DNA from: a bacterium
Lineage (GTDB): Bacteria; UBA10199; JAIBAG01
Length of the DNA: 64,000 bases
Assembly (NCBI GenBank): GCA_019695305.1
Contig: JAIBAG010000001.1
Location: 82,774-146,773 of the forward strand
Direction of reading: 5' to 3'
Every line of letters starts with the position of its first letter. Position 1 is the first letter of the stretch. Position numbers and translations under genes: made by a program. Below, piece by piece: positions 1 to 64,000 of this stretch. The notes below the pieces were generated by a model. The model was given only the letters and a program-made list of their open reading frames with translations. It was not told the origin of the DNA and searched no databases.

Positions 1-1
1 A

Positions 2-883
2 CTTGTGGCTAATCAAAAACAAATTAATCATCAATCCACCGTTGTGGCCTCATACGACCAGCTCATCAATTCTCTTAAGCAGCAATACGAAACGACAGCC
101 GATAAAAAATTACCCGCTTCGGGAGACATGGAAAAGCCAAGCACCATGCCAATATCCGGCATGAGCGATATACTCATGGCTAAAACAAAACGGGCTGTAG
201 CCGAAACCAACTTGCACGATCTTAAACATCAAAAAGGTTTTTTAGAAGCCAAACTCAATTTACTGATGGGACAACCCGCCTCAAAACCGCTGGACGCTCT
301 CAGTGAACCCCCTCTTAAAAGATTGGGTAAATCAGATAGCGAACTGGAACAAGTGCTTCTTAACAACAATGCCACACTAGCCTCCTTAAAATGGATGGTT
401 CAAAAATATAAAGCCGATCAAAGTCTGGCCCGGCAGAGTGTGCTCCCCACAGTTACTCCCGAATGGACCTATAATAAAATTGACGATGAAAAAAATGCGC
501 AAACCTTTGGCATTGGTTTTAATGTCCCACTGTGGCTTAACCGCAACGCCTCGCAAATGAAGGTAGCCACTCTCGAAAAATATAAAACTCAAAAAGAATT
601 TGAGGCCAAAACTCTCGATTTAAAAACAGAGCTTTATTACCTCACCAATCATGCACGCGAGCATTACAGTATTATCAATACCTATAGATCCGAAATTCTT
701 CCCACCGCCAGAAGCGCTACCAACATGGCACAAACAGCCTTTGAGGTATCTCTCATCCCGGCCAATAATTTAATGGAGAAACTGGTGGATTATAACGAAA
801 TGGCCAAAATGTACTGGGACATGTGGGCCGATTATCAAACCGAATATGCATTGTTGGAACAATTAGTAGGAGAGAACTTATGA
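2..883 (+). CDS. TolC-family outer membrane efflux protein, C-terminal part
   Basis: This is the C-terminal part of an outer-membrane channel of the TolC/CusC/CzcC type. The frame is open to the left edge, so the gene starts outside the window; about 293 codons are present against roughly 400-450 for the family. The visible part is rich in the long amphipathic helices and Asn/Gln/Lys-rich coiled coil typical of TolC barrels, including a stretch 'LARQSVLPTVTPEW' that resembles the repeated strand region after the first helical half. Its stop overlaps the next start as ATGA, so it is co-translated with the CusB-like adaptor and followed by CusA. The neighbours make it the exit duct of a Cu/Ag efflux pump. 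Family assignment is by sequence character and context; substrate is inferred. Confidence 0.8.
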   Translation, partial: LVANQKQINHQSTVVASYDQLINSLKQQYETTADKKLPASGDMEKPSTMPISGMSDILMAKTKRAVAETNLHDLKHQKGFLEAKLNLLMGQPASKPLDALSEPPLKRLGKSDSELEQVLLNNNATLASLKWMVQKYKADQSLARQSVLPTVTPEWTYNKIDDEKNAQTFGIGFNVPLWLNRNASQMKVATLEKYKTQKEFEAKTLDLKTELYYLTNHAREHYSIINTYRSEILPTARSATNMAQTAFEVSLIPANNLMEKLVDYNEMAKMYWDMWADYQTEYALLEQLVGENL

Positions 884-1872
884 AATTTTTTATTACATTT
901 TTTATTCTTTTGGGTGTTTTTGTTGCATGCTCAAACACAACACAAACAACTGCTGCACAACATGATAAACAGGAGATTGATCACTATACTTGCCCCATGC
1001 ATGCGCAAATTCATAAGGACGAACCCGGCACCTGCCCTATTTGCGGGATGGATTTAGTGCCTGTTTATAAAGATAGCAAATCTTTAGACAGTGCTAACAC
1101 GCCCGATATCAATTCCAGCCTTATGATTGCGCCCGATAGGCAGCAGTTGATTGGTGTAAAAACAACCACGGTTAAAAAAATGGACACTTTTAAAAATATC
1201 CGCACCGTGGGCAGCGTGGCCTTTGACCCCGAGTTGGCTGTGGCCATACGCGAGTATCTGGAACTTAAAAATAATTTTCCCGATCTGGCCAAAAGCAGCA
1301 AAAATCGCCTGAAAATTTTGGGCTTAAGCGATAGCGATATTAATAATTTATCTGCTAAAACTGTAACAAGTTATACCTTGCCCGCTAGCACCACACTTGT
1401 TTATGCCACTCTTTTTGAAAGCGATTTTCCTCTCGTAAAACCCCAAACCAAAGCTGTGGTGAGTCTTTCGGCAAATCCGCAAGTGAGTTATGAAGGTGTT
1501 GTTACTTCCATTGATAATGTGGTGGACTCCCAAACCCGTCAGGCCAGAGCCCGCATTCAAATTAATACGGCTGATGTATCTTTAAAACCATCGGCGAATG
1601 TGAATGTTGATTTTAAAATACCTCTTGGCGAGCAATTAATTATTCCTCAAACAGCAGTACTCGATAACGGCAATCAAAAAACAGTTTTTATGGTGAAGGA
1701 TAATATCAACTTTTATCGGCACCCCATTCAAACAGGTGACTTGGCAGAAAATAATACAGTGGTGGTGCTGGAAGGATTAAACGAGGGCGATATCGTTGTG
1801 GATGCCGCTGCATTTTTAATTGATTCGGAAGCTCAGCTTAAAGGAATTGGAAATAGTGTGCATCAACATTGA
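880..1872 (+). CDS. cusB: CusB-like RND periplasmic adaptor with heavy-metal-binding domain
   Basis: Periplasmic membrane-fusion lipoprotein (330 aa) linking CusA to the outer-membrane channel. The start at 880 gives signal MKFFITFFILLGVFVAC with lipobox Cys17; the ATG overlaps the preceding stop and follows TAGGAGAG. Residues about 33-62 hold the heavy-metal-binding domain CPMH...CPICGMDLVP, common in CusB/CzcB proteins. The C-terminal two-thirds shows the beta-barrel and membrane-proximal domains (VVTSIDNVVDSQTRQARARI, then LIIPQTAVLDNG). Oddly, the segment from 'VGSVAFDPEL' runs straight into a short helical hairpin, and the two half-motifs of the lipoyl/barrel-sandwich domain (usual G-V-KGQ-L-LYSPEL, and the AP-G-V return strand) appear to be missing. 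The protein is correspondingly shorter than most CusB proteins. Function is sure by context; the missing domain is my reading. Confidence 0.88.
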   Translation: MKFFITFFILLGVFVACSNTTQTTAAQHDKQEIDHYTCPMHAQIHKDEPGTCPICGMDLVPVYKDSKSLDSANTPDINSSLMIAPDRQQLIGVKTTTVKKMDTFKNIRTVGSVAFDPELAVAIREYLELKNNFPDLAKSSKNRLKILGLSDSDINNLSAKTVTSYTLPASTTLVYATLFESDFPLVKPQTKAVVSLSANPQVSYEGVVTSIDNVVDSQTRQARARIQINTADVSLKPSANVNVDFKIPLGEQLIIPQTAVLDNGNQKTVFMVKDNINFYRHPIQTGDLAENNTVVVLEGLNEGDIVVDAAAFLIDSEAQLKGIGNSVHQH

Positions 1873-1880
1873 ACTAATTG

Positions 1881-1972
1881 CTACCTCCCCACCTGTCTGC
1901 CATGCAGACAGGTCCCTCCTTACAAAGGAGGGGAAATTCCTCCCCTTTGTAAGGGGAGGTCAGGAGGGGTAG
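1881..1972. repeat. 92-bp palindromic (REP/MITE-like) element between cusB and cusA
   Basis: The gap between cusB and cusA is filled by an imperfect palindrome. The inner arms are CCCTCCTTACAAAGGAGGGG and CCTCCCCTTTGTAAGGGGAGG separated by AAATT, and the outer ends pair as CTACC/GGTAG. The left arm also carries an extra perfect palindrome, CCTGTCTGC-CAT-GCAGACAGG (1892-1912), not matched on the right. This is the build of an extragenic palindrome or a small mobile-element derivative. Its right end supplies AGGAGG (1962-1967), the only Shine-Dalgarno-like sequence before the cusA start. No second copy was seen in the window. Confidence 0.75.
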
Positions 1973-1981
1973 CCCATTTAT

Positions 1982-4900
1982 ATGATTGAAAAAATAATTG
2001 AGGCTTCGGCTAAAAATAAATTTTTAGTACTCGCCATGACGGGCATTTTGCTTTTTTGGGCAGCGTGGTGCTTAAAAAATATCCCTCTCGATGCTATACC
2101 CGATTTATCCGATACGCAGGTTATTATTTATTCCCGCTGGGAAAAAAGCCCCGACATTATTGAAGACCAGGTTACCTATCCTATTGTAACTGCGCTTTTA
2201 GGTGCTCCGCGCGTAAAATCTATCCGCGGTTTTTCTGATTATGGTTTTTCGTATGTGTATGTCATTTTTGATGACAATACCGATATGTATTGGGCCAGAA
2301 GCCGCGTGAATGAGTATTTATCCAAAATTGTTCCGCAATTGCCCCAAGGCGTTAAAACAGAAATGGGGCCCGACGCCACCGGTGTGGGTTGGGTGTTTCA
2401 ATATGCGTTGGTGGATAAAACAGGTAAAAACTCTTTGGCCGATCTACGCAGTTTTCAGGATTGGAATTTACGTTACAAACTTCAATCGGTTGAAGGGGTT
2501 GCCGAAGTGGCCTCTATTGGTGGTTACGAAAAACAATACCAGGTTAATATTAATCCCGGAAAACTACTTACCTACAATATTCCGCTTACCACCGTGGTGG
2601 AAGCCATTCGTAAATCAAACAACGAAGGTGGTGGACGCGTGATTGATTTTTCGGGCCGTGAGTACATGGTAAGAAGCCGCGGTTATATTCAAAAAATTGA
2701 GGATATCGAAAACATTGTGATAGGTGGCGATAATGGCACTCCTATACTGGTAAAAAATGTAGCTAATGTAGCCATTGGGCCCGATATGAAACGGGGCATT
2801 GCCGATTTGGATGGCGAAGGCGATATGGTAGGCGGCATTGTGGTGATGCGTCAGGGCGAAAATGCCCTTAATGTTATTAAGCGTGTTAAAGAAAAATTAG
2901 ACGAAATTAAACCCTCCTTACCAGAAGGCACCGATCTTGTAGTAACATACGACCGTTCCGATCTTATTTTAAGAGCCATTGATACGCTCAAGCATACACT
3001 GACCGAAGAAATGGTGATTGTAAGTCTCGTTATTCTTATCTTTTTATGGCATTGCCCTTCGGCGTTTGTTCCTATTGTTACTATTCCTATTTCCGTTTTT
3101 CTTTCTTTTATTCCGCTTTATTACATGGGCATCACGAGCAACATCATGTCGCTTGCTGGCATTGCCATTTCTATTGGTGTGTTGGTGGATGGTGCCATTG
3201 TTGAAGTGGAAAATGCCTACAAGCGCCTTGAAGAATGGCAAAATGGAGGAAAAAAAGGTGATTTTCACGAGGTAAGATTAAAAGCATTAAAAGAAGTAGG
3301 CCCGTCTGTTTTCTTTTCACTCTTGGTTATTGGCATTGCCTTTATTCCCATTTTTACGCTGGTCGATCAGGAAGGCCGTCTTTTTAAGCCGCTCGCTTAT
3401 TCCAAAAATTTAGCCATGCTGATTGCGGCACTTTTGGCCATTACACTGGACCCCGCCATGCGCATGCTTTTTACGCGTATGGAACCTTTCCGTTTTAAAC
3501 GCCATAAAAGGATGGAAAAAGTGGCCAACACACTTTTAGTGGGCAACTATTATCCCGAAGAACAGCATCCGGTAAGTCGGCTCTTGTTTAAAATTTACGA
3601 ACCCGCTTGTTTGTTTGTTTTAAATCACAAAAAGAAAACACTTATTGCGGCTGGTTTGCTCATGCTCACAACCATTCCTGTTTTTCTTCATTTGGGTTCG
3701 GAATTCATGCCGCGTTTAAATGAAGGCGCTATTTTATACATGCCAACAACCATGCCCGGAATTTCAATTGCCGAAGCCGAAAAAGCACTTCAAATGCAGG
3801 ATAAAATTTTAAAATCGTTTCCTGAGGTAGAACGCGTCTTTGGAAAAGCAGGACGCGCCAATAGTTCTACCGATCCAGCTCCATTATCCATGGTAGAAAC
3901 AACGGTTGTTTTAAAACCACAAGAAGAATGGCCCCAAAAGAAACGCTGGTACTCATTTTTGCCTAATTTTTTAACGAGATCATTTCAACACATTTGGCCC
4001 AATCACGAAAGCTATGAAGAACTTATAAAGCGCATGAACGAAAAAATGCAGTTTCCGGGCTACACCAATGCCTGGACCTTACCCATTAAAAACCGCATCG
4101 ACATGCTCACAACTGGCATCCGCACTCCCATTGGCATTAAAATCTACGGCGACGATTTGAGTGAAATAGAAAAAATAGGAAAACAACTAGAGGCTATTCT
4201 CTCCCCCCTAAAAGGCACACGCAGCGTGTATGCGGAGAGGGTGGCGGGTGGTTATTTTGTAGATTTTAATTTAAAGCGGGGCGAACTAGCGCGGTATGGT
4301 TTAACCATTGATGATGCACAGATGATTGTTGCTTCGGCCATCGGCGGCGAAAATATTACCACGGTAATTGATGGCCGTGCCCGTTACCCATTAAACGTGC
4401 GTTACGCACGCGACTTTAGAAGTGATTTAGATTCTTTGGGACGTGTTTTAGTAACAACACCCAATGGCGTTCAAATTCCCATCAGTTTGATTGCCGATAT
4501 TACACTCAACACAGGTCCGTCCATGATTAGAAATGAAAATGGTTTATTATCCGGCTATGTTTATGTGGATACCGATCAGAGTGATATTGGTGGTTATGTA
4601 GAAGACGCAAAAAAGGCAGTAGCCACCATCACATTGCCCACAGGATATAGCCTAAGCTTTAGCGGACAATATGAAAACATGCTGCGCGTTAAAGAACGCT
4701 TGATTTTAATTGTTCCCTTAACACTCCTGTGCATCTTTTTTCTTTTATACATGAACACTAAGTCCATCATCAAAACATCCATCGTTTTACTGGCTGTTCC
4801 TTTTTCGCTCATTGGCGCTTTCTGGCTGCTCTATATTTTGGGCTATCATTTATCCATTGCCGTGTGGGTTGGGCTCATTGCGCTCATGGGTTTAGATGCA

Positions 4901-5203
4901 GAGACAGGTGTGTTTATGCTTTTATTTTTAGATCTCTCGCACAAAGAATATGAGGAAAAAGGGCTCATCAAAAATAAACAAGGTCTTTATGATGCTATTA
5001 TTCATGGAGCCGTTAAGCGCGTGCGCCCTAAAATGATGACGGTGATGGCCGCGATGATGGGCCTTATTCCTATTTTATACTCCATGGGCACAGGAGCCGA
5101 TGTGATGAAACGCATCGCCGCCCCCATGGTGGGTGGGCTGATTACCTCATTTGCTCTTGAGTTACTTATTTATCCTGTCCTTTTTGCATTGTGGAAAGAG
5201 TAG
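1982..5203 (+). CDS. cusA: CusA-type heavy-metal RND efflux pump (Cu+/Ag+)
   Basis: Inner-membrane proton-driven pump, 1073 aa, the full family length. The first TM helix is followed by the conserved periplasmic entry region 'DLSDTQVIIYSRWEKSPDIIEDQVTYP'-like motif. TM4 has GVLVDGAIVEVENAYKRLE with the proton-relay acidic residues typical of heavy-metal RND pumps. The three methionines of the CusA copper pathway have counterparts: YMPTTMPG, APLSMVETT and DMLTTGIRTPIGIK, which favour monovalent Cu/Ag over Co/Zn/Cd. The ATG at 1982 is preceded by AGGAGG 14 nt upstream, inside the palindromic element, so spacing is long. It is the last gene of the TolC-cusB-cusA operon. A weak hairpin (5229-5253) follows. 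Confidence 0.95.
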   Translation: MIEKIIEASAKNKFLVLAMTGILLFWAAWCLKNIPLDAIPDLSDTQVIIYSRWEKSPDIIEDQVTYPIVTALLGAPRVKSIRGFSDYGFSYVYVIFDDNTDMYWARSRVNEYLSKIVPQLPQGVKTEMGPDATGVGWVFQYALVDKTGKNSLADLRSFQDWNLRYKLQSVEGVAEVASIGGYEKQYQVNINPGKLLTYNIPLTTVVEAIRKSNNEGGGRVIDFSGREYMVRSRGYIQKIEDIENIVIGGDNGTPILVKNVANVAIGPDMKRGIADLDGEGDMVGGIVVMRQGENALNVIKRVKEKLDEIKPSLPEGTDLVVTYDRSDLILRAIDTLKHTLTEEMVIVSLVILIFLWHCPSAFVPIVTIPISVFLSFIPLYYMGITSNIMSLAGIAISIGVLVDGAIVEVENAYKRLEEWQNGGKKGDFHEVRLKALKEVGPSVFFSLLVIGIAFIPIFTLVDQEGRLFKPLAYSKNLAMLIAALLAITLDPAMRMLFTRMEPFRFKRHKRMEKVANTLLVGNYYPEEQHPVSRLLFKIYEPACLFVLNHKKKTLIAAGLLMLTTIPVFLHLGSEFMPRLNEGAILYMPTTMPGISIAEAEKALQMQDKILKSFPEVERVFGKAGRANSSTDPAPLSMVETTVVLKPQEEWPQKKRWYSFLPNFLTRSFQHIWPNHESYEELIKRMNEKMQFPGYTNAWTLPIKNRIDMLTTGIRTPIGIKIYGDDLSEIEKIGKQLEAILSPLKGTRSVYAERVAGGYFVDFNLKRGELARYGLTIDDAQMIVASAIGGENITTVIDGRARYPLNVRYARDFRSDLDSLGRVLVTTPNGVQIPISLIADITLNTGPSMIRNENGLLSGYVYVDTDQSDIGGYVEDAKKAVATITLPTGYSLSFSGQYENMLRVKERLILIVPLTLLCIFFLLYMNTKSIIKTSIVLLAVPFSLIGAFWLLYILGYHLSIAVWVGLIALMGLDAETGVFMLLFLDLSHKEYEEKGLIKNKQGLYDAIIHGAVKRVRPKMMTVMAAMMGLIPILYSMGTGADVMKRIAAPMVGGLITSFALELLIYPVLFALWKE

Positions 5204-5254
5204 AGGATAAAAAATAATTGATAGTCATAGTTTTGACTGCATTCATCAAAACTG

Positions 5255-5293
5255 TCTCATATTGATAAAATTTTGCTCTTCTCATATTGATAA
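5255..5293. repeat. Direct repeat of a 14-bp AT-rich motif upstream of the surface-protein gene
   Basis: TCTCATATTGATAA occurs twice (5255-5268 and 5280-5293), start-to-start 25 bp, in the 199-bp gap between cusA and the surface-protein gene. A hairpin AGTTTTGA-N9-TCAAAACT (5229-5253) lies just before it and could be a weak terminator for the efflux operon. Tandem spacing of about two and a half helical turns would suit a regulator site, but nothing identifies the protein. Confidence 0.35.
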
Positions 5294-5402
5294 GTCTTTA
5301 ATAATTAATAAAATTTTTATATCAAAAAAGGCACTGTTTTTGCTTTAGTGTATAAAGTTCTCGTGATCGTTCAGTACTGACCAAAAAACCGGTAATAAAA
5401 AT

Positions 5403-8400
5403 ATGAATAAAAAACCAATTTTAATATTACTTTTTTTACTCTTAAAATGTTCCATCCTGTATGCCACTATTCCGCCTCCTGGCCCCATTACTATTCAAGT
5501 AAATTCTTTGAACGAACCGCCAGGCATTGTCACACACAAAAATTGTGATGCAACTTTAACTGTACCAATCTGTTCTTTAAGAGAAGCCATTCTTTTAGCC
5601 AATTTACATTCGGGATACGACACCATTCTTTTGCCACCAGGCACATACAATATATCCCTTGGAGAAATGGTTATCACGGAAACTGTCAACATCAGAGGTG
5701 CAGATCCTCAGAATCCGAGTATTATTGATGGTATAAACAATCACAACCATCGCTTCATTTCGGCAAATGCCAATAGTTATATATATCAGGATTACATAAA
5801 TCTTGAAAATTTAGTTATCCGTAATTTCAAAGATACAAATGGTGGCGCTGTCTATATTGACAATAATACTACTCAAAACACCATAGGCATTACACTTTCA
5901 ACCAACAATGTTTCTTTCGAATCAAATGCAACAACATCCATTAGATTAGGTTTAGGTGCTGCTATCTATTTTTCAGGAAATGAGCAGCAAAATATCAACC
6001 AGAACTTAATTATTAATAACACACAATTTTCACTTAATCATGCCGGGAAAGGTGGTGCGCTTTATGTGAAAGCAGCCAACTTAAATATTGAAGGTACAAA
6101 ATTTTTAAATAATATAAGTTTTTCTGGTGGGGGAGGGCTCTATCTGGACAGTAATTCCGACGCTCTAATCAATGGAAGTCGCTTTTTTGCAAATACTGCT
6201 ATCGGTGAAGATTTTCTCAATTTTGGTAAGGGTGGTGCCATTTTCAACCAAAACTCAACTCTCAGAATTATAAAATCAAGTTTCGATAGCAATACAAGCG
6301 TGTCTTTTGGCGGAGCCTTGACTTTTAACGTACAAAATGTTGGCAATACCCCAACAAATAAAATAACCAGTATAAACAGTTGTACATTTATCCGTAACAA
6401 ATCAAACAAAGGCGGTGCTTTATCTGGAAGTAGTGTCCCTGGTGATGTTGCCAGAGCCGATATCAATATTTACAACTCTACCTTTATTTTAAATCAGGTC
6501 CTCGATCAGGCCGCCCTTGGGACAGAGGATGGTAGTGCCTTGTACATTGATGGTATTGATAACACCTTCATCAGCTACACCACTATTTCTGGAAACACAG
6601 CCAATTCTGTTACTACCAGTTTACGTTATGGATCGGCTCTCTACGTGCCTCAAGGGGAGTATTTTGCCATTAAGGCCAGTATTGTTTCTCAAAATCGTTC
6701 TCGTACAGGATCCAACAGTTTTGCCGACAATGATTGTAATGTTACAACTGAAGTTATCTCCGAAAGTTTTGGATATAATATTTTAGGCTCAACTTGTCTT
6801 ATTGAAAATTTTTCGGGCCATCCCGATCAAATTTCATCTAACCCCTTATTTGGTCCAATTATTAAGGTAAACGGAATAGATACTGCACTCTCACTTCAAG
6901 CCAACAGTATTGCCATAGATAGAGCAGAAAAAGGCCAGTGTATCTCATTAACAGATACACTGGAGGCGCATCCTGTATATTTAACTACCGATCAGATAAA
7001 TTCATCCAGACCTGTTGCCGATTATTGCGATATTGGAGCTGTTGAATACACATGCAATCCTCAAACATACTATCTGGATGCCGACGGCGATGGCTTTGGA
7101 GGAAATAACAGCGTTCATTTGTGCAGTCAGTCATATACTGGCTACGTCCTAAACAACAACGACTGTGATGATACAAATCCCCTGTTGCGCTCACCTTCAA
7201 CACACGAAATCTGTGATGGCATTGATAACAACTGCAATCAGCAGATTGATGAAGGCTTTCCCGATCGTGATGGTACAGGTGTGGCCGACTGTATGGAAAA
7301 CCAGACCGAAGTTTGTGACGGGCTTGATAATGATAACGATGGACTCATTGATGAGGGTTATGCCGATAGCGATAGGGATGGTACGCGCGATTGCATTGAT
7401 GCCTGTCCAAACAATCCTAATAAAACAAGCCCGGGTATTTGCGGCTGTGGTACGCTTGATATCGATACCGATGGAGATGGAGCTCTCGATTGTAACGACA
7501 GATGTCCCAATGATCCGTTAAAAACATCTCCCAATCAGTGCGGGTGCGGTAGAGTGGATATCGACAGCGATGGCGATCGCGCTGCCGATTGTATAGATCG
7601 CTGTGATGATGATCCACTGAAAGCTGTGGAGGGTATTTGCGGTTGTGGTGTTTTGGATGACGATAGTGATGGTGATGGAACCCCGGCCTGTAATGATGCC
7701 TGTCCTGCTGATGGCAGCAAAACTCAACCCGGCGTTTGTGGTTGCGGCTCTGCTGAACTGGATATCAATAATGACGGCATTGTGGATTGTGGTGATTTAT
7801 GTCCGAATGATCCTGCCAAAAGTTCTCCTGGCATTTGTGGTTGTGGTGTGCCGGATACCGATACGGATCATGAAGGGACACCAAATTGTCAGGAGGTGTG
7901 CGACTACGATCCGTTAAAGCTAGTTCCGGGCGTTTGTGGTTGCGGTGTAGCCGATATTGATACCGATGGTGATGGTGCATTTGATTGTCGTGAGATGTGT
8001 GACAACGATCCTAACAAAACCTTACCAGCTTATTGTGGCTGTGGTGTAAGCGATGCCAATACCGATAATGATGCTTTGCGCGATTGTCAGGAACTCTGTG
8101 ATGAGGATACCAACAAACTGGAACCCGGCATATGTGGTTGTGGAGTGCCCGATACCGATACAGATAATGATGGAACACCGGATTGTCTTGATGAATGCGA
8201 CAATGACCCTTTGAAAACACAGGCAGGTGCTTGTGGTTGTGGCAATAGTGAAGAAGATGCCGATAACGACGGTACACCTTTATGCCATGATGCCTGTCCT
8301 ACCGATGGCAGCAAAACCGAACCAGGTGATTGTGGTTGCGGCTATGCTGAACTGGATATCAATAATGACGGCATTGTGGATTGTGGTGATTTATGTCCGA

Positions 8401-9605
8401 ATGATCCTGCCAAGAGTTCTCCTGGTATTTGTGGTTGTGGTGTACCGGATATCAATACCGATGGCGATACAAAGCTTGATTGTGAGGAAACGTGTGACAA
8501 CGATCCTGCCAAATTAAGTCCAGGTGTTTGTGGTTGCGGAGTGCCCGATACCGATACAGATGGTGACGGTAGTGCCGATTGCATCGATCAATGCCCTAAC
8601 GACAGAAATAAAACAACACTTGGTATTTGCGGCTGTGGAGTAGCCGATATCAATACCGATGGCGATACAAAGCTTGATTGTGAAGAAACGTGTGACAACG
8701 ATCCTGCCAAATTAAGTCCAGGTGTTTGTGGTTGCGGAGTGCCCGATACCGATACAGATGGTGACGGCAGTGCCGATTGCATCGATCAATGCCCTAACGA
8801 CAGAAATAAAACAACACTTGGTATTTGCGGCTGTGGAGTGGCCGATAACGACACCGATCACGATGGAATCATGGATTGCGTAGACACCGAAGTATGTGAT
8901 CGTGTAGATAACAATGGAGACAGACAAATAGATGAAGGACTCGATTGCAGTGCCCCCATTCCCGAAACCTGCGATGGGTTTGATAACAATGCCGATGGTA
9001 TTGTTGATGAAGGCTTTCCGGATACCGATGGTGACGGCACCAAAGACTGTGTGGACAAATGTATTAATGATGCCTCCAAAACAGAACCCGGTCTGTGCGG
9101 TTGTGGTACCAGTGACGTGGATGGCAACCATAATGACACCCCCGACTGTCGTGAAATAGCACATGAGTTATGTAACGGGATTGACGACAATGGTGATGGC
9201 CAGACTGACGAGGGTTTTAATGATACCGATAACGATGGTATCAAAGACTGCGTAGATGAAGAAGAGTGTGACGGTCTTGATAATGATGGCGATGGAACTA
9301 TTGACGAGAGTGTATGTGCAAGCGGAGAACCTGAAAAAATTCCTACGGATGAAATCTGCAATGGAGTAGATGATGATGGTGACGGTTTGGTTGATGAAGA
9401 ACTGTCGTGTGGTAATACTCCTACTGGAACAACCCCGGAAGCCGGTGATGCCCCCGATAATGGAGACTCTCCCGGTACAGATAACAACGACGATCCGAGT
9501 TCGGAAAATCCTGATTCTCCGTCAGATAGTACTGGCACGGATAATAAAGATGTATCGAGCAATAAATCGAGTGCCGGCGGTTGTAGTTTAAATGCTAACA
9601 ATTAA
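5403..9605 (+). CDS. Secreted Cys-rich surface protein: CSLREA/beta-helix plus calcium-type repeats
   Basis: A 1400-aa exported protein. Residues 1-21 are a Sec signal (MNKKPILILLFLLLKCSILYA). Next comes a CSLREAI motif (CSLREA N-terminal domain), then about 450 residues of right-handed parallel beta-helix with many short N-rich, G-G-A-L/V-Y turns, as in polymorphic outer-membrane proteins. A MopE-like metal-binding segment (YYLDADGDGFGG...CDGIDNNCNQQIDEGF) leads into about 20 Asp-rich thrombospondin-3-like modules of pattern DTDGDG-DC-CPNDP-K-PG-CGCG, and more CDGLDNDGDGxIDE units. These Asp loops are known calcium binders. The extreme C-terminus is SSAGGCSLNANN: a Gly-Gly-Cys-Ser-Leu motif like those in two other window proteins, but without the membrane helix and basic tail. 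It stands 15 bases before the kinase gene and is likely co-transcribed with it. Specific function unknown. Confidence 0.85.
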   Translation: MNKKPILILLFLLLKCSILYATIPPPGPITIQVNSLNEPPGIVTHKNCDATLTVPICSLREAILLANLHSGYDTILLPPGTYNISLGEMVITETVNIRGADPQNPSIIDGINNHNHRFISANANSYIYQDYINLENLVIRNFKDTNGGAVYIDNNTTQNTIGITLSTNNVSFESNATTSIRLGLGAAIYFSGNEQQNINQNLIINNTQFSLNHAGKGGALYVKAANLNIEGTKFLNNISFSGGGGLYLDSNSDALINGSRFFANTAIGEDFLNFGKGGAIFNQNSTLRIIKSSFDSNTSVSFGGALTFNVQNVGNTPTNKITSINSCTFIRNKSNKGGALSGSSVPGDVARADINIYNSTFILNQVLDQAALGTEDGSALYIDGIDNTFISYTTISGNTANSVTTSLRYGSALYVPQGEYFAIKASIVSQNRSRTGSNSFADNDCNVTTEVISESFGYNILGSTCLIENFSGHPDQISSNPLFGPIIKVNGIDTALSLQANSIAIDRAEKGQCISLTDTLEAHPVYLTTDQINSSRPVADYCDIGAVEYTCNPQTYYLDADGDGFGGNNSVHLCSQSYTGYVLNNNDCDDTNPLLRSPSTHEICDGIDNNCNQQIDEGFPDRDGTGVADCMENQTEVCDGLDNDNDGLIDEGYADSDRDGTRDCIDACPNNPNKTSPGICGCGTLDIDTDGDGALDCNDRCPNDPLKTSPNQCGCGRVDIDSDGDRAADCIDRCDDDPLKAVEGICGCGVLDDDSDGDGTPACNDACPADGSKTQPGVCGCGSAELDINNDGIVDCGDLCPNDPAKSSPGICGCGVPDTDTDHEGTPNCQEVCDYDPLKLVPGVCGCGVADIDTDGDGAFDCREMCDNDPNKTLPAYCGCGVSDANTDNDALRDCQELCDEDTNKLEPGICGCGVPDTDTDNDGTPDCLDECDNDPLKTQAGACGCGNSEEDADNDGTPLCHDACPTDGSKTEPGDCGCGYAELDINNDGIVDCGDLCPNDPAKSSPGICGCGVPDINTDGDTKLDCEETCDNDPAKLSPGVCGCGVPDTDTDGDGSADCIDQCPNDRNKTTLGICGCGVADINTDGDTKLDCEETCDNDPAKLSPGVCGCGVPDTDTDGDGSADCIDQCPNDRNKTTLGICGCGVADNDTDHDGIMDCVDTEVCDRVDNNGDRQIDEGLDCSAPIPETCDGFDNNADGIVDEGFPDTDGDGTKDCVDKCINDASKTEPGLCGCGTSDVDGNHNDTPDCREIAHELCNGIDDNGDGQTDEGFNDTDNDGIKDCVDEEECDGLDNDGDGTIDESVCASGEPEKIPTDEICNGVDDDGDGLVDEELSCGNTPTGTTPEAGDAPDNGDSPGTDNNDDPSSENPDSPSDSTGTDNKDVSSNKSSAGGCSLNANN
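8448..8843 (+). repeat. Recent 198-bp tandem duplication inside the surface-protein gene
   Basis: Bases 8448-8645 and 8646-8843 are almost identical (differences I saw: GAG/GAA, GGT/GGC, GTA/GTG, all synonymous). They encode two successive 66-residue blocks each containing NTDGDTKLDCEETCDNDP. A second, more diverged pair of blocks (GSKT..PG.CGCG.AELDINN) lies about 600 bp apart near 7710 and 8310. The synonymous-only differences suggest a recent, in-frame expansion by recombination. Confidence 0.9.
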
Positions 9606-9620
9606 ACCATAGAACTTTTG

Positions 9621-10529
9621 ATGCTTTCCAACTTTAAACTGGATGTAGAATATCATATTCAACGCAAAATAGCCGATGGCGGCATGGGTTCGGTTTATGA
9701 AGCACTTCAATGTGGTGTGCAGGGCTTTACAAAAACGGTTGCCATCAAAGTACTCTTACCTCAATACGCCCAAAATAAACTTTATCTCGACATGTTTATT
9801 AATGAAGCACGTCTGGTAGCGTCTCTTGTTCACGAAAATATAGTTTCTCTTTATCATTTAGGCTTTCACGATAATGCTTATGTCATTGTAATGGAGTATA
9901 TTGATGGTTATTCGCTGAATGAATTTTTGGAACATCACCGTAAAATAGGAAAAAGAATACCCGAAGAAATAGCCGTGTTTATTGCCAGCCGCATTGCCAG
10001 GGGCCTGTCGTATGCCCATACAAGGCCCAACATGGTATCGGTAGTGCACCGCGATGTAAGCCCGCGCAATATATTAATTACAAGTGAAGGATTGCCAAAA
10101 TTGGCCGATTTTGGATTGGCCATGGTAGTGGAGGGCACTGGAGGTAAACAAACCTACCGCGCCGGTAAAATGGCCTACATGTCGCCCGAGCAGGCAAAGG
10201 GCGAGACGCTCGATAGAAGAACGGATATTTTTTCGTTAGGTGCCGTTTTGTTTGAAATGCTCACACTGCATCGCATTAGAAAAGGCACAACCAAAGCTGG
10301 CCCCTCATTAAAACAAGCGATGGAGGGAGAAGTAAATTGGGATTTACTTAAAGTGAACGATCGTTTAAACACCATTTTAAAACGTTGTTTAGCTCTTGAT
10401 CCTAATAATCGTTACAATAAAACCCCGGAGCTGGCTGAAGACTTGGAACGTTACATTTACGAAGGCGGCTATGGCCCTACCATTGCAGCTCTTAAGGCGT
10501 ATGCCGAAAAAATAGGAATAAATTCATGA
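9621..10529 (+). CDS. Bacterial Ser/Thr protein kinase (Hanks type), soluble
   Basis: A 302-aa eukaryote-like kinase that is almost only catalytic domain. The glycine loop is IADGGMGSVYEA, the ATP-anchoring Lys is in VAIKVL, the catalytic loop is VVHRDVSPRNIL, the metal site is LADFGLAM, and the activation-segment end is YMSPEQA, so all catalytic residues are present. There is no transmembrane helix or extracellular sensor, unlike PknB. I chose ATG 9621 over the adjacent TTG at 9618. It lies 15 bases after the surface-protein gene and its stop overlaps the next start (ATGA), so the three genes form an operon. The substrate is unknown; the operon suggests control of the surface protein or the heme protein. 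Confidence 0.92.
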   Translation: MLSNFKLDVEYHIQRKIADGGMGSVYEALQCGVQGFTKTVAIKVLLPQYAQNKLYLDMFINEARLVASLVHENIVSLYHLGFHDNAYVIVMEYIDGYSLNEFLEHHRKIGKRIPEEIAVFIASRIARGLSYAHTRPNMVSVVHRDVSPRNILITSEGLPKLADFGLAMVVEGTGGKQTYRAGKMAYMSPEQAKGETLDRRTDIFSLGAVLFEMLTLHRIRKGTTKAGPSLKQAMEGEVNWDLLKVNDRLNTILKRCLALDPNNRYNKTPELAEDLERYIYEGGYGPTIAALKAYAEKIGINS

Positions 10530-11092
10530 AAAAAATAATTTTAATAGTTACTAGTCTTATCATTTTCATTTTAATTACCCGCTTTATTGAGATTAAAACA
10601 CCACCACTGACCGAAACTAAACCTGCTCTTAGATGCACTACCGATAGCAATGCAAACGGTTTAAAGTGCGCTACCCTCGAAGCTATCAATAAGGAATATC
10701 AGGAAAAAGTTTTACCTATGGCCAAAGAAAAATGTCTCATGTGTCATGGCCATGTAGAAAAGATGCCGCTCTATTCTGTTATTCCTCCGGCATCTTTTTT
10801 GGTAAATCATGATATTGATGAAGCCAAGGAAAAATATAACATGACTTTTGATTTTCCTTTTAGCGGTAAAGAAGGGCACGATTTTGTTGAAAGCCTTGAT
10901 GAACTAATAGACGTGATTGACGAAGGAGAAATGCCCCCTGCCATTTATTTGGCCATGCATTTAAAATCGTTTGTAAGCGCATCCGAAAAACAGGCTATTA
11001 TGGAATGGATAAAACATTCCAAGGCACTTTTAGCGCAAGAAGGAATTACAAAATCGGAAGCAGGTGATGGAAGCGATGAAGATCGTGATTAA
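10526..11092 (+). CDS. Membrane-anchored c-type heme-binding protein
   Basis: A 188-aa protein with an uncleaved-looking N-terminal anchor (MKKIILIVTSLIIFILITRF) and a periplasmic domain carrying one CLMCH heme c attachment site around residue 71. It resembles the haem-binding domain family with a conserved EMPP segment (GEMPPAIY), whose Met may be the distal ligand, and a closing helix (SEKQAIMEWIK) typical of these domains. A second pair of Cys (RCTTD, KCATL) precedes the heme site. The start overlaps the kinase stop. The acidic C-terminus (EAGDGSDEDRD) overlaps the convergent CoA-disulfide reductase stop by 4 bases. Electron-transfer partner unknown. Confidence 0.8.
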   Translation: MKKIILIVTSLIIFILITRFIEIKTPPLTETKPALRCTTDSNANGLKCATLEAINKEYQEKVLPMAKEKCLMCHGHVEKMPLYSVIPPASFLVNHDIDEAKEKYNMTFDFPFSGKEGHDFVESLDELIDVIDEGEMPPAIYLAMHLKSFVSASEKQAIMEWIKHSKALLAQEGITKSEAGDGSDEDRD

Positions 11093-12714
11093 TTTGTATT
11101 TCTGGCCTGCAGAAAGCCACCTTTTAAATTAGCCACCTGAAAACCGTTTTGATTAAGTATTTGATAGGCCAGATATCCACGCTGGCCTTTTTGGCAATAC
11201 ACCACTATTTTTTTATCTTTTGGAATTTCATGTAAGCGATCGCGTAACTGGGAAACTGGAATATTAACTGAATTACCCAATTTCCCAAATTTTTGTATTT
11301 CATCGGGATTACGCACATCCACCAAAAAATCTGCTTCTGAAAAAGTTTCGATCGTCCGTACATCACCCTTCACTTCGTGCCCCGCTACAAATGAAGCAAT
11401 ATTGATGGGATCGTTGGCCGATCCAAACGGTGGAGCATAAGCTAAATCGAGTGATTCCAAATCGTGCACGGTCATTTTACCGTAGATTGCCGTGGCTAAA
11501 ACATCCACGCGTTTATCTACCCCATTTTCTCCCATTACTTGTGCACCTAAAATGCGGCCGCTACCTTCCTCCACTAAAAGTTTGGTAATTACAGTTGTAG
11601 CACCGGGATAATAGGAGGCATGAGAAGGATCGCGCGTTGTTGAGGTAAAAAAGGTAAAACCAGCATCTTTGGCCTGTTTGCTATTTAGCCCCACATATCC
11701 AATTGTTTTATTAAGAAGACGCACAATAGATGTGCCTAAAGCGCCCGGATAGGTAAGATGGGCTCCCGCAGCATTAGCTCCCGCAATCCGCCCCTGACGA
11801 TTAGCCGGGCCAGCCAGCGGAATACGTAAACGTGCGCCAGTAATAAGATGTGTTGTTTCGGCGGCATCACCCACCACATAAATATCGGGATCGGATGATT
11901 GTAAACGTCCATTAGCCTTCACTCCTCCCGTCACACCAATTTCCAAACCGGCCTCGCGAGCAAGCGCCACTTCGGGTTTTACTCCTACCGATAAGAGTAC
12001 CATATCCGCATTTACCTTTTGTCCGTTTTCCAAAACAACAAAATCTTTTCCCATTTCGCTAGCGCCTATGGCATTTAAAATGGTGAGTGTGTTTGCATAA
12101 TCCTGCTCCATATCTCGCACCAGCTCACGTGCCATATCGTCATCTAATAGAGGCAAAATATGCGGGGCCTTTTCAATAACCGTCACCTTTAAACCACGGT
12201 GCATTAAGGCCTCGGCCATTTCTAAACCAATAAACCCACCGCCAATAACAGCCGCCGTTTTTGGATTTTGGGTTTTAATAAATAAATCTATCTTGTCCAT
12301 GTCGGGCACATCACGCAAAACAAACACATGTTCGGCGGGTAAACCTTTAAAAGGAGGCACAATCGGCATGGCGCCCTGGCTCATAATAAGTTTATCGTAT
12401 ACCTCGTCGATAATAGACCCATCGGGGGTTTTTACTTTTACTTTTTTAGCTACACGATCAACACTTAGAACCTCATGCCGAATAAGGGCTTTTATACGAT
12501 ATTTATCCCAAAATTTTTGCGGAGTCATTAAAAGCAGTTTTTCACGATCTTTAATTTCGCCGGCTATGTAATAAGGAAGACCACAATTAGCAAAAGAGAG
12601 ATACTCACCCCGTTCAAAAACGGTAATCTCCGCATGTTCATTAACCCGGCGCGCTTTTGCGGCCGCTGTGGCTCCACCGGCCACACCACCAATAACAACT
12701 ATTTTAAGCGACAT
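11089..12714 (-). CDS. CoA-disulfide reductase / persulfide reductase with C-terminal rhodanese
   Basis: A 541-aa flavoenzyme of the CoADR-Rhd type, which uses NAD(P)H to reduce CoA disulfide or CoA persulfide. Residues 7-13 hold the FAD fold GGVAGG; the active-site Cys is in SFANCGLPYY near residue 44; NAD binding is AVIGGGFIGLEMAEAL near 155; the second FAD motif is IYVVGDAAE. Residues about 445-541 are a rhodanese domain with loop VVYCQKGQRG, whose Cys would carry a persulfide. It is third in an operon after a membrane rhodanese and an ArsR-type repressor, with a 14-base gap, which strongly supports sulfane-sulfur handling. Whether the preferred substrate is CoA disulfide, CoA persulfide or polysulfide cannot be told. 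Confidence 0.93.
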   Translation of the reverse strand: MSLKIVVIGGVAGGATAAAKARRVNEHAEITVFERGEYLSFANCGLPYYIAGEIKDREKLLLMTPQKFWDKYRIKALIRHEVLSVDRVAKKVKVKTPDGSIIDEVYDKLIMSQGAMPIVPPFKGLPAEHVFVLRDVPDMDKIDLFIKTQNPKTAAVIGGGFIGLEMAEALMHRGLKVTVIEKAPHILPLLDDDMARELVRDMEQDYANTLTILNAIGASEMGKDFVVLENGQKVNADMVLLSVGVKPEVALAREAGLEIGVTGGVKANGRLQSSDPDIYVVGDAAETTHLITGARLRIPLAGPANRQGRIAGANAAGAHLTYPGALGTSIVRLLNKTIGYVGLNSKQAKDAGFTFFTSTTRDPSHASYYPGATTVITKLLVEEGSGRILGAQVMGENGVDKRVDVLATAIYGKMTVHDLESLDLAYAPPFGSANDPINIASFVAGHEVKGDVRTIETFSEADFLVDVRNPDEIQKFGKLGNSVNIPVSQLRDRLHEIPKDKKIVVYCQKGQRGYLAYQILNQNGFQVANLKGGFLQARNTN

Positions 12715-12728
12715 ATTGTCTCCTTTTT

Positions 12729-13052
12729 TTAAGCACCAAATTTTTTGGCAATTGAATTTTTATATCCTTCGCAAATATGGCTACACAGCTGCAATACAAA
12801 GGGTCCTATCATCCGATAATACACTGTTGTTTTGTCGCGGCGACTACTGAGCAAGTGGGCCCGGCTTAAAATGGAAAGATGACGCGAAATATTAGCTTGG
12901 GCTGTTCCTACCTCGGCCACAATATCGCCCACACTTTTTTCGCCATCATGCAGATACTGCATAATTTTTAAACGTGTAGGATCGGATAAAGCCTTCATCA
13001 TCACGGCAATGTTTGATAATTCCTGATCATTTAATTTATCAAGCTTGGCCAT
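12729..13052 (-). CDS. ArsR/SmtB-family repressor, probably reactive-sulfur responsive
   Basis: A 107-aa winged-helix repressor: ALSDPTRLKIMQYL, then the recognition helix TAQANISRHLSILSRAHLL and wing RRDKTTVYYRM. The arsenic-type CVC motif of helix 3 is absent. Two Cys sit four residues apart in the last helix (LCSHIC), and there are no others, which would suit thiol or persulfide sensing as in YgaV/BigR/SqrR relatives, although those use a different Cys pair. It overlaps the upstream rhodanese gene by 14 bases and precedes the reductase by 14. A palindrome in front of the operon (13587-13608) is the obvious operator. Sulfur sensing is inferred from the neighbours. Confidence 0.9.
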   Translation of the reverse strand: MAKLDKLNDQELSNIAVMMKALSDPTRLKIMQYLHDGEKSVGDIVAEVGTAQANISRHLSILSRAHLLSSRRDKTTVYYRMIGPFVLQLCSHICEGYKNSIAKKFGA

Positions 13053-13575
13053 TTTTTACCTCGCACGCAGGGAATTTATTAAATGGAAGTTTGGAGAGAA
13101 GTACAGCCATGCCACAAAATCCGCTAATGCCAGAAAACATTAAACCACAACCTACAAAAAGACTTAGGCCTAAAAAATAGGGGTGCACTGTTTTTGAAAG
13201 AATAATGCCCAGTACCACTAAAAACCCGGCAACCAATTGAACCTGCCTCATAAGTGGGAGCGTTTTAAGTGATCCTGTTACAAGCCCTGCATTTTTACAG
13301 GCTTTGATGCCGCCTTCTATACAGATGAGATTTTGATTCCCGCGTGCCATCAGCACTTGACGAGCCCGCTCGCTGCGAACGCCGCTTTGGCACACTAAAT
13401 AGAGTTTTTGCGCAACAGGAAGAACTACTTTACCCGTTTCTATTTGAGATAGCGGAACATTATGAGAGCCCTTGATATGCGCCGCATTAAATTCATCGGG
13501 TTCGCGCACATCCACCACACAACATGATTCTTTATCTAAAAGCTCGCTTAATTGTTTTGGCAAGATACTTGTCAT
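13039..13575 (-). CDS. YgaP-like membrane rhodanese (sulfurtransferase)
   Basis: A 178-aa protein with an N-terminal rhodanese domain (CCVVDVREPDEF ... active loop LVCQSGVRSER) and a C-terminal pair of membrane helices (about 115-165; VQLVAGFLVVLGIILSK and FLGLSLFVGCGLMFSG), the layout of E. coli YgaP. The catalytic Cys lies in CQSGVR, close to YgaP's CQAGKR. The start is the ATG at 13575, behind GGAGG; an upstream in-frame ATG at 13623 would span the operator and is less likely. In E. coli ygaP is partnered with the ArsR-type ygaV; here an ArsR gene overlaps its 3' end and the CoA-disulfide reductase follows, giving a three-gene sulfur operon. Confidence 0.92.
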   Translation of the reverse strand: MTSILPKQLSELLDKESCCVVDVREPDEFNAAHIKGSHNVPLSQIETGKVVLPVAQKLYLVCQSGVRSERARQVLMARGNQNLICIEGGIKACKNAGLVTGSLKTLPLMRQVQLVAGFLVVLGIILSKTVHPYFLGLSLFVGCGLMFSGISGFCGMAVLLSKLPFNKFPACEVKNGQA

Positions 13576-13586
13576 GAAACCTCCTA

Positions 13587-13608
13587 TATATAAGCAATTA
13601 CTTATATA
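13587..13608 (-). promoter_or_regulatory. Candidate ArsR-type operator/promoter palindrome
   Basis: TATATAAG-CAATTA-CTTATATA is a perfect 8-bp-arm inverted repeat directly upstream of the rhodanese Shine-Dalgarno (GGAGG). AT-rich palindromes of this type are usual for ArsR/SmtB repressors, and the arms themselves resemble -10 boxes. The repressor is encoded in the operon it precedes, so autoregulation is likely. It could also affect the divergent MaoC-like gene. Confidence 0.6.
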
Positions 13609-13684
13609 AAGATTGAAGTACAATTTGTCAACGGGTCATTTTTTTTACTCGAATATCAAAATCAAGTTTGCTAGAGCATACAGC

Positions 13685-14530
13685 ATGCAAACACTTGAAT
13701 TTACAAAAAATCCATCGCTCACAAAAAACTTTGCCAAAGCTCTCTTTTTGCCCCGTAAAGGCTTTGGACCAAAACCAGAACTTCCCGCCCTTAAAGGTGT
13801 TTTTAACGCTATTAAAATCAATCCGGCCCTGCTCCATTCTTATTTTGATGTGTGTCAGTTTAATAATAAAAACGATGTCCCTCTTCTTTTTCCGCATAAT
13901 CTGGCCTCGTCGGTGCATATGGCCTTGTTAACTCACAAAAGTTTTCCTTTAAAATTATTGGGAGCTGTTCATTTGCGTAATCAAATTACCCGACATGCAC
14001 CCGTTTCAACGGCCGATAACTTAAGGCTTGAAACAGCCTTCACCGAAGTGCGTGTTACATCTAAAGGCGTAGAGTTTGATTTTTATACCGAGTTTTTTAG
14101 TAACGAAAATCTGGTGTGGGAAGAAGTAACTACTTATTACAAGCGTGGACGTTTTGGGGCCGATAGTGGCAAAGAAACTAAAACCATGGAAACTTTAACC
14201 GATACGGTTGAAGTGGCTCGTTGGTATTTGTCCAAAAAATTGGGCAAACAATACGCAAAATTATCAAACGATTATAACCCCATTCACATTTCTAAAACGC
14301 TCGCTAAAATGTTTGGCTTTAAGCGCGATGTAGCGCATGGCATGGGTGTTTTGGCTACCGCGATCGATCGCGCGGGACTAGCCAATGCTAAAACCAATGA
14401 TGTTTTCTTTAAAGGCCCGCTTTTTTTAGAAAATGAAGTGAGGTTAGTACAGGGCACCACTGATAAAAGCCGTTTTGATATTTACTGTGGGAACAATCCT
14501 AAGCCCAGCATTTGCTTCCGACTGGTGTGA
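13685..14530 (+). CDS. MaoC-like dehydratase/hydratase domain protein
   Basis: A 281-aa hot-dog-fold protein. The hydratase-2 motif is clear in the C-terminal half: YAKLSNDYNPIHIS...FGFKRDVAHGM (residues about 195-225), with the catalytic Asp and His of (R)-specific enoyl hydratases in the D-x-N-P-I-H arrangement. The N-terminal half looks like a second, degenerate hot dog, as in double-hot-dog MaoC proteins. ATG 13685 is chosen because the in-frame upstream ATG at 13613 would run into the neighbour's operator region; the ribosome site is weak either way. It is divergent from the sulfur operon and convergent with fetB. It probably hydrates an acyl-CoA or acyl-ACP; the substrate is unknown. 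Confidence 0.82.
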   Translation: MQTLEFTKNPSLTKNFAKALFLPRKGFGPKPELPALKGVFNAIKINPALLHSYFDVCQFNNKNDVPLLFPHNLASSVHMALLTHKSFPLKLLGAVHLRNQITRHAPVSTADNLRLETAFTEVRVTSKGVEFDFYTEFFSNENLVWEEVTTYYKRGRFGADSGKETKTMETLTDTVEVARWYLSKKLGKQYAKLSNDYNPIHISKTLAKMFGFKRDVAHGMGVLATAIDRAGLANAKTNDVFFKGPLFLENEVRLVQGTTDKSRFDIYCGNNPKPSICFRLV

Positions 14531-14543
14531 CAAGTTAAACTCC

Positions 14544-15299
14544 TCAGATAACTAATTGATGTTTGCTGTTAAACAACACTTTGTGGATTCCCAACGCCAG
14601 CGAAATGGATGAAAATCCAAACGCAAACGTGAGCATAAAAATTATTACCAGTTGGTATTTTACAGCTACTAATGGATTTACACCCGCCATCACAAGCCCC
14701 GCCATGGCTCCCGGCAAATAAATAATACCCAAAGTTTTAAGCGTATCTACCATGGGCATGGAACAAATTTTGATAGCCCGGTTAGTTAACGGAATAATCA
14801 CTTCTTTGGCCGAAATTCCCAAAGATAAATTGGCTTCAATTAAACTTTTAGATTGTTCTATTTCAAACGTAACCCGCTCAATAAAAAAAGAACAATTGTT
14901 CATCACCTGCCCAATTAAAATACCGCCAATAGGAATAATATACTGTGCCTTCCAGGCAATTACCTTAAATAAACACAAAATAATGAGGATAGACGGCGGC
15001 ACTAAATAAATAACCAGCGCAATAAGCACACCCATTCTTTTATATTTTTTCCAGCGTCGCGCTGTTAAAAAAGTGGCGGCTCCACACATGATAAATAATA
15101 TACCGCTTACAGCCCATACATGATCAACTTTAAACAACCACAACACCACAAAACCCGCCGCCGTTAATTGTACAATACCCTGGAGCGAGCTTAAAATGAT
15201 GGGGAGAGTGAGATTAATGCGACGTAAATAAAGAAAAAGGGCAAAGAGTAAAATAAGAGAATAGGATAATGCCATCGAGGTATAGCTAATGTCGTTCAT
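14544..15299 (-). CDS. fetB: FetB-like ABC transporter permease (UPF0014)
   Basis: A 251-aa permease with seven or so membrane helices, of the UPF0014 family (E. coli FetB/YbbM, described as part of an iron exporter). Diagnostic segments are GQVMNNCSFFIERV and SMPMVDTLKTLGIIYLPGAMAGLVMAG. The start at 15299 overlaps the fetA stop (ATGA); the longer frame to 15371 lies inside fetA and is not used. It is the last gene of the maturase/peptide, binding protein, kinase, fetA set. In this setting the cargo may be the modified peptide or its metal rather than free iron; that is inference. Confidence 0.88.
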   Translation of the reverse strand: MNDISYTSMALSYSLILLFALFLYLRRINLTLPIILSSLQGIVQLTAAGFVVLWLFKVDHVWAVSGILFIMCGAATFLTARRWKKYKRMGVLIALVIYLVPPSILIILCLFKVIAWKAQYIIPIGGILIGQVMNNCSFFIERVTFEIEQSKSLIEANLSLGISAKEVIIPLTNRAIKICSMPMVDTLKTLGIIYLPGAMAGLVMAGVNPLVAVKYQLVIIFMLTFAFGFSSISLALGIHKVLFNSKHQLVI

Positions 15300-15937
15300 A
15301 TTCCTCCCTTTTTTAGAAAAAGCGGATTTACACCCAAACGCTGGGCTTGTGCGGCATCGTGCGTAACCCACACTACACGGACATTCAATTTATGAATCAA
15401 ATCTAATAGTACCGATTCAATCTTGCGAGTGGTATCCAAATCTAAATTGGCGGTGGGTTCATCTAAAAGAAGAATTTCGGGATCGTTTAATATAACGCGC
15501 ACTAAGTTAACACGCTGCAATTCACCGGTAGATAAATCACGTATTTGTTTATTTAAAATAGAAGGGTCTAAAAGAACGTCCTGCATGAGCGCTTCTAATC
15601 TGCTTTCTTCAATTTTCTTTTTATGCTGAGTGGGTCCGTAAAGAACAAAAGTATTCACAGTTTCTTCTGGCAACGCTTTTAGTTGCGGCATCAACGCCAC
15701 TTTATGACGAAGTTCTAAAACGGGAATTTCGGCAATAGATCTTTCTTTATAAAATATCTGGCCGTCCTGAGGGTCAATAAGACGGTTTAATAAACGCAAC
15801 AGTGTGCTTTTTCCAGATCCGGAGCTCCCCATAACAACATTTATTTTTTCGTCTGGAATAATAAAATTAAAATCCGAAAAAATTGAGGTGTCTGAAAATG
15901 AAAGCCTAATATTTTTTAATGTAAATAGAGGGTTCAT
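15296..15937 (-). CDS. fetA: FetA-like ABC transporter ATP-binding protein
   Basis: A 213-aa ATPase: Walker A GSSGSGKSTLL (about 36-46), Q-loop MPQLKALPEE, signature LSTGELQRVNLVR, Walker B ILLLDEPTANLD and switch WVTHDAAQ. It is full length and intact. Both ends overlap neighbours by 4 bases (kinase upstream, permease downstream), so subunits are co-translated. The pairing with a UPF0014 permease is the E. coli FetAB arrangement. No dedicated import permease of the dipeptide class is present, so this is the only ABC transporter available to the operon's binding protein within the window. Confidence 0.9.
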   Translation of the reverse strand: MNPLFTLKNIRLSFSDTSIFSDFNFIIPDEKINVVMGSSGSGKSTLLRLLNRLIDPQDGQIFYKERSIAEIPVLELRHKVALMPQLKALPEETVNTFVLYGPTQHKKKIEESRLEALMQDVLLDPSILNKQIRDLSTGELQRVNLVRVILNDPEILLLDEPTANLDLDTTRKIESVLLDLIHKLNVRVVWVTHDAAQAQRLGVNPLFLKKGGI

Positions 15938-17643
15938 TTATTCTCCGGTATCCAAAAACTAAAAGTAGTTCCTTTTCCTTGTTCGCTTACAACACTTATA
16001 ACGCCTCCATGTAATTCGATAATTTTTTTGGAAATAGCCAAGCCTAATCCCAATCCCTTGCGTTTGGTGGTGGTAAAATCGTCAAATAGAGTTTCCAGTT
16101 TATCGGCAGGAATACCAATACCGTTATCATTCACCTCAAATAATGTTTTACCAAAATCACTATTAACATTTAGTTTAATAATTCCGCCATTTGGCAAGGC
16201 TTGCAGCGCATTGGTCATAAGATTAGACAGTACACGCACCAGTAAAAAATAATCGGCTTTCACAACATGCTCGTTGTCGGCATCAAAAATAAGTTCAATT
16301 TTTTTATCGACGGCCTGTAACTCAAAACGACTTTTAAGATCAGCCAATAATTTTCCAATATTAATATCGCTGCGGTTAAACGGCATTTCAGAAGTTAAAT
16401 CCTTTAAATTACTAAAAAAAAGATCCACGTTATTAAACTCGCGCGTCACTACATTAGAAAAATCCGTAACAAATTTTGGATCACCAGCCTTTGTAGGCAT
16501 TAGCTTGGCCCAATTGCGAATATTGGTAATGGGGTGTTTTAAATCGTGCACAAGCCCACCCGCAATTTTACCAATGAGCGATAGACGTTCTTGCTTGCGA
16601 ATTTGACCGGCCTGAAAGGACAATTGCTGGGCCATCTCATTATAATGGCCTCCCATATCCGAAAATTCATCGTGGGTATCTAGTCTAATGCGATGCTCCC
16701 AATTACCGTGCGCAATTTCTTCCAAACCCAGCGTCAGTGTTTTAACTGGAGACACCACCATTTTTTTAACACTCCAATAACCAACAACAAGCATAAGAGC
16801 AATTACCAGTATAGTGAGTACCAACATTTGAATGGAAAGATGATTGGCTAATTGAAAAGCTTCTTCTGTGGGTTCGCGTACCAGCAAAATACCACCAAAG
16901 GGCAAATCAAGAGGCATTAACGACACTAAATAACGATTTGAGTTAAGTGTTTGAATAAAACTTTGAGACCCATGAATAAAATCACTAAAGCCCGGATAAG
17001 GTTTAAGCTCAAATAAAACCGACATGTTGGACGAGGCAAAAATATTACCCTTGGCATCCACTAAAAAAGCCTCACCTGTTTTTCCAATTTTCATCTGGTG
17101 CACCAGATGCCAGGCATAAATTAGATTAAGTTCGGCCACTAAAACTTTTTGTACTTTGCCTTCCTTTTTTATGGGCAAATAGACGCTAATAGCAGGCCTA
17201 ACCGGTGGCGGATTTTGTGCAATGTACACATCGCTAATGGCCATTTGCCCCTTCAGCAATTGTGGGGTTTTCTCTCTTAAATCAACAGCAGGTGGTTTTT
17301 CAAACTGACTTTGCTCTAAAACATTTCCGTCTAAATCGGTAATCATCAAATATTGAAAATAGGGATAGTTGGCAAAGGCCATTTTTAACAAATGGTCGTA
17401 TTCGTCTTGGGTGTAGCTAAATTGTTCCAACTCGCGGGAGAGATTTTGTAAAATATCAAAGCTATTATCAAAATAATTGGATACATCTCGAGTAGTGGCA
17501 CGGGCCACTTCCAAATTGGCCTGCATCACTTGTTCTTTACTAACCTGACCTATACGACTGATGGAAATAGTATGAAAAACTATTACGGGTATAATAGCCG
17601 ATAATAAAAAAATGAGGGTTAATTTAAAAAAAACTGATTTCAT
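15934..17643 (-). CDS. Sensor histidine kinase with dCache-like periplasmic domain
   Basis: A 569-aa membrane kinase. TM1 is about residues 7-27, a large periplasmic dCache-type domain spans about 30-265, TM2 about 270-291, HAMP about 292-345. The phospho-acceptor is His366 in GGLVHDLKHPITNI; N-box NLMTNALQAL, G1 DNGIGIP and G2 GLGLGLA complete the ATPase domain. The H-box is of the type that pairs with NtrC-family regulators, and such a regulator is encoded at 23278-24693. Its start overlaps the stop of the solute-binding lipoprotein gene (ATGA) and its stop overlaps fetA, so sensing and transport genes are one translational unit. The binding protein may deliver its ligand to the sensor domain. 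Confidence 0.93.
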   Translation of the reverse strand: MKSVFFKLTLIFLLSAIIPVIVFHTISISRIGQVSKEQVMQANLEVARATTRDVSNYFDNSFDILQNLSRELEQFSYTQDEYDHLLKMAFANYPYFQYLMITDLDGNVLEQSQFEKPPAVDLREKTPQLLKGQMAISDVYIAQNPPPVRPAISVYLPIKKEGKVQKVLVAELNLIYAWHLVHQMKIGKTGEAFLVDAKGNIFASSNMSVLFELKPYPGFSDFIHGSQSFIQTLNSNRYLVSLMPLDLPFGGILLVREPTEEAFQLANHLSIQMLVLTILVIALMLVVGYWSVKKMVVSPVKTLTLGLEEIAHGNWEHRIRLDTHDEFSDMGGHYNEMAQQLSFQAGQIRKQERLSLIGKIAGGLVHDLKHPITNIRNWAKLMPTKAGDPKFVTDFSNVVTREFNNVDLFFSNLKDLTSEMPFNRSDINIGKLLADLKSRFELQAVDKKIELIFDADNEHVVKADYFLLVRVLSNLMTNALQALPNGGIIKLNVNSDFGKTLFEVNDNGIGIPADKLETLFDDFTTTKRKGLGLGLAISKKIIELHGGVISVVSEQGKGTTFSFWIPENK

Positions 17644-19091
17644 TTATACTTTTGCTCCTCACGAGGTACCCAAATTTTTTGAATTTCATAAAAGAATTCA
17701 TCAAAATTGGGGTCATACCCCCTAAACCGTTTATGGATAATCATGGGAATATGCCGTTCCAACAAACTAAAATAAGTGGGGGCCCGCTGCAGCAATTTTT
17801 GGGTTTCTAAAAAAGCTTCTTCGCGTTTTTGTGGTAAAAACTCATAACGAATATCATCCACAACCTGTTTTTTTTCTTCAACTGTTAAAAGTGTTTTTTG
17901 ATTTTCGTTTGCATACTCGTAAACATACAGGTCATCAAATAAAAAATCGGCAGGATAAAGGGCAAGGTCATATTTTTTTTCATGCACCGCTTTTACAAAA
18001 TCGTTAAAAACAAAAGGATGAATAGTAAGCTTAATACCTTGTGCATAAAAGGACTGAATAAGTTGGTATAAAATAAAATCACTAAATTCATGCTCTTTAA
18101 TAGTAATTACATTTAAGACAGAAGGAAGTGTAGAAACAGATATGTCATTATTAATAGTTACTTCTTGGGAAGCAGAAGTTTTTGTTTCACCTATTTGGTT
18201 AATAATTGAAGCTTCATGTAAAAGACGCGCCATACTCTGGCGACTCGCTTGAGAACTCAATTGTGGATTATCAACATTTAGGTCTATTACATAATGAAGG
18301 GGTTTCTTTTGAAAAAGAACACGATATGTATTGTTGTCTTGAAACAGTTTTTCGTAAGTGGGATCGGCCAAATACAAGAAATCGAGATCTTCACGAGTGA
18401 GCATGGCCAAACCTTCCATGTATGTAGGCAAAAAATAAATTAATACCTTATTTAAATAAGGTCCTTTTTTATAATAATGTTTATTAGGAACAAGTGTTAA
18501 AATACCTTGGTTTGCATTGTAATCTAATACACCAAAAGCCCCTGTTCCATTCATTGTAGGCTTCTCACCCTTATCCCATTGACCTTTTTTAGTAATTGGA
18601 ATCAATTCTAAAGCATAACTAAAAAAAGCATCATAGCGCTTAAAAGTAAATTCTACTTCGTTTTCTCCTACAACTTCTATTTTATCTAAATTTATAAGCA
18701 AATTGTGATATGAACTTTTTTCGTGATCTTTATTGTATTGAAAAGAATAACATACATCATCCGGCCTTAACCTGGTGCCATCCTGAAAAAAAGCATTTTC
18801 ACGCAAATGGATACGCCAAACGGTTTTATCAGCATTAGTGGTGTACGATAATGCCAAATCGGGAACAAGCATATTGCTGCCGGTCATTTCAAAAAGTGTA
18901 GAATATACCATGTCGCTAACCAAACCCTGCCCTCCAAGTGGATCAAGATAAATATTAGCTGCAGGATCAAATACGAGCATATCGATACCAATATGCAGTT
19001 CGTCTCCGTGCTGTGGATGTTTTGAATGGGTATTACATGCCGATGCAATAAGTAGACCAAGGATAAGAAAGTAAAATGTGGTTTTCGTCAT
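17640..19091 (-). CDS. Family-5 solute (peptide)-binding lipoprotein
   Basis: A 483-aa periplasmic binding protein of the SBP_bac_5 (OppA/DppA/NikA/MbnE) family. The signal MTKTTFYFLILGLLIASAC has a lipobox with Cys19. The fold is visible as 'YSTLFEMTGSNMLVPDLALSYTTNADKTVWRIHLR', then FQDGTRLRPDDVCYSF, the classic W-x-F/I-x-L-R, F-x-D-G-x-x-x-x-A/DDV pattern. Family ligands are peptides, nickel complexes or peptide metallophores. There is no cognate Dpp/Opp permease nearby; instead it is fused by ATGA overlaps to a sensor kinase and FetAB. Its ATG lies only 36 bases beyond the terminator of the maturase/peptide unit, with no clear own promoter and no strong ribosome site, so read-through from the peptide operon is possible. 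Confidence 0.9.
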   Translation of the reverse strand: MTKTTFYFLILGLLIASACNTHSKHPQHGDELHIGIDMLVFDPAANIYLDPLGGQGLVSDMVYSTLFEMTGSNMLVPDLALSYTTNADKTVWRIHLRENAFFQDGTRLRPDDVCYSFQYNKDHEKSSYHNLLINLDKIEVVGENEVEFTFKRYDAFFSYALELIPITKKGQWDKGEKPTMNGTGAFGVLDYNANQGILTLVPNKHYYKKGPYLNKVLIYFLPTYMEGLAMLTREDLDFLYLADPTYEKLFQDNNTYRVLFQKKPLHYVIDLNVDNPQLSSQASRQSMARLLHEASIINQIGETKTSASQEVTINNDISVSTLPSVLNVITIKEHEFSDFILYQLIQSFYAQGIKLTIHPFVFNDFVKAVHEKKYDLALYPADFLFDDLYVYEYANENQKTLLTVEEKKQVVDDIRYEFLPQKREEAFLETQKLLQRAPTYFSLLERHIPMIIHKRFRGYDPNFDEFFYEIQKIWVPREEQKYK

Positions 19092-19127
19092 GTATTGCTA
19101 ATGTGAATACCATAAAGCACCTTAAAC

Positions 19128-19154
19128 AAAAAGCCCCCATAAAGGGGGCTTTTT
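19128..19154 (-). terminator. Intrinsic terminator/attenuator after the peptide gene
   Basis: AAAAAGCCCCC-ATAAA-GGGGGCTTTTT, an 11-bp perfect stem with a 5-base loop. Read on the minus strand it is followed by T5-G-T3. It lies 21 bases after the stop of the 25-codon peptide gene and 36 bases before the binding-protein start. It would make the maturase/peptide transcript abundant while letting some polymerase continue into the binding protein, kinase and fetAB genes. Confidence 0.88.
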
Positions 19155-19175
19155 GCGATAATAAACAGGTCAATT

Positions 19176-19253
19176 TTAATATACTACAGGTTTGCAGCTC
19201 ATCATTTTGGGTTTATCTTTTTTAACACCTTTTTTAATTACGATAGTATTCAT
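19176..19253 (-). CDS. Small peptide (25 aa), candidate RiPP precursor for the adjacent radical SAM enzyme
   Basis: A 25-codon gene, too short for ordinary gene finders. It begins MNTIVIKK, has a lysine-rich middle (GVKKDKPK) and ends MMSCKPVVY followed by TAA. An excellent ribosome site (AAGGAG, 5 bases before the ATG) precedes it, it begins 29 bases after the maturase stop on the same strand, and a strong terminator follows 21 bases later: the normal setting of a precursor peptide beside a radical SAM/SPASM enzyme. The single Cys, Pro and the C-terminal Val-Val-Tyr are plausible modification sites; in mycofactocin biosynthesis a SPASM enzyme acts on a C-terminal Val-Tyr, but the other mycofactocin genes are absent here. 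The coding call rests on position and signals, since 25 codons carry little statistics. Confidence 0.72.
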   Translation of the reverse strand: MNTIVIKKGVKKDKPKMMSCKPVVY

Positions 19254-19282
19254 AACTGCTCCTTTTTAGTGGCGAGGTTTAG

Positions 19283-20719
19283 TTAAACTGAGAACATTCC
19301 GATGTCCCCGCTATAATCATCAGAAGTCTCTTGATTAAAAACAGTTTTAGTTTCAAGATTGGCGCGTGTTACATCCAGCCCATCTTCATAGCCAATGGTC
19401 TCATTTAAATTGCGTTCAAACATTTCCTGCACCATTTGCTTAAAATAAAGTTTGTCACACGAACCTATGCTAAAATCCTGGTAGCGCTCAAAACCCACAG
19501 CCTTGCAACCACCAGCACAAACAGGAATAAACGCGCAATCACCACAGTCTTTCCACGGCGTAATACCTGTACCCATGCGTTCATCCACCTTTTTAATATC
19601 AGCGCCCTGCCATATATCGCCCGAGGCAAATTGTTCTTTGCCCACCATGGCCGAGCATTTGTAAAGTTTCCCGGTCATATCCACTCCAAAAAAACTTTTA
19701 CGGTGCAGTTCGCACGGCCCAATACCAATTTGGTCGTTTGACGGTAAGTTTTTGGATTGAATATAATTGCGGGTACGCATCATCACCTCTACGTGATGAG
19801 CATCAAAAGCAGGTCCTGTAAAATCGGTACGCACAGGCGCTTCTGTTTTTTGTTCGTACGCCTGAATAGGCTTAAATTCGGCACTAAAAATATTATTTCT
19901 AAACGGAGAATCGTTTAAACGATCCACCAGCTGCTTTAAACTATTTTCGTTTTGTGAATTAAAATTGCCACCAATATAAAAGGGAATGATACCGGCCAGA
20001 TCCGATAAATTAGCCCAAATTTTATCAAAGGTTCCTTTACCACTTTGGGTTACACGCAATTTATCGTGGTCGTGCTTATCACCATCGAGTGTAATTTTAA
20101 TCCATTTAAGTCCTAGTTTAATCCATTCTTTCACTTTCTCCCGTTTTAGCATCACGCCATTGGTTACTATTCCAAATTCAAACTCCGTATTTTGTTTAAG
20201 ACAGAAACGCTGCGTTTCTGTAGCAATATATTCAAGAACAGGAACGTTCATTAAGGGTTCACCACCAAAAAAGGTAATGGCAACTTTTTTGGATTTATAT
20301 TTCAAAACTCTTTCATTATTGAATTCTACAAACTGGCGCGCCGTTTCCATGCTCATATTAAGCCCCTTGGCCAAAACATCTTTTTCAAAGCAGTAAGGAC
20401 AGCGCAAATTGCAGGTACGTGAGGTTAAAAGAAGGTAAGAAAGCTCTTCGTAATTGTTGCGTACTTTTTCATCAAACCAATTTAAAAAATCTTGTTTTTC
20501 ATTGGTATTGTCATCAACCAAAAAACCGCATTCAACAAACGTTTCGCATAGTTTTTCTTCGGCATCTGTTAGTGGAGTTTTATTTTTTATTTTATTTTTA
20601 AATGTGTGAAGAATATTTTTGTCGTCACATAATACTTGCGAATCGGAAAATGTATTATATACAAGACAACGTTTTTCATGAGCCTTCTCGGCAATAACAT
20701 TGAATTTCGACCACTGCAT
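19283..20719 (-). CDS. Radical SAM/SPASM peptide maturase
   Basis: A 478-aa radical SAM enzyme. Residues about 1-95 look like a peptide-recognition region before the barrel. The cluster motif is CNLRCPYC (Cys103, 107, 110), followed by the SAM-binding FFGGEPL. The C-terminal SPASM region has GPCELH, YKCSAMVG, the core CGDCAFIPVCAGGC and a last SCDKLYF Cys, enough ligands for two auxiliary clusters as in anSME-type and RiPP maturases. I chose ATG 20719 behind AAAGGGGGG rather than TTG 20740. A sigma-54 promoter lies 40-56 bases upstream of that ATG, and a 25-codon peptide gene follows in the same transcript, so it most likely modifies that peptide. An anaerobic sulfatase-activating role is unlikely, as no sulfatase is nearby. 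The exact chemistry cannot be read. Confidence 0.92.
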   Translation of the reverse strand: MQWSKFNVIAEKAHEKRCLVYNTFSDSQVLCDDKNILHTFKNKIKNKTPLTDAEEKLCETFVECGFLVDDNTNEKQDFLNWFDEKVRNNYEELSYLLLTSRTCNLRCPYCFEKDVLAKGLNMSMETARQFVEFNNERVLKYKSKKVAITFFGGEPLMNVPVLEYIATETQRFCLKQNTEFEFGIVTNGVMLKREKVKEWIKLGLKWIKITLDGDKHDHDKLRVTQSGKGTFDKIWANLSDLAGIIPFYIGGNFNSQNENSLKQLVDRLNDSPFRNNIFSAEFKPIQAYEQKTEAPVRTDFTGPAFDAHHVEVMMRTRNYIQSKNLPSNDQIGIGPCELHRKSFFGVDMTGKLYKCSAMVGKEQFASGDIWQGADIKKVDERMGTGITPWKDCGDCAFIPVCAGGCKAVGFERYQDFSIGSCDKLYFKQMVQEMFERNLNETIGYEDGLDVTRANLETKTVFNQETSDDYSGDIGMFSV

Positions 20720-20758
20720 GAAAGCCCCCCTTTTTTGCAATGTTGCTGCAGTGAGTTA

Positions 20759-20775
20759 AGCAAGGGCTGTACCAA
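20759..20775 (-). promoter_or_regulatory. Sigma-54 (-24/-12) promoter for the maturase/peptide operon
   Basis: On the minus strand the sequence is TTGGTACAGCCCTTGCT, matching the RpoN consensus YTGGCACG-N4-TTGCW with the required GG-N10-GC spacing. Transcription would start near 20748, about 30 bases before the maturase ATG. A sigma-54 activator gene lies next door (23278-24693), and palindromes in enhancer position lie 130-265 bases upstream. The rest of this 395-base gap is AT-rich and otherwise empty. Confidence 0.75.
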
Positions 20776-20906
20776 ACAAGGGGCTATAATATTTTAGGGT
20801 TGTAACTTATTTGAATTGCTCTGTTTTTTTTAAATATTTCTTAAATACGTGTTTTTTTATAGAGCACTTTCTTGGATAAATACATTTTCGAATGTTCATA
20901 AAATGA

Positions 20907-21013
20907 ATGGATAGAAAAATATCCATGCTGTTTATGCTATGATTTTTTAATGTCTTATCAAACTCTTATGTGAGGGATAAATTTTATCTAGGATTTGGAT
21001 AAATTCTTATCCA
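20907..21013. promoter_or_regulatory. Cluster of GGATAA/TTATCC palindromes between the divergent maturase and TonB-receptor genes
   Basis: Three inverted repeats of one type: ATGGATA-N6-TATCCAT (20907-20926), GGATAA-N3-TTATC (20975-20988) and TGGATAA-N4-TTATCCA (20996-21013); a half site GGATAA is at 20874-20879. They sit about 160-265 bases upstream of the sigma-54 start site, where NtrC-type activators bind, and 100-200 bases upstream of the TonB-receptor gene. The same motif recurs at 24713-24762. Binding by the neighbouring NtrC-like regulator is inferred. Confidence 0.6.
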
Positions 21014-21114
21014 TATATATTTCGTAGATTTTCATAAATTCAAAATTTATAGCCTTTTTTTATAGACACCGCCATCAATCGCCTCTAGATAAAGGAAATA
21101 TACTTTAATTTTTC

Positions 21115-23133
21115 ATGCATAGTAAATTATCTATTTTTATTTCTTTGTTTTTACTTTTGTCTTCTACCGCTTTTGCATCGCCTACTATCGAAATTTCGGT
21201 AATTGCCAACAAAACAGAGGAAAACAATTCAAAAATACCTCATACGGTAGATGTCATTTCTCATAAAAAATTGGCTCTGCAAAAGAATGCTACCATCAGC
21301 GATATGCTGCATCAAATTTCGGGTCTTTATGTGGCTGAAAAGGGTTTAAGCGGCGACGATTTAGATATCCGTATGCGTGGCTCCGATCGCGATGAAGTGT
21401 TGGTTCTTTTTGACGGCGTTCCAATTGAGGGCAATGGAGAAGCCAGATCGTTTTTTCTTAACATGATGCCCGTTGAATTTATTGACCGTGTAGAAATTAT
21501 TAAAGGCGCACAAAGTGTTTTATATGGCTCCAATGCTGTTGGTGGAATCATCAATATTATTAGCCGAAACGGCTCAAAGCAAGAACCCCATTATTTTGCC
21601 AATTTTGCTTACACTACTGATAATTCTTTTCGAGAGGCTTTGGGTACAAGCTTGGGCAATGAAAAAACAGCTTTTAACATGGGGGTTATGAGGGACGACT
21701 CTAAAATATTAAATCACTTTAACGATCAATCCGACACCACGGGGTTACACCTTAATCTCAATCATCAGGTTTCCCCCGGTTTTAAAGTAACATGGGGATT
21801 AGATACATTTTTTGGCCGACAAAATTTAGCCTACGATCAAATTAATGCGTTTGGAGCCACCGTTAATTCGTATGTAGTGCCTGATGACGATATTAAAAGA
21901 AAAATAGGCTGGTTTCAGTCTTACATCAAGCTAGAGGCACAAATTACCGAGCGTTTTAAATCGGCCCTTCAAATTGCCGGCAACTATTTAACCGAGACAC
22001 TGGCTAATACTAATGCGGGTGATAGCCCCGTGGATGAAAATGGTTTGCCACTGGATGCCAGCTCGCAATATTATTTGGGTCATTCTTACCGCATTTATAC
22101 CGATTTTTTAAATCAGTACCGTCTTTTTAAAAGCTCTAACATTAAAGATGATGTACAAGTAGGCATCAGTGTCATTCACGATCATTTAGATTTTATTAAT
22201 AATTCATATCCGGGAGACATAGGCGCTGGCCTCCCCTCTACCGATAGTTATCCCAGCCCTGGTGAAAAATCGGGACGAGAAAATTATTCGTTTTATTTTC
22301 AAAATCTTTTTTACTGGAATAATTTTACGCTTACTACAGGTGCCAGAATAGATCATAATACCACCTTTGGCAGCGAATGGTCTCCGCGTGTTGCGGCATC
22401 GTATGAGTTCAAAAAAACATCCACCACTATAAGAGCCAGTTACTCAGAAGGATTTCATGCTCCTACCATTGCCGAATTTTTTGATGCCACCATTGGTAGC
22501 ACAGTAACGGCATTGTCTTTAAAGCGCCATCAAGAAACCACACAAAGCTATGAGGCCGGTATTGAACAAAACTTGTTCGATAATAAATTAAAACTACGCG
22601 GCACTTATTTTTACATCAGCTACAACAAGCTGCTGGATATCTTAGAAGCGATCAATAGTGCTAACTCGTGGGGTATTGAAAATGATGTTTCTACATCGCT
22701 TGTTCCCAAAACCAAATTAGGAATCAACTACACATTTAACCATACCCATAATGACGATACGGGCAAAGAACTTACCATGCGCCCACATCATATGCTTAAT
22801 ACTTATGTGGAAATGGAGCCTATTGCCAATTTTACAATTAGGCCAGAACTTCAATATGTTTCTAGAAGAAAAAATCCTGAAACCATCAGCCTTACTATAG
22901 GAGATTTTCCAGTACAGTTTTTTAATTCAAAGGGTGAAACGAGTACCTATACCAGCAGTCATACCGCTCTCAATCTACTGCTCAATTATAAATGGATAAA
23001 TCCTACTAAAAATTTAAAGGCTGTTAATCTGTATGCAAAAGGAACTAACTTATTCAATAGTCGGTACGATAATAATTATGGTTATCCTGTAAACGGTTTT
23101 AGAGTTACTTTTGGTAGCAATTTTGAATTTTAA
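21115..23133 (+). CDS. TonB-dependent outer-membrane receptor
   Basis: A 672-aa receptor. Signal MHSKLSIFISLFLLLSSTAFA, then a plug domain (about 35-150) with DMLHQISGLYV, DIRMRGSDRDEVLVLFDGVPIEG, VEIIKGAQSVLYGSNAVGGIINII, all hallmark BtuB/CirA-type segments. The rest is a 22-strand barrel ending in the usual terminal Phe (GSNFEF). A ribosome site AAAGGA is about 20 bases before the ATG, longer than normal, so the exact start is slightly uncertain. It is divergent from the maturase/peptide operon and shares the palindrome-rich region with it. Family members import siderophores, cobalamin or metallophore peptides; uptake of the product of the neighbouring maturase is the attractive guess. tonB/exbBD are not in the window. 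Confidence 0.93.
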   Translation: MHSKLSIFISLFLLLSSTAFASPTIEISVIANKTEENNSKIPHTVDVISHKKLALQKNATISDMLHQISGLYVAEKGLSGDDLDIRMRGSDRDEVLVLFDGVPIEGNGEARSFFLNMMPVEFIDRVEIIKGAQSVLYGSNAVGGIINIISRNGSKQEPHYFANFAYTTDNSFREALGTSLGNEKTAFNMGVMRDDSKILNHFNDQSDTTGLHLNLNHQVSPGFKVTWGLDTFFGRQNLAYDQINAFGATVNSYVVPDDDIKRKIGWFQSYIKLEAQITERFKSALQIAGNYLTETLANTNAGDSPVDENGLPLDASSQYYLGHSYRIYTDFLNQYRLFKSSNIKDDVQVGISVIHDHLDFINNSYPGDIGAGLPSTDSYPSPGEKSGRENYSFYFQNLFYWNNFTLTTGARIDHNTTFGSEWSPRVAASYEFKKTSTTIRASYSEGFHAPTIAEFFDATIGSTVTALSLKRHQETTQSYEAGIEQNLFDNKLKLRGTYFYISYNKLLDILEAINSANSWGIENDVSTSLVPKTKLGINYTFNHTHNDDTGKELTMRPHHMLNTYVEMEPIANFTIRPELQYVSRRKNPETISLTIGDFPVQFFNSKGETSTYTSSHTALNLLLNYKWINPTKNLKAVNLYAKGTNLFNSRYDNNYGYPVNGFRVTFGSNFEF

Positions 23134-23277
23134 GTATGCCTAATGATGAGATATTTTTTAACCTTTATGAGGGGAAACATTATCTAAAAACTTATCCAAG
23201 AAGCTTATCTATTTTATTGAAAAATATAGATTTTTTCTTGCCTTCTCTCATAGCCCTATAGTATCTCTAACAAAAAC

Positions 23278-24693
23278 GTGGATGAACTTATAAAACAAAA
23301 TTTTCGAAAGTATAAAATTCTTGCTGTAGACGACGATCCTTCCATTTTGGATTTCATCGACACAATTTTAGGTGGCGATTATCAAATCTTAAAAGCCAGC
23401 TCGTGTGAAGAAGCAAAGCGTATCAGTTATCAGGAAGATTTTCAGCTAGTCTTGCTCGACTATTCTTTACCCGATGGCACGGGCGAAGAGCTTTTAAAAT
23501 ATTTTAAAGATATCAATGAAAACGTAGAAGTTATCATGGTGACCATGCACCAAGATATTAAAAAAGCTGTGGCCTGCACGCAGCTGGGCGCCTTTGATTA
23601 TATTGATAAAGATTTTGACCCTGATGATTTAAAAAATTTGGTTCATAATGCCATCACCAAATATTTACGGCAGCGTAAAATTATTTCTCTTGAGAGCGAA
23701 ATTGAAACTTTAGTGCAAGATCAATTCATTTTGGGCTCCAGCCCCAAAATGCATAAAATTAACGACATTATTGCCAAAGCCTCTCAAGTACCGGCTACAG
23801 TGCTTATTACCGGTGAATCGGGAACCGGAAAAGAAGTGATAGCCCGTCGCATTCACACCTTGTCCGATCGCAAATTCGGCCCTTTTATAGCGCTTAACGT
23901 GGCTTCTGTACCCCCTGATTTAATTGAATCTACTCTGTTTGGCCACGAGCGTGGTTCTTTTACCGGTGCCCATAAACTTCATTACGGAAAATTTGAGCTA
24001 GCCGATAATGGGACACTCTTTTTAGATGAAATTGGTGATTTGCGAATTGACTTACAAGCCAAGCTTTTGCGTGCTTTACAAGAAAATATTATTGAACGTG
24101 TTGGCGGCAACCGATCTATTCACACTAATGTTCGTATTATTGCCGCCACCAATGCTCATTTGGAACAAAAAATTTTAAAGGGTGAATTCAGAGACGATTT
24201 ATTTTATCGCCTTAATGTATTACGAGTGCATTTACCCCCGTTACGAGAACGATTGGAAGACATTCCCGATTTTGTGCGCTTTTTTATTAGAAAATATAAT
24301 AAAAAATTTAACCGTAATGTTGAAAATATCTCGGAACTGGTTTTGTCTATTTTGGCTCACTACACCTGGCCGGGCAATATCCGCGAACTTGAAAATTTAG
24401 TTGAGCGCCTCATTGTGTTATCAGAAAAACCCTATATTACCGAAGGTGATATTCCGGTAGAATACTTGGTAAGTGATTTTGAAACGCTTAAAAAGCGATC
24501 TCCTGATGGTGATATTTTGGTTCAAGCAACCGAAGCTTTTGAGCGTAGCTTCATTTTAAAAATTTTGGAAAAAGAAGAATGGAATCAGACTAAAACTTCC
24601 CAACGTCTTGGTATTCATCGCAAAACCCTTGAATATAAAATTAAAAAATACGATCTGGGCGCTATCATTGTTCAAAAAAGAGCTACAGCTTAA
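23278..24693 (+). CDS. NtrC-family sigma-54 response regulator
   Basis: A 471-aa regulator with three domains. The receiver (about 12-125) has VDDD, phospho-acceptor Asp61 in VLLDYSLPDG and the conserved Lys in YIDKD. The AAA+ domain has Walker A GESGTGKE, Walker B GTLFLDEIGD and the arginine-finger region FRDDLFYRLN. The sigma-54 contact loop reads GSFTGA rather than GAFTGA. The C-terminal Fis-type helix-turn-helix is TKTSQRLGIHRKTLEYKIKKY. The only in-frame start is GTG 23278; no Shine-Dalgarno precedes it, but TTGCCT-N15/16-TATAGT just upstream would place the transcript start within about 10 bases, so it may be leaderless. Direct TTATC[CT] half sites at 23180, 23192 and 23205 hint at autoregulation. 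Partner kinase: probably 15934-17643. Confidence 0.95.
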   Translation: MDELIKQNFRKYKILAVDDDPSILDFIDTILGGDYQILKASSCEEAKRISYQEDFQLVLLDYSLPDGTGEELLKYFKDINENVEVIMVTMHQDIKKAVACTQLGAFDYIDKDFDPDDLKNLVHNAITKYLRQRKIISLESEIETLVQDQFILGSSPKMHKINDIIAKASQVPATVLITGESGTGKEVIARRIHTLSDRKFGPFIALNVASVPPDLIESTLFGHERGSFTGAHKLHYGKFELADNGTLFLDEIGDLRIDLQAKLLRALQENIIERVGGNRSIHTNVRIIAATNAHLEQKILKGEFRDDLFYRLNVLRVHLPPLRERLEDIPDFVRFFIRKYNKKFNRNVENISELVLSILAHYTWPGNIRELENLVERLIVLSEKPYITEGDIPVEYLVSDFETLKKRSPDGDILVQATEAFERSFILKILEKEEWNQTKTSQRLGIHRKTLEYKIKKYDLGAIIVQKRATA

Positions 24694-24712
24694 TTGTTAA
24701 TTTTTTATTTTA

Positions 24713-24762
24713 GGATAAAAATATATCCATATATTATCAGTTTCTGGATAAAAAACTTATCA
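24713..24762. promoter_or_regulatory. Two GGATAA/TTATCC-type palindromes upstream of the receiver gene
   Basis: GGATA-N6-TATCC (24713-24728) and TGGATAA-N5-TTATCA (24745-24762) lie between the NtrC-like gene and the receiver-only gene, 75-125 bases before its ATG. They match the palindromes found between the maturase and TonB-receptor genes, suggesting one regulon. Confidence 0.5.
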
Positions 24763-24838
24763 AATTCAATGGTTTATCATTATTTTTTCCGTTAAAAATC
24801 TTCCGTGGGGTTTTCTTTTATGGCATTATAGAGGGAGT

Positions 24839-25288
24839 ATGAATTATTCAGTATCTTCTTTAAAAACGTTACTAATTGTAGATTCTCATCTTTTGGAAGT
24901 TCAGAGTTTGAACAATATTTTAGAAAAAAGTCATTATAAAGTTTTAGCCACGAGTGATGCCGCCACCTCGTGGAGAACCATTCAAAAAGATTCGCCCGAT
25001 ATTTGCTTAATTGTAATTTCAAGTCTTGAAAGCCTTAATTTAATTCTTAACATACGCAGGCATTATACTCCCGAACAATTGCCCATAATTGTTATTGGAA
25101 ACAAAAACGAGGAGGAATCTTTAATTGAAACTTTAGACCATGGGGCCAACGATTATATTGTAAAACCCTACAATAAAAAAAGTGTGCTCAAAAAAATCTA
25201 TAACTTAATTTGTATTAAAGAACTCACGGCCCAACATATTCAGCTTAAAAACAGGCTTGAAAACATTCTGGAAAATTCCCCTTCATAA
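24839..25288 (+). CDS. Receiver-only protein lacking the phospho-acceptor Asp
   Basis: A 149-aa protein with the fold of a response-regulator receiver and no output domain. The helix/strand order and the closing HGANDYIVKPYNKKS (conserved Lys-Pro) are clear, but the acidic pocket is VDSH instead of DD, and the position of the phospho-acceptor Asp (P-D-x-x-L-x-D in normal receivers) is SPDICLIVIS, with Val there. It therefore should not be phosphorylated normally and belongs to the atypical receivers. A short coiled coil (QHIQLKNRLENILEN) ends it. GAGGGAGT precedes the ATG. It follows the NtrC-like gene by 145 bases, with shared palindromes between, so it may modulate that regulator by protein contact. 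Confidence 0.78.
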   Translation: MNYSVSSLKTLLIVDSHLLEVQSLNNILEKSHYKVLATSDAATSWRTIQKDSPDICLIVISSLESLNLILNIRRHYTPEQLPIIVIGNKNEEESLIETLDHGANDYIVKPYNKKSVLKKIYNLICIKELTAQHIQLKNRLENILENSPS

Positions 25289-25390
25289 TCATTTTTAAAA
25301 AATTTTAGCCCCATCCCTTGACGTTTAATACAGGCCACTTATTTTACGTTAGTCTCCTGCAGGACATATAAAAATCAGGGCTTTCCCGCT

Positions 25391-25409
25391 GTTGCAAATG
25401 TATTGCAAC
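25391..25409 (+). promoter_or_regulatory. Hairpin in the hsp20 leader
   Basis: GTTGCAA-ATGTA-TTGCAAC is a perfect 7-bp stem, 44 bases before the hsp20 ATG, and a second small stem (GCTT-AATAA-AAGC, 25426-25438) follows just before the AAGGAG ribosome site. A leader with hairpins before a small heat-shock gene could be an RNA thermometer, but the ribosome site itself does not look buried. No CIRCE element is present. Confidence 0.35.
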
Positions 25410-25453
25410 AAAGGGGGCTTATTAGGCTTAATAAAAGCTAAAAAGGAGATAAT

Positions 25454-25897
25454 ATGTTACTAACAAAGTGGGATCCGTTTGAACAATTAACAAGTCTGCA
25501 AAGCGATATCGATCGCCTGTTTCAGGGTAAACTTGTACAAAATCAAAAGCGCGATTGGGTTAATCCCGATTGGTTGCCTGCGGTAGATATTCACGAAGAT
25601 AAAGAAAATTTTTACTTCGATTTCGAAGCTCCTGGCCTGGATAAAAAGGACTTTAACATATCAATCAATGATCGTGTCCTCACCATTAAAGGTGAACGAA
25701 AAAGGGAAGAAAAAAAAGAAGGTAAAAATTATTTTCGTCTTGAACGCTCTTACGGGCAATTTACTCGCTCGTTTGAACTTCCCGAAACTGCCAATACCGC
25801 TAAAATTGATGCGGAGTATAAAGACGGTATTTTAAAACTAAAGCTTTCCAAAAAAGAGGAAGCAAAACCTCGGCAAATTGAAGTAAAAGTAACCTAA
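25454..25897 (+). CDS. Small heat-shock protein, Hsp20/alpha-crystallin family
   Basis: A 147-aa ATP-independent holdase that keeps unfolding proteins soluble in the cytoplasm. The alpha-crystallin domain spans about residues 38-135 (WLPAVDIHEDKENFYFDFEAPGL ... DRVLTIKGERK ... YGQFTRSFELP ... AEYKDGILKLKLSK), including the conserved A-x-x-x-G-I-L motif. AAGGAG is 5 bases before the ATG. A strong terminator follows it directly, so it is a single-gene unit, with the DnaJ-like gene next. Confidence 0.96.
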   Translation: MLLTKWDPFEQLTSLQSDIDRLFQGKLVQNQKRDWVNPDWLPAVDIHEDKENFYFDFEAPGLDKKDFNISINDRVLTIKGERKREEKKEGKNYFRLERSYGQFTRSFELPETANTAKIDAEYKDGILKLKLSKKEEAKPRQIEVKVT

Positions 25898-25910
25898 AAA
25901 CTCCTCCCTT

Positions 25911-25948
25911 AAAGGCCCAATTCACTTTTTTTGTGATATTGGGCCTTT
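25911..25948 (+). terminator. Intrinsic terminator after hsp20
   Basis: AAAGGCCCAAT pairs perfectly with ATTGGGCCTTT, with an inner TCAC/GTGA stem around a T7 loop. The right arm ends in TTT only, so termination may rest mainly on the strong stem. It separates hsp20 from the DnaJ-like gene. Confidence 0.75.
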
Positions 25949-25993
25949 CATGGCCTTTGACAATTTGAAAAACTGACATATGATGTTTTTTGT

Positions 25994-26938
25994 ATGGCAA
26001 ACGACTTTTACAAAATCCTGGGTATTGAAAAAACAGCTGCTACCGATGAAATAAAATCGGCCTTTAAAAAGTTGGCCCGAAAATACCATCCCGATGTCAA
26101 TCCGGGTGATAAAAAAGCAGAGGAAAAATTTAAACAAATTTCCGAAGCTTATGAGGTTCTTTCCGATCCTAAAAAACGCAAAGAATACGATACAATGGGT
26201 GCCTTTAATTTTGAGGGTTTTCCCGGTGGTGGAGGCAGCAATTATCAATACACCTATTCCTCGGGCCGTAATCCTTTTAGCGGAGGGCCTGGAGGGCCCG
26301 GTGGTTTTGATATTAACGATTTGGGAGAAATGTTTGGTGATTTGTTTGGTGGCCAAGCTCAAAAATCGCGCGGTCGTCGTGGTGGCTTTAAGCCAGAACC
26401 GCAAAAGGGAAAAGATTTAGTATTTTCGGTTAATATCGACTTTTTAGAAGCTGCAGGAGGAGCCGAAAAAAATATTCGTTTAAGTAATGGTGTTTCGCTT
26501 AAAGTGAAAATACCAGCCGGTGTTGATAATGGTTCGCGTATTAGACTTGCTGGTAAAGGTGAGCCCGGCATAAATGGTGGAGAAGCCGGGGATTTGTTTA
26601 TTGAAACGCGAGTAAACGATCATCCCTTTTTTAAACGCCAGGATGACGATATCACGCTGCTTCTGCCTATTACTGTATTAGAAGCTTTAAAAGGAGCCAA
26701 AATAAAAGTACCAACCCTTGATTCTGCGGTCTCCCTCACCATTCCTCCCTCGTCTCAAAGTGGACAAAAATTGCGTTTAAAGGGAAAAGGGATGACGAAT
26801 ATGAAAACTAAAGTAACGGGCGACCTTTATGTAATCCTGCAAATCACTGTGCCCCAGCATTTGGATAAAAAGGCGATAGAAAAACTGGAAGAAATTTTCG
26901 CAAACGAAGAAGACCCCCGAAAAAAATTCGCTAAATAA
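25994..26938 (+). CDS. CbpA-like DnaJ co-chaperone (type II, no zinc finger)
   Basis: A 314-aa Hsp40. The J domain (1-68) has the HPD motif in KYHPDVNPG; a Gly/Phe-rich linker ([13 protein letters not shown] ... [10 protein letters not shown]) follows; residues about 130-305 are the two beta-sandwich substrate domains ([37 protein letters not shown]). The CxxCxGxG zinc repeats of DnaJ proper are absent, giving the CbpA/DjlA-type class. It stimulates DnaK and passes on substrates, and it fits with the adjacent hsp20. dnaK and grpE are not in the window. Confidence 0.93.
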
Positions 26939-27334
26939 TCTGTCAAGTTAAACTTAAGCCTTATTCTGGTTTCTTCACTCATTGTTGTACTTTTCTTTTT
27001 TCTAACATCGTCCAGAATATCAGCCTTCATCGCAAGGCGCTGGATCAAAAGCCTGCCTTCTCCCCTAAAACCCGGGGTACAAACCTTAAACTTTAGAAGA
27101 GTCTGCTATAAAACGGAAAGTTTTGATTTATCGGATGGTATTTACATTTTTGTAATGGGGCGTGAAGCCAGTTATGCGATACCGGCAAATGCAACCGGCG
27201 GCACTGCGCTTCTGGATTGGATGAACAAAAAAAATATTTTTAAATCTACCCTGTTTTTGGAAGCGATCCAAAAAAGTCTATGGTCTGTTTCCCTTCTTAA
27301 TTTCCTAAACAATTCTTTAGCTCTTTTGAAATAA
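26939..27334 (+). pseudogene. Decayed membrane-protein gene remnant, possibly YcxB-like
   Basis: A frame of 131 codons is open directly after the DnaJ stop, in the same reading frame, but has no ATG, GTG or TTG start until codon 77 or so and no ribosome site. The translation looks like real protein: a hydrophobic stretch (LSLILVSSLIVVLFFFL), a basic segment (IARRWIKSLPS) and a C-terminal part FDLSDGIYIFVMGREASYAIP followed by LLDWMNKKN. This order (membrane segment, then a beta strand 'D-G-IY-F ... YAIP' and a final helix) resembles the end of YcxB-like proteins. The N-terminal half is missing. Its tail overlaps the 3' end of ksgA on the other strand. I read it as a truncated relic; a gene with a rare start is the alternative. 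Confidence 0.4.
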
Positions 27335-28115
27335 CTACTGTTTCTACAGGACTAAACTCTTCAATACGACGCGCAGAAAAAGGAAGGCCCTTTAACTGTT
27401 CACGGTTAAAAACAAATTTATTTTGAACAGATAAGCCAGAAGCAATAGTTTTACGGCGATGTTGGTATAAAAGCGGAATTACTTGCCAAAAAAATTGTTC
27501 GTCGGCTTCTCTCAGCAAGGATTCTTGTAAAAAGTCAAATTGTACAAAACTGGAATCCACACGAGGACGCGGCCTGAACACCGATGGCGGAAGGTAAAAA
27601 AGAATTTTTGGTTTGGTGTAAAGCTGTGCCCATAAGGATAAAAGACCGTAATCCTTGGTTTTAGGTTTAGCCACCATGCGCAGCGCCACCTCTTTTTGAA
27701 ACATAAGAAAAAGTGATGAGAAATACCTACGGTTTTGAACTAACTTAATAAAAATCTGCGATGAAACATTGTACGGTAAATTCCCCACCACCACAGCACG
27801 GGATGGAAAATTATATGATGATAAATCCCATTCTATAAAATCGGCTTCGATTACATGAAATGAGGATTCATTTTTAAAACTTTCTTTTAAAGACGCTGCG
27901 AGCCAACGATCTTTTTCAACAGCCACAAAATGAACAACACCAAAGGTTTGCTCGAGCACCGAGAATATCTTATGGGTAATAGCGCCCTGACCAGGTCCAA
28001 TTTCCAATACAACTTCGGAATTTTGGGACAAAACAGCTTTTGCAATTCTTAATTGATGATTGCCATCAATTAAAAAATTCTGTCCCAGGCTTTTTTTAGG
28101 TTTATGGGTGTTCAT
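27297..28115 (-). CDS. rsmA: 16S rRNA dimethyladenosine transferase (RsmA/KsgA)
   Basis: A 272-aa methyltransferase that dimethylates the two adjacent adenosines near the 3' end of 16S rRNA during small-subunit assembly. Motifs: KSLGQNFLID at the N-terminus, SAM-binding VLEIGPGQGAIT, acidic VEADFIEW and catalytic VVGNLPYNVSS. Length is normal. Its start overlaps the end of the DUF2062 gene by 14 bases, so it is translated with it. It is the last gene of the pal-cpoB-tsaD-DUF2062-rsmA run. Confidence 0.97.
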   Translation of the reverse strand: MNTHKPKKSLGQNFLIDGNHQLRIAKAVLSQNSEVVLEIGPGQGAITHKIFSVLEQTFGVVHFVAVEKDRWLAASLKESFKNESSFHVIEADFIEWDLSSYNFPSRAVVVGNLPYNVSSQIFIKLVQNRRYFSSLFLMFQKEVALRMVAKPKTKDYGLLSLWAQLYTKPKILFYLPPSVFRPRPRVDSSFVQFDFLQESLLREADEQFFWQVIPLLYQHRRKTIASGLSVQNKFVFNREQLKGLPFSARRIEEFSPVETVVISKELKNCLGN

Positions 28116-28572
28116 GACGATCTCTTAAGCGATGTAGCCATTCTTCCTTTTTATGAAGAATAATTGGATAAATTTTACAGACAACAAAATAACTGCAAAT
28201 AGCAGAAACCATTCCTAAAACTATGCCTCCAAGGGAAAGAGGTATAAGAATTTCTTTTCCTAAATTAAAGATATTCATGAGGGAATCTGGACTTAATTCC
28301 CGTTTTTTTTCTCCCATGATAAAAAGGCCGGTTTCATAGGCGGCATAAAACATGGGAAAAAGGGTGATAGGGTTGTTGATCCACACCCCAATAATAGCAG
28401 CAACTTTGTTTTTACGCAGCAACACCATAAGTCCTGCGGCTAGCAGGGTGTGAAACCCCAATAGTGGCGTAAATGAAATAAATACACCTACAGCAAAGCT
28501 AAAAGCTACTTCTTTGGGAGTAACATGCGACAAAAGAAGATTGCGCAAAAGTAGTTTTAATTTTTTAAGCAT
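28102..28572 (-). CDS. DUF2062 family membrane protein
   Basis: A 156-aa protein with two to three membrane helices and the DUF2062 hallmark: SFAVGVFISFTPLLGFHTLLA, then a helix and WINNPITLFPMFYAAYETG (the W-x-N-P-x-T motif). Function of the family is not established. It lies 15 bases after tsaD and overlaps rsmA by 14, so it belongs to this housekeeping operon. Confidence 0.88.
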   Translation of the reverse strand: MLKKLKLLLRNLLLSHVTPKEVAFSFAVGVFISFTPLLGFHTLLAAGLMVLLRKNKVAAIIGVWINNPITLFPMFYAAYETGLFIMGEKKRELSPDSLMNIFNLGKEILIPLSLGGIVLGMVSAICSYFVVCKIYPIILHKKEEWLHRLRDRHEHP

Positions 28573-28587
28573 ATTTGAGAAGAACCC

Positions 28588-29619
28588 TTACCACAAAGGG
28601 CGTGTTGCATAAGCATTGGCATCAAGAGATGTTTTGCTGTTTTTTAACAATTGGTGATGGCCTACATAAGCAATCATGGCGCCATTATCGGTACAATTAA
28701 TGGGCTTAGGAAGATGAATGTTAAGGTTTTGTTGTTGTGCCAAATCGGTCATGTTACGACGCAAGCGTGAATTAACAGCCACGCCACCCGATACCAAAAC
28801 GTTACAAATGCCTGTTTCTTGCGCCACCATAGCTACTTTTTCAACTAATGTTTCTGCCACTTCACGTTGAAATGAGGCACATAAATCTACAATAAAGGGG
28901 TCTTCGGAGGGGTTTGTAGACACCACATCTTTGCGGTTATTCTCCATCACAACCTTAAGAACCTGAGTTTTAAGACCGCTAAAACTAAAAAAGTTTTTTC
29001 CTCTCTTTACCCGGGCACGCGTAAATTTAAATTTTTGATCATTTCCCTTTTGAGCAAGCTTATCTACTACAGGACCGCCTGGGTAACCCAGGTTTAATAA
29101 TTTGGCTACTTTATCGTAAGCTTCGCCGGCTGCATCATCTACTGTTTCGCCAATACTTTCTACCGTTTCAAAATCTTTTACCTTATAAAGTGCTGTATGT
29201 CCGCCAGACACCACAAGACCAATAAATGGAAATACTTCAGGAAATTCTAAAAATGGACTAAATAAGTGTCCCTTTAAATGATGCACCAGAGTAAGTGGGA
29301 TTCCCAAAGTATAAGCAAGCGACTTTGCATACGACAAACCAACCAGCAAACAACCAATAAGGCCAGGCGATGCAGTAACAGCAATACCGGTAATATCAGA
29401 TAACTTTAACCCTGCCTTTTGTAAGGCTGTATCCACCACGGTATCCAAATTTTCAAGATGAGAACGCGAAGCAAGCTCGGGCACTACACCACCAAAGGGA
29501 GCATGCTGTTTAATTTGCGAGGAAATAACATTGGCTAAAACTTCTTTACCATTTTTTAAAATGGCAACCGATGTTTCGTCACACGAGGTATCAAAACCTA
29601 AAATGATGCTATCTTGCAT
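28588..29619 (-). CDS. tsaD: tRNA N6-threonylcarbamoyladenosine transferase TsaD
   Basis: A 343-aa ASKHA-fold enzyme that transfers threonylcarbamoyl to A37 of ANN-decoding tRNAs with TsaB/TsaE. It starts ILGFDTSCDETSVAIL, carries the metal-binding HHLKGHL, the phosphate loop VVSGGHTALYK and the C-terminal VSGGVAVNSRLR and INCTDNGAMIAYVG segments. Length and motifs are standard. It sits 6 bases after cpoB on the same strand. Confidence 0.98.
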   Translation of the reverse strand: MQDSIILGFDTSCDETSVAILKNGKEVLANVISSQIKQHAPFGGVVPELASRSHLENLDTVVDTALQKAGLKLSDITGIAVTASPGLIGCLLVGLSYAKSLAYTLGIPLTLVHHLKGHLFSPFLEFPEVFPFIGLVVSGGHTALYKVKDFETVESIGETVDDAAGEAYDKVAKLLNLGYPGGPVVDKLAQKGNDQKFKFTRARVKRGKNFFSFSGLKTQVLKVVMENNRKDVVSTNPSEDPFIVDLCASFQREVAETLVEKVAMVAQETGICNVLVSGGVAVNSRLRRNMTDLAQQQNLNIHLPKPINCTDNGAMIAYVGHHQLLKNSKTSLDANAYATRPLW

Positions 29620-29625
29620 AAATGG

Positions 29626-30405
29626 TTACAGTGCGGATATTTTCTTTTCAACGGCTTCTTTAGCCCGTTCTTCCAACACACGGTCAATAGAAGCAATTAC
29701 ACCCTGAGCCTGAATGGCTTCGTTAGATTGAGGAAATTGGGTAATGAGTTTGTTTAAAAAAGCTTTGGAATCATCAAACGATTGCATTTCAAAAAATGAC
29801 ATCCCTTGCTTAAGCAAAGAAGGAGCTACTTTAGAGCCTTTTGGAAAATCCTTAATCACACGTTGAAATTCACTAACCGCTTTTGGAAAATCTTTCATGG
29901 CAAATAAACTTTCACCCACCCAATATTGGGCGTTTTCCACATAAGGACTTTTGGGATTATCGGCAATAAAGGTTTTAAGAGCCGTAAGAGCACCTTGATA
30001 ATTGTCATTATTTAAAAGTCCCAAACCTTGCTGATAAGTCTGAAATTCTTTTAAACTTTTTACAGCTGTGGTTGGCAATAATCCCGCTTTTTTCAATTCT
30101 TCCAATTGTGTTACAAGAAGATGGTTTTTATCTTCCAGCACTTCTAATCGACGCTGATTGTCTTTAATAATGTTTTGCTGATTGGTGATGGTATAACTAT
30201 TTTGATCAACCATGCCGTTTAATTTTTGAAATTGGGCCAATACTTCCTGCAATTGATTCATAGCTGTTGCCAAATTTTTAGATTGTGCGTCCAGCACACG
30301 CGTTAACTCGGCTACTTGGTCTTCGGTGCTTTCTCCTTTGGCCTGCGCCGTTATTGAAAAAAAACCAAAAACACCCAAAAGAAAAAAAGTAAAAATTTTT
30401 TTCAT
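29626..30405 (-). CDS. cpoB: CpoB/YbgF-like Tol-Pal periplasmic protein
   Basis: A 259-aa exported protein that in E. coli coordinates peptidoglycan synthesis with Tol-Pal outer-membrane constriction. Signal MKKIFTFFLLGVFGFFSITAQA; a coiled coil over about 25-110 (heptad-rich, QQNIIKDNQRRLEVLEDK); then three TPR units to the end (YQQGLGLLNNDNYQGALTALKTF, YWVGESLFAMKDFPKAVSEFQRV, KQGMSFFEMQSFDDSKAFLNKL). It follows two pal genes, as expected for the tol-pal region, though tolQRAB are not in the window. Confidence 0.92.
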   Translation of the reverse strand: MKKIFTFFLLGVFGFFSITAQAKGESTEDQVAELTRVLDAQSKNLATAMNQLQEVLAQFQKLNGMVDQNSYTITNQQNIIKDNQRRLEVLEDKNHLLVTQLEELKKAGLLPTTAVKSLKEFQTYQQGLGLLNNDNYQGALTALKTFIADNPKSPYVENAQYWVGESLFAMKDFPKAVSEFQRVIKDFPKGSKVAPSLLKQGMSFFEMQSFDDSKAFLNKLITQFPQSNEAIQAQGVIASIDRVLEERAKEAVEKKISAL

Positions 30406-30418
30406 GGTACTTAAAACT

Positions 30419-30466
30419 AAAATAGGGGAAGCCGCCTGATGCGCTTCAGACAGAAACCCCTATTTT
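30419..30466 (-). terminator. Hairpin between pal and cpoB
   Basis: AAAATAGGGG and CCCCTATTTT pair perfectly over 10 bp, with an inner GAAGC/GCTTC stem. On the minus strand the stem is followed by an A/T-rich tract. It could dampen transcription from the abundant lipoprotein genes into cpoB and tsaD, or protect the pal transcript. Confidence 0.55.
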
Positions 30467-30489
30467 AACTCTCCTTTAGAAGGACGATA

Positions 30490-30927
30490 TTAAAACTTTA
30501 CAAATTCTGCCCGGCGATTTTGCCACCAGCACGATTCGTCGTGTTCACTACATGCCGGCTTTTCTTCACCAAAACTCACAACATTGAGTGAAGAGGGATC
30601 CACACCGCGATTGATGAGATAGTTTTTTGCCGAACGGGCACGTCTATCACCTAGGGCCAAATTGTATTCGTTGGTGCCCCGCTCATCGCAATGACCTTCT
30701 ACCGTTACCGATTTATTGCCACCTTTTAAAACAGAAGCATTATTATCGAGCACCGATACTTGATCGGAACGGATAGTAGAATCATCATAATCATAATAAA
30801 CTGTTTTAAGTCCGGCAACAGAACTAGGGGCATAACCACCAGACGATTCGGGACTTTTTTTGGCTTGGCATGCCACTCCTGCAAACCCAACCAAAACAAC
30901 CAAAGTAATTTTCAAAAAATTTTTCAT
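30490..30927 (-). CDS. pal: Peptidoglycan-associated lipoprotein, second copy
   Basis: A 145-aa outer-membrane lipoprotein. Signal MKNFLKITLVVLVGFAGVAC has a lipobox Cys20. The OmpA-like domain begins VYYDYDDSTIRSD and has the peptidoglycan-binding signature VEGHCDERGTNEYNLALGDRRARSAKNYL, with the diaminopimelate-binding Asp and Arg. It ends SCWWQNRRAEFVKF, as Pal proteins do. It anchors the outer membrane to the wall and works with Tol. A closely related paralogue lies just upstream. Confidence 0.95.
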   Translation of the reverse strand: MKNFLKITLVVLVGFAGVACQAKKSPESSGGYAPSSVAGLKTVYYDYDDSTIRSDQVSVLDNNASVLKGGNKSVTVEGHCDERGTNEYNLALGDRRARSAKNYLINRGVDPSSLNVVSFGEEKPACSEHDESCWWQNRRAEFVKF

Positions 30928-30968
30928 ATATCACTCCATATAAAATGCTATGTTCCGAATAGCAAAAA

Positions 30969-31385
30969 TTATCTTCTTACAAATTCGTCACGACGGTTTT
31001 TGTAGTATGATGCTTCGCTTTTACCTTTATCTACTGGGCGTTCTTCACCGTAGCTTACAGTACGAATACGCTTTTCAGAAACACCCTTGCGTTCCATGTA
31101 ATCTTTTGCGGCTTCGGCGCGTTGATCACCTAACGCCAAATTGTATTCGTTGGTACCACGTTCATCACAATGACCTTCAACCACAATATTGGTTGCTGTG
31201 TGCTTTTTAAGATACTTAATATTACTGTCGATCACTTTAACCTGGCTGGGGCTTATAGAAGAAGAATCATAATCAAAATGAATACGGTTTAAATTGTTGG
31301 CCGAATCACTACCCTTTTTTTGACAAGCAACACCGGAAACCGCTAGAATTAAAACTAAAAATAATAACCCTTTTTTAAAACTCAT
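30969..31385 (-). CDS. pal: Peptidoglycan-associated lipoprotein, first copy
   Basis: A 138-aa lipoprotein: signal MSFKKGLLFLVLILAVSGVAC with lipobox Cys, then the OmpA-like domain IHFDYDSSSISPSQ ... VEGHCDERGTNEYNLALGDQRAEAAKDYM, ending YYKNRRDEFVRR. The central peptidoglycan-binding block is nearly the same as in the neighbouring paralogue while the ends differ, so the pair arose by tandem duplication and both stay intact. The ATG at 31385 follows AGGAGG. It is the first gene of the pal-pal-cpoB-tsaD run. Confidence 0.94.
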   Translation of the reverse strand: MSFKKGLLFLVLILAVSGVACQKKGSDSANNLNRIHFDYDSSSISPSQVKVIDSNIKYLKKHTATNIVVEGHCDERGTNEYNLALGDQRAEAAKDYMERKGVSEKRIRTVSYGEERPVDKGKSEASYYKNRRDEFVRR

Positions 31386-31482
31386 GAATGCCTCCTGAAA
31401 GATTAAGAAAAAATGATCAATATACTTATTTTACTTTTTCTTCTAGGTAACATAGTGTTCTTGCAGGGTCAACCGATTTGCC

Positions 31483-32289
31483 ATGAAAAATTTGAAACAA
31501 AAAATCAAAATTGGAATTATTCAAACGCCTCTCACGCTGGTGTTTGATAAAAATTTTTCCATCACACAAAAATTAATTCATTCACTTCTTCGCAAAAAAC
31601 CCGATCTGATTATTTTGCCAGAAATGTTTTTAGGTGCACCTTCGCATCCTTCAGAACGATTATTTTTTTCTAAAAATTACCAAAAAGCTGTTCAAAACAT
31701 AACAGATACGGCTAAAAATTTTAAAACGGCCTTTTATTTCTCATATCTCAAAAAAGAAGGCTCACGTTACTTTAATACAGCTATTTTTATAGATAAAACG
31801 GGTAAGATTTTATCAAAATATCATAAAATTCACCTTTTTACATTTGGAAATGAGCAAAAAGTTTATAGTTCTGGAAAAAAATATGCAACTTTTGACTATT
31901 TGGGCCATAAAATGGCTGGAATTATATGCTATGACCTTAGATTTCCTGAATTATCCCGTGTTTTAGCTCATTTAGGCTCAAAAATACTCTTCGTTTCGGC
32001 GCAATGGCCAAGTTCCCGCAATGCTCATTGGGAGGCCTTGCTTAAAGCCCGGGCTATTGAAAACCAGATGTTTGTTGTGGGCTGTAACCGTTTGGGCCGT
32101 AAGGAAAAATTGAATTTTAAAGGGAATTCGCTGGTTTTTAATCCTTGGGGCGAATGTGTTCTTAAAATGTCGGCTTTGGAACAATCTAAACTTGTCACCA
32201 TTAATTTAAAAGACGTGGATACAATCCGTAAACAATACCCATTTTTTAAAGAGAGACTCGGTACTCTTTTGTGGCGTCTTAGCGCATAA
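31483..32289 (+). CDS. Carbon-nitrogen hydrolase (nitrilase superfamily)
   Basis: A 268-aa cytoplasmic amidase-type enzyme with the complete Glu-Lys-Cys triad: Glu47 in LILPEMFLG, Lys in SKYHKIHLF (about 112) and Cys in GIICYDLRFPELSR (about 148). The DLRFPEL context and the length are those of omega-amidase/Nit2- or YafV-like members, which deamidate alpha-ketoglutaramate or deaminated glutathione, so a repair role is likely. Divergent from pal with a 97-base shared promoter region. Confidence 0.92.
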   Translation: MKNLKQKIKIGIIQTPLTLVFDKNFSITQKLIHSLLRKKPDLIILPEMFLGAPSHPSERLFFSKNYQKAVQNITDTAKNFKTAFYFSYLKKEGSRYFNTAIFIDKTGKILSKYHKIHLFTFGNEQKVYSSGKKYATFDYLGHKMAGIICYDLRFPELSRVLAHLGSKILFVSAQWPSSRNAHWEALLKARAIENQMFVVGCNRLGRKEKLNFKGNSLVFNPWGECVLKMSALEQSKLVTINLKDVDTIRKQYPFFKERLGTLLWRLSA

Positions 32290-32332
32290 GCCATTGGCCA
32301 CACTTTATTTTTAATGTTATGGTAGGTTTTTA

Positions 32333-32692
32333 ATGAAACAAATTCTTTTTATTACACCTTCTATTTTGGCGGCTAATTTATTACTAGCCGTAACCTCTCT
32401 TTTAAAATCAGAAGTGGAGCTAACGGTTTTGCATTCGCTGGATGCGTTGGAAGGAAATCAATTTAAAAAAGTACATTTGGTCCTTGCCGACCAGCGCGTT
32501 TTTTTACCAAACCAAAATACAGAAAAGCAAAAAGAGATTCTTTTTAATCATCCTAAATTGACCCGTTCTCGTTTTTTTCTTATTCATGATAACCCGCAAA
32601 ACTTTGATACAAAAGGATTTGCCACTTGTCTTTTAAAACCTTTTTTACCAAACGATTTGGCACGTGCTATTGAGAAAGGATTAAAAGGCTAA
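32333..32692 (+). CDS. Receiver-like domain protein, divergent
   Basis: A 119-aa protein with the general strand/helix order of a CheY-like receiver: an opening strand KQILFITPS without the usual acidic pair, a strand VHLVLADQRV that keeps an Asp where the phospho-acceptor belongs, and an end ATCLLKPFLPNDLARAIEKGL with the conserved Lys-Pro. Whether it is phosphorylated is unclear as the metal-binding acids are lacking. Its stop overlaps the next ATG (TAATG), tying it to the PilZ protein. Confidence 0.6.
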   Translation: MKQILFITPSILAANLLLAVTSLLKSEVELTVLHSLDALEGNQFKKVHLVLADQRVFLPNQNTEKQKEILFNHPKLTRSRFFLIHDNPQNFDTKGFATCLLKPFLPNDLARAIEKGLKG

Positions 32693-33060
32693 TGCTATTA
32701 GTTTTAAACGAAAAACGACTTTCTCCCCGAGCCAGTATTAAAACACGTGTGATACTTGAAGATGAATTTGGCCAAGGGTTTTTGTATTTAATGTCATCCA
32801 ATATTTCGGTATCGGGTATTTTTGTAGAAGCCCCGCCACTGTTTAAAAATGGCACTCGCCTTATGCTATCGTTTCTTTTAGAAGAAAATAAAGAACCTCT
32901 ACGCTTTGTAGGAGAAGTAGCCCGTTATACACTCCCACAAAAAGGCCCCGGGCGACGCCGCAAAGATGCTGTTACGGGCATGGGTATCCATTTTATCAAT
33001 TCCACCTCTGATCAAATTAGAAGCATTGAGAACTTCATTTATTCTCAAAATGAAAAGTAA
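32692..33060 (+). CDS. PilZ domain protein (c-di-GMP receptor candidate)
   Basis: A 122-aa single-domain PilZ protein. The two c-di-GMP-contact motifs are present in modified form: RLSPRASIK (R-x-x-x-R) near residue 9 and NISVSGIFVEA (usual D/N-x-S-x-x-G) near 40. The closing TGMGIHFINSTSDQIRSIENFI is the typical last strand and helix. It is translationally coupled to the receiver-like gene before it, a pairing that suggests a small signalling module acting on motility, polysaccharide or secretion; the target is unknown. Confidence 0.85.
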   Translation: MLLVLNEKRLSPRASIKTRVILEDEFGQGFLYLMSSNISVSGIFVEAPPLFKNGTRLMLSFLLEENKEPLRFVGEVARYTLPQKGPGRRRKDAVTGMGIHFINSTSDQIRSIENFIYSQNEK

Positions 33061-33249
33061 AATAATCCCTACCGTCAAAAGAATGATCTTTTTCGCGGCC
33101 TAATCTTTAATTAAAGCGTGAAAATATATAAAAACTAATAAAATCATATATTTATAATCTTACAAAATGCTTCCCTGTGGCATTTGAATTGCAATTCACT
33201 CACTTTGGGTCAGGTTACAAACTGGTTTTATTTAAGAGAGGCATTTTAT

Positions 33250-34920
33250 ATGAAATTATTACGTTACTTTTTTACTCTTTTAACCCTTCTTATTTCTGTA
33301 TCGGCACATACTCAAGAAACGCTGACTCTTTGCGCGACCGATCAGCTTAAACCCGGGTGCCCTGATACCAGTTTTGCAAACGGAGCGGGTTTTGTAGCTG
33401 AAGATTATGATGTATCCAATCCACAACTCACAGCTTCCAAAGTATTTATTGATGGAGAAAAAAATATCAATATCACGGGCCTTTCTCAAGGTAAGAAATT
33501 TTTATTTGGTTTTTTTGGAGGTTTTCATCATGACGGCATTAAAAATACCAATTACTCGGGTACAATAGGATCTTTGGGCTTAACTCTACCGGTTTTCCCG
33601 CTCCCTTTCTTTACACCTCAGGATATGTTGCTCTTAACGGATGGCACTGTTGTTATTAGCGGCTCTGCAGCCGGCAATACAAAAAAATTCCCTGTGCTTT
33701 TTGGAAAACGTTCGGGAGAAATTAATAAGGAAACTATAAAAGAAGATTTTCAGTTGATAACAGGTGCACCCGAAAGTACAAACGGGGGTGAATCGATCAC
33801 TTCTTTGAGTGTTGATAATGAAAATAGAATATTAGGGGCTGGTACTAACAGACAACAGGAGCTGCCTGATTTTGAAACCAGAAAAGTTATTCTTTACCGA
33901 TATACACGGGATACCGAACAAAAATGGATGGTTGATTCCAGTTTTGGCGTGAATGGATATAAAACGTTTGATGCGGGCCTTAATCCCTTGGTGATGAAAA
34001 CCATTGTAGATACTCAGGGCAATATTTATATTTCGGGTTTTACAACAACACAAATTTCAGATCCTAGCCAAGACAATCCTATTGCTGGATTTATCATCAA
34101 AATCCCTGTTGAAGGTAATGCCACCATCATCACCAAAGCAATTGATCAGCAACAAACTTATTTTGCAAATATTAGTATTGATAAAAACGGTAACATCCTG
34201 GCCAGTGGCTATACCAATAACCAGGAAACCAAATTTAATGATCTTTTAATTTCAAAATACGACTCAAATCTAACAGAAACTTCCACCCAGATATTACCTC
34301 TTGATTCCTTTTTTCAGCCATCAAGGATAATAGTGGATAGCCAAGATAACATCATTTTTGGTGGCTTTAAAATGGATAGTCCATTTTCTAACAAAGCAAC
34401 TCTAATAAAATTAAAATTTTCTACCGATGCCAATAACTACGGTTTTGATCCAAATTTTAAAGATGCCGGTATCTCTATTCTTGATTTTGGAAACAGCCAG
34501 AGTCTTATTACAGATTTAAGCGTAGATGAAAATGATAATATTGTAGCAATTGGCAATGTTTCTAGCAAAACAGATACTGGTAAAGTGGGTGGTAAGCTTC
34601 TTGTAACACGCGTTTTAAACAACCTTTGCGGCAACGGTATTAAAGAAGGTAACGAAGAATGCGATGATGGCAATACTATCGATAAAGACGGGTGCTCAGC
34701 AAGCTGCGATGAGGAAAATGAAGGATCGAGCATTCCTGACCATGCAGGCGATGGCACCGAATCGGGAAATGCTCACGTTGGGGGTAAAGCTAGCGGTGGT
34801 TGTTCACTGCAAAGTCAAACTATGACTACTTCTTTTTTCGGCTTTTTATTAAGTAGCTTGATGATGGGGCTAGGTTTGGGACTGATGCGACTGGCGGTTG
34901 AAAATAAAAGTGAGAAATAA
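33250..34920 (+). CDS. Secreted beta-propeller surface protein with Gly-Gly-Cys C-terminal anchor
   Basis: A 556-aa exported protein. ATG 33250, behind AGAGAGG, gives signal MKLLRYFFTLLTLLISVSAHT; the longer frame lacks a sensible signal. The body has delta-60/DUF5122-like propeller repeats (DSSFGVNGYKTFDAG, DPNFKDAGISILDFG, each with VD-x-x-x-NIxxxG strands). Near the end is a DUF4215 Myxococcus-type Cys repeat (CGNGIKEGNEECDDGNTIDKDG). The C-terminus is a tripartite sorting signal: KASGGCSL, a membrane helix (about 530-548) and a basic tail ending KSEK. The same GGC[SA]L motif closes the 4338-aa giant protein and, without the helix, the 1400-aa protein. Exact role unknown; probably cell-surface binding. 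Confidence 0.83.
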   Translation: MKLLRYFFTLLTLLISVSAHTQETLTLCATDQLKPGCPDTSFANGAGFVAEDYDVSNPQLTASKVFIDGEKNINITGLSQGKKFLFGFFGGFHHDGIKNTNYSGTIGSLGLTLPVFPLPFFTPQDMLLLTDGTVVISGSAAGNTKKFPVLFGKRSGEINKETIKEDFQLITGAPESTNGGESITSLSVDNENRILGAGTNRQQELPDFETRKVILYRYTRDTEQKWMVDSSFGVNGYKTFDAGLNPLVMKTIVDTQGNIYISGFTTTQISDPSQDNPIAGFIIKIPVEGNATIITKAIDQQQTYFANISIDKNGNILASGYTNNQETKFNDLLISKYDSNLTETSTQILPLDSFFQPSRIIVDSQDNIIFGGFKMDSPFSNKATLIKLKFSTDANNYGFDPNFKDAGISILDFGNSQSLITDLSVDENDNIVAIGNVSSKTDTGKVGGKLLVTRVLNNLCGNGIKEGNEECDDGNTIDKDGCSASCDEENEGSSIPDHAGDGTESGNAHVGGKASGGCSLQSQTMTTSFFGFLLSSLMMGLGLGLMRLAVENKSEK

Positions 34921-34999
34921 TTATTTTAAAGAAACAACTGAAGACATAGTATCAATACTGCCTGTTGGAAGTATATTTAAATTTGAGTTTGATAAAAAA

Positions 35000-35995
35000 T
35001 TATATTTTTACAAACTCCATTAAAGCATTATGAGTGGGGTCGCCCGGTTGAAACTGGTTGGTCCCATTCTTTTTAAAACCTCGCGATTCAAGATAAGTGG
35101 TAATTTCGGCAATAGACGTAAAATGCCGCACTTCTTCGTAATTAGTTTCCCACGGAATATTAAGCCCTGCATTAAAGACATCGTGAGCCAAAGCCACAAT
35201 ACGTTCCATATCAGGCGAATTAACATCATGATCACGCAATAATAACTTCCCTCCGGGTTTCATAACATTGCAAATCCCGTCTACGAAGGCATCGCGCCTC
35301 TCACCTGGAGAATGATGAAAACCAATATAGTTGGTAACAACATCTACACTATTCATGGGAATATGCTCTTCTAAGTGTGGCTCATAATTATTTAAATCAA
35401 TAAAATCACCTATGGGCGTAAGTTGCCCACGCTCCATAATATCTACCGGCGAATACGTGGGTTTCGCCCAATGCAATAAATAAATTTTATTCTTAATTTT
35501 AAGATGATCCTTAATTTTACTGATGTAGCGCCCAGGGCTACCAATTTCGAGGTAATTTTCAATATTATCGCCTTGATGAATAAAATTAAAGGTTTGACGG
35601 GCCATTTCTTCTTTTTGGACTTTTAAGGACGGAAGCGAATAGGTAAGATCGGCTAAAAATGGTTTTACCTTCTTTAAATTCTTCTGAATGTAGAGGTACA
35701 CCTCTTGGTCGGTCTTGGTAGTATTCACACCTTCTTCAATAAGAGCATGAAAATCATTTTCTGGGAAAATCGTATAAACATTTTTAAAAAACAAAAAGAA
35801 TTGTTCTTTTAAAACAGGATCGTGGTAAATTGCAGCAAAGTTGCCTTGACCGGGTTGACTAGGGTTTAACTTTACTAAACCCTCACCTAAATATCTGTTA
35901 AACGACAAATCACTGGCCCACAGTTTTTTGGTAACAAAGGCAGCCCAAACCACTAACAGGCCTTTTATAAAGGTACGTCTATGAAGATTTTCCAT
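35000..35995 (-). CDS. Tat-signal protein with a methyltransferase-like domain
   Basis: A 331-aa protein whose N-terminus MENLHRRTFIKGLLVVWAAF is a clear twin-arginine signal (RRTFIK plus hydrophobic stretch, then KKLWAS). The C-terminal two-thirds looks like a class I SAM-dependent methyltransferase: YLEIGSPGRYISKI as motif I, an acidic DFIDLNNYEPH, MNSVDVVTNYIGFHHS, and VMKPGGKLLLRDHDVNSP as the post-motif. Exporting a SAM-dependent enzyme would be odd, because the cofactor is cytoplasmic; the motif I glycines are also imperfect, so the domain may have another job. It is divergent from an exported FAD oxidoreductase, and the two coding starts overlap by 15 bases. Confidence 0.75.
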   Translation of the reverse strand: MENLHRRTFIKGLLVVWAAFVTKKLWASDLSFNRYLGEGLVKLNPSQPGQGNFAAIYHDPVLKEQFFLFFKNVYTIFPENDFHALIEEGVNTTKTDQEVYLYIQKNLKKVKPFLADLTYSLPSLKVQKEEMARQTFNFIHQGDNIENYLEIGSPGRYISKIKDHLKIKNKIYLLHWAKPTYSPVDIMERGQLTPIGDFIDLNNYEPHLEEHIPMNSVDVVTNYIGFHHSPGERRDAFVDGICNVMKPGGKLLLRDHDVNSPDMERIVALAHDVFNAGLNIPWETNYEEVRHFTSIAEITTYLESRGFKKNGTNQFQPGDPTHNALMEFVKI

Positions 35996-37411
35996 TCCGC
36001 TAAATTACACCAATTTTTTTCAATATTCATTATTTTTATATTTTTATTATTAGCACACACCATACAAGCAGGGCCCATTATTAACGATATTACGGGACTT
36101 AATCCTATAGAGGTAAATCGAGAAATTGCGCCACACTCCATTTCTGAAATCCAGGAAGCTGTTAAAAATTGGGATGGAAAAATATCAATAGGCGGTGGAC
36201 GTTTTAGCATGGGGGGTCAAACCGCTTCAGAAAATGCACTTTTCATCAATATGCGCGAATTTAACAAAGTTATCTCCTTTGATGCCTCTCAAAAAACCAT
36301 AACCGTAGAACCCGGTATTACCTGGCATAAAATTCAGGAATATATCGACCCTCATAATCTCTCAGTGCGCATCATGCAAACCTACAGCAATTTTACAGTA
36401 GGTGGCTCCATCAGCGTGAATGTTCATGGACGATATATGGGCGAAGGGCCTCTTGTAAAATCATTACAATCTATCAAAGTAGTTTTAGCTGATGGATCTC
36501 TTGTAAGTGCTAGCCCCACTGAAAATAGCGAACTTTTCTACGCCTGTGCCGGCGGCATGGGTGGCATGGGTGTTATTGTAGAGGCCACATTAGGCTTAGC
36601 TGATAATGTTAAGGTAAGACGCGAAGATAAAAAAATGGATACTACCGCGTATAAAGATTTCTTTTTTAAAAATGTACGGGGTAATAGCGATGTCATTTTT
36701 CATAATGGGGATATTTACCCGCCACATTATAACCACGTACGCGCTGTGAGTTGGAAAAAAACAGACGAAAATCTTACCGTTACCGACCGTTTAATACCGC
36801 AAAATGATTCATACCCTATGGAAAAAACTTTTATGTGGCTTGTTTCCAAAGGAAATACTGGAAAATGGATTCGTCAATATATTGTAGACCCGCTCTATTA
36901 TGCCTACACAGGCCATCCCGTTAAATGGCGCAATCATGAAGCTAGTTACGATGCTTTTGAATTAGCACCTATTTCTGGAAATGATTTTTCGTATGTATTA
37001 CAGGAATATTTTGTGCCTGTTGAAAAATTTGATTCTTTTGTACCCTTGATGCGCGCCGTTTTTGAAAAATACGATGTTAACGTTGTTAATGTTTCTATCC
37101 GACATGCTTATGCCGATCCGGGCGCCTTATTAGCCTGGGCCAGAGGCGAAACATTTGCCTTTGTAGTGTATTATAAGCAAGGAACAAGCGAGGAAAATAA
37201 AGCAATAGTAGGAAAATGGACCAGAGAAATGATTGATGCGGTACTGACAGTAGATGGACGTTATTACTTACCTTACCAGCCTCACGCTACAGAAGAGCAA
37301 TTTCACAAGGCTTATCCTAACGCATCCCGTTTTTTTGAACTTAAAAAGCACTACGATCCCAATTATAAATTTACCAACAAGCTTTGGGATAAATATTATC
37401 ATAACCTATGA
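35981..37411 (+). CDS. Exported FAD-linked oxidoreductase (GLDH/ALO-like)
   Basis: A 476-aa vanillyl-alcohol-oxidase-fold flavoprotein. Signal peptide 1-28 (HQFFSIFIIFIFLLLAHTIQA). The FAD domain spans about 45-225 with ISIGGGRFSMGGQT, ITVEPGITWHKIQEYI, NFTVGGSISVNVHG and GGMGGMGVIVEATL; the C-terminal ending FFELKKHYDPNYKFTNKLWDKYY is that of aldonolactone oxidases. AAGG lies 7 bases before ATG 35981. Expected chemistry is oxidation of an alcohol or lactone in the periplasm. The His often used for covalent FAD is not evident to me. Its stop overlaps the following gene (ATGA). Confidence 0.88.
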   Translation: MKIFHSAKLHQFFSIFIIFIFLLLAHTIQAGPIINDITGLNPIEVNREIAPHSISEIQEAVKNWDGKISIGGGRFSMGGQTASENALFINMREFNKVISFDASQKTITVEPGITWHKIQEYIDPHNLSVRIMQTYSNFTVGGSISVNVHGRYMGEGPLVKSLQSIKVVLADGSLVSASPTENSELFYACAGGMGGMGVIVEATLGLADNVKVRREDKKMDTTAYKDFFFKNVRGNSDVIFHNGDIYPPHYNHVRAVSWKKTDENLTVTDRLIPQNDSYPMEKTFMWLVSKGNTGKWIRQYIVDPLYYAYTGHPVKWRNHEASYDAFELAPISGNDFSYVLQEYFVPVEKFDSFVPLMRAVFEKYDVNVVNVSIRHAYADPGALLAWARGETFAFVVYYKQGTSEENKAIVGKWTREMIDAVLTVDGRYYLPYQPHATEEQFHKAYPNASRFFELKKHYDPNYKFTNKLWDKYYHNL

Positions 37412-38436
37412 AATATTTTTTTTTATTACTTTTAATCTGTTTTTCTCTAAATGCATATTCAGCAAGCGATAGAGACAAAATAAACGAGCTTACCAAAAAT
37501 GAATACGAGCGCCCGCTCTCTAGCACCTATCTGACGTTTCCAGAATGGTTCATTGTTTACATGTCGCAAGATTATGCCGAGTTTATCAAACACAATAAAC
37601 CTAGCCGTTTTCCCTATTTTGCCGAAATTGCAAGCTTTTGGAAATGCTACCAAACTGTTTATCGCGAAACTAAAAAATTAAACAATTTTAACTGGGGAGA
37701 TCACTTCATGCTGTGGGTGATTGGTTTTAGTCAATCGGCCGAATTTGCCATAAAAAGCATTTATGAGCATTCTATTGGAATATTTACCGAATACATAGGC
37801 GGTCATGATACCGATGAAGATAATTTCGTAAAAGCTCTTCATGCCGATTATGTGCGCTTTATTTACGATTATCCTTGGTACGAATACCCATTTGCTTCGC
37901 GCTTTAATCTGTTGTGGGAAAAGGTTCCAACAGAAGGGCCAAACAAAATACGCAAGTGGGAACGACGGCTTGTTTTATCTGCCGAGCTTTTTGTTAAATC
38001 TCTTTATGGCCAGATGACAAAGGAAGGAACGAAGGGCCTTTATGGCCAAACAGCCTATAAAATTTATGCGCTTACTCGAGCTTTTAACTGGCCCAGTTTA
38101 AACGACAAACGTATTGAAAGAGTAGCTCCCTTAAATGACTTGGAGCTTATTCGTATTCCACGTTTTAATGAGTTTACTTCACTCGTGCCGGAGCTTGTTA
38201 AAAGGGGAGTTGTGTTTAAAGAAATAGCCGGAAATAAAAAAATCTTTGCAACAATTTTAATTAAAGATGATGCCAATCCTCAATTTACAGAACAAAACAT
38301 TCTTTTTAAAATGGATTCACCGCTTCAAAATTCCATAACTAGATGGGGTATTTTAATTCCACTTCATACATTTGATTCATTTTTTTCTCAAATTAATGGA
38401 ACTACGGTTTTACTCGAACACTTGTATGATTACTGA
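37408..38436 (+). CDS. Exported protein of unknown function coupled to the FAD oxidoreductase
   Basis: A 342-aa protein with signal MKYFFLLLLICFSLNAYS. I do not recognise a family. It is rich in aromatic residues (YLTFPEWFIVYMSQDYAEFIKHNKP; FIYDYPWYEYPFASRFNLLW), has a possible membrane-associated helix near NWGDHFMLWVIGFSQSAEFAIKSIYEH, and no Cys pair. The start overlaps the FAD oxidoreductase stop by 4 bases, so the two are made together and likely act on the same substrate. It is convergent with gyrB. Confidence 0.7.
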   Translation: MKYFFLLLLICFSLNAYSASDRDKINELTKNEYERPLSSTYLTFPEWFIVYMSQDYAEFIKHNKPSRFPYFAEIASFWKCYQTVYRETKKLNNFNWGDHFMLWVIGFSQSAEFAIKSIYEHSIGIFTEYIGGHDTDEDNFVKALHADYVRFIYDYPWYEYPFASRFNLLWEKVPTEGPNKIRKWERRLVLSAELFVKSLYGQMTKEGTKGLYGQTAYKIYALTRAFNWPSLNDKRIERVAPLNDLELIRIPRFNEFTSLVPELVKRGVVFKEIAGNKKIFATILIKDDANPQFTEQNILFKMDSPLQNSITRWGILIPLHTFDSFFSQINGTTVLLEHLYDY

Positions 38437-38456
38437 GGAAAGCGGGATAACCAAAA

Positions 38457-40946
<2,490 letters not shown>

Positions 40947-42053
40947 TTACTTTGCTAGCACAGAAATGTGTCCTTCTTCAACCAAAAAAGATGTTCCTTC
41001 ATGATCAAAAAAGCCTTCTAAATTCTTGGGTTTGGTGGTGGTTAAAAACACCTGGCCGGCAGATTTGGAAAGACGTTCAAAAAGACGTTTTTGACGCTCG
41101 GGATCAAGCTCACTAGCAACATCATCCAACAGAAAAAGGGGAGGAAAGCCCCATTTTTGTTCATAAAGGGTCACTTGTGCTGCTTTTAAGGCTATAAGTG
41201 AGGTCCTGTTTTCACCCTGAGAGCCATAAACACCAACATCTCTGTCATCTAACATCACCAGCCAGTCATCCCGGTGTGGGCCCACAACCGATTCTCGTCG
41301 CCGTTTTTCCTCATTTTTACGCTGGGCCAGTTGATTGACAAGCAAGGTATAAATTTCTTTTTCTTCCATATGGGGCAAAAGCCCCTCCATGCTGTTATAA
41401 CGGAGCTGCATTTTACCCACGCCGCCCAAATTGGTGTTTTCAATATCCACACAGCTATTCATTTTTGCTATCCATTCTAGCCGCCCCGCTATCAGTGAGG
41501 CTCCCAAAGCAGCCAATTTCTCATTCCATACATCCAGCTGATCGTCCCCCCACCCTTCTTTTAAAACCTTATTTTTTTGCTCAACAATTTTATCGTAATC
41601 GGCAATGGTTTTAAGTAGCAGTGGATTATCTAAAAAAAGAGCTTTATTAATAGCACGCCGTCTTTTGGAGGGTGAATCACGAAACAAATACACATCGCGG
41701 GGTTCAAACAACAATATAGGGATAAGACCGTAATAATCTCGATACAACTGGGGTTTTTTACCATCAAGCCTCACATCACGATGATGGGGTGTGAGTGTTA
41801 TTTTAATATGATGGTTAATAGCATCTCGTATAAGATCGGCCTCAATTAAAGCATCGGTCTCATTTTTTTTAACAAATTCATGACGCGTAGAAGTTCTAAA
41901 CGAATTAAGAAAGCCCAAATAATGCACCGCTTCTAGCAAATTGGTTTTACCTTGAGCATTAGGGCCAATGATAACGTTAAAATGAGGATGACACTCTACA
42001 ACTTGATGGCTGTAATTGCGGAAGTTTTTAAGCGTGAGCTTCTGTATATTCAC
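40947..42053 (-). CDS. recF: DNA replication/repair protein RecF
   Basis: A 368-aa SMC-like ATPase that helps RecOR load RecA at gaps. It begins MNIQKLTLKNFRNYSH, has Walker A IIGPNAQGKTNLLEA (30-44), the RRRAINKALF segment, signature GSQGENRTSLIALKAAQ and Walker B FPPLFLLDDVASELDPERQ. Length is standard. It lies 18 bases after dnaN. Confidence 0.97.
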   Translation of the reverse strand: MNIQKLTLKNFRNYSHQVVECHPHFNVIIGPNAQGKTNLLEAVHYLGFLNSFRTSTRHEFVKKNETDALIEADLIRDAINHHIKITLTPHHRDVRLDGKKPQLYRDYYGLIPILLFEPRDVYLFRDSPSKRRRAINKALFLDNPLLLKTIADYDKIVEQKNKVLKEGWGDDQLDVWNEKLAALGASLIAGRLEWIAKMNSCVDIENTNLGGVGKMQLRYNSMEGLLPHMEEKEIYTLLVNQLAQRKNEEKRRRESVVGPHRDDWLVMLDDRDVGVYGSQGENRTSLIALKAAQVTLYEQKWGFPPLFLLDDVASELDPERQKRLFERLSKSAGQVFLTTTKPKNLEGFFDHEGTSFLVEEGHISVLAK

Positions 42054-42071
42054 TCGTTACTATCCACTTCT

Positions 42072-43166
42072 TCAAATTCTCATCGGCATAATCACCGATA
42101 AAAAACCTTCTTCTTTTTCGGATTGAATAAGACAGGGTGCTAGCTCGTTTTCTAGCTTTAACTGAACCGACTCATCTTTAATAACATCCAAGACATCCAA
42201 AAAGTACCGCGCATTAAAACCAACCGATATTTTTTCAGATTTATAGTTAATATCAAACTCTTCCTTAGCTTCTCCTAAATCGGGGTTGGTAATAGATACT
42301 TCAAGAAGTGATGGTGTGAAATTAAAAACAACCCCACGAGATTTTTCATTTGATAAAAGAGATACGCGACGCAAAGCTCCCACAAGCTTTTCACGAGGAA
42401 TAACAGCAAGTTTGGTGTTTCCCTTGGGCACTACCCGTTCATAATCGGGAAAATCACCATCTACCAAGCGGATAAAAAGCGATTCGTTTCCTTTGCGAGC
42501 AAAAATATTCTTTGGGGAAATTGCCAATTCAAAAGATCCTTCTTTAGATACCATTCTTTTAAGTTCGCTTATCCCTTTACGCGGCACAATCACCTTAATT
42601 TCTCCAAGGCCCCGTGTAACCACATCACCATTTACAACCGATAAGCGATGACCATCGGTTGATACCATTCTTAATCCATCCCCTACTTTTTGAAGCAAAA
42701 TACCGGCCAAGTTATGGCGTGTATCGTCGGTTGACATAGAAAAAGCTGTTTTTTCTATCATACGTAAGAACAACTCACAGGGAATTTCTAAAGAATCGGC
42801 TTCTACTTTAGGGGTTTGAGGAAATTCAGAAGCATTAAGCCCAGGAATTTTAAATAAGGAACTTCCCGCCTTAACCTCAATACGATCGTTATCTTTTAAT
42901 GTAAGTTTAATTTCGGTGTCACGAATTTCACGGACTATGTCATGCAAGCTACGACACGATACAGTGATTTTACCCGGAGTGGATACCGTGGCAGGCACCT
43001 GAGTGATAAAAGTTACTTCTAGGTCGGTTGCCGACACTTTAAGACCGTGTTTATCGGCTTCAAGTAAAACATTTGAGAGTACGGGCATGGTATTCTTTTT
43101 CTCTACCACTCCCATGGCTTTTGCTAACGTTTCTAAAAATTGTTCTCTCGTAATTTTAAATTCCAT
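42072..43166 (-). CDS. dnaN: DNA polymerase III sliding clamp (beta)
   Basis: A 364-aa processivity clamp with the three-domain repeat pattern. Recognisable pieces: the N-terminal MEFKITREQFLETLAKAMGVVEKKNTMPVLSN, LAGILLQKVGDGLRMVSTDGHRLSVV and the C-terminal ending FLSVIMPMRI, which is the conserved partner-binding tail (MPMR). GGAG precedes the ATG by 6 bases. Transcribed with recF and gyrB, away from the dnaA gap. Confidence 0.98.
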   Translation of the reverse strand: MEFKITREQFLETLAKAMGVVEKKNTMPVLSNVLLEADKHGLKVSATDLEVTFITQVPATVSTPGKITVSCRSLHDIVREIRDTEIKLTLKDNDRIEVKAGSSLFKIPGLNASEFPQTPKVEADSLEIPCELFLRMIEKTAFSMSTDDTRHNLAGILLQKVGDGLRMVSTDGHRLSVVNGDVVTRGLGEIKVIVPRKGISELKRMVSKEGSFELAISPKNIFARKGNESLFIRLVDGDFPDYERVVPKGNTKLAVIPREKLVGALRRVSLLSNEKSRGVVFNFTPSLLEVSITNPDLGEAKEEFDINYKSEKISVGFNARYFLDVLDVIKDESVQLKLENELAPCLIQSEKEEGFLSVIMPMRI

Positions 43167-43299
43167 TTTTTTCTCCTTATACTCTTCATTAGTTTAAAAT
43201 GAAGGTGTGTGAAAGTATTACTTGAACCGTTTCATTTTTATTTTCCTAAAAACTATCTTTCACCTCAAGTAAAACTTCAAGAGGTGTTTCCCCTCTTAT

Positions 43300-43560
43300 T
43301 CTTTATTAATTTAATATATTAAAACAGTAGTCATCTTAGAGACTGTGGATAAGAGGTATAAGTTTAAAACTTGCTCTAAAATAACCCTTTTTTTAAAATT
43401 TCGCTGTGGGTTTCTTTTTATGTTGTCCGTGAAAATTTTAAGTTATCCTTTTTGAGTGAGTGCATACTGTGAATAAGATTTTGTTATCCACATCAAAAAG
43501 TTTTTTATCCCTCTATTATCAACACGTACTTGTTGATAAGAAAATTTTTATGTTCAAGTT
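43300..43560. other. Probable chromosomal origin (oriC): DnaA-box cluster in the dnaA-dnaN gap
   Basis: Within 200 bases there are five close matches to the DnaA box: TGTGGATAA (43344-43352), TGTGAATAA (43468-43476), TTATCCACA (43484-43492), TTATCAACA (43516-43524) and TGTTGATAA (43531-43539); the last two form a perfect inverted pair, N6 apart. AT-rich tracts (43301-43326, 43388-43400) flank them and could unwind. A one-mismatch box is at 43818-43826. Known origins often sit here or between dnaA and rpmH; the other gap holds only two good boxes. Confidence 0.72.
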
Positions 43561-43656
43561 TTACTTGAGCACGTTTATTATGATTAGCTGCTCGCTTCTT
43601 TGAGATCAAGAGAAAAGACGTTTTGCTTGGAGAATTTTTGCTTAGCTATGGGTGGA

Positions 43657-43807
43657 GGACAAGTTTGTATTGAAAATTTTTATTTATCTGAAATCCGTCT
43701 ATTAGATATCGCCCCCACATGTTCTGTGGAGAAAGGCTTTTGGGTGGTGGGGTGGGGGCTCCTGGTTTGGCTACAGATAAATAAAAATTTTCAATACAAA
43801 CTTGTCC
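43657..43807. repeat. 151-bp element with perfect 34-bp inverted ends downstream of dnaA
   Basis: Bases 43657-43690 and 43774-43807 are exact reverse complements over 34 bp (starting GGACAAGTTTGTATTG). Between them GCCCCCAC (43711-43718) pairs with GTGGGGGC (43752-43759), and CCACA-TGTTC-TGTGG (43715-43729) is an alternative small stem. The arms are AT-rich and the centre GC-rich. It ends 73 bases from the dnaA stop. There is no transposase. It may be a small non-autonomous mobile element, a structured RNA, a dnaA terminator, or part of the origin. A frame of 82 codons across it is not a credible gene. Confidence 0.85.
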
Positions 43808-43880
43808 CTTTATCATTTGTGGATACTGGAATAGAAAAATTGTGCTGAAAAATAGAAAAGTGTCTAATTTTAGTGAGAGA

Positions 43881-45332
43881 TTAATGTGTTTGAGCCAGCA
43901 TTTTTTCTAGAGTTGTCACATTATCGCGAAGTCCCACGTTGTTATCCACTTCCTTTTTGATTTTTTGGCAAGCATGGATCACGGTGGTGTGGTCTTTGCC
44001 TCCAAATTTTTGGCCAATTTCAGGAAAAGAAGCTTTTACATGTTTTTTGCACAGATACATGGCAATTTGACGTGGTACCGCCAGGTTTTTGTGACGACGG
44101 GGCGATTTAAGATCGGCCACTTTTAATTGAAAATACTCGGCTACCGATTGCTGAATGGATTCTACCGTTAAGGTAGGGGTAAAGCCGTGGAGCATGTTAC
44201 GCAAAACTTCGTTTGCCAAGCTTACTGTTAAAGGTTGCTTAGAAAGGGAAGCAAATGCGGTAAGGCGAATAAGGCTACCTTCTAAATCACGAACGTTGCT
44301 TTTAATGTGCGAGGCAATAAAATTGCAAACATCATCCGGAAAATGAATACCATCAAGTTGAGCTTTTTTACGCAAAATAGCACAACGTGTTTCAAAATCG
44401 GGAGCTTGGATATCGGCCAAAAGTCCCCAGCCAAAGCGAGAACGCAAACGTTCTTCCAAATGCGGGATATCTTTGGGTAAAGTATCGGAAGTAAGGATAA
44501 TTTGTTTGCGCATTTCGTAAAGAGCATTAAATGTATGGAAAAATTCTTCCATGGTGCGCTCTTTACCCGCAATAAATTGGATGTCGTCAATTAAGAGTAC
44601 ATCACAAGCCCTATATTTTTTGCGTAATTCGTAGGTTTTATCGTAACGGATGGAATTAATCACTTCGTTGGTAAATTGTTCGCCGGTAACATACACAATT
44701 TTATACGAAGGGTTCTTTTTATAAATTTCAAGACCAATAGCGTTAAGCAAATGAGTTTTACCCAAACCCACACCACCATATATAAAGAGTGGGTTATAGT
44801 TTTTTCCCGGATTTTGAGCCACGGCCAGCGAAGCTGCATTTACAAATTGGTTTGACGAGCCTACTACAAACTGATCAAAAGTATATTTGGGACTAAAACC
44901 TGTAGGAAGTACCGGTTCGCTTTCTTCAGTAACTACCGAAAGAGCAGGTTTTTTTATGGTATCACTGGTAGAAACTACAGTTTCAGGAGTAGCAGCGGCT
45001 TGAGTGCCTACATGAAAATAAACTTCAAACTCCTGGCCTGTGGTTTTAAAGAATAAAAACTTAATGATTTCGTGGTAATTTTCTAAAATCCAGTCCCGTA
45101 CAAACTTGTTGGGAGCCTCAATTTTAACCTGATTTTGGGCTGTATCTACACTCCAACCACACAGTCCAAACCAGTTATTATAGTTAAATTCGCTTACCTT
45201 GGTTTTTAAAGCATCCAAAACCTTCGATAAAACTTCCCCAGAGTTATCCCCGCCCGTTGTTGTCACGATAATGCCGCCCTCTTCTAAATTGTTGAAATCA
45301 TTAGCGCTTTTAGACACACTTCCCCCATTCAC
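43881..45332 (-). CDS. dnaA: Chromosomal replication initiator DnaA
   Basis: A 483-aa initiator. Domain I (about 30-115) has VLDALKTKVSEFNYNNWF; domain III has FVVGSSNQFVNAASLAVA, Walker A YGGVGLGKTHLLNAIG, Walker B DVLLIDDIQFIAGKE and the sensor segment EERLRSRFGWGL; domain IV ends with the DNA-binding SFPEIGQKFGGKDHTTVIHACQKI. The start is GTG 45332, 8 bases after GGTGGGG; a nearby ATG is out of frame. About 30 extra residues precede the usual domain I. A DnaA box (45348-45356) overlaps the leader, which suggests autoregulation. Confidence 0.98.
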   Translation of the reverse strand: MNGGSVSKSANDFNNLEEGGIIVTTTGGDNSGEVLSKVLDALKTKVSEFNYNNWFGLCGWSVDTAQNQVKIEAPNKFVRDWILENYHEIIKFLFFKTTGQEFEVYFHVGTQAAATPETVVSTSDTIKKPALSVVTEESEPVLPTGFSPKYTFDQFVVGSSNQFVNAASLAVAQNPGKNYNPLFIYGGVGLGKTHLLNAIGLEIYKKNPSYKIVYVTGEQFTNEVINSIRYDKTYELRKKYRACDVLLIDDIQFIAGKERTMEEFFHTFNALYEMRKQIILTSDTLPKDIPHLEERLRSRFGWGLLADIQAPDFETRCAILRKKAQLDGIHFPDDVCNFIASHIKSNVRDLEGSLIRLTAFASLSKQPLTVSLANEVLRNMLHGFTPTLTVESIQQSVAEYFQLKVADLKSPRRHKNLAVPRQIAMYLCKKHVKASFPEIGQKFGGKDHTTVIHACQKIKKEVDNNVGLRDNVTTLEKMLAQTH

Positions 45333-45347
45333 AGTTTTATCCCCACC

Positions 45348-45356
45348 TGTGTATAA
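45348..45356 (-). promoter_or_regulatory. DnaA box in the dnaA leader
   Basis: TGTGTATAA (TTATACACA on the minus strand), a consensus DnaA box, lies 15 bases before the dnaA GTG and next to its ribosome site. Typical of DnaA self-repression. Confidence 0.65.
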
Positions 45357-45452
45357 GCCAATAATAGCCCTTTTGTTTAAAAACCTCCCTCATCGGCGGT
45401 TTTAAAACGATCTTTAAGGCTGGACTTTTTGATTGGTGTCGCTTAATACCAC

Positions 45453-45469
45453 CCAACTTGAAAAGTTGG
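45453..45469. promoter_or_regulatory. Palindrome in the dnaA-rpmH intergenic region
   Basis: CCAACTT-GAA-AAGTTGG, a perfect 7-bp-arm palindrome, lies 121 bases upstream of the dnaA start. It has the size and symmetry of an operator and may control dnaA. The 446-base gap (45333-45778) otherwise contains the rpmH promoter, two DnaA boxes and AT-rich sequence, with no gene that I can see. Confidence 0.4.
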
Positions 45470-45650
45470 ATCGCATTTGAAGTGAAACAGAGTTGAAAAA
45501 ATTTTTTAGGGTTTTCTTAAATTTTAAGTGCCCCTGAAACATTCCCTCAACTCATCTCTCACTTAAAAGACACGCAGTGTTCAAAAAGTGAAATTGTTTT
45601 TATGGGTGGATCGAAACTTTTGCAAGATTAAATTATAAAAATTTTTTTCC

Positions 45651-45659
45651 TGTGGATAA
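45651..45659 (-). promoter_or_regulatory. DnaA box upstream of rpmH
   Basis: TGTGGATAA, a perfect DnaA box, in very AT-rich sequence 50 bases before the rpmH -35 box. It may be a second part of a bipartite origin or may tie rpmH transcription to DnaA. Confidence 0.6.
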
Positions 45660-45700
45660 GTGGTTAAGAATTCTGAATTTTTTTTTGAAAACTTTTTGCG

Positions 45701-45728
45701 TTGACAAAAATATATATTCATCTAAATT
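45701..45728 (+). promoter_or_regulatory. Sigma-70-type promoter of rpmH
   Basis: TTGACA (45701-45706), 16 bases, then TAAATT (45723-45728), about 50 bases upstream of the rpmH ATG. The perfect -35 box and ribosomal-protein context make this the best housekeeping promoter in the window. Confidence 0.72.
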
Positions 45729-45778
45729 CGCGAAACTTTTTATCTGTGCGAAAACTAAATAATTTTGGGAGTTAAAAA

Positions 45779-45928
45779 ATGAAGAGAACCTGGCAACCCA
45801 GAAAAATCAAGCGTAAGCGGACACATGGTTTTAAAGCCCGTATGGAAACACCCGGTGGAAGAAGCGTACTTTCTCGTCGTCGTAAAAAAGGTCGCAAGAG
45901 ACTTGCGCCCGATGTTTACAAAAAATAG
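45779..45928 (+). CDS. rpmH: Ribosomal protein bL34
   Basis: A 49-aa very basic ribosomal protein, missed by length-limited gene finders. It begins [18 protein letters not shown], continues [22 protein letters not shown] and ends APDVYKK, the standard bL34 pattern with the short C-terminal extension seen in some lineages. GGGAG precedes the ATG. First gene of rpmH-rnpA-yidD-yidC, divergent from dnaA. Confidence 0.97.
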
Positions 45929-45936
45929 TAAACGAT

Positions 45937-46000
45937 AGGGGAAACTTTGATAATGTGTCACTTGAACTGTTCACAGCGATACAAAAAAATTCCCCTTTTT
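45937..46000 (+). terminator. Possible attenuator between rpmH and rnpA
   Basis: AGGGGAA (45937-45943) pairs with TTCCCCT (45990-45996), followed by TTTT. The loop is long (46 bases), so this is only a weak case. Partial termination here would explain the usual excess of rpmH over rnpA transcript. Confidence 0.3.
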
Positions 46001-46017
46001 ATTTTACCGATTAATCA

Positions 46018-46368
46018 GTGAGCGAAAATTTCCGTAAATCAAACCGGATTTCTTCGGCGGATGAAATTAGAATTATCCAAAAAAAGGGAGTGTCGTTTAA
46101 TTTTTTCCCGTTTCGTGCGTATCGCTTAAAAAATAATCTCAAACATCCTCGTATGGCTGTTGCCATTACCAAAAAAGCAGGCAATGCCGTGGTACGGGTA
46201 AGAGCGAGACGCCATATTAGAGAATTTTTTAGAAAAAACAAAGACTTGCTGGGTTTTTTTGATTATTACTTTTTTTCATCCTTACCACTTGCGTCGTATA
46301 AAAAAAGTGATTGGAAGAAGTTTGGTGTTCAATGGATGGGAGTCGCAACACGATCAGCCGGGGTTTGA
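46018..46368 (+). CDS. rnpA: Ribonuclease P protein component
   Basis: A 116-aa basic protein that aids the RNase P RNA in tRNA 5' maturation. It has the family's opening [23 protein letters not shown], central [12 protein letters not shown], and a divergent form of the RNR motif: [19 protein letters not shown] is the start; no better one exists. Overlaps yidD by 37 bases, an arrangement common in this cluster. Confidence 0.92.
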
Positions 46369-46553
46369 TTACTTTTTATCAAAGAGGAATCTCTCCTTAT
46401 CTCCCAAGTGCATGTCGTTATACGCCAACATGCTCGCATTATGCTTTAGAATGTTTTGCACGCTATTCTTGGTGGCATGCTTTTTGGAAAAGTTTAAAAC
46501 GCATCATCCGTTGCAATCCTTGGGGTGGCAGCGGTTTTGATCCTGTAGAATAA
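46332..46553 (+). CDS. yidD: Membrane protein insertion efficiency factor YidD
   Basis: A 73-aa membrane-associated protein. [34 protein letters not shown] and [17 protein letters not shown]-type segments are diagnostic, with the three conserved Cys. ATG 46332 lies inside rnpA; a TTG at 46311 in the same frame is less likely. It ends 5 bases before yidC, with which it works in inner-membrane protein insertion. Confidence 0.95.
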
Positions 46554-46558
46554 AATTT

Positions 46559-48247
46559 ATGAATAAACCACAACCCATGTTGGCCCTTGTTTTATCAATG
46601 GCCGCCATTTTTGTTTACTACACCTTTATTAATCCTCCTGCAAAGCCAACGGTTAATCCCAAAGAACCCCTGGCTGTTTCTACCGAAAAAGTTCCTGTTG
46701 CAACTCCAAGCACTCCCACTCCCACTTCACAAGTGTCATCGGCTCCGCAGCCGGCTACTGTCACTTCTTCGTTAATCCCTCAAGGAGGATCGGAAGGCAG
46801 TTTTATCATTTATCAGGGTAAAGAAACCGATATTCGGGTTAACATTTCAACAGGGACGATTGATCGTGTTATTTTAAACAATTACCATACAACCACTTCG
46901 CCGGATTCGCCTCATACTGATTTATTTAATGAAGGATTTGGTGGTAATGCTTTTTCTCAAACCTGGGGTGTTGCCGATGAAGCGCTTGTTTATAAGCTAA
47001 CAAGTCATAAAAAAGAAAATAATAGTGAAAAAATTACATTATTGGCACAAAACTCGGTCATTGCAGTTGAAAAAACGTTCACCTTTGGCTCCAAAGCCGA
47101 CCCTAATTGGGTAGATTTGGATGTAATAGTTACCAATATCGCAACTTCTTCTCAAATTTTAAGCCCCCGTAGTTATATTGTACATGCGCAAAAAGAAGAG
47201 GAAAAAAGCACCGGCTTTTTTAGTTTTTTAAAAAAACCGGCCGATTTGTATACGGTACAATATTTGATGGATAATGCTCTTAAAAAAGATGGGATGAATT
47301 GGAAAAAGTTGAAAGATAAAACCGAACAACCGGGAATGATCACCTGGACAGGACTAACGGATCGCTATTTTTTAAGCAGCCTTATCTCGCGAGAAACCTC
47401 GGATAAAACGAGTATTGCTTATGGAAAAATGGACAATAAATATGTTTATACGTCGCTTTCTTATGGATCCTACACGCTTGAACCGCAAAAAAGTTTAACA
47501 CAAAAGTTTTCCGGCTATTTTGGGCCCAAAAAGCGTGACACTTTAAAAGCTAATGGTGTGGGTTTGGAAAAAAGTGTGGATTACGGTATGTTTGGATTTA
47601 TTGCCATCCCGCTGCTTTATCTTTTAATTCAATTACAGCACTTTTTGGGAAACTGGGGTTTGGCCATTATTGCTCTCACCTTTTTAGTAAAAATGCTGCT
47701 CCATCCCGTCAATAAAAAATCGATGGAATCGATGAAAGCCATGCAAAAGTTGCAGCCCAAAATGGCCGAAATTAGAGAAAAATATAAAAACGATCGTGAA
47801 AAGTTAAACGTAGAAATGATGCAGATTTTTAAGACAAACAATGTAAATCCCATGAGTGGTTGTTTGCCTCTTATTATGCAAATGCCTATTTATTTTGCGC
47901 TCTACCGCGTGTTGTGGAATGCCATTGAACTTTATCATGCCCCTTTCTTTGGTTTTTACAAGGATTTAGCCGCTCCCGATCCTTACATGATTTCGCCAGT
48001 TCTTTTGGGTATTTTTATGATGCTGCAGCAAAAACTAACTCCATCGGCAGCCAGCGTTGACCCAGCCCAACAAAAAATAATGATGATCATGCCACTGATG
48101 TTTTGCGGATTTATGCTCTTTTTACCGTCGGGCTTGGTGATTTACATTTTTGTAAACACCGTCATGTCGGTTATTCAGCAATACATGATGCACAAAGAAG
48201 TTTCGGGTATGGACCTTTTAAGAAAACTGTTGCCACAAAAAAACTAA
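46559..48247 (+). CDS. yidC: Membrane protein insertase YidC
   Basis: A 562-aa insertase of the Gram-negative long form. N-terminal TM (about 7-25), a Pro/Thr-rich linker, the periplasmic beta domain (about 80-330), then the five-helix core from GMFGFIAIPLLYLLIQ: NWGLAIIALTFLVKMLLHP with the cytoplasmic hairpin SMKAMQKLQPKMAEIREKY, MSGCLPLIMQMPIYFALY and PSGLVIYIFVNTVMSVIQQ. The usual downstream partners jag and mnmE are absent here; a convergent unknown gene follows at once. Confidence 0.98.
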   Translation: MNKPQPMLALVLSMAAIFVYYTFINPPAKPTVNPKEPLAVSTEKVPVATPSTPTPTSQVSSAPQPATVTSSLIPQGGSEGSFIIYQGKETDIRVNISTGTIDRVILNNYHTTTSPDSPHTDLFNEGFGGNAFSQTWGVADEALVYKLTSHKKENNSEKITLLAQNSVIAVEKTFTFGSKADPNWVDLDVIVTNIATSSQILSPRSYIVHAQKEEEKSTGFFSFLKKPADLYTVQYLMDNALKKDGMNWKKLKDKTEQPGMITWTGLTDRYFLSSLISRETSDKTSIAYGKMDNKYVYTSLSYGSYTLEPQKSLTQKFSGYFGPKKRDTLKANGVGLEKSVDYGMFGFIAIPLLYLLIQLQHFLGNWGLAIIALTFLVKMLLHPVNKKSMESMKAMQKLQPKMAEIREKYKNDREKLNVEMMQIFKTNNVNPMSGCLPLIMQMPIYFALYRVLWNAIELYHAPFFGFYKDLAAPDPYMISPVLLGIFMMLQQKLTPSAASVDPAQQKIMMIMPLMFCGFMLFLPSGLVIYIFVNTVMSVIQQYMMHKEVSGMDLLRKLLPQKN

Positions 48248-48248
48248 G

Positions 48249-49355
48249 TTATTTTGGAGTTTCTTCTTTGATGTCAAATGCCCTATTGGGGTCTTTGCTG
48301 CCATCAGTAAAAGTAACATCAAAATAGAGATCTCCCCCGGTTGACGATTGATAATGCACCCTAAACTGACCGGCATTAAAACTGTCTGGCACAACTTGAA
48401 GCGCAATATCGGCCGATCCCCAACCACCAAAATTGTTTAATTTGATATCTTGAGTTTTTGGATTAAACCATAGGCGATATTGGTATTTGCTATCGCTGCT
48501 ATTCATATAGTAATATCCATCTGAGGTAGGGCCACAGCCAACGTATGTTTTCCCATTTCCTAAATCAAAATAAGAAGGTGTGTAATTAATTTCTTTCAAG
48601 TGAGTGTTTTCCACAAAACCATCTATAAGAGCTTGGGGTGATTGATACCCGCTGGTAGTTAAATTAGCACTAGTTAAATCATCCGTTGTTCTAGCGCTGT
48701 AGCTGACAGGATCCATACTTCTTGGATTATTAGCATCAAAATACTCCTGAACGATATTATCGTACATTAGCAAAATATCGGTCGGTTTACTTTGTTCTAT
48801 ATTTAAGTCACGTTTATCGTAAATAATAACGGCTCGCCCGCCGCCAATAGGCGCAATGCCAACCCATTCGGGCATGCTGAGCGTATATATTTTTTCATGA
48901 CCTAATTTATCTACAGTCATTTGTTTTGTTGCGGGATCATACTTATAAGTAGCATTTGGCAAAGTATCGGCACCATTTAACTGCGAGCGAATAACCTGCT
49001 TTTCTCCCTCGGTAAGTTTTGGCCACAAGGCTTTCATTTCATCTGATTGTGTAATTAAAAAATCGAGCGACGTATCACTCATTAAATTAATGCCCCTACC
49101 GCGTTGATAATTAAATTCGAAAAGCAGATCTACTTTTTGTGATTTTGTTAATACAGAGCTTGTATCTTCAAGGTAGCCCATAACTTCTGTGACGGAAAGC
49201 TGAACTGTTTCGGGCTCTAGTGTGTCTAACCGGATTTCTACTTCTTGAGTTTGTAAGGCTTTTACCAAATAATCTTCCCCCTCAATTTTTTTTGCAACGT
49301 CAGCAGAAATTTGTGAACCAAGGGTGTCAGGTGTTGATGTGACTGTAGATCCCAT
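48249..49355 (-). CDS. Unknown 368-aa protein, two-part
   Basis: I do not recognise this protein. ATG 49355 is chosen, as AAGGAG lies 8 bases before it. There is no signal peptide or membrane helix. The N-terminal part is helical with a segment VTEVMGYLEDTSSVLTKSQKVDLLFEFNYQRGRG; the C-terminal 130 residues look like a beta-sandwich domain (YFDLGNGKTYVGCGPTSDGYYYMNSSDSKYQYRLWFNP ... LYFDVTFTDGS). It is Ser/Thr-rich at the start (MGSTVTSTPDTLGSQIS), like the unknown protein at 62887-63705 (MTIDSLTSQAP). Both flank the giant surface protein gene. It is convergent with yidC. Confidence 0.65.
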   Translation of the reverse strand: MGSTVTSTPDTLGSQISADVAKKIEGEDYLVKALQTQEVEIRLDTLEPETVQLSVTEVMGYLEDTSSVLTKSQKVDLLFEFNYQRGRGINLMSDTSLDFLITQSDEMKALWPKLTEGEKQVIRSQLNGADTLPNATYKYDPATKQMTVDKLGHEKIYTLSMPEWVGIAPIGGGRAVIIYDKRDLNIEQSKPTDILLMYDNIVQEYFDANNPRSMDPVSYSARTTDDLTSANLTTSGYQSPQALIDGFVENTHLKEINYTPSYFDLGNGKTYVGCGPTSDGYYYMNSSDSKYQYRLWFNPKTQDIKLNNFGGWGSADIALQVVPDSFNAGQFRVHYQSSTGGDLYFDVTFTDGSKDPNRAFDIKEETPK

Positions 49356-49560
49356 ACGCAATCTCCTTCATGAATAGATACAATGAACATAGTTTTATGG
49401 GGATTCGATAGAATCTTCCCATGCCCATAATTATTATCGGTCCCATGGAGGGCAAAGTTGCTAGAAAGGTTGATAGAGATGACCCAAACTTCATAAAGGC
49501 CAAGTATTTATAATTATTAATAAATTTAGTGAGAAAGCTTTTGCCCCAAAAGAAGGTATT

Positions 49561-49589
49561 AAAAACAACCTAAAATATAGGTTGTTTTT
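49561..49589 (-). terminator. Intrinsic terminator of the giant surface-protein gene
   Basis: AAAAACAACCTA-AAATA-TAGGTTGTTTTT, a 12-bp perfect stem with a 5-base loop and T runs on both strands, 9 bases after the giant gene's stop. Confidence 0.85.
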
Positions 49590-49597
49590 TAAAACTG

Positions 49598-52500
49598 TTA
49601 TTTTCTTTTCACAAAACGCGGGGCCGTAAGCGCAATAAGCATAATAAGAAAAATAAAATGAAAATTCTGAGGATTATGGTCTTGCAGTGATAAAGCACAA
49701 CCACCGCCTGCGGCGTGGAATGTTATACCGGCATGATCCCCGCCCCCCCCACTGGTTGTACCTGCCGTATTGCGTGTAACGCTGTATACTACCGTCGACG
49801 TACCAAAGGCCGTTTGTTCACTCATGATAATTTCAAAAATCCCATCATTATCGGTATCGGCTAGTGTTAATGCCTGGGCACCCAAATAACTGTTTGCGGA
49901 GTTGCTGTAAATCATGAGGCTCTTGCCCGATTCGGTATCACTTAAATCTACCAGGGTATCGCTTGAATTGTCGTACCCAAAAACAACATAAATAACACCG
50001 CCGCCGTTTTCGCCACCCGTGGGGACGCTGATGACAACATCTTCATAACCATCGCCGTTTACTTCACCCATACGTGTATTGTAACCAAACAAACCATCAC
50101 AATAATTACCCAATATGGTAACGTCGGCATCATCGGTATTTTGGTTTGTGAGTGAATCTTCTCCAAAAAACACGTAGGTAGAGCAAGCATCCATGCTGGT
50201 TAAAGCAATATCATTATAACCATCTCCGTTAAAATCACCAATATCCGATGAATAGACGGGATTGTCCGAGCTGAGTGAGGCATCCGATTCGTCCAGGTCA
50301 ATATCCGAACTCCAAGAATGTGTTCCGCCAACAATATGCACGTTACCCGAAAGTATAGAATCAACAGTGCGTGTTACTTTTCGGGTAATTGAAATTCCCA
50401 AATTAGATTCCATTTGATCAACATCACTACCGGCATAGCGACGGCCTACAAATAACTCGGCTTCGTTATCGTTACTGATATCTTCGGCGTTAATAAAAAT
50501 ATTTTCATCCAACGGAACATCATCGGCTTCGTTGACTAACGATAAAAAGTTATCAAAATCATCCGAGTAGATAGAAATAATTTGAAGGCCCGGTGCATGA
50601 ATGGCAACTTTACTATCGAAAGGAACAATTTTATAGCCAAATTTATTGTTTTCGGCCTGCCCTGCTAACGTAGCTACCGCATCGGGTAAATTCCAGGCTT
50701 CAACGTTGCCGCTTACTTCATTGACAGGGATACGATAGACTATCCCGGTGTCGTTATTGGCCGAAGGATCGCCAATAAACAAAACTGTTTTATCGGCATT
50801 ATAAACATAAATAACGGGTTCATCGGAAAGAGCAAAGAAGGAGAAGGTGTCAAAATCGAGTGTAAAGACATCGCCATGGCCATCAACGCTGGCGATATTT
50901 TCTGTAATATATTGGCCTGACCCTGTTACGTTGCTCGCTAAAGTTCCTTCCATGCGCGACATTCTGGTGTCGTTCGTGGCAACCTGAGCTTGGTGGACGT
51001 AAATAACAACAGATTCACTGGCTGTTTGTTCATTATCCGATACGGTGAGTGTTAATGTGGCCTCGCCGTTACCGGAACCAAACGTAAGATGAACGCTGCT
51101 ACCCGTTGCCGATCCAGAAATGGAGGCGTTGCCCGAAACGGTCCAGGCATAGGAAGAATAACTGGTTTCGTGAGCGGCGTATGTAAGCGTTGTGCTCGCT
51201 GCGGCAACTTTATTGCCTACAATTAACGCATCAAGTTCTTCTGGTTGTTCTTCATCATCATCACTAGCAGTAATTGCCACATCGTTAACACTGATACCAT
51301 CATAGTGAGAATCATCACTGGTAACCGTGTGTGTGATAGTAGCGGTTCTTTCTCCATCCACACTATCATTATTTGCCACAGTAGCTGTTACTGTTTGTGG
51401 GGTATCCCAGTTGGCGCTTGTAAAGGTAAGAGTGCTTGTACTGAGAGTGACTTCTTCGGAATCATCCGCAATTGCTACTACAACATCGGCCGTAGGTTCT
51501 GCGGTTAAAACAACGGTGTAATTGTCGTTGGACCCTTCTTCAATACTTAAAGTGCTCTCACTTAAAGTGATGTTAGCTGTATCGTTATCCGTAATAGAAG
51601 CTACAATTGATCCCACCGAAATACCGTTATAATTAGAATCACCCGAAGCTGCTGTGTGTGTAATTGTTGTATTGGCCACGTCAATAGTATCATCGTTTAC
51701 AGCTGTTAATGTTACCGTTTGCGGTGTGTTCCAGTTAGCACTTGTGAACGTGAGTGACGATACGTTGGCTGTTGCTTCGGCCGTGGAAACAATCGTAATC
51801 ACCACATCCGCCGTGGGCTCTGTGGTGAGAACAACAGTGTAAGTGTCGGTAGTACCGTCTTCCGTTAGTTCCGTTGTACCGAGGCTTGCTGTTACACTCA
51901 CACCGGCCGTATCGTTATCGGTAATATTCACCGTTACAGAACCGGCTGCATAATTATTATAGTTGGTGTCGCTACTACTTACCGTATGGCTAATAACAGG
52001 GGCATGGGCTCCTTCCATTACCGAATCATCAACAGCGGTAATAGTTACCGTTTGAGGTGTAGCCCAGTTAACGGTTGTAAAGCTTAATGAAGCACTACTG
52101 CGTGTATATTGAGCACTGGATGAAAGCGCAACGGTCACAGTGGCTGATGGCTGGCTGGTAAGCACAACGGTATAAGAATCGGTAGCGCCTCCTTCGGTTA
52201 TATCTGTTGATCCAGCGCTTTCATCAATCGACACACCGGCGGAATCATTGTCGGTAACGCTCACCGACACCGAAGCAAGCGACAAACCATCGTAATTGTC
52301 ATCATCACTGGTAACACTATGTGTGATGCTGGTTGTATCGGGGCTGGTTTCATCACTATCATCGTCGACAGCCGTAACCGTGATGGTTTGTGGTGTATTC
52401 CAGTTGGCATTGGTGAATGTTAATGTTGAAAGATTCACACTGGCTTGTGCGGTACCGCTTACTGTGATTACCACATCCTGAGTAGGCAGGGCATTGAGTA

Positions 52501-55500
52501 CAATTGTATAGGTATCGGTAGCGCCGCCTTCAGTTACTGTTGTGGTACCGCCCGATTGAGTTAGAGTAAAACCGGCAACGGCTGTTACCGTGATAGTCAT
52601 GCTGTCGGCAACAGAGTCATTTGTTCCATCATTTACCACAAGTTCAAACGTACAGGTATAATTGGTATTACCGTTATTGAGAGAGACGCTGGGCGTTGCT
52701 GTGGTGTCATCCGTTAAGCTACAGTTATTGCCTGCATCCGCAGTTTCGGTCCACGCATATGTTAAACTCTGGCCTTCCGGATCGGACGAGCTTGTGCCGC
52801 TTAACGATACAGAACCGGCTTCATCATTCACATTTTGATCTACACCTGCATTGGCCGTGGGCGCGTCATCATCCCCGGTCACACTAATTGTCATGCTATC
52901 GCCCGTGGAATCGCTATTCCCATCGTTCACAATTAATTGATAAGTACAGGTGTAACTGACGGTTTTATTCAGAATGGCCACACTGGGTGTAGCCGTGGTG
53001 CCGCCCGAGAGCGTACAGTTATTGCCGGTATCGGCGGTTTCGGTCCAGGCATATGTCAAAGAATCATTTTCAGGATCCGACGAAGCGCTTCCTGTTAATG
53101 AAACCGTGCCATCGGAATCATTCACCGTTTGATCAATGCCGGCATTGGCAGTAGGAGCATCGTCATCCCCTGTTACGGTAATGGTCATGCTATCAGCCAC
53201 AGAATCTTGCGTGCCATCGTTTACAATGAGTTGATAGGTACAGGTGTAACTAACTTTTTTATTTAAGATTGTCACCGTGGGAGAAGCGACGCTTCCGGAT
53301 GAGAGCGTACAATTACTTCCGGTATCATCTGTTTCGGTCCACGCGTAGGTGAGCGATTCACTTTCGGGATCGGAAGAAGAAGTTCCATTTAAATTTACCG
53401 TGCCTGCCGAATCGTTCACGGTTTGATCAATGCCTGCATTCGCCGTGGGCGCGTCATTATCGGCGGTAACGCTGATGGTGACACTGTCACTTGCAGAATC
53501 TTGTGCCCCATCGTTGACGGTAAGAGAGAAAGTACACGAGTAAGAACCGGTTTTATTAAACAAGTTGAGTGTGGGGCTCGCCACATTGGTGCTTTGGAGA
53601 CTACATGCATCATCATTATCAGAAGTTTCTACCCAGTTATAGGTAAGGCTATGGTTTTCAGGATCGCTGGAGGCGGAACCATCCAGACTAATGGAAGCAG
53701 CACTTTCATTGGGCGTTTGATCACTACCCGCATTGGCTGTGGGAACATCATTATCGCCATTGACGGTAATGGTCATGCTATCGCCCGCAGAGTCGGAATT
53801 TCCATCATTCACAATCAGTTGATAGCTACAGGTGTAGCCTGATGTTTTATTTAAAATAGTAACGGTGGGTGAAGCAACGCTTCCCGACGAGAGCGTACAA
53901 TTATTTCCGGCATCGGCGGTTTCGGTCCACGCGTAAGTCATGGCTTGCGCTTCCGGATCGCTCGAAGCGGTGCCATCCAAATTAACCGTACCAGCACTGT
54001 CATTTACTGTTTGGTCGTTACCAGCATTAGCTGTGGGTAAGGCATTATTAGTGGCCACACTAATAACCATAGTATCGGCCACAGAATTATTGGTGCCATC
54101 ATTCACCACCAGGCGATAAGTACAGGTATAACTATTTAATTTATCCGCAATGGTAACGGTAGGTGTGGCGGTTGTTCCGCCCGCTAACGTACAGGCATCG
54201 CTTGCATCGGCTGTTTCAGTCCACAAATAAGTAAGCGATTGTCCCTCAGGATCACTCGATGCAGAACCATCTAGATTAACGGTGCCATCTTCTTCTGCCA
54301 CGTTTTGATCGACACCTGCATTAGCTGTGGGGGCATCGTTATCACCGGTTACGTTGATTGTCATTGCATCTGCGGATGAATCACTAGTGCCGTCATTCAC
54401 CACAAGCTCATAAGTACAAGTGTAGCTCGTGGTTTTATTCAAAATAGTCACACTGGGCGAGGCCACATTGTCTGCCGAGAGCGTACAATTATTACCGGCA
54501 TCATCTGTTTCGGTCCACGCGTAGGTGAGCGACTGATTTTCGGGATCAGTTGAGGTAGAACCATTTAAATTAACAGTACCAACAGAATCGTTTACCGTTT
54601 GATCAATATTGGCATGGGCTGTGGGCGCATCGTCATCGGCTGTCACGTTAATAACCATTTCATCTGCGGCCGAATCGTTAGTACCGTCGTTCACCACGAG
54701 TTCATAGGTACACGAGTAAGAAGCGGCTTTATTGGCCAGTGTTACCGTAGGCGTAGCGCTTGTTCCTCCTGTTATAGAACAACCACTGTCGTCGTCACTG
54801 GTCTCGGTCCATTGATAGGTAAGGCCACTGCCTTCAGGGTCGCTCGATGAAGAGCCGTCCAAGTTAACAGTACCATCGCTTTCGTTTACGTTTTGATCAT
54901 TGCCGGCATGGGCCGTAGGTGCATCGCTATTGGCAGTAACGTTAATTACCATTGTATCGCCGGCCGAATTATTGGTGCCGTCATTCACAATTAAACGATA
55001 CGTACAGGAATAATTGGACGCTTTATCGGCAATGGTCACTGTAGGTGTTGCGGTAGTGTTACCCGCTATTGAGCAGGCGTCTGCTGCGTCAGCCGTTTCT
55101 GTCCAAGCATATGTCAACGATTGACTTTCGGGATCACTCGAGGCGGAACCATCCAAATTAACCGTGCCGTCAGTTTCGTTTACGTTTTGATCCACACCTG
55201 CATTGGCGGTTGGGGCATCATTATCGCCGCTCACCGTAATGGTCATGCTGTCGGCGGCCGAATCATTGGTGCCGTCGTTCACTACTAATTCGTAGGTGCA
55301 GGTGTATCCCGAGGTTTTGTTCAAAATAGTTACTGTGGGGGAGGCCACAACTCCTGACGAGAGAGTACAATTATTTCCCGCGTCCGCAGTTTCAGTCCAT
55401 GCATAGGTAAGTGCGTGAGCTTCGGGGTCACTCGAAGTAGATCCATTTAAACTAACCGTTCCTACAGAATCATTCACGGTTTGATCAATACCGGCATGGG

Positions 55501-58500
55501 CTGTAGGGGCATCGTTATCGGCTGTTACGTTAATGACCATTTCATCGGCCGCCGATTCGGTGGTTCCATCATCAACCACCAGTTCATATGTACAAGAATA
55601 ATCGGTGGCCTTGTTGGCAATTGTTACTGTGGGTGTGGCCGTTGTGCCACCAACAAGCGTACATGCATTGGCTGCATCGGCGGTTTCAGTCCAAGCAAAA
55701 GTAACCGATTCTGCTTCGGGGTCGATAGAATTGGAACCATCTAAATTAACGGTGCCCGCCGATTCATTTACATTTTGATCCGGTCCAGCATCGGCCGTGG
55801 GAGGATCATTATCGGCAGTAATGCTAATTGTCATGCTATCGGATGCTGAATCGCTTGTACCGTCGTTCACCACCAATGAATACACGCAAGAATAATTTGA
55901 GCTTCTTTCGGTAAAGGTTACCGTGGGTGTAGCTGTTGTTTCACCACTAATAGCGCATGAATCCGAAGCATCTGTTTCTTCTGTCCACAAGTAAGTGAGT
56001 GATTGGCCTTCGGGGTCGCTTGACGTAGAACCATTTAAATTGACCGAAACTGCGTTTTCATTAGGTGTTTGATCGTTACCCGCATGGGCTATAGGGGCAT
56101 CATCATCGGCTGTCACATTGATTGTCATCGAATCGCCGGCTGAATTGTTTGTGCCGTCGTTCACCACCAATTGATACGTACACGAATAATTTGTGGCTTT
56201 ATTGGCAATGGTTACCGTGGGTGTAGCGGTTGTGCCGCCGGCAAGCGAGCAAGCACCGGCCGCGTCGGCCGTTTCGGTCCATAAAAATGTAACCGATTGT
56301 GCTTCGGGGTCGATAGAATTGGAACCATCCAAATTAACGGTGCCTGCCGATTCATTCACATTTTGATCATCACCGGCATTCGCAGTAGGTGCATCATTAT
56401 CCCCAGTAACACTAATTGTCATGGAATCGCCGGCCGAATTGTTTGTGCCGTCGTTTACCACTAATTGATATGTACACGAATAACTCGATGTTTTTTCGGA
56501 AATGGTCACCGTGGGAGTAGCAGTTGTGCCTCCCGCTAATGAACAGCCACCGGCTGCGTCAGCCGTTTCGGTCCACAAGTAAGTTATCGACTGGCCTTCA
56601 GGGTCACTCGAAGATGATCCATCCAGATTAACGGTGCCCGCTGTTTCGTTTACGTTTTGATCCACGCCCGCATTCGCCGTCGGCGCATCATTATCACCCG
56701 TCACACTAATTTGCATGGAGTCGGCAGACGAATCACTATTGCCATCATTCACCACTAATTCGTAGGTACAAGTATAACTGCCTGTTTTATTCAAAATAGT
56801 CACATTGGGTGAGGCCACATTATCAGCCGAGAGCGTACAATTATTTCCCGCATCAGCGGTTTCGGTCCAGGCGTAGCTAAGTGTATCGTTTTCGGGATCG
56901 CTCGAAGTGCTTCCATCCAAATTTACTGTGCCGGCCGAATCATTTACAGTTTGATCAATATTGGCATTGGCCGTTGGGGCATCGTCATCGCCGGTGACGT
57001 CAATAGTGATGGCATCGGCCGATGAATCAACAGTGCCATCATTTACCACCAGTTCGTACGTACAATTGTAATTTGTTTTTATGTTTAAAATCGTCACATT
57101 CGGCGAGGCCACATTATCAGCCGAGAGCGTACAATTATTTCCTGCATCGGCGGTTTCGGTCCAGGCATAACTTAACGTATCGTTTTCCGGGTCACTCGAC
57201 GTGCTGCCATCCAAATTAACGGTGCCGGCCGAATCATTTACATTTTGATCATCTCCGGCATGAGCAGTGGGCGCGGTGTTGGGTACAGTTTCATCATCTT
57301 CGTTCACAACAGCAACATCATCTGGATCTAAAATTTTATAATCATCATCATTACTATTAGAAGGCGTTCCTAAAATAACACTGTAATTCTGGTTACCGTC
57401 AGCATCTTCATCATCCACACCGGTTACGGTCACCGTTTGCTGATTCATCCAGTTAGCCGAAGTGAACGTGAGTGAAGCCGGTGAAACTGTACCTTCATCG
57501 GTATTGCTGCTGGAAACAGGAATCACCACATTGGCTGTGGGTTGGGTATTAAGATGCACGTTAAAGATGGCCGTGCCGCCTGCTTCTGTTGTATTGCCCG
57601 AAATGCCGCCAACCGTATAGCCGGGCGTATTATCGTTATCGATATAATATAAAGTATAACTATCAATTCCACTGACTGACGTATTGTTTGTAGCGGTGAT
57701 AGTGAAAATCTGCTCTCTTTCCGGTTCCGGATCGGCATTATCTGCAGGGAAATTAATAGTAAAACCTTTGCTGGTTTCTCCCGGCGCAAATTCAAGAGTA
57801 CCGCCATAGGCTTCCATAGAATCACCGGGCAAGAAATCGTAAGCTTGCGCGGCTGACGTGACGGCCATAAAGTAAGTCAGCGAAACTGTTTTGCCTGAAG
57901 CCGCACTCAAATCGAAAGTAATGGTTTTGGAAGCCGCCGATTCCAGTACACTCGATCGGGCTTCGTGGAATTGCACCGTAGGCGCGGCATCATCATCGGT
58001 AATAGTAGCGGTTACCTGTTGAGGGCCTCCGCTTTCATCCTCAACTCCATTATCAACGCTATCGACATCCACAATAACAGTTTCATCATCTTCATCCGTA
58101 GTATCTTGGGCGCGTGTAATGCGGATGGTACAAGTAGTATCGCCTATTGCGACAATACAAGAAGTACCATCGGGGCGCGTATAATCGCTGGTAAAAGTGG
58201 CCGTTCCGCTAAAAGCAAAATGGACAGTGACATTTTCGCCATAAGTTCCGGAGAGTGTGGCGGTGATGGTATCGGTAATATCCCCGGCCAATTCTTCGGT
58301 AATGGTGGGGTAATTTTGTGCAATACTCACTGTAGGATAAGTATCATTATCTGTATTTACTACATCTTCTACATCGGCAGGATTAAGAGCGGCATAATCG
58401 TCGTCATCACTATCGGTAGGTTGGGCCAATACAATATCGTATTGATGATCAACATCCACAATATCATCATCAACACCGGTTACGGTTACTGTTTGATTGG

Positions 58501-61500
58501 TACTCCAGTTGCCGGGTGTAAAAGTGAGTGTCGCCGGTGAAACTGTACCTTCATCTGTGTTGCTACTCGATACTGGAATCACCACATTGGCTGTTGGCCT
58601 ACTGTTAAGCTTGACGGTAAAGGTAGCTGTACCACCCGCTTCGGAAGTGGGGCCTGAAATGGCACTGACGGTGTATCCAGGAGGAGTATCATCATCCACA
58701 AAAACTAAGGAGGCGTAATCTGTTTCTGCAAGCGTAGCATTGGTGGTATTGTAAAGTGCAAAACTTATGTGTTCTTCCGGTTCAGGATCACTATCTTGTC
58801 CATGAAAATTGGAAATGGTAAAGGCCTTGCTGATTTCTTCCGGGTCAATGGTGATTGCCCCGGTAAAACTACCTACTTCTATCCCATCGTACAGATAACC
58901 TTCTGCCGCCAGATCACCATAAGTATAATCCAAAATTTGGATATTGGCGGTAATAGTTTTTCCGGAACGACCACTTAAATCTATCATAATGTTCTTGGAA
59001 AGATCAGATTCGTTCACCAACACTTCGGTTTCGCGTAATGTAATTGTAGGAGGTAAATCTGTTTCGTCAGCAACAATGGTGGCTGTTACTCGTTGTGGTC
59101 CGCCGCTTTCATCCTCAATTCCATTTTCAACACTGGCCACATCTACAATAGTAGTTTCGGCATCTTCATCCATTGTATCTTCGGCACGAGTTATGGTGAT
59201 ATGGCAAGTTGTATCTCCCGATCCTACGACGCAAAAATCACCATCAGGCAGTGTGTAATCGGGGTAATTTCCATTAATTCCTGTGGCTGTACCGCTAAAA
59301 GAAAAATGTACGGTTGTATCACGATTAATACTCTTAGATAGGGTAGCGGTAATAACATCCGAAATAGGGTTGTCATCGGCCACATGGGCTTCTGTCATCA
59401 ATCCACCTGCGGCACTTTGATCGATTGTTACATAGGCTTCGTTATCGGTAATAGTGTAAGTATGCGTGTCATTTTCATCCAGTGCTGCTAAATCGGGGTC
59501 GCCAAGCTGAACCACAATGGTTTCGTTGGCTTCCACTTCATCATCATCGGCAATGGTAATGTTGATATTAGCTGTAGTTTGCCCACCTGGAATAGTAACG
59601 GTGCCACTAGGTGCTGTAAAATCAAGGCCGGCAGAGGCTGTACTGCCGCCAAGTATACTATAAGGTACCACTGTATCGTGCTGAACAACTTTTGAGAGAG
59701 TTAATTGCAACTGGGCCGGTGTACTAGATTCACTACCACTGGATGACGTTGTAGTAAATTCAACAGAAGGTTCGGCATCGTCATCGATAATAAAGGCCGC
59801 AAAGGGTGTATTTTCATAGTCGCTATCTGCATTGACAGCCGTGCCTACTACAACAGCCCAACCTTCATAACCTTCATAAATTGTATCGTGAATGGCTGTT
59901 AGTGTAACACTACAGGTAGCTTCATTTGGCAAAAAGATACAATCACCCGAATCATCCACACCGTTATCGGCCGTATAATCTTCATCACGTACAGCCATGA
60001 GTTCGGGAACCATGCCGTCAAAAGTTTCGGGGTAGTTTAAATGAAGAGTCACTCCCTTGCCCGATGCGGCCGTGAGCACGGCAGAAATGGTTACATGGTT
60101 ACCAAACTCTCCATCCGCTTCTTCATTATAATAGCCGTTACCCGCTCCGCCCGTGAGCTGTAAATTAAAAATAGTAGGAGGATCATCAAAATCGGTAATG
60201 TTAATAGTAACCTGTTGTGTGCCACTCTCGGTTCCGTTGTTAACAGAAGTGACATCGGCAATAACAGTTTCGCTATTTTCATCCGAACCTTCATGAACAG
60301 AAACAACACGGATGGTACAGGTGGTATCCCCCGCCGAAACAATACAAGAGCTGCCGTCCGGAAGGGTATAATCAGCGTTGCCCCCGGTTGCTGTGCCGCT
60401 AAATCCAAAGTTAACGGTTACATCGACACCGTTAGCAGCTGAGAGCGTGGCGGTGATGGTGCTGGTAGTGGTTCCATCTTGATCTTCGGTGATAGTGGCA
60501 TTGTTTTTATCAATCGTCACACTGGGATTAACATTCATCACAAACGCAACCGATCCACTGTTAGCTGTACTCCACGAAGAAGTATCGGTGCCGTCATTAG
60601 AGCGCACGCGCCAGTAATACGATTTACCAACAAGAGTTTGGTTTTGTGCGCCTACGGCATATGTTCCACCGCCTTCGGCTTGGCCTACGGTAAATGATTT
60701 GGAACCTTCGGCAGCGGCGGCCGATGTGTAATCCACAACAGGCGAGCTGAAATCGGAGGTATCATCAATTTGAATTTGATACGTGAGAGAATCGTTGTCG
60801 TCATCTTGGTCGGTAAACGTAAGCGTGGGTGTTGTATCGGTAACGGTAGACCCATCTACATAACTGGCAGCGCCAAGTGATGATGGTGCATCGGGTGCGG
60901 TGTTGCTGGGGGCATCATCATCGGTATTACTCATCACTACATCGGCTGGATCACTTCCACCAAAATTGCCATCGGCAGATGTTATAACGTCTGTAAGAAT
61001 GTGATATTTTATATTGCCATCACTTGCTCCATCATCCACACCGGTAACGGTAACAGTTTGAGGGGTATCCCAATCACCATTAGTAAAAGTAAGGCTAGCT
61101 GGCGATACAGTTCCTTCTCCGGTGTCATCACTTGAAAGATCAATAACCACATCAGCAGCGGGTTGTTGATCTAAAACCACGGTAAATGTGTCGGTGCCAC
61201 CGGCTTCTGTGGTTGTTGCTGTTTTTTTACTAATTGTTACATGGCTTGTTACTTCAAAGTAAGCTTTGGTGCTGGCACCATCTGTAGTAACAGTATAACC
61301 GGCAGGATCGGATAGCAAACCGCTAACGATTTGTACCATGTATTTACCAGCGCTTAAGGTGGTGGGCCCAGTAATGTTAAATTGACCGCTACGGTTATCA
61401 CCACCATCGGTATCACGCGAGAGCGTGAGGCCGCTGATGGTGTCGATTACTGTTGCTCCGTCATCAGAGAGAAGATTGAGTAAAATATGTCCGCTTAACG

Positions 61501-62614
61501 TAGTAGCATCTAAATCATATCCCTCGTTTCCTGCTGTAGTTCCGGCACGGATCTTAGTAAAACTACTGTTGCCAGGAAAAAACGAAAGACGCTCTGCATA
61601 AGTATCAACATCAGCAATATTGCCAAAATGAGTCCCACTATAATCTACAAAAAAGTCTATTATTTCTAAATCGCCCCCCCCGCCCCCGCCTCCACCGCCG
61701 CCATCGCAATTGGCGTTCATAAAGGCATCGTTGGTCATACAATAATTGCCATCACCATCGTCATATAAATTGCTACCGCCTGTAGCCAAAGCAAAATCGG
61801 CAACGCAGGTTGCCATTTCGGTGCTGCCTGTGGCAATTTCCACATAGCCAAAACTATAGCCCACACTACCCGTGGGATAATCATCGCTACAATCGGGGCT
61901 ATCAAAATAATTGCCGCAACTGGTGGCGTTGTTACAGCCATCGCCGGGGCCTTCTGCTGCAGGGTCGCAGGCGCTGCCAATATCGGTAATGAGCGTGTTG
62001 TTAAAACAATTATAATTTAATCCGTTTCCATCGTTTCCGTTGGCTGTTAAATCGGCGCTGTAGGTGGTTAAGGCTAAGTTGGCCATACATTGTAATTTTT
62101 CTTCGGTATAACTGGCAAAATCAATTCCATCTTGCCACGAATATGTGCCCCCACCCGGGTTACAGGCTTGGTTAAAAATATTTTTACAACTTTCAAGCGA
62201 ATGACAACCAGCTCCTCCGCCATCCACGCAAGTTGTATCTACGTACGAGTTGCCAAGTACGGCCATGTTAACGCAGTAGTCCGAATGGCCATCATCACCA
62301 TCGGGGTCGGTATTTTCTGTTGAATTGGAAGGGGGAAGCGAATTGGCCAAGCCGTAATCGGCAATACAAGTCATTTGCGTGGCATTCATGCCGCCAAAAT
62401 TTATTCCATCGCTCCACGAATACAAACCATTGCCCGGATCGCAATCGGTATTAAAATATTTTTCGCATTCATAAGCCGAATAACAACCGTGTGTGAGTCC
62501 TTGTGTGGCCAATGCTGTTTGTGAAAAGGCAGTGAGAGAGAATGAGAAAGCTAAAAGGGCAAAAAGATTCAGCCATTTATTCCGTGATACCCCCCTTTTT
62601 TGCCCATATCCCAT
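49598..62614 (-). CDS. Giant (4338-aa) modular surface protein
   Basis: A secreted protein built in blocks. ATG 62614 gives signal MGYGQKRGVSRNKWLNLFALLAF...ALA. Next are three copies of an unfamiliar Cys-rich module of about 85 residues (GC-S-x-x-C-x-x-[YI]F-x-x-x-C, then Y-SW-DGI-F, then C[IM]A-[YL]-LA). A Gly8-type linker leads to a domain of pre-peptidase or Ig type, then alternating Calx-beta and 'TEAGGT-x-F-V-L-P-ANVVI...TVTGVDD' modules, 16 PKD-like repeats, four more TEGG-type modules, a dockerin-free Ig-like unit, FG-GAP propeller repeats (IGDFNGDGYNDIAL, GEVNGDGYEDVVIS) and a C-terminal anchor GGGCALS + membrane helix + RFVKRK. Such proteins usually act in adhesion or as a coat; the Asp-rich loops probably bind calcium. 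Confidence 0.88.
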   Translation of the reverse strand: MGYGQKRGVSRNKWLNLFALLAFSFSLTAFSQTALATQGLTHGCYSAYECEKYFNTDCDPGNGLYSWSDGINFGGMNATQMTCIADYGLANSLPPSNSTENTDPDGDDGHSDYCVNMAVLGNSYVDTTCVDGGGAGCHSLESCKNIFNQACNPGGGTYSWQDGIDFASYTEEKLQCMANLALTTYSADLTANGNDGNGLNYNCFNNTLITDIGSACDPAAEGPGDGCNNATSCGNYFDSPDCSDDYPTGSVGYSFGYVEIATGSTEMATCVADFALATGGSNLYDDGDGNYCMTNDAFMNANCDGGGGGGGGGGDLEIIDFFVDYSGTHFGNIADVDTYAERLSFFPGNSSFTKIRAGTTAGNEGYDLDATTLSGHILLNLLSDDGATVIDTISGLTLSRDTDGGDNRSGQFNITGPTTLSAGKYMVQIVSGLLSDPAGYTVTTDGASTKAYFEVTSHVTISKKTATTTEAGGTDTFTVVLDQQPAADVVIDLSSDDTGEGTVSPASLTFTNGDWDTPQTVTVTGVDDGASDGNIKYHILTDVITSADGNFGGSDPADVVMSNTDDDAPSNTAPDAPSSLGAASYVDGSTVTDTTPTLTFTDQDDDNDSLTYQIQIDDTSDFSSPVVDYTSAAAAEGSKSFTVGQAEGGGTYAVGAQNQTLVGKSYYWRVRSNDGTDTSSWSTANSGSVAFVMNVNPSVTIDKNNATITEDQDGTTTSTITATLSAANGVDVTVNFGFSGTATGGNADYTLPDGSSCIVSAGDTTCTIRVVSVHEGSDENSETVIADVTSVNNGTESGTQQVTINITDFDDPPTIFNLQLTGGAGNGYYNEEADGEFGNHVTISAVLTAASGKGVTLHLNYPETFDGMVPELMAVRDEDYTADNGVDDSGDCIFLPNEATCSVTLTAIHDTIYEGYEGWAVVVGTAVNADSDYENTPFAAFIIDDDAEPSVEFTTTSSSGSESSTPAQLQLTLSKVVQHDTVVPYSILGGSTASAGLDFTAPSGTVTIPGGQTTANINITIADDDEVEANETIVVQLGDPDLAALDENDTHTYTITDNEAYVTIDQSAAGGLMTEAHVADDNPISDVITATLSKSINRDTTVHFSFSGTATGINGNYPDYTLPDGDFCVVGSGDTTCHITITRAEDTMDEDAETTIVDVASVENGIEDESGGPQRVTATIVADETDLPPTITLRETEVLVNESDLSKNIMIDLSGRSGKTITANIQILDYTYGDLAAEGYLYDGIEVGSFTGAITIDPEEISKAFTISNFHGQDSDPEPEEHISFALYNTTNATLAETDYASLVFVDDDTPPGYTVSAISGPTSEAGGTATFTVKLNSRPTANVVIPVSSSNTDEGTVSPATLTFTPGNWSTNQTVTVTGVDDDIVDVDHQYDIVLAQPTDSDDDDYAALNPADVEDVVNTDNDTYPTVSIAQNYPTITEELAGDITDTITATLSGTYGENVTVHFAFSGTATFTSDYTRPDGTSCIVAIGDTTCTIRITRAQDTTDEDDETVIVDVDSVDNGVEDESGGPQQVTATITDDDAAPTVQFHEARSSVLESAASKTITFDLSAASGKTVSLTYFMAVTSAAQAYDFLPGDSMEAYGGTLEFAPGETSKGFTINFPADNADPEPEREQIFTITATNNTSVSGIDSYTLYYIDNDNTPGYTVGGISGNTTEAGGTAIFNVHLNTQPTANVVIPVSSSNTDEGTVSPASLTFTSANWMNQQTVTVTGVDDEDADGNQNYSVILGTPSNSNDDDYKILDPDDVAVVNEDDETVPNTAPTAHAGDDQNVNDSAGTVNLDGSTSSDPENDTLSYAWTETADAGNNCTLSADNVASPNVTILNIKTNYNCTYELVVNDGTVDSSADAITIDVTGDDDAPTANANIDQTVNDSAGTVNLDGSTSSDPENDTLSYAWTETADAGNNCTLSADNVASPNVTILNKTGSYTCTYELVVNDGNSDSSADSMQISVTGDNDAPTANAGVDQNVNETAGTVNLDGSSSSDPEGQSITYLWTETADAAGGCSLAGGTTATPTVTISEKTSSYSCTYQLVVNDGTNNSAGDSMTISVTGDNDAPTANAGDDQNVNESAGTVNLDGSNSIDPEAQSVTFLWTETADAAGACSLAGGTTATPTVTIANKATNYSCTYQLVVNDGTNNSAGDSMTINVTADDDAPIAHAGNDQTPNENAVSVNLNGSTSSDPEGQSLTYLWTEETDASDSCAISGETTATPTVTFTERSSNYSCVYSLVVNDGTSDSASDSMTISITADNDPPTADAGPDQNVNESAGTVNLDGSNSIDPEAESVTFAWTETADAANACTLVGGTTATPTVTIANKATDYSCTYELVVDDGTTESAADEMVINVTADNDAPTAHAGIDQTVNDSVGTVSLNGSTSSDPEAHALTYAWTETADAGNNCTLSSGVVASPTVTILNKTSGYTCTYELVVNDGTNDSAADSMTITVSGDNDAPTANAGVDQNVNETDGTVNLDGSASSDPESQSLTYAWTETADAADACSIAGNTTATPTVTIADKASNYSCTYRLIVNDGTNNSAGDTMVINVTANSDAPTAHAGNDQNVNESDGTVNLDGSSSSDPEGSGLTYQWTETSDDDSGCSITGGTSATPTVTLANKAASYSCTYELVVNDGTNDSAADEMVINVTADDDAPTAHANIDQTVNDSVGTVNLNGSTSTDPENQSLTYAWTETDDAGNNCTLSADNVASPSVTILNKTTSYTCTYELVVNDGTSDSSADAMTINVTGDNDAPTANAGVDQNVAEEDGTVNLDGSASSDPEGQSLTYLWTETADASDACTLAGGTTATPTVTIADKLNSYTCTYRLVVNDGTNNSVADTMVISVATNNALPTANAGNDQTVNDSAGTVNLDGTASSDPEAQAMTYAWTETADAGNNCTLSSGSVASPTVTILNKTSGYTCSYQLIVNDGNSDSAGDSMTITVNGDNDVPTANAGSDQTPNESAASISLDGSASSDPENHSLTYNWVETSDNDDACSLQSTNVASPTLNLFNKTGSYSCTFSLTVNDGAQDSASDSVTISVTADNDAPTANAGIDQTVNDSAGTVNLNGTSSSDPESESLTYAWTETDDTGSNCTLSSGSVASPTVTILNKKVSYTCTYQLIVNDGTQDSVADSMTITVTGDDDAPTANAGIDQTVNDSDGTVSLTGSASSDPENDSLTYAWTETADTGNNCTLSGGTTATPSVAILNKTVSYTCTYQLIVNDGNSDSTGDSMTISVTGDDDAPTANAGVDQNVNDEAGSVSLSGTSSSDPEGQSLTYAWTETADAGNNCSLTDDTTATPSVSLNNGNTNYTCTFELVVNDGTNDSVADSMTITVTAVAGFTLTQSGGTTTVTEGGATDTYTIVLNALPTQDVVITVSGTAQASVNLSTLTFTNANWNTPQTITVTAVDDDSDETSPDTTSITHSVTSDDDNYDGLSLASVSVSVTDNDSAGVSIDESAGSTDITEGGATDSYTVVLTSQPSATVTVALSSSAQYTRSSASLSFTTVNWATPQTVTITAVDDSVMEGAHAPVISHTVSSSDTNYNNYAAGSVTVNITDNDTAGVSVTASLGTTELTEDGTTDTYTVVLTTEPTADVVITIVSTAEATANVSSLTFTSANWNTPQTVTLTAVNDDTIDVANTTITHTAASGDSNYNGISVGSIVASITDNDTANITLSESTLSIEEGSNDNYTVVLTAEPTADVVVAIADDSEEVTLSTSTLTFTSANWDTPQTVTATVANNDSVDGERTATITHTVTSDDSHYDGISVNDVAITASDDDEEQPEELDALIVGNKVAAASTTLTYAAHETSYSSYAWTVSGNASISGSATGSSVHLTFGSGNGEATLTLTVSDNEQTASESVVIYVHQAQVATNDTRMSRMEGTLASNVTGSGQYITENIASVDGHGDVFTLDFDTFSFFALSDEPVIYVYNADKTVLFIGDPSANNDTGIVYRIPVNEVSGNVEAWNLPDAVATLAGQAENNKFGYKIVPFDSKVAIHAPGLQIISIYSDDFDNFLSLVNEADDVPLDENIFINAEDISNDNEAELFVGRRYAGSDVDQMESNLGISITRKVTRTVDSILSGNVHIVGGTHSWSSDIDLDESDASLSSDNPVYSSDIGDFNGDGYNDIALTSMDACSTYVFFGEDSLTNQNTDDADVTILGNYCDGLFGYNTRMGEVNGDGYEDVVISVPTGGENGGGVIYVVFGYDNSSDTLVDLSDTESGKSLMIYSNSANSYLGAQALTLADTDNDGIFEIIMSEQTAFGTSTVVYSVTRNTAGTTSGGGGDHAGITFHAAGGGCALSLQDHNPQNFHFIFLIMLIALTAPRFVKRK
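52580..57275 (-). repeat. Array of 16 PKD-like repeats, about 98 codons each
   Basis: Counting starts of type DAPTANAGxDQxVN gives 16 units. Each runs VNLDGSxSSDPExxxLTYxWTETADAxxxCxL, then ATPTVTI, then YxCTYxLVVNDGTxxSxxDSMTIxVT. Every unit has a Cys pair. Neighbouring repeats differ at many third positions, so the array is older than the 198-bp duplication at 8448-8843, though some units share long identical stretches, hinting at ongoing exchange. Confidence 0.9.
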
Positions 62615-62886
62615 ATCTATTATAGAGAGCAAAGGCCGTGCCTTTTTGGCTAAGATGCTGAAAATAGTGAATTTTTGTATTGTTATATAAGGACTTGTAA
62701 TTATTGGCTAAATTTTTATCCGATGTTATTTTGAAGTTGACCAAATGGGCAATTTATCATTATTTTTCATATAGTTAGTCAATATTTTGACAATAATATT
62801 ACGTGTTTATCAAACTGGTAGAGTTTTTGATTCCGTTAGGACGCAACATTTGAAGGTAATATACCGATAATATTCATGGGCATTTT

Positions 62887-63705
62887 ATGACGATTGATTC
62901 TTTAACATCGCAAGCGCCGCAGCAAGCGGCATTGCCGCTTGTAACAACGGGCGCAGTTTTAACGTCTCCTCTAAAACAAAATGGCGACGGCTATGCGTTG
63001 GCTTCTTTTTCCTCATTGCCGCGCAGCACACCGCCTTTATTGCCGCCTCTATTTTTTGTACCTCAAGCAACTCCTACAACCTCAAGCGGGGTAAGTGATA
63101 CCGATACAGGAACAACAGCTCCCACCTGTAACACTGCTGTAAGTTTAACCAGTAGCTGGAATGAAGAGACTTTTGGTTATAATGCTACCATTAGAGGACA
63201 AATGGTGATTGGGGATATAGAAAAAGTAATTGTGGCTCTTGCTCAAGCCGATAGCGCCGGTTTTAAAAAGATTTATCCAGGTATTGCACAAGTAACCCCC
63301 AATGGAAATGGTGTGTATACATATTTTATTCATGATACGAGCGATGTTTCTACTTACATTGGGCACTGTGTTAAATTTACTGTTACACGTAAACCTGATG
63401 GTGGCGTAACGATTACGCGTGAAAATTGCGGCCCACAACCCGATAAACCCGCTTGTGCTGGTTTTATGGATTACTACACCAATTTTACAAGTAACCGTGT
63501 AACCTGGGATTTTACACGTATTGGCGATAGTTCTGTTTTTGATGTTACCTGTAAGGTTAATTCACAATCTTATTTTAAAGATCAAACAGCTGCGTGGGGT
63601 GTAAGTCAAAGAGGACAAAAAATGAAAATTCCGTTTGATACCAATCTTAAAGCCTCTTTTGCCCGTGCCCGTACTCTGTTTGCGGGTGGTATTGCTTCTT
63701 CCTAA
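62887..63705 (+). CDS. Unknown 272-aa Ser/Thr/Pro-rich protein
   Basis: I do not recognise this protein. It starts MTIDSLTSQAPQQAALPLVT, has no signal peptide, a Pro-rich stretch (RSTPPLLPPLFFVP) and a Thr/Ser-rich linker to about residue 85, then a beta-rich domain with four to five Cys (GHCVKF, ENCGPQ, PACAGF, VTCKV). The Cys content suggests an extracytoplasmic location despite the lack of a Sec signal. Divergent from the giant surface-protein gene over a 272-base AT-rich promoter region; its 3' end overlaps the hydrolase by 4 bases. Confidence 0.62.
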   Translation: MTIDSLTSQAPQQAALPLVTTGAVLTSPLKQNGDGYALASFSSLPRSTPPLLPPLFFVPQATPTTSSGVSDTDTGTTAPTCNTAVSLTSSWNEETFGYNATIRGQMVIGDIEKVIVALAQADSAGFKKIYPGIAQVTPNGNGVYTYFIHDTSDVSTYIGHCVKFTVTRKPDGGVTITRENCGPQPDKPACAGFMDYYTNFTSNRVTWDFTRIGDSSVFDVTCKVNSQSYFKDQTAAWGVSQRGQKMKIPFDTNLKASFARARTLFAGGIASS

Positions 63706-64000
63706 TGATATTCGCTAAACCAGGCATCCATTTCCTGCGCATATTTTAACAGTGTTTCTTCTGCCACAGGGATGTGTTCACAATTTCCCAAGAGAACAAA
63801 TTTCTTTTTGCATTTTAAGCGATCATAATTTTTTTTGGAGAGCGATGCAGGCAAAAGTTTGTCTTCTCTGCCATGCAAAACAAGTGTGGGAATTTTATTG
63901 AATTGTTCAAAAGTAATAAGCGGTTTTGTGCTCACAAGACTATAACCCGCACTAAGCGTGTAATTATGAATAACAAGCGGGTTGGTTTTAAACAAATCTT
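63702..64000 (-). CDS. Alpha/beta hydrolase, C-terminal part
   Basis: The last 99 or so codons of an alpha/beta-hydrolase-fold enzyme cut by the right edge. IPTLVLHGREDKLLP holds the catalytic Asp strand and LLGNCEHIPVAEE the catalytic His; the nucleophile Ser lies outside the window. Probably an esterase- or lipase-like protein; the substrate is unknown. Confidence 0.8.
   Translation of the reverse strand, partial: DLFKTNPLVIHNYTLSAGYSLVSTKPLITFEQFNKIPTLVLHGREDKLLPASLSKKNYDRLKCKKKFVLLGNCEHIPVAEETLLKYAQEMDAWFSEYH

Follow-up and report, generated by a model that had tools for sequence, protein, structure and literature searches.

A conserved single-cysteine precursor peptide beside a SPASM maturase and a sensor gene block: a possible modified-peptide signal in Gram-negative lineages

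Several described peptide systems resemble parts of the locus presented here. The ranthipeptide and sactipeptide maturases CteB, ScfB, and PapB share a layout of RRE, radical SAM, and SPASM domains as well as a Cys in the core, and their well-known precursors carry several Cys residues or a Cys-x3-Asp/Glu pattern. The geopeptide maturases (TIGR04280) likewise pair an RRE-SPASM enzyme with a short precursor. Among signalling systems, LuxP/LuxQ/LuxO joins a periplasmic binding protein to a sensor kinase and a sigma-54-type regulator. Radical SAM peptide genes are also tied to peptide signalling in the streptococcal RaS-RiPPs controlled by Rgg/SHP (PMC13361665). Those are Gram-positive systems with cytoplasmic Rgg sensors, and they are not known to include an SBP, TonB, or sigma-54 part. 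A review describes the CteB leader as a strand lying against the RRE (PMC8326336), and in mycofactocin a Val-Tyr dipeptide constitutes the entire core (PMC7491314). Our literature search found no mention of geopeptide or TIGR04280 in the papers it covered and, among those listed, none describing the architecture reported below.

The window, by which we mean the whole 64,000-nucleotide stretch of DNA that was analysed, carries a tiny gene between a radical SAM/SPASM maturase and the genes for a solute-binding lipoprotein (SBP) and a membrane histidine kinase (Table 1). On sequence and comparative grounds, this 25-residue frame is a real gene encoding a predicted RiPP precursor, the last gene of a maturase-peptide operon, and both the precursor and its locus are well supported. 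The leader begins MNTIVIKKG, the sole Cys stands at position -6, and the core reads CKPVVY. A gap of 29 bases separates the maturase stop from the precursor start, and the terminator begins 19 bases past the precursor's own stop; the ribosome site, the spacing behind the maturase, and the closing terminator were all found where a preliminary description of this DNA had placed them. A terminator-like hairpin 3' of the peptide was present at 14 of the 16 loci tested (12 strong and 2 weak). No NCBIfam model recognises the precursor family.

Table 1. Features of the peptide block in the window, and precursor peptides of the clade.
Feature	Position	Strand	Details
UPF0014/FetB permease	14544-15371	-	continues the SBP-kinase gene string
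FetAB-like ABC ATPase	15296-15937	-	continues the SBP-kinase gene string
Membrane histidine kinase	15934..17643	-	dCache_1, HAMP, HATPase_c; overlaps the SBP gene end
Solute-binding lipoprotein (SBP_bac_5)	17640..19091	-	lipobox LIASAC
Intrinsic terminator ending the maturase-peptide operon	19126..19156	-	13-bp stem, dG -22.8
Precursor peptide gene	19176..19253	-	25 aa, MNTIVIKKGVKKDKPKMMSCKPVVY; ATG start; from sequence and comparison
Ribosome-binding site region	19254..19266	-	AAAAAGGAGCAGTT before the ATG, AAGGAG a few bases upstream; from sequence
Radical SAM/SPASM peptide maturase	19283..20719	-	N-terminal winged-helix (RRE-like) domain
Predicted sigma-54 promoter	20759..20774	-	TGGTACAGCCCTTGCT; matches the scoring consensus at 16/16; -55 relative to the maturase start
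TonB-dependent outer-membrane receptor	21115..23133	+	BtuB/Cir-like plug; divergent from the maturase
NtrC-type sigma-54 response regulator	23278..24693	+	best-conserved block gene, ~50% identity
Precursors, first samples			MTIKVIKKGNKSTETNMTGCLAYFF (G031); MKIKVVKKSDSMNKVKHTDCRGHLF (G036); MKVKVVKKGQKSTKTQLTGCLAYFF (G021); MKVKVVKKGEKTQKTQLTACFGYFM (G017); MKIKKGQKINQPKPAMCRPVVW (G015); MKIKAIKTQKTLRSNNQRCGYYVF (G040); MTIKKGKKISDPKPAVCRPMVF (G013); MKITIVKDGTKGTNPAPTYCWPFWH (G029); MKVLKIKKVVRQKAVCSWYLY (G059)
Precursors, wider sampling			MKVIVLKKGVKPEKVCAWFKY (G174); MKIIKKGSKIVVPRPDCQVVIDWR (G386); MKIIKKGSKIIVPRPDCQWVLDHR (G385); MEAKSKVIRKDSRRRQERQPGGGGTGGPRCGEGPV (G223); METRKKQPRKHIVLSYCRPYQLY (G233)
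Precursors, G060 and G207			MKLTVIR[V/T]GKPGPLGCVILR; upstream of the maturase
Precursor, G393			39 residues, C-terminus CHDAGMF

Counting the window's genome, matches to the tiny gene occur in 18 genomes that span several deep bacterial lineages, with one for each maturase of the clade that has flanking sequence. The preliminary description had read the frame as the precursor of the adjacent SPASM maturase and had proposed comparing small frames beside orthologous maturases; this comparison, which could have come back with no conserved frame, returned one beside every orthologous maturase with flank, along with a signature of selection at the protein level. The first samples comprised 10 other genomes with maturases 25-36% identical to that of the window, nine in the same class and one (G059) outside it. 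A ribosome-site-led frame of 21-25 aa lies behind the maturase in 9/9 of those whose contig runs on, and G043, whose contig stops just past the maturase, was left out of the precursor count. The wider sampling covered 385 genomes plus follow-up searches. The class- and phylum-mate searches gave 1-46 genomes each.

The precursors are mostly 20-25 aa long (two are longer), are led by a ribosome site, and usually lie directly downstream of the maturase with a terminator at the end. They share a Lys-rich leader resembling MKIKVVKKG and, close to the C-terminus, one Cys. In all 18, the only Cys lies 5-8 residues before the C-terminal end, a placement that differs from those of the well-known ranthipeptide and sactipeptide precursors. 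It falls exactly at -6 in 12 (the window, G031, G036, G021, G017, G015, G040, G013, G029, G059, G174, and G223), including all 10 precursors from the window, its class relatives, and G059. The core ends vary (e.g. CLAYFF, CRPVVW, CWPFWH, and CSWYLY; final pairs FF, LF, FM, VW, VF, WH, LY, and KY). The expectation that the last seven residues would be the most conserved was borne out in part: the end remains hydrophobic or aromatic and the Cys stays in place, but what lies between them varies, and conservation of the N-terminal MKIKVVKKG stretch is no lower.

In the window maturase, the CxxxCxxC motif corresponds to C103/C107/C110 and the seven-Cys SPASM set to C336, C355, C392, C395, C401, C405, and C421, all of which are invariant in the 16 aligned members (A1/A2). 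The nearest solved structure is CteB, both by profile (5wgg, 170 bits) and by fold (E 7e-17). An AlphaFold model built from 13 rows (mean pLDDT 67.6), the SPASM part of which is not reliable, opens with an RRE-like strand-strand-strand-helix-helix(-helix) arrangement (pLDDT 71-90) and continues into the barrel. A single-protein scan of genome contigs returned nothing closer than distant SPASM enzymes from the gut, none with an SBP; these were used as the outgroup and supplied rows for the structure model. A plasmid search gave five matches, all distant.

No named family lies nearer to the maturase than TIGR04280 (geopeptide maturases), its best NCBIfam match. The score is 238 bits, where the family cut-off is 400; other clade members score 140-296 where listed. 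The PapB and SCIFF models also score under their cut-offs (148 of 340 and 125 of 425). A branch of the maturase tree with support 89/80 sets the 18 single-Cys members apart, and four Cys-Cys members form a separate branch with support 100/100. Three geopeptide loci over the cut-off (G310, 636 bits; G387, 642 bits; and G353, 619 bits) have Cys-Cys peptides upstream (e.g. MENQEIIILDAGIGDEIGPSALCCYVAFIPYQHK), and these, with G330, which looks like a geopeptide locus, are the source of the Cys-Cys criterion. No SBP was found beside the maturases of these four, though G310 shares with our clade a TonB receptor, placed upstream. We accordingly rejected geopeptide membership for the window's system on its sub-threshold score, its single Cys as opposed to Cys-Cys, and the finding of no SBP beside the true geopeptide maturases. 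The single-Cys clade is a sister to the geopeptides, and it is new within the SPASM-peptide field, with a previously unmodelled precursor and an unusual sensor block.

The short Cys-Cys peptides that precede geopeptide-clade maturases at L088, L103, L126, and L127 (three of the maturases being over the TIGR04280 cut-off) begin with a stretch resembling IIILDxGxGD or ELIVLEEG and, by their appearance, are the precursors of the geopeptides. TIGR04281 was considered as a geopeptide precursor model and rejected as an unrelated periplasmic family.

The SBP gene adjoins the maturase-peptide pair at 18/18 clade loci, with a prepilin-like gene between them at G174. No SBP was seen at the other SPASM loci checked, the four geopeptide loci included, many of these loci having only ~1.4 kb of flank on each side. 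By family profile, the SBP is closest to the oligopeptide-binding AppA (365 bits, compared to ~230 bits for NikA); SBP_bac_5 proteins bind metals and other ligands as well. No Dpp/Opp-type ABC permease was seen in the block, and this arrangement, an orphan SBP with a sensor kinase behind it, suggests a role in sensing. In the window's class and in several other lineages, the block contains a histidine kinase of that family (most with a dCache domain) together with an NtrC-type regulator and a TonB receptor; one or another of the three is absent from the available flanks in some lineages (G386, G385, G060, G207, and G174). Neither a dedicated exporter nor a leader protease was found in the block. 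The combination of SBP, sensor kinase, and sigma-54-type regulator recalls LuxP/LuxQ/LuxO, but here a RiPP maturase, a peptide, and a TonB receptor are linked to it and the SBP belongs to family 5 (the peptide/nickel type), and we claim no homology between the two.

Predicted sigma-54 sites upstream of the maturase score 16/16 in four genomes, that of the window among them, and 14-15/16 in seven more, mostly at 31-66 bases from the maturase start (-292 in G036). Poor sites (10-12) occur in five genomes, all of which lack a neighbouring NtrC-type regulator, and no sigma-54 site was found upstream of the TonB gene in five genomes. A terminator lies between the maturase-peptide operon and the SBP and kinase genes, so expression of the sensor genes need not entail that of the peptide; this separability and the sigma-54 site together support a circuit in which a sensed ligand turns the peptide on.

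Whether that ligand is the peptide itself can be approached through divergence. Within the class, identity to the window's proteins is 49-53% for the regulator, 32-35% for the maturase, 30-33% for the kinase, 22-34% for the TonB receptor, and 18-25% for the SBP, a fall toward the SBP and TonB receptor that would fit a diversification of the ligand-facing parts along with the core. Within-class covariation with the core gave a partial Mantel r of 0.33 (p 0.05) for the SBP, which showed no signal in the wider set, and of 0.53 (p 0.045) for the TonB receptor. Covariation of core and receptor beyond shared ancestry is thus only suggestive within the class, for which reason we give the full feedback loop a probability of about 0.45.

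From these features we infer the chemistry and function of the system, whereby an enzyme-modified RiPP would serve as a self-amplifying peptide signal in Gram-negative lineages. The basic MKIKVVKKG leader would dock as a strand on the RRE-like domain of the maturase, a step with good support; the position of the CteB leader fits the conserved, strand-like leader found here. With similarly good support, the radical SAM/SPASM core would modify the short C-terminal core around the single Cys. The modification would most likely be a thioether from Cys to a carbon of a following residue, judging by the CteB-like enzyme and the conserved Cys. Less certainly, a housekeeping protease would remove the leader and a product of 5-8 residues would exit the cell, possibly to re-enter through the TonB receptor, be bound by the SBP, and be reported to the kinase. 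The NtrC-type regulator would then fire the sigma-54 promoter of the maturase-peptide operon, producing self-amplification.

Two alternatives concern what the small frame encodes. That it is a chance open reading frame behind the maturase hardly deserves credence. In 464 kb of the same genome (400 kb of stretches plus the window), some ribosome-site-led frame of 20-41 aa does lie within 150 nt downstream of 37/356 control genes, or ~10%; however, across the 356 genes no such follower had its sole Cys at -6, and one had it at -5 to -8. Moreover, third positions account for 12/20, 10/17, 6/8, 16/23, and 16/25 of the codon differences in five pairs of homologous peptides, an excess that indicates selection on the protein. 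Conservation in 18 genomes of the same leader and Cys placement, together with this signature, refutes the chance reading. We also find it very improbable that a redox cofactor of the mycofactocin/PQQ kind is made from the C-terminal Val-Tyr, despite that ending and the SPASM enzyme next door. Among the precursors compared, Val-Tyr is confined to the window member, and it is the Cys that forms the fixed feature of the core; MftC is not among the 25 best NCBIfam matches of the maturase, and none of the mycofactocin partners (MftB/D/E/F) was found among the neighbours scanned, which are sensor and transport genes. The mycofactocin-like C-terminus put forward in the preliminary description is accordingly not upheld, and its own caution that the resemblance may be coincidental proved apt, as an ending present in one member only marks it as coincidence.

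The remaining alternatives accept a modified peptide and differ as to its use. Acting as a metallophore, the Cys peptide would chelate metal outside the cell, TonB would import the complex, and the SBP and kinase would sense the loaded form, by a logic like that of methanobactin or of siderophore-sensing two-component systems. The BtuB/Cir-like receptor, the inclusion of NikA in the SBP superfamily, and the capacity of Cys to act as a metal ligand all agree with this, as do FetAB-like metal-exporter homologues, which lie behind the kinase in the window and near the block in only some relatives, two in number (G021 and G017; L028:3934-4830, L028:13798-14463, and L030:2905-3585), so that the pair is an optional member of the block. 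We nevertheless consider a metallophore unlikely, given that the cores offer one conserved metal ligand, with no conserved His, Asp, Glu, or second Cys, that the SBP profile favours oligopeptide binders over NikA, and that the block has no SBP-linked ABC importer and no constant FetAB-like genes. A Pfam scan of the neighbours likewise found no methanobactin enzyme (MbnB/DUF692 or MbnC). A secreted antimicrobial or competition peptide, whose production would be triggered when the SBP and kinase sense an outside peptide cue, could account for the inducible sigma-54 operon and the variable cores, and many SPASM RiPPs are antimicrobial. We regard this use as decidedly unlikely, because no immunity gene or dedicated exporter was recognised in the block, the core is very short, and toxin production needs neither a TonB receptor nor an SBP, which are parts for uptake and sensing.

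Returning to the self-amplifying signal, a broader proposal seems to us possible, if somewhat against the odds: that several deep Gram-negative lineages share a radical-SAM-modified pheromone system, composed of a single-Cys precursor (20-40 aa) and an RRE-SPASM maturase together with a TonB receptor, a peptide-type SBP that stands as an orphan and presents the ligand to a dCache kinase, and an NtrC/sigma-54 feedback promoter, in which the cores particular to each lineage would act as private signals. Should the feedback hold, the signal would be a radical-SAM peptide sensed across the Gram-negative envelope, a setting in which little modified-peptide signalling is known. More generally, the 18 precursors listed provide a rule for recognising such genes, namely one Cys 5-8 residues from the end in a peptide encoded beside a geopeptide-like maturase and an SBP. 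The host lineages are known here mainly from fragmented genome assemblies.

Some further features were observed in and around the block. SBP genes of family f14 (L026, L027, L028, L030, and L032) are missing ~10 residues of the FHDGxxLTAxDV region and have a conserved xxVxC end, as if altered for a non-transport role. A stand-alone receiver-domain protein is encoded right behind the NtrC-type regulator in the window (24839-25288). Several unrelated lineages have type IV pilus assembly (pilMNOP-like) or prepilin-like genes next to the block or to a geopeptide locus (L035:16077-18904, L100:10695-13010, L101:2337-5071, L084:6198-6809, and L088:12858-14553). Elsewhere in the window (11089-13623), one gene string encodes an FAD-dependent reductase with a rhodanese-like end, an ArsR-like regulator, and a rhodanese-like membrane protein, probably a sulfur-handling operon and apparently unrelated to the peptide block.
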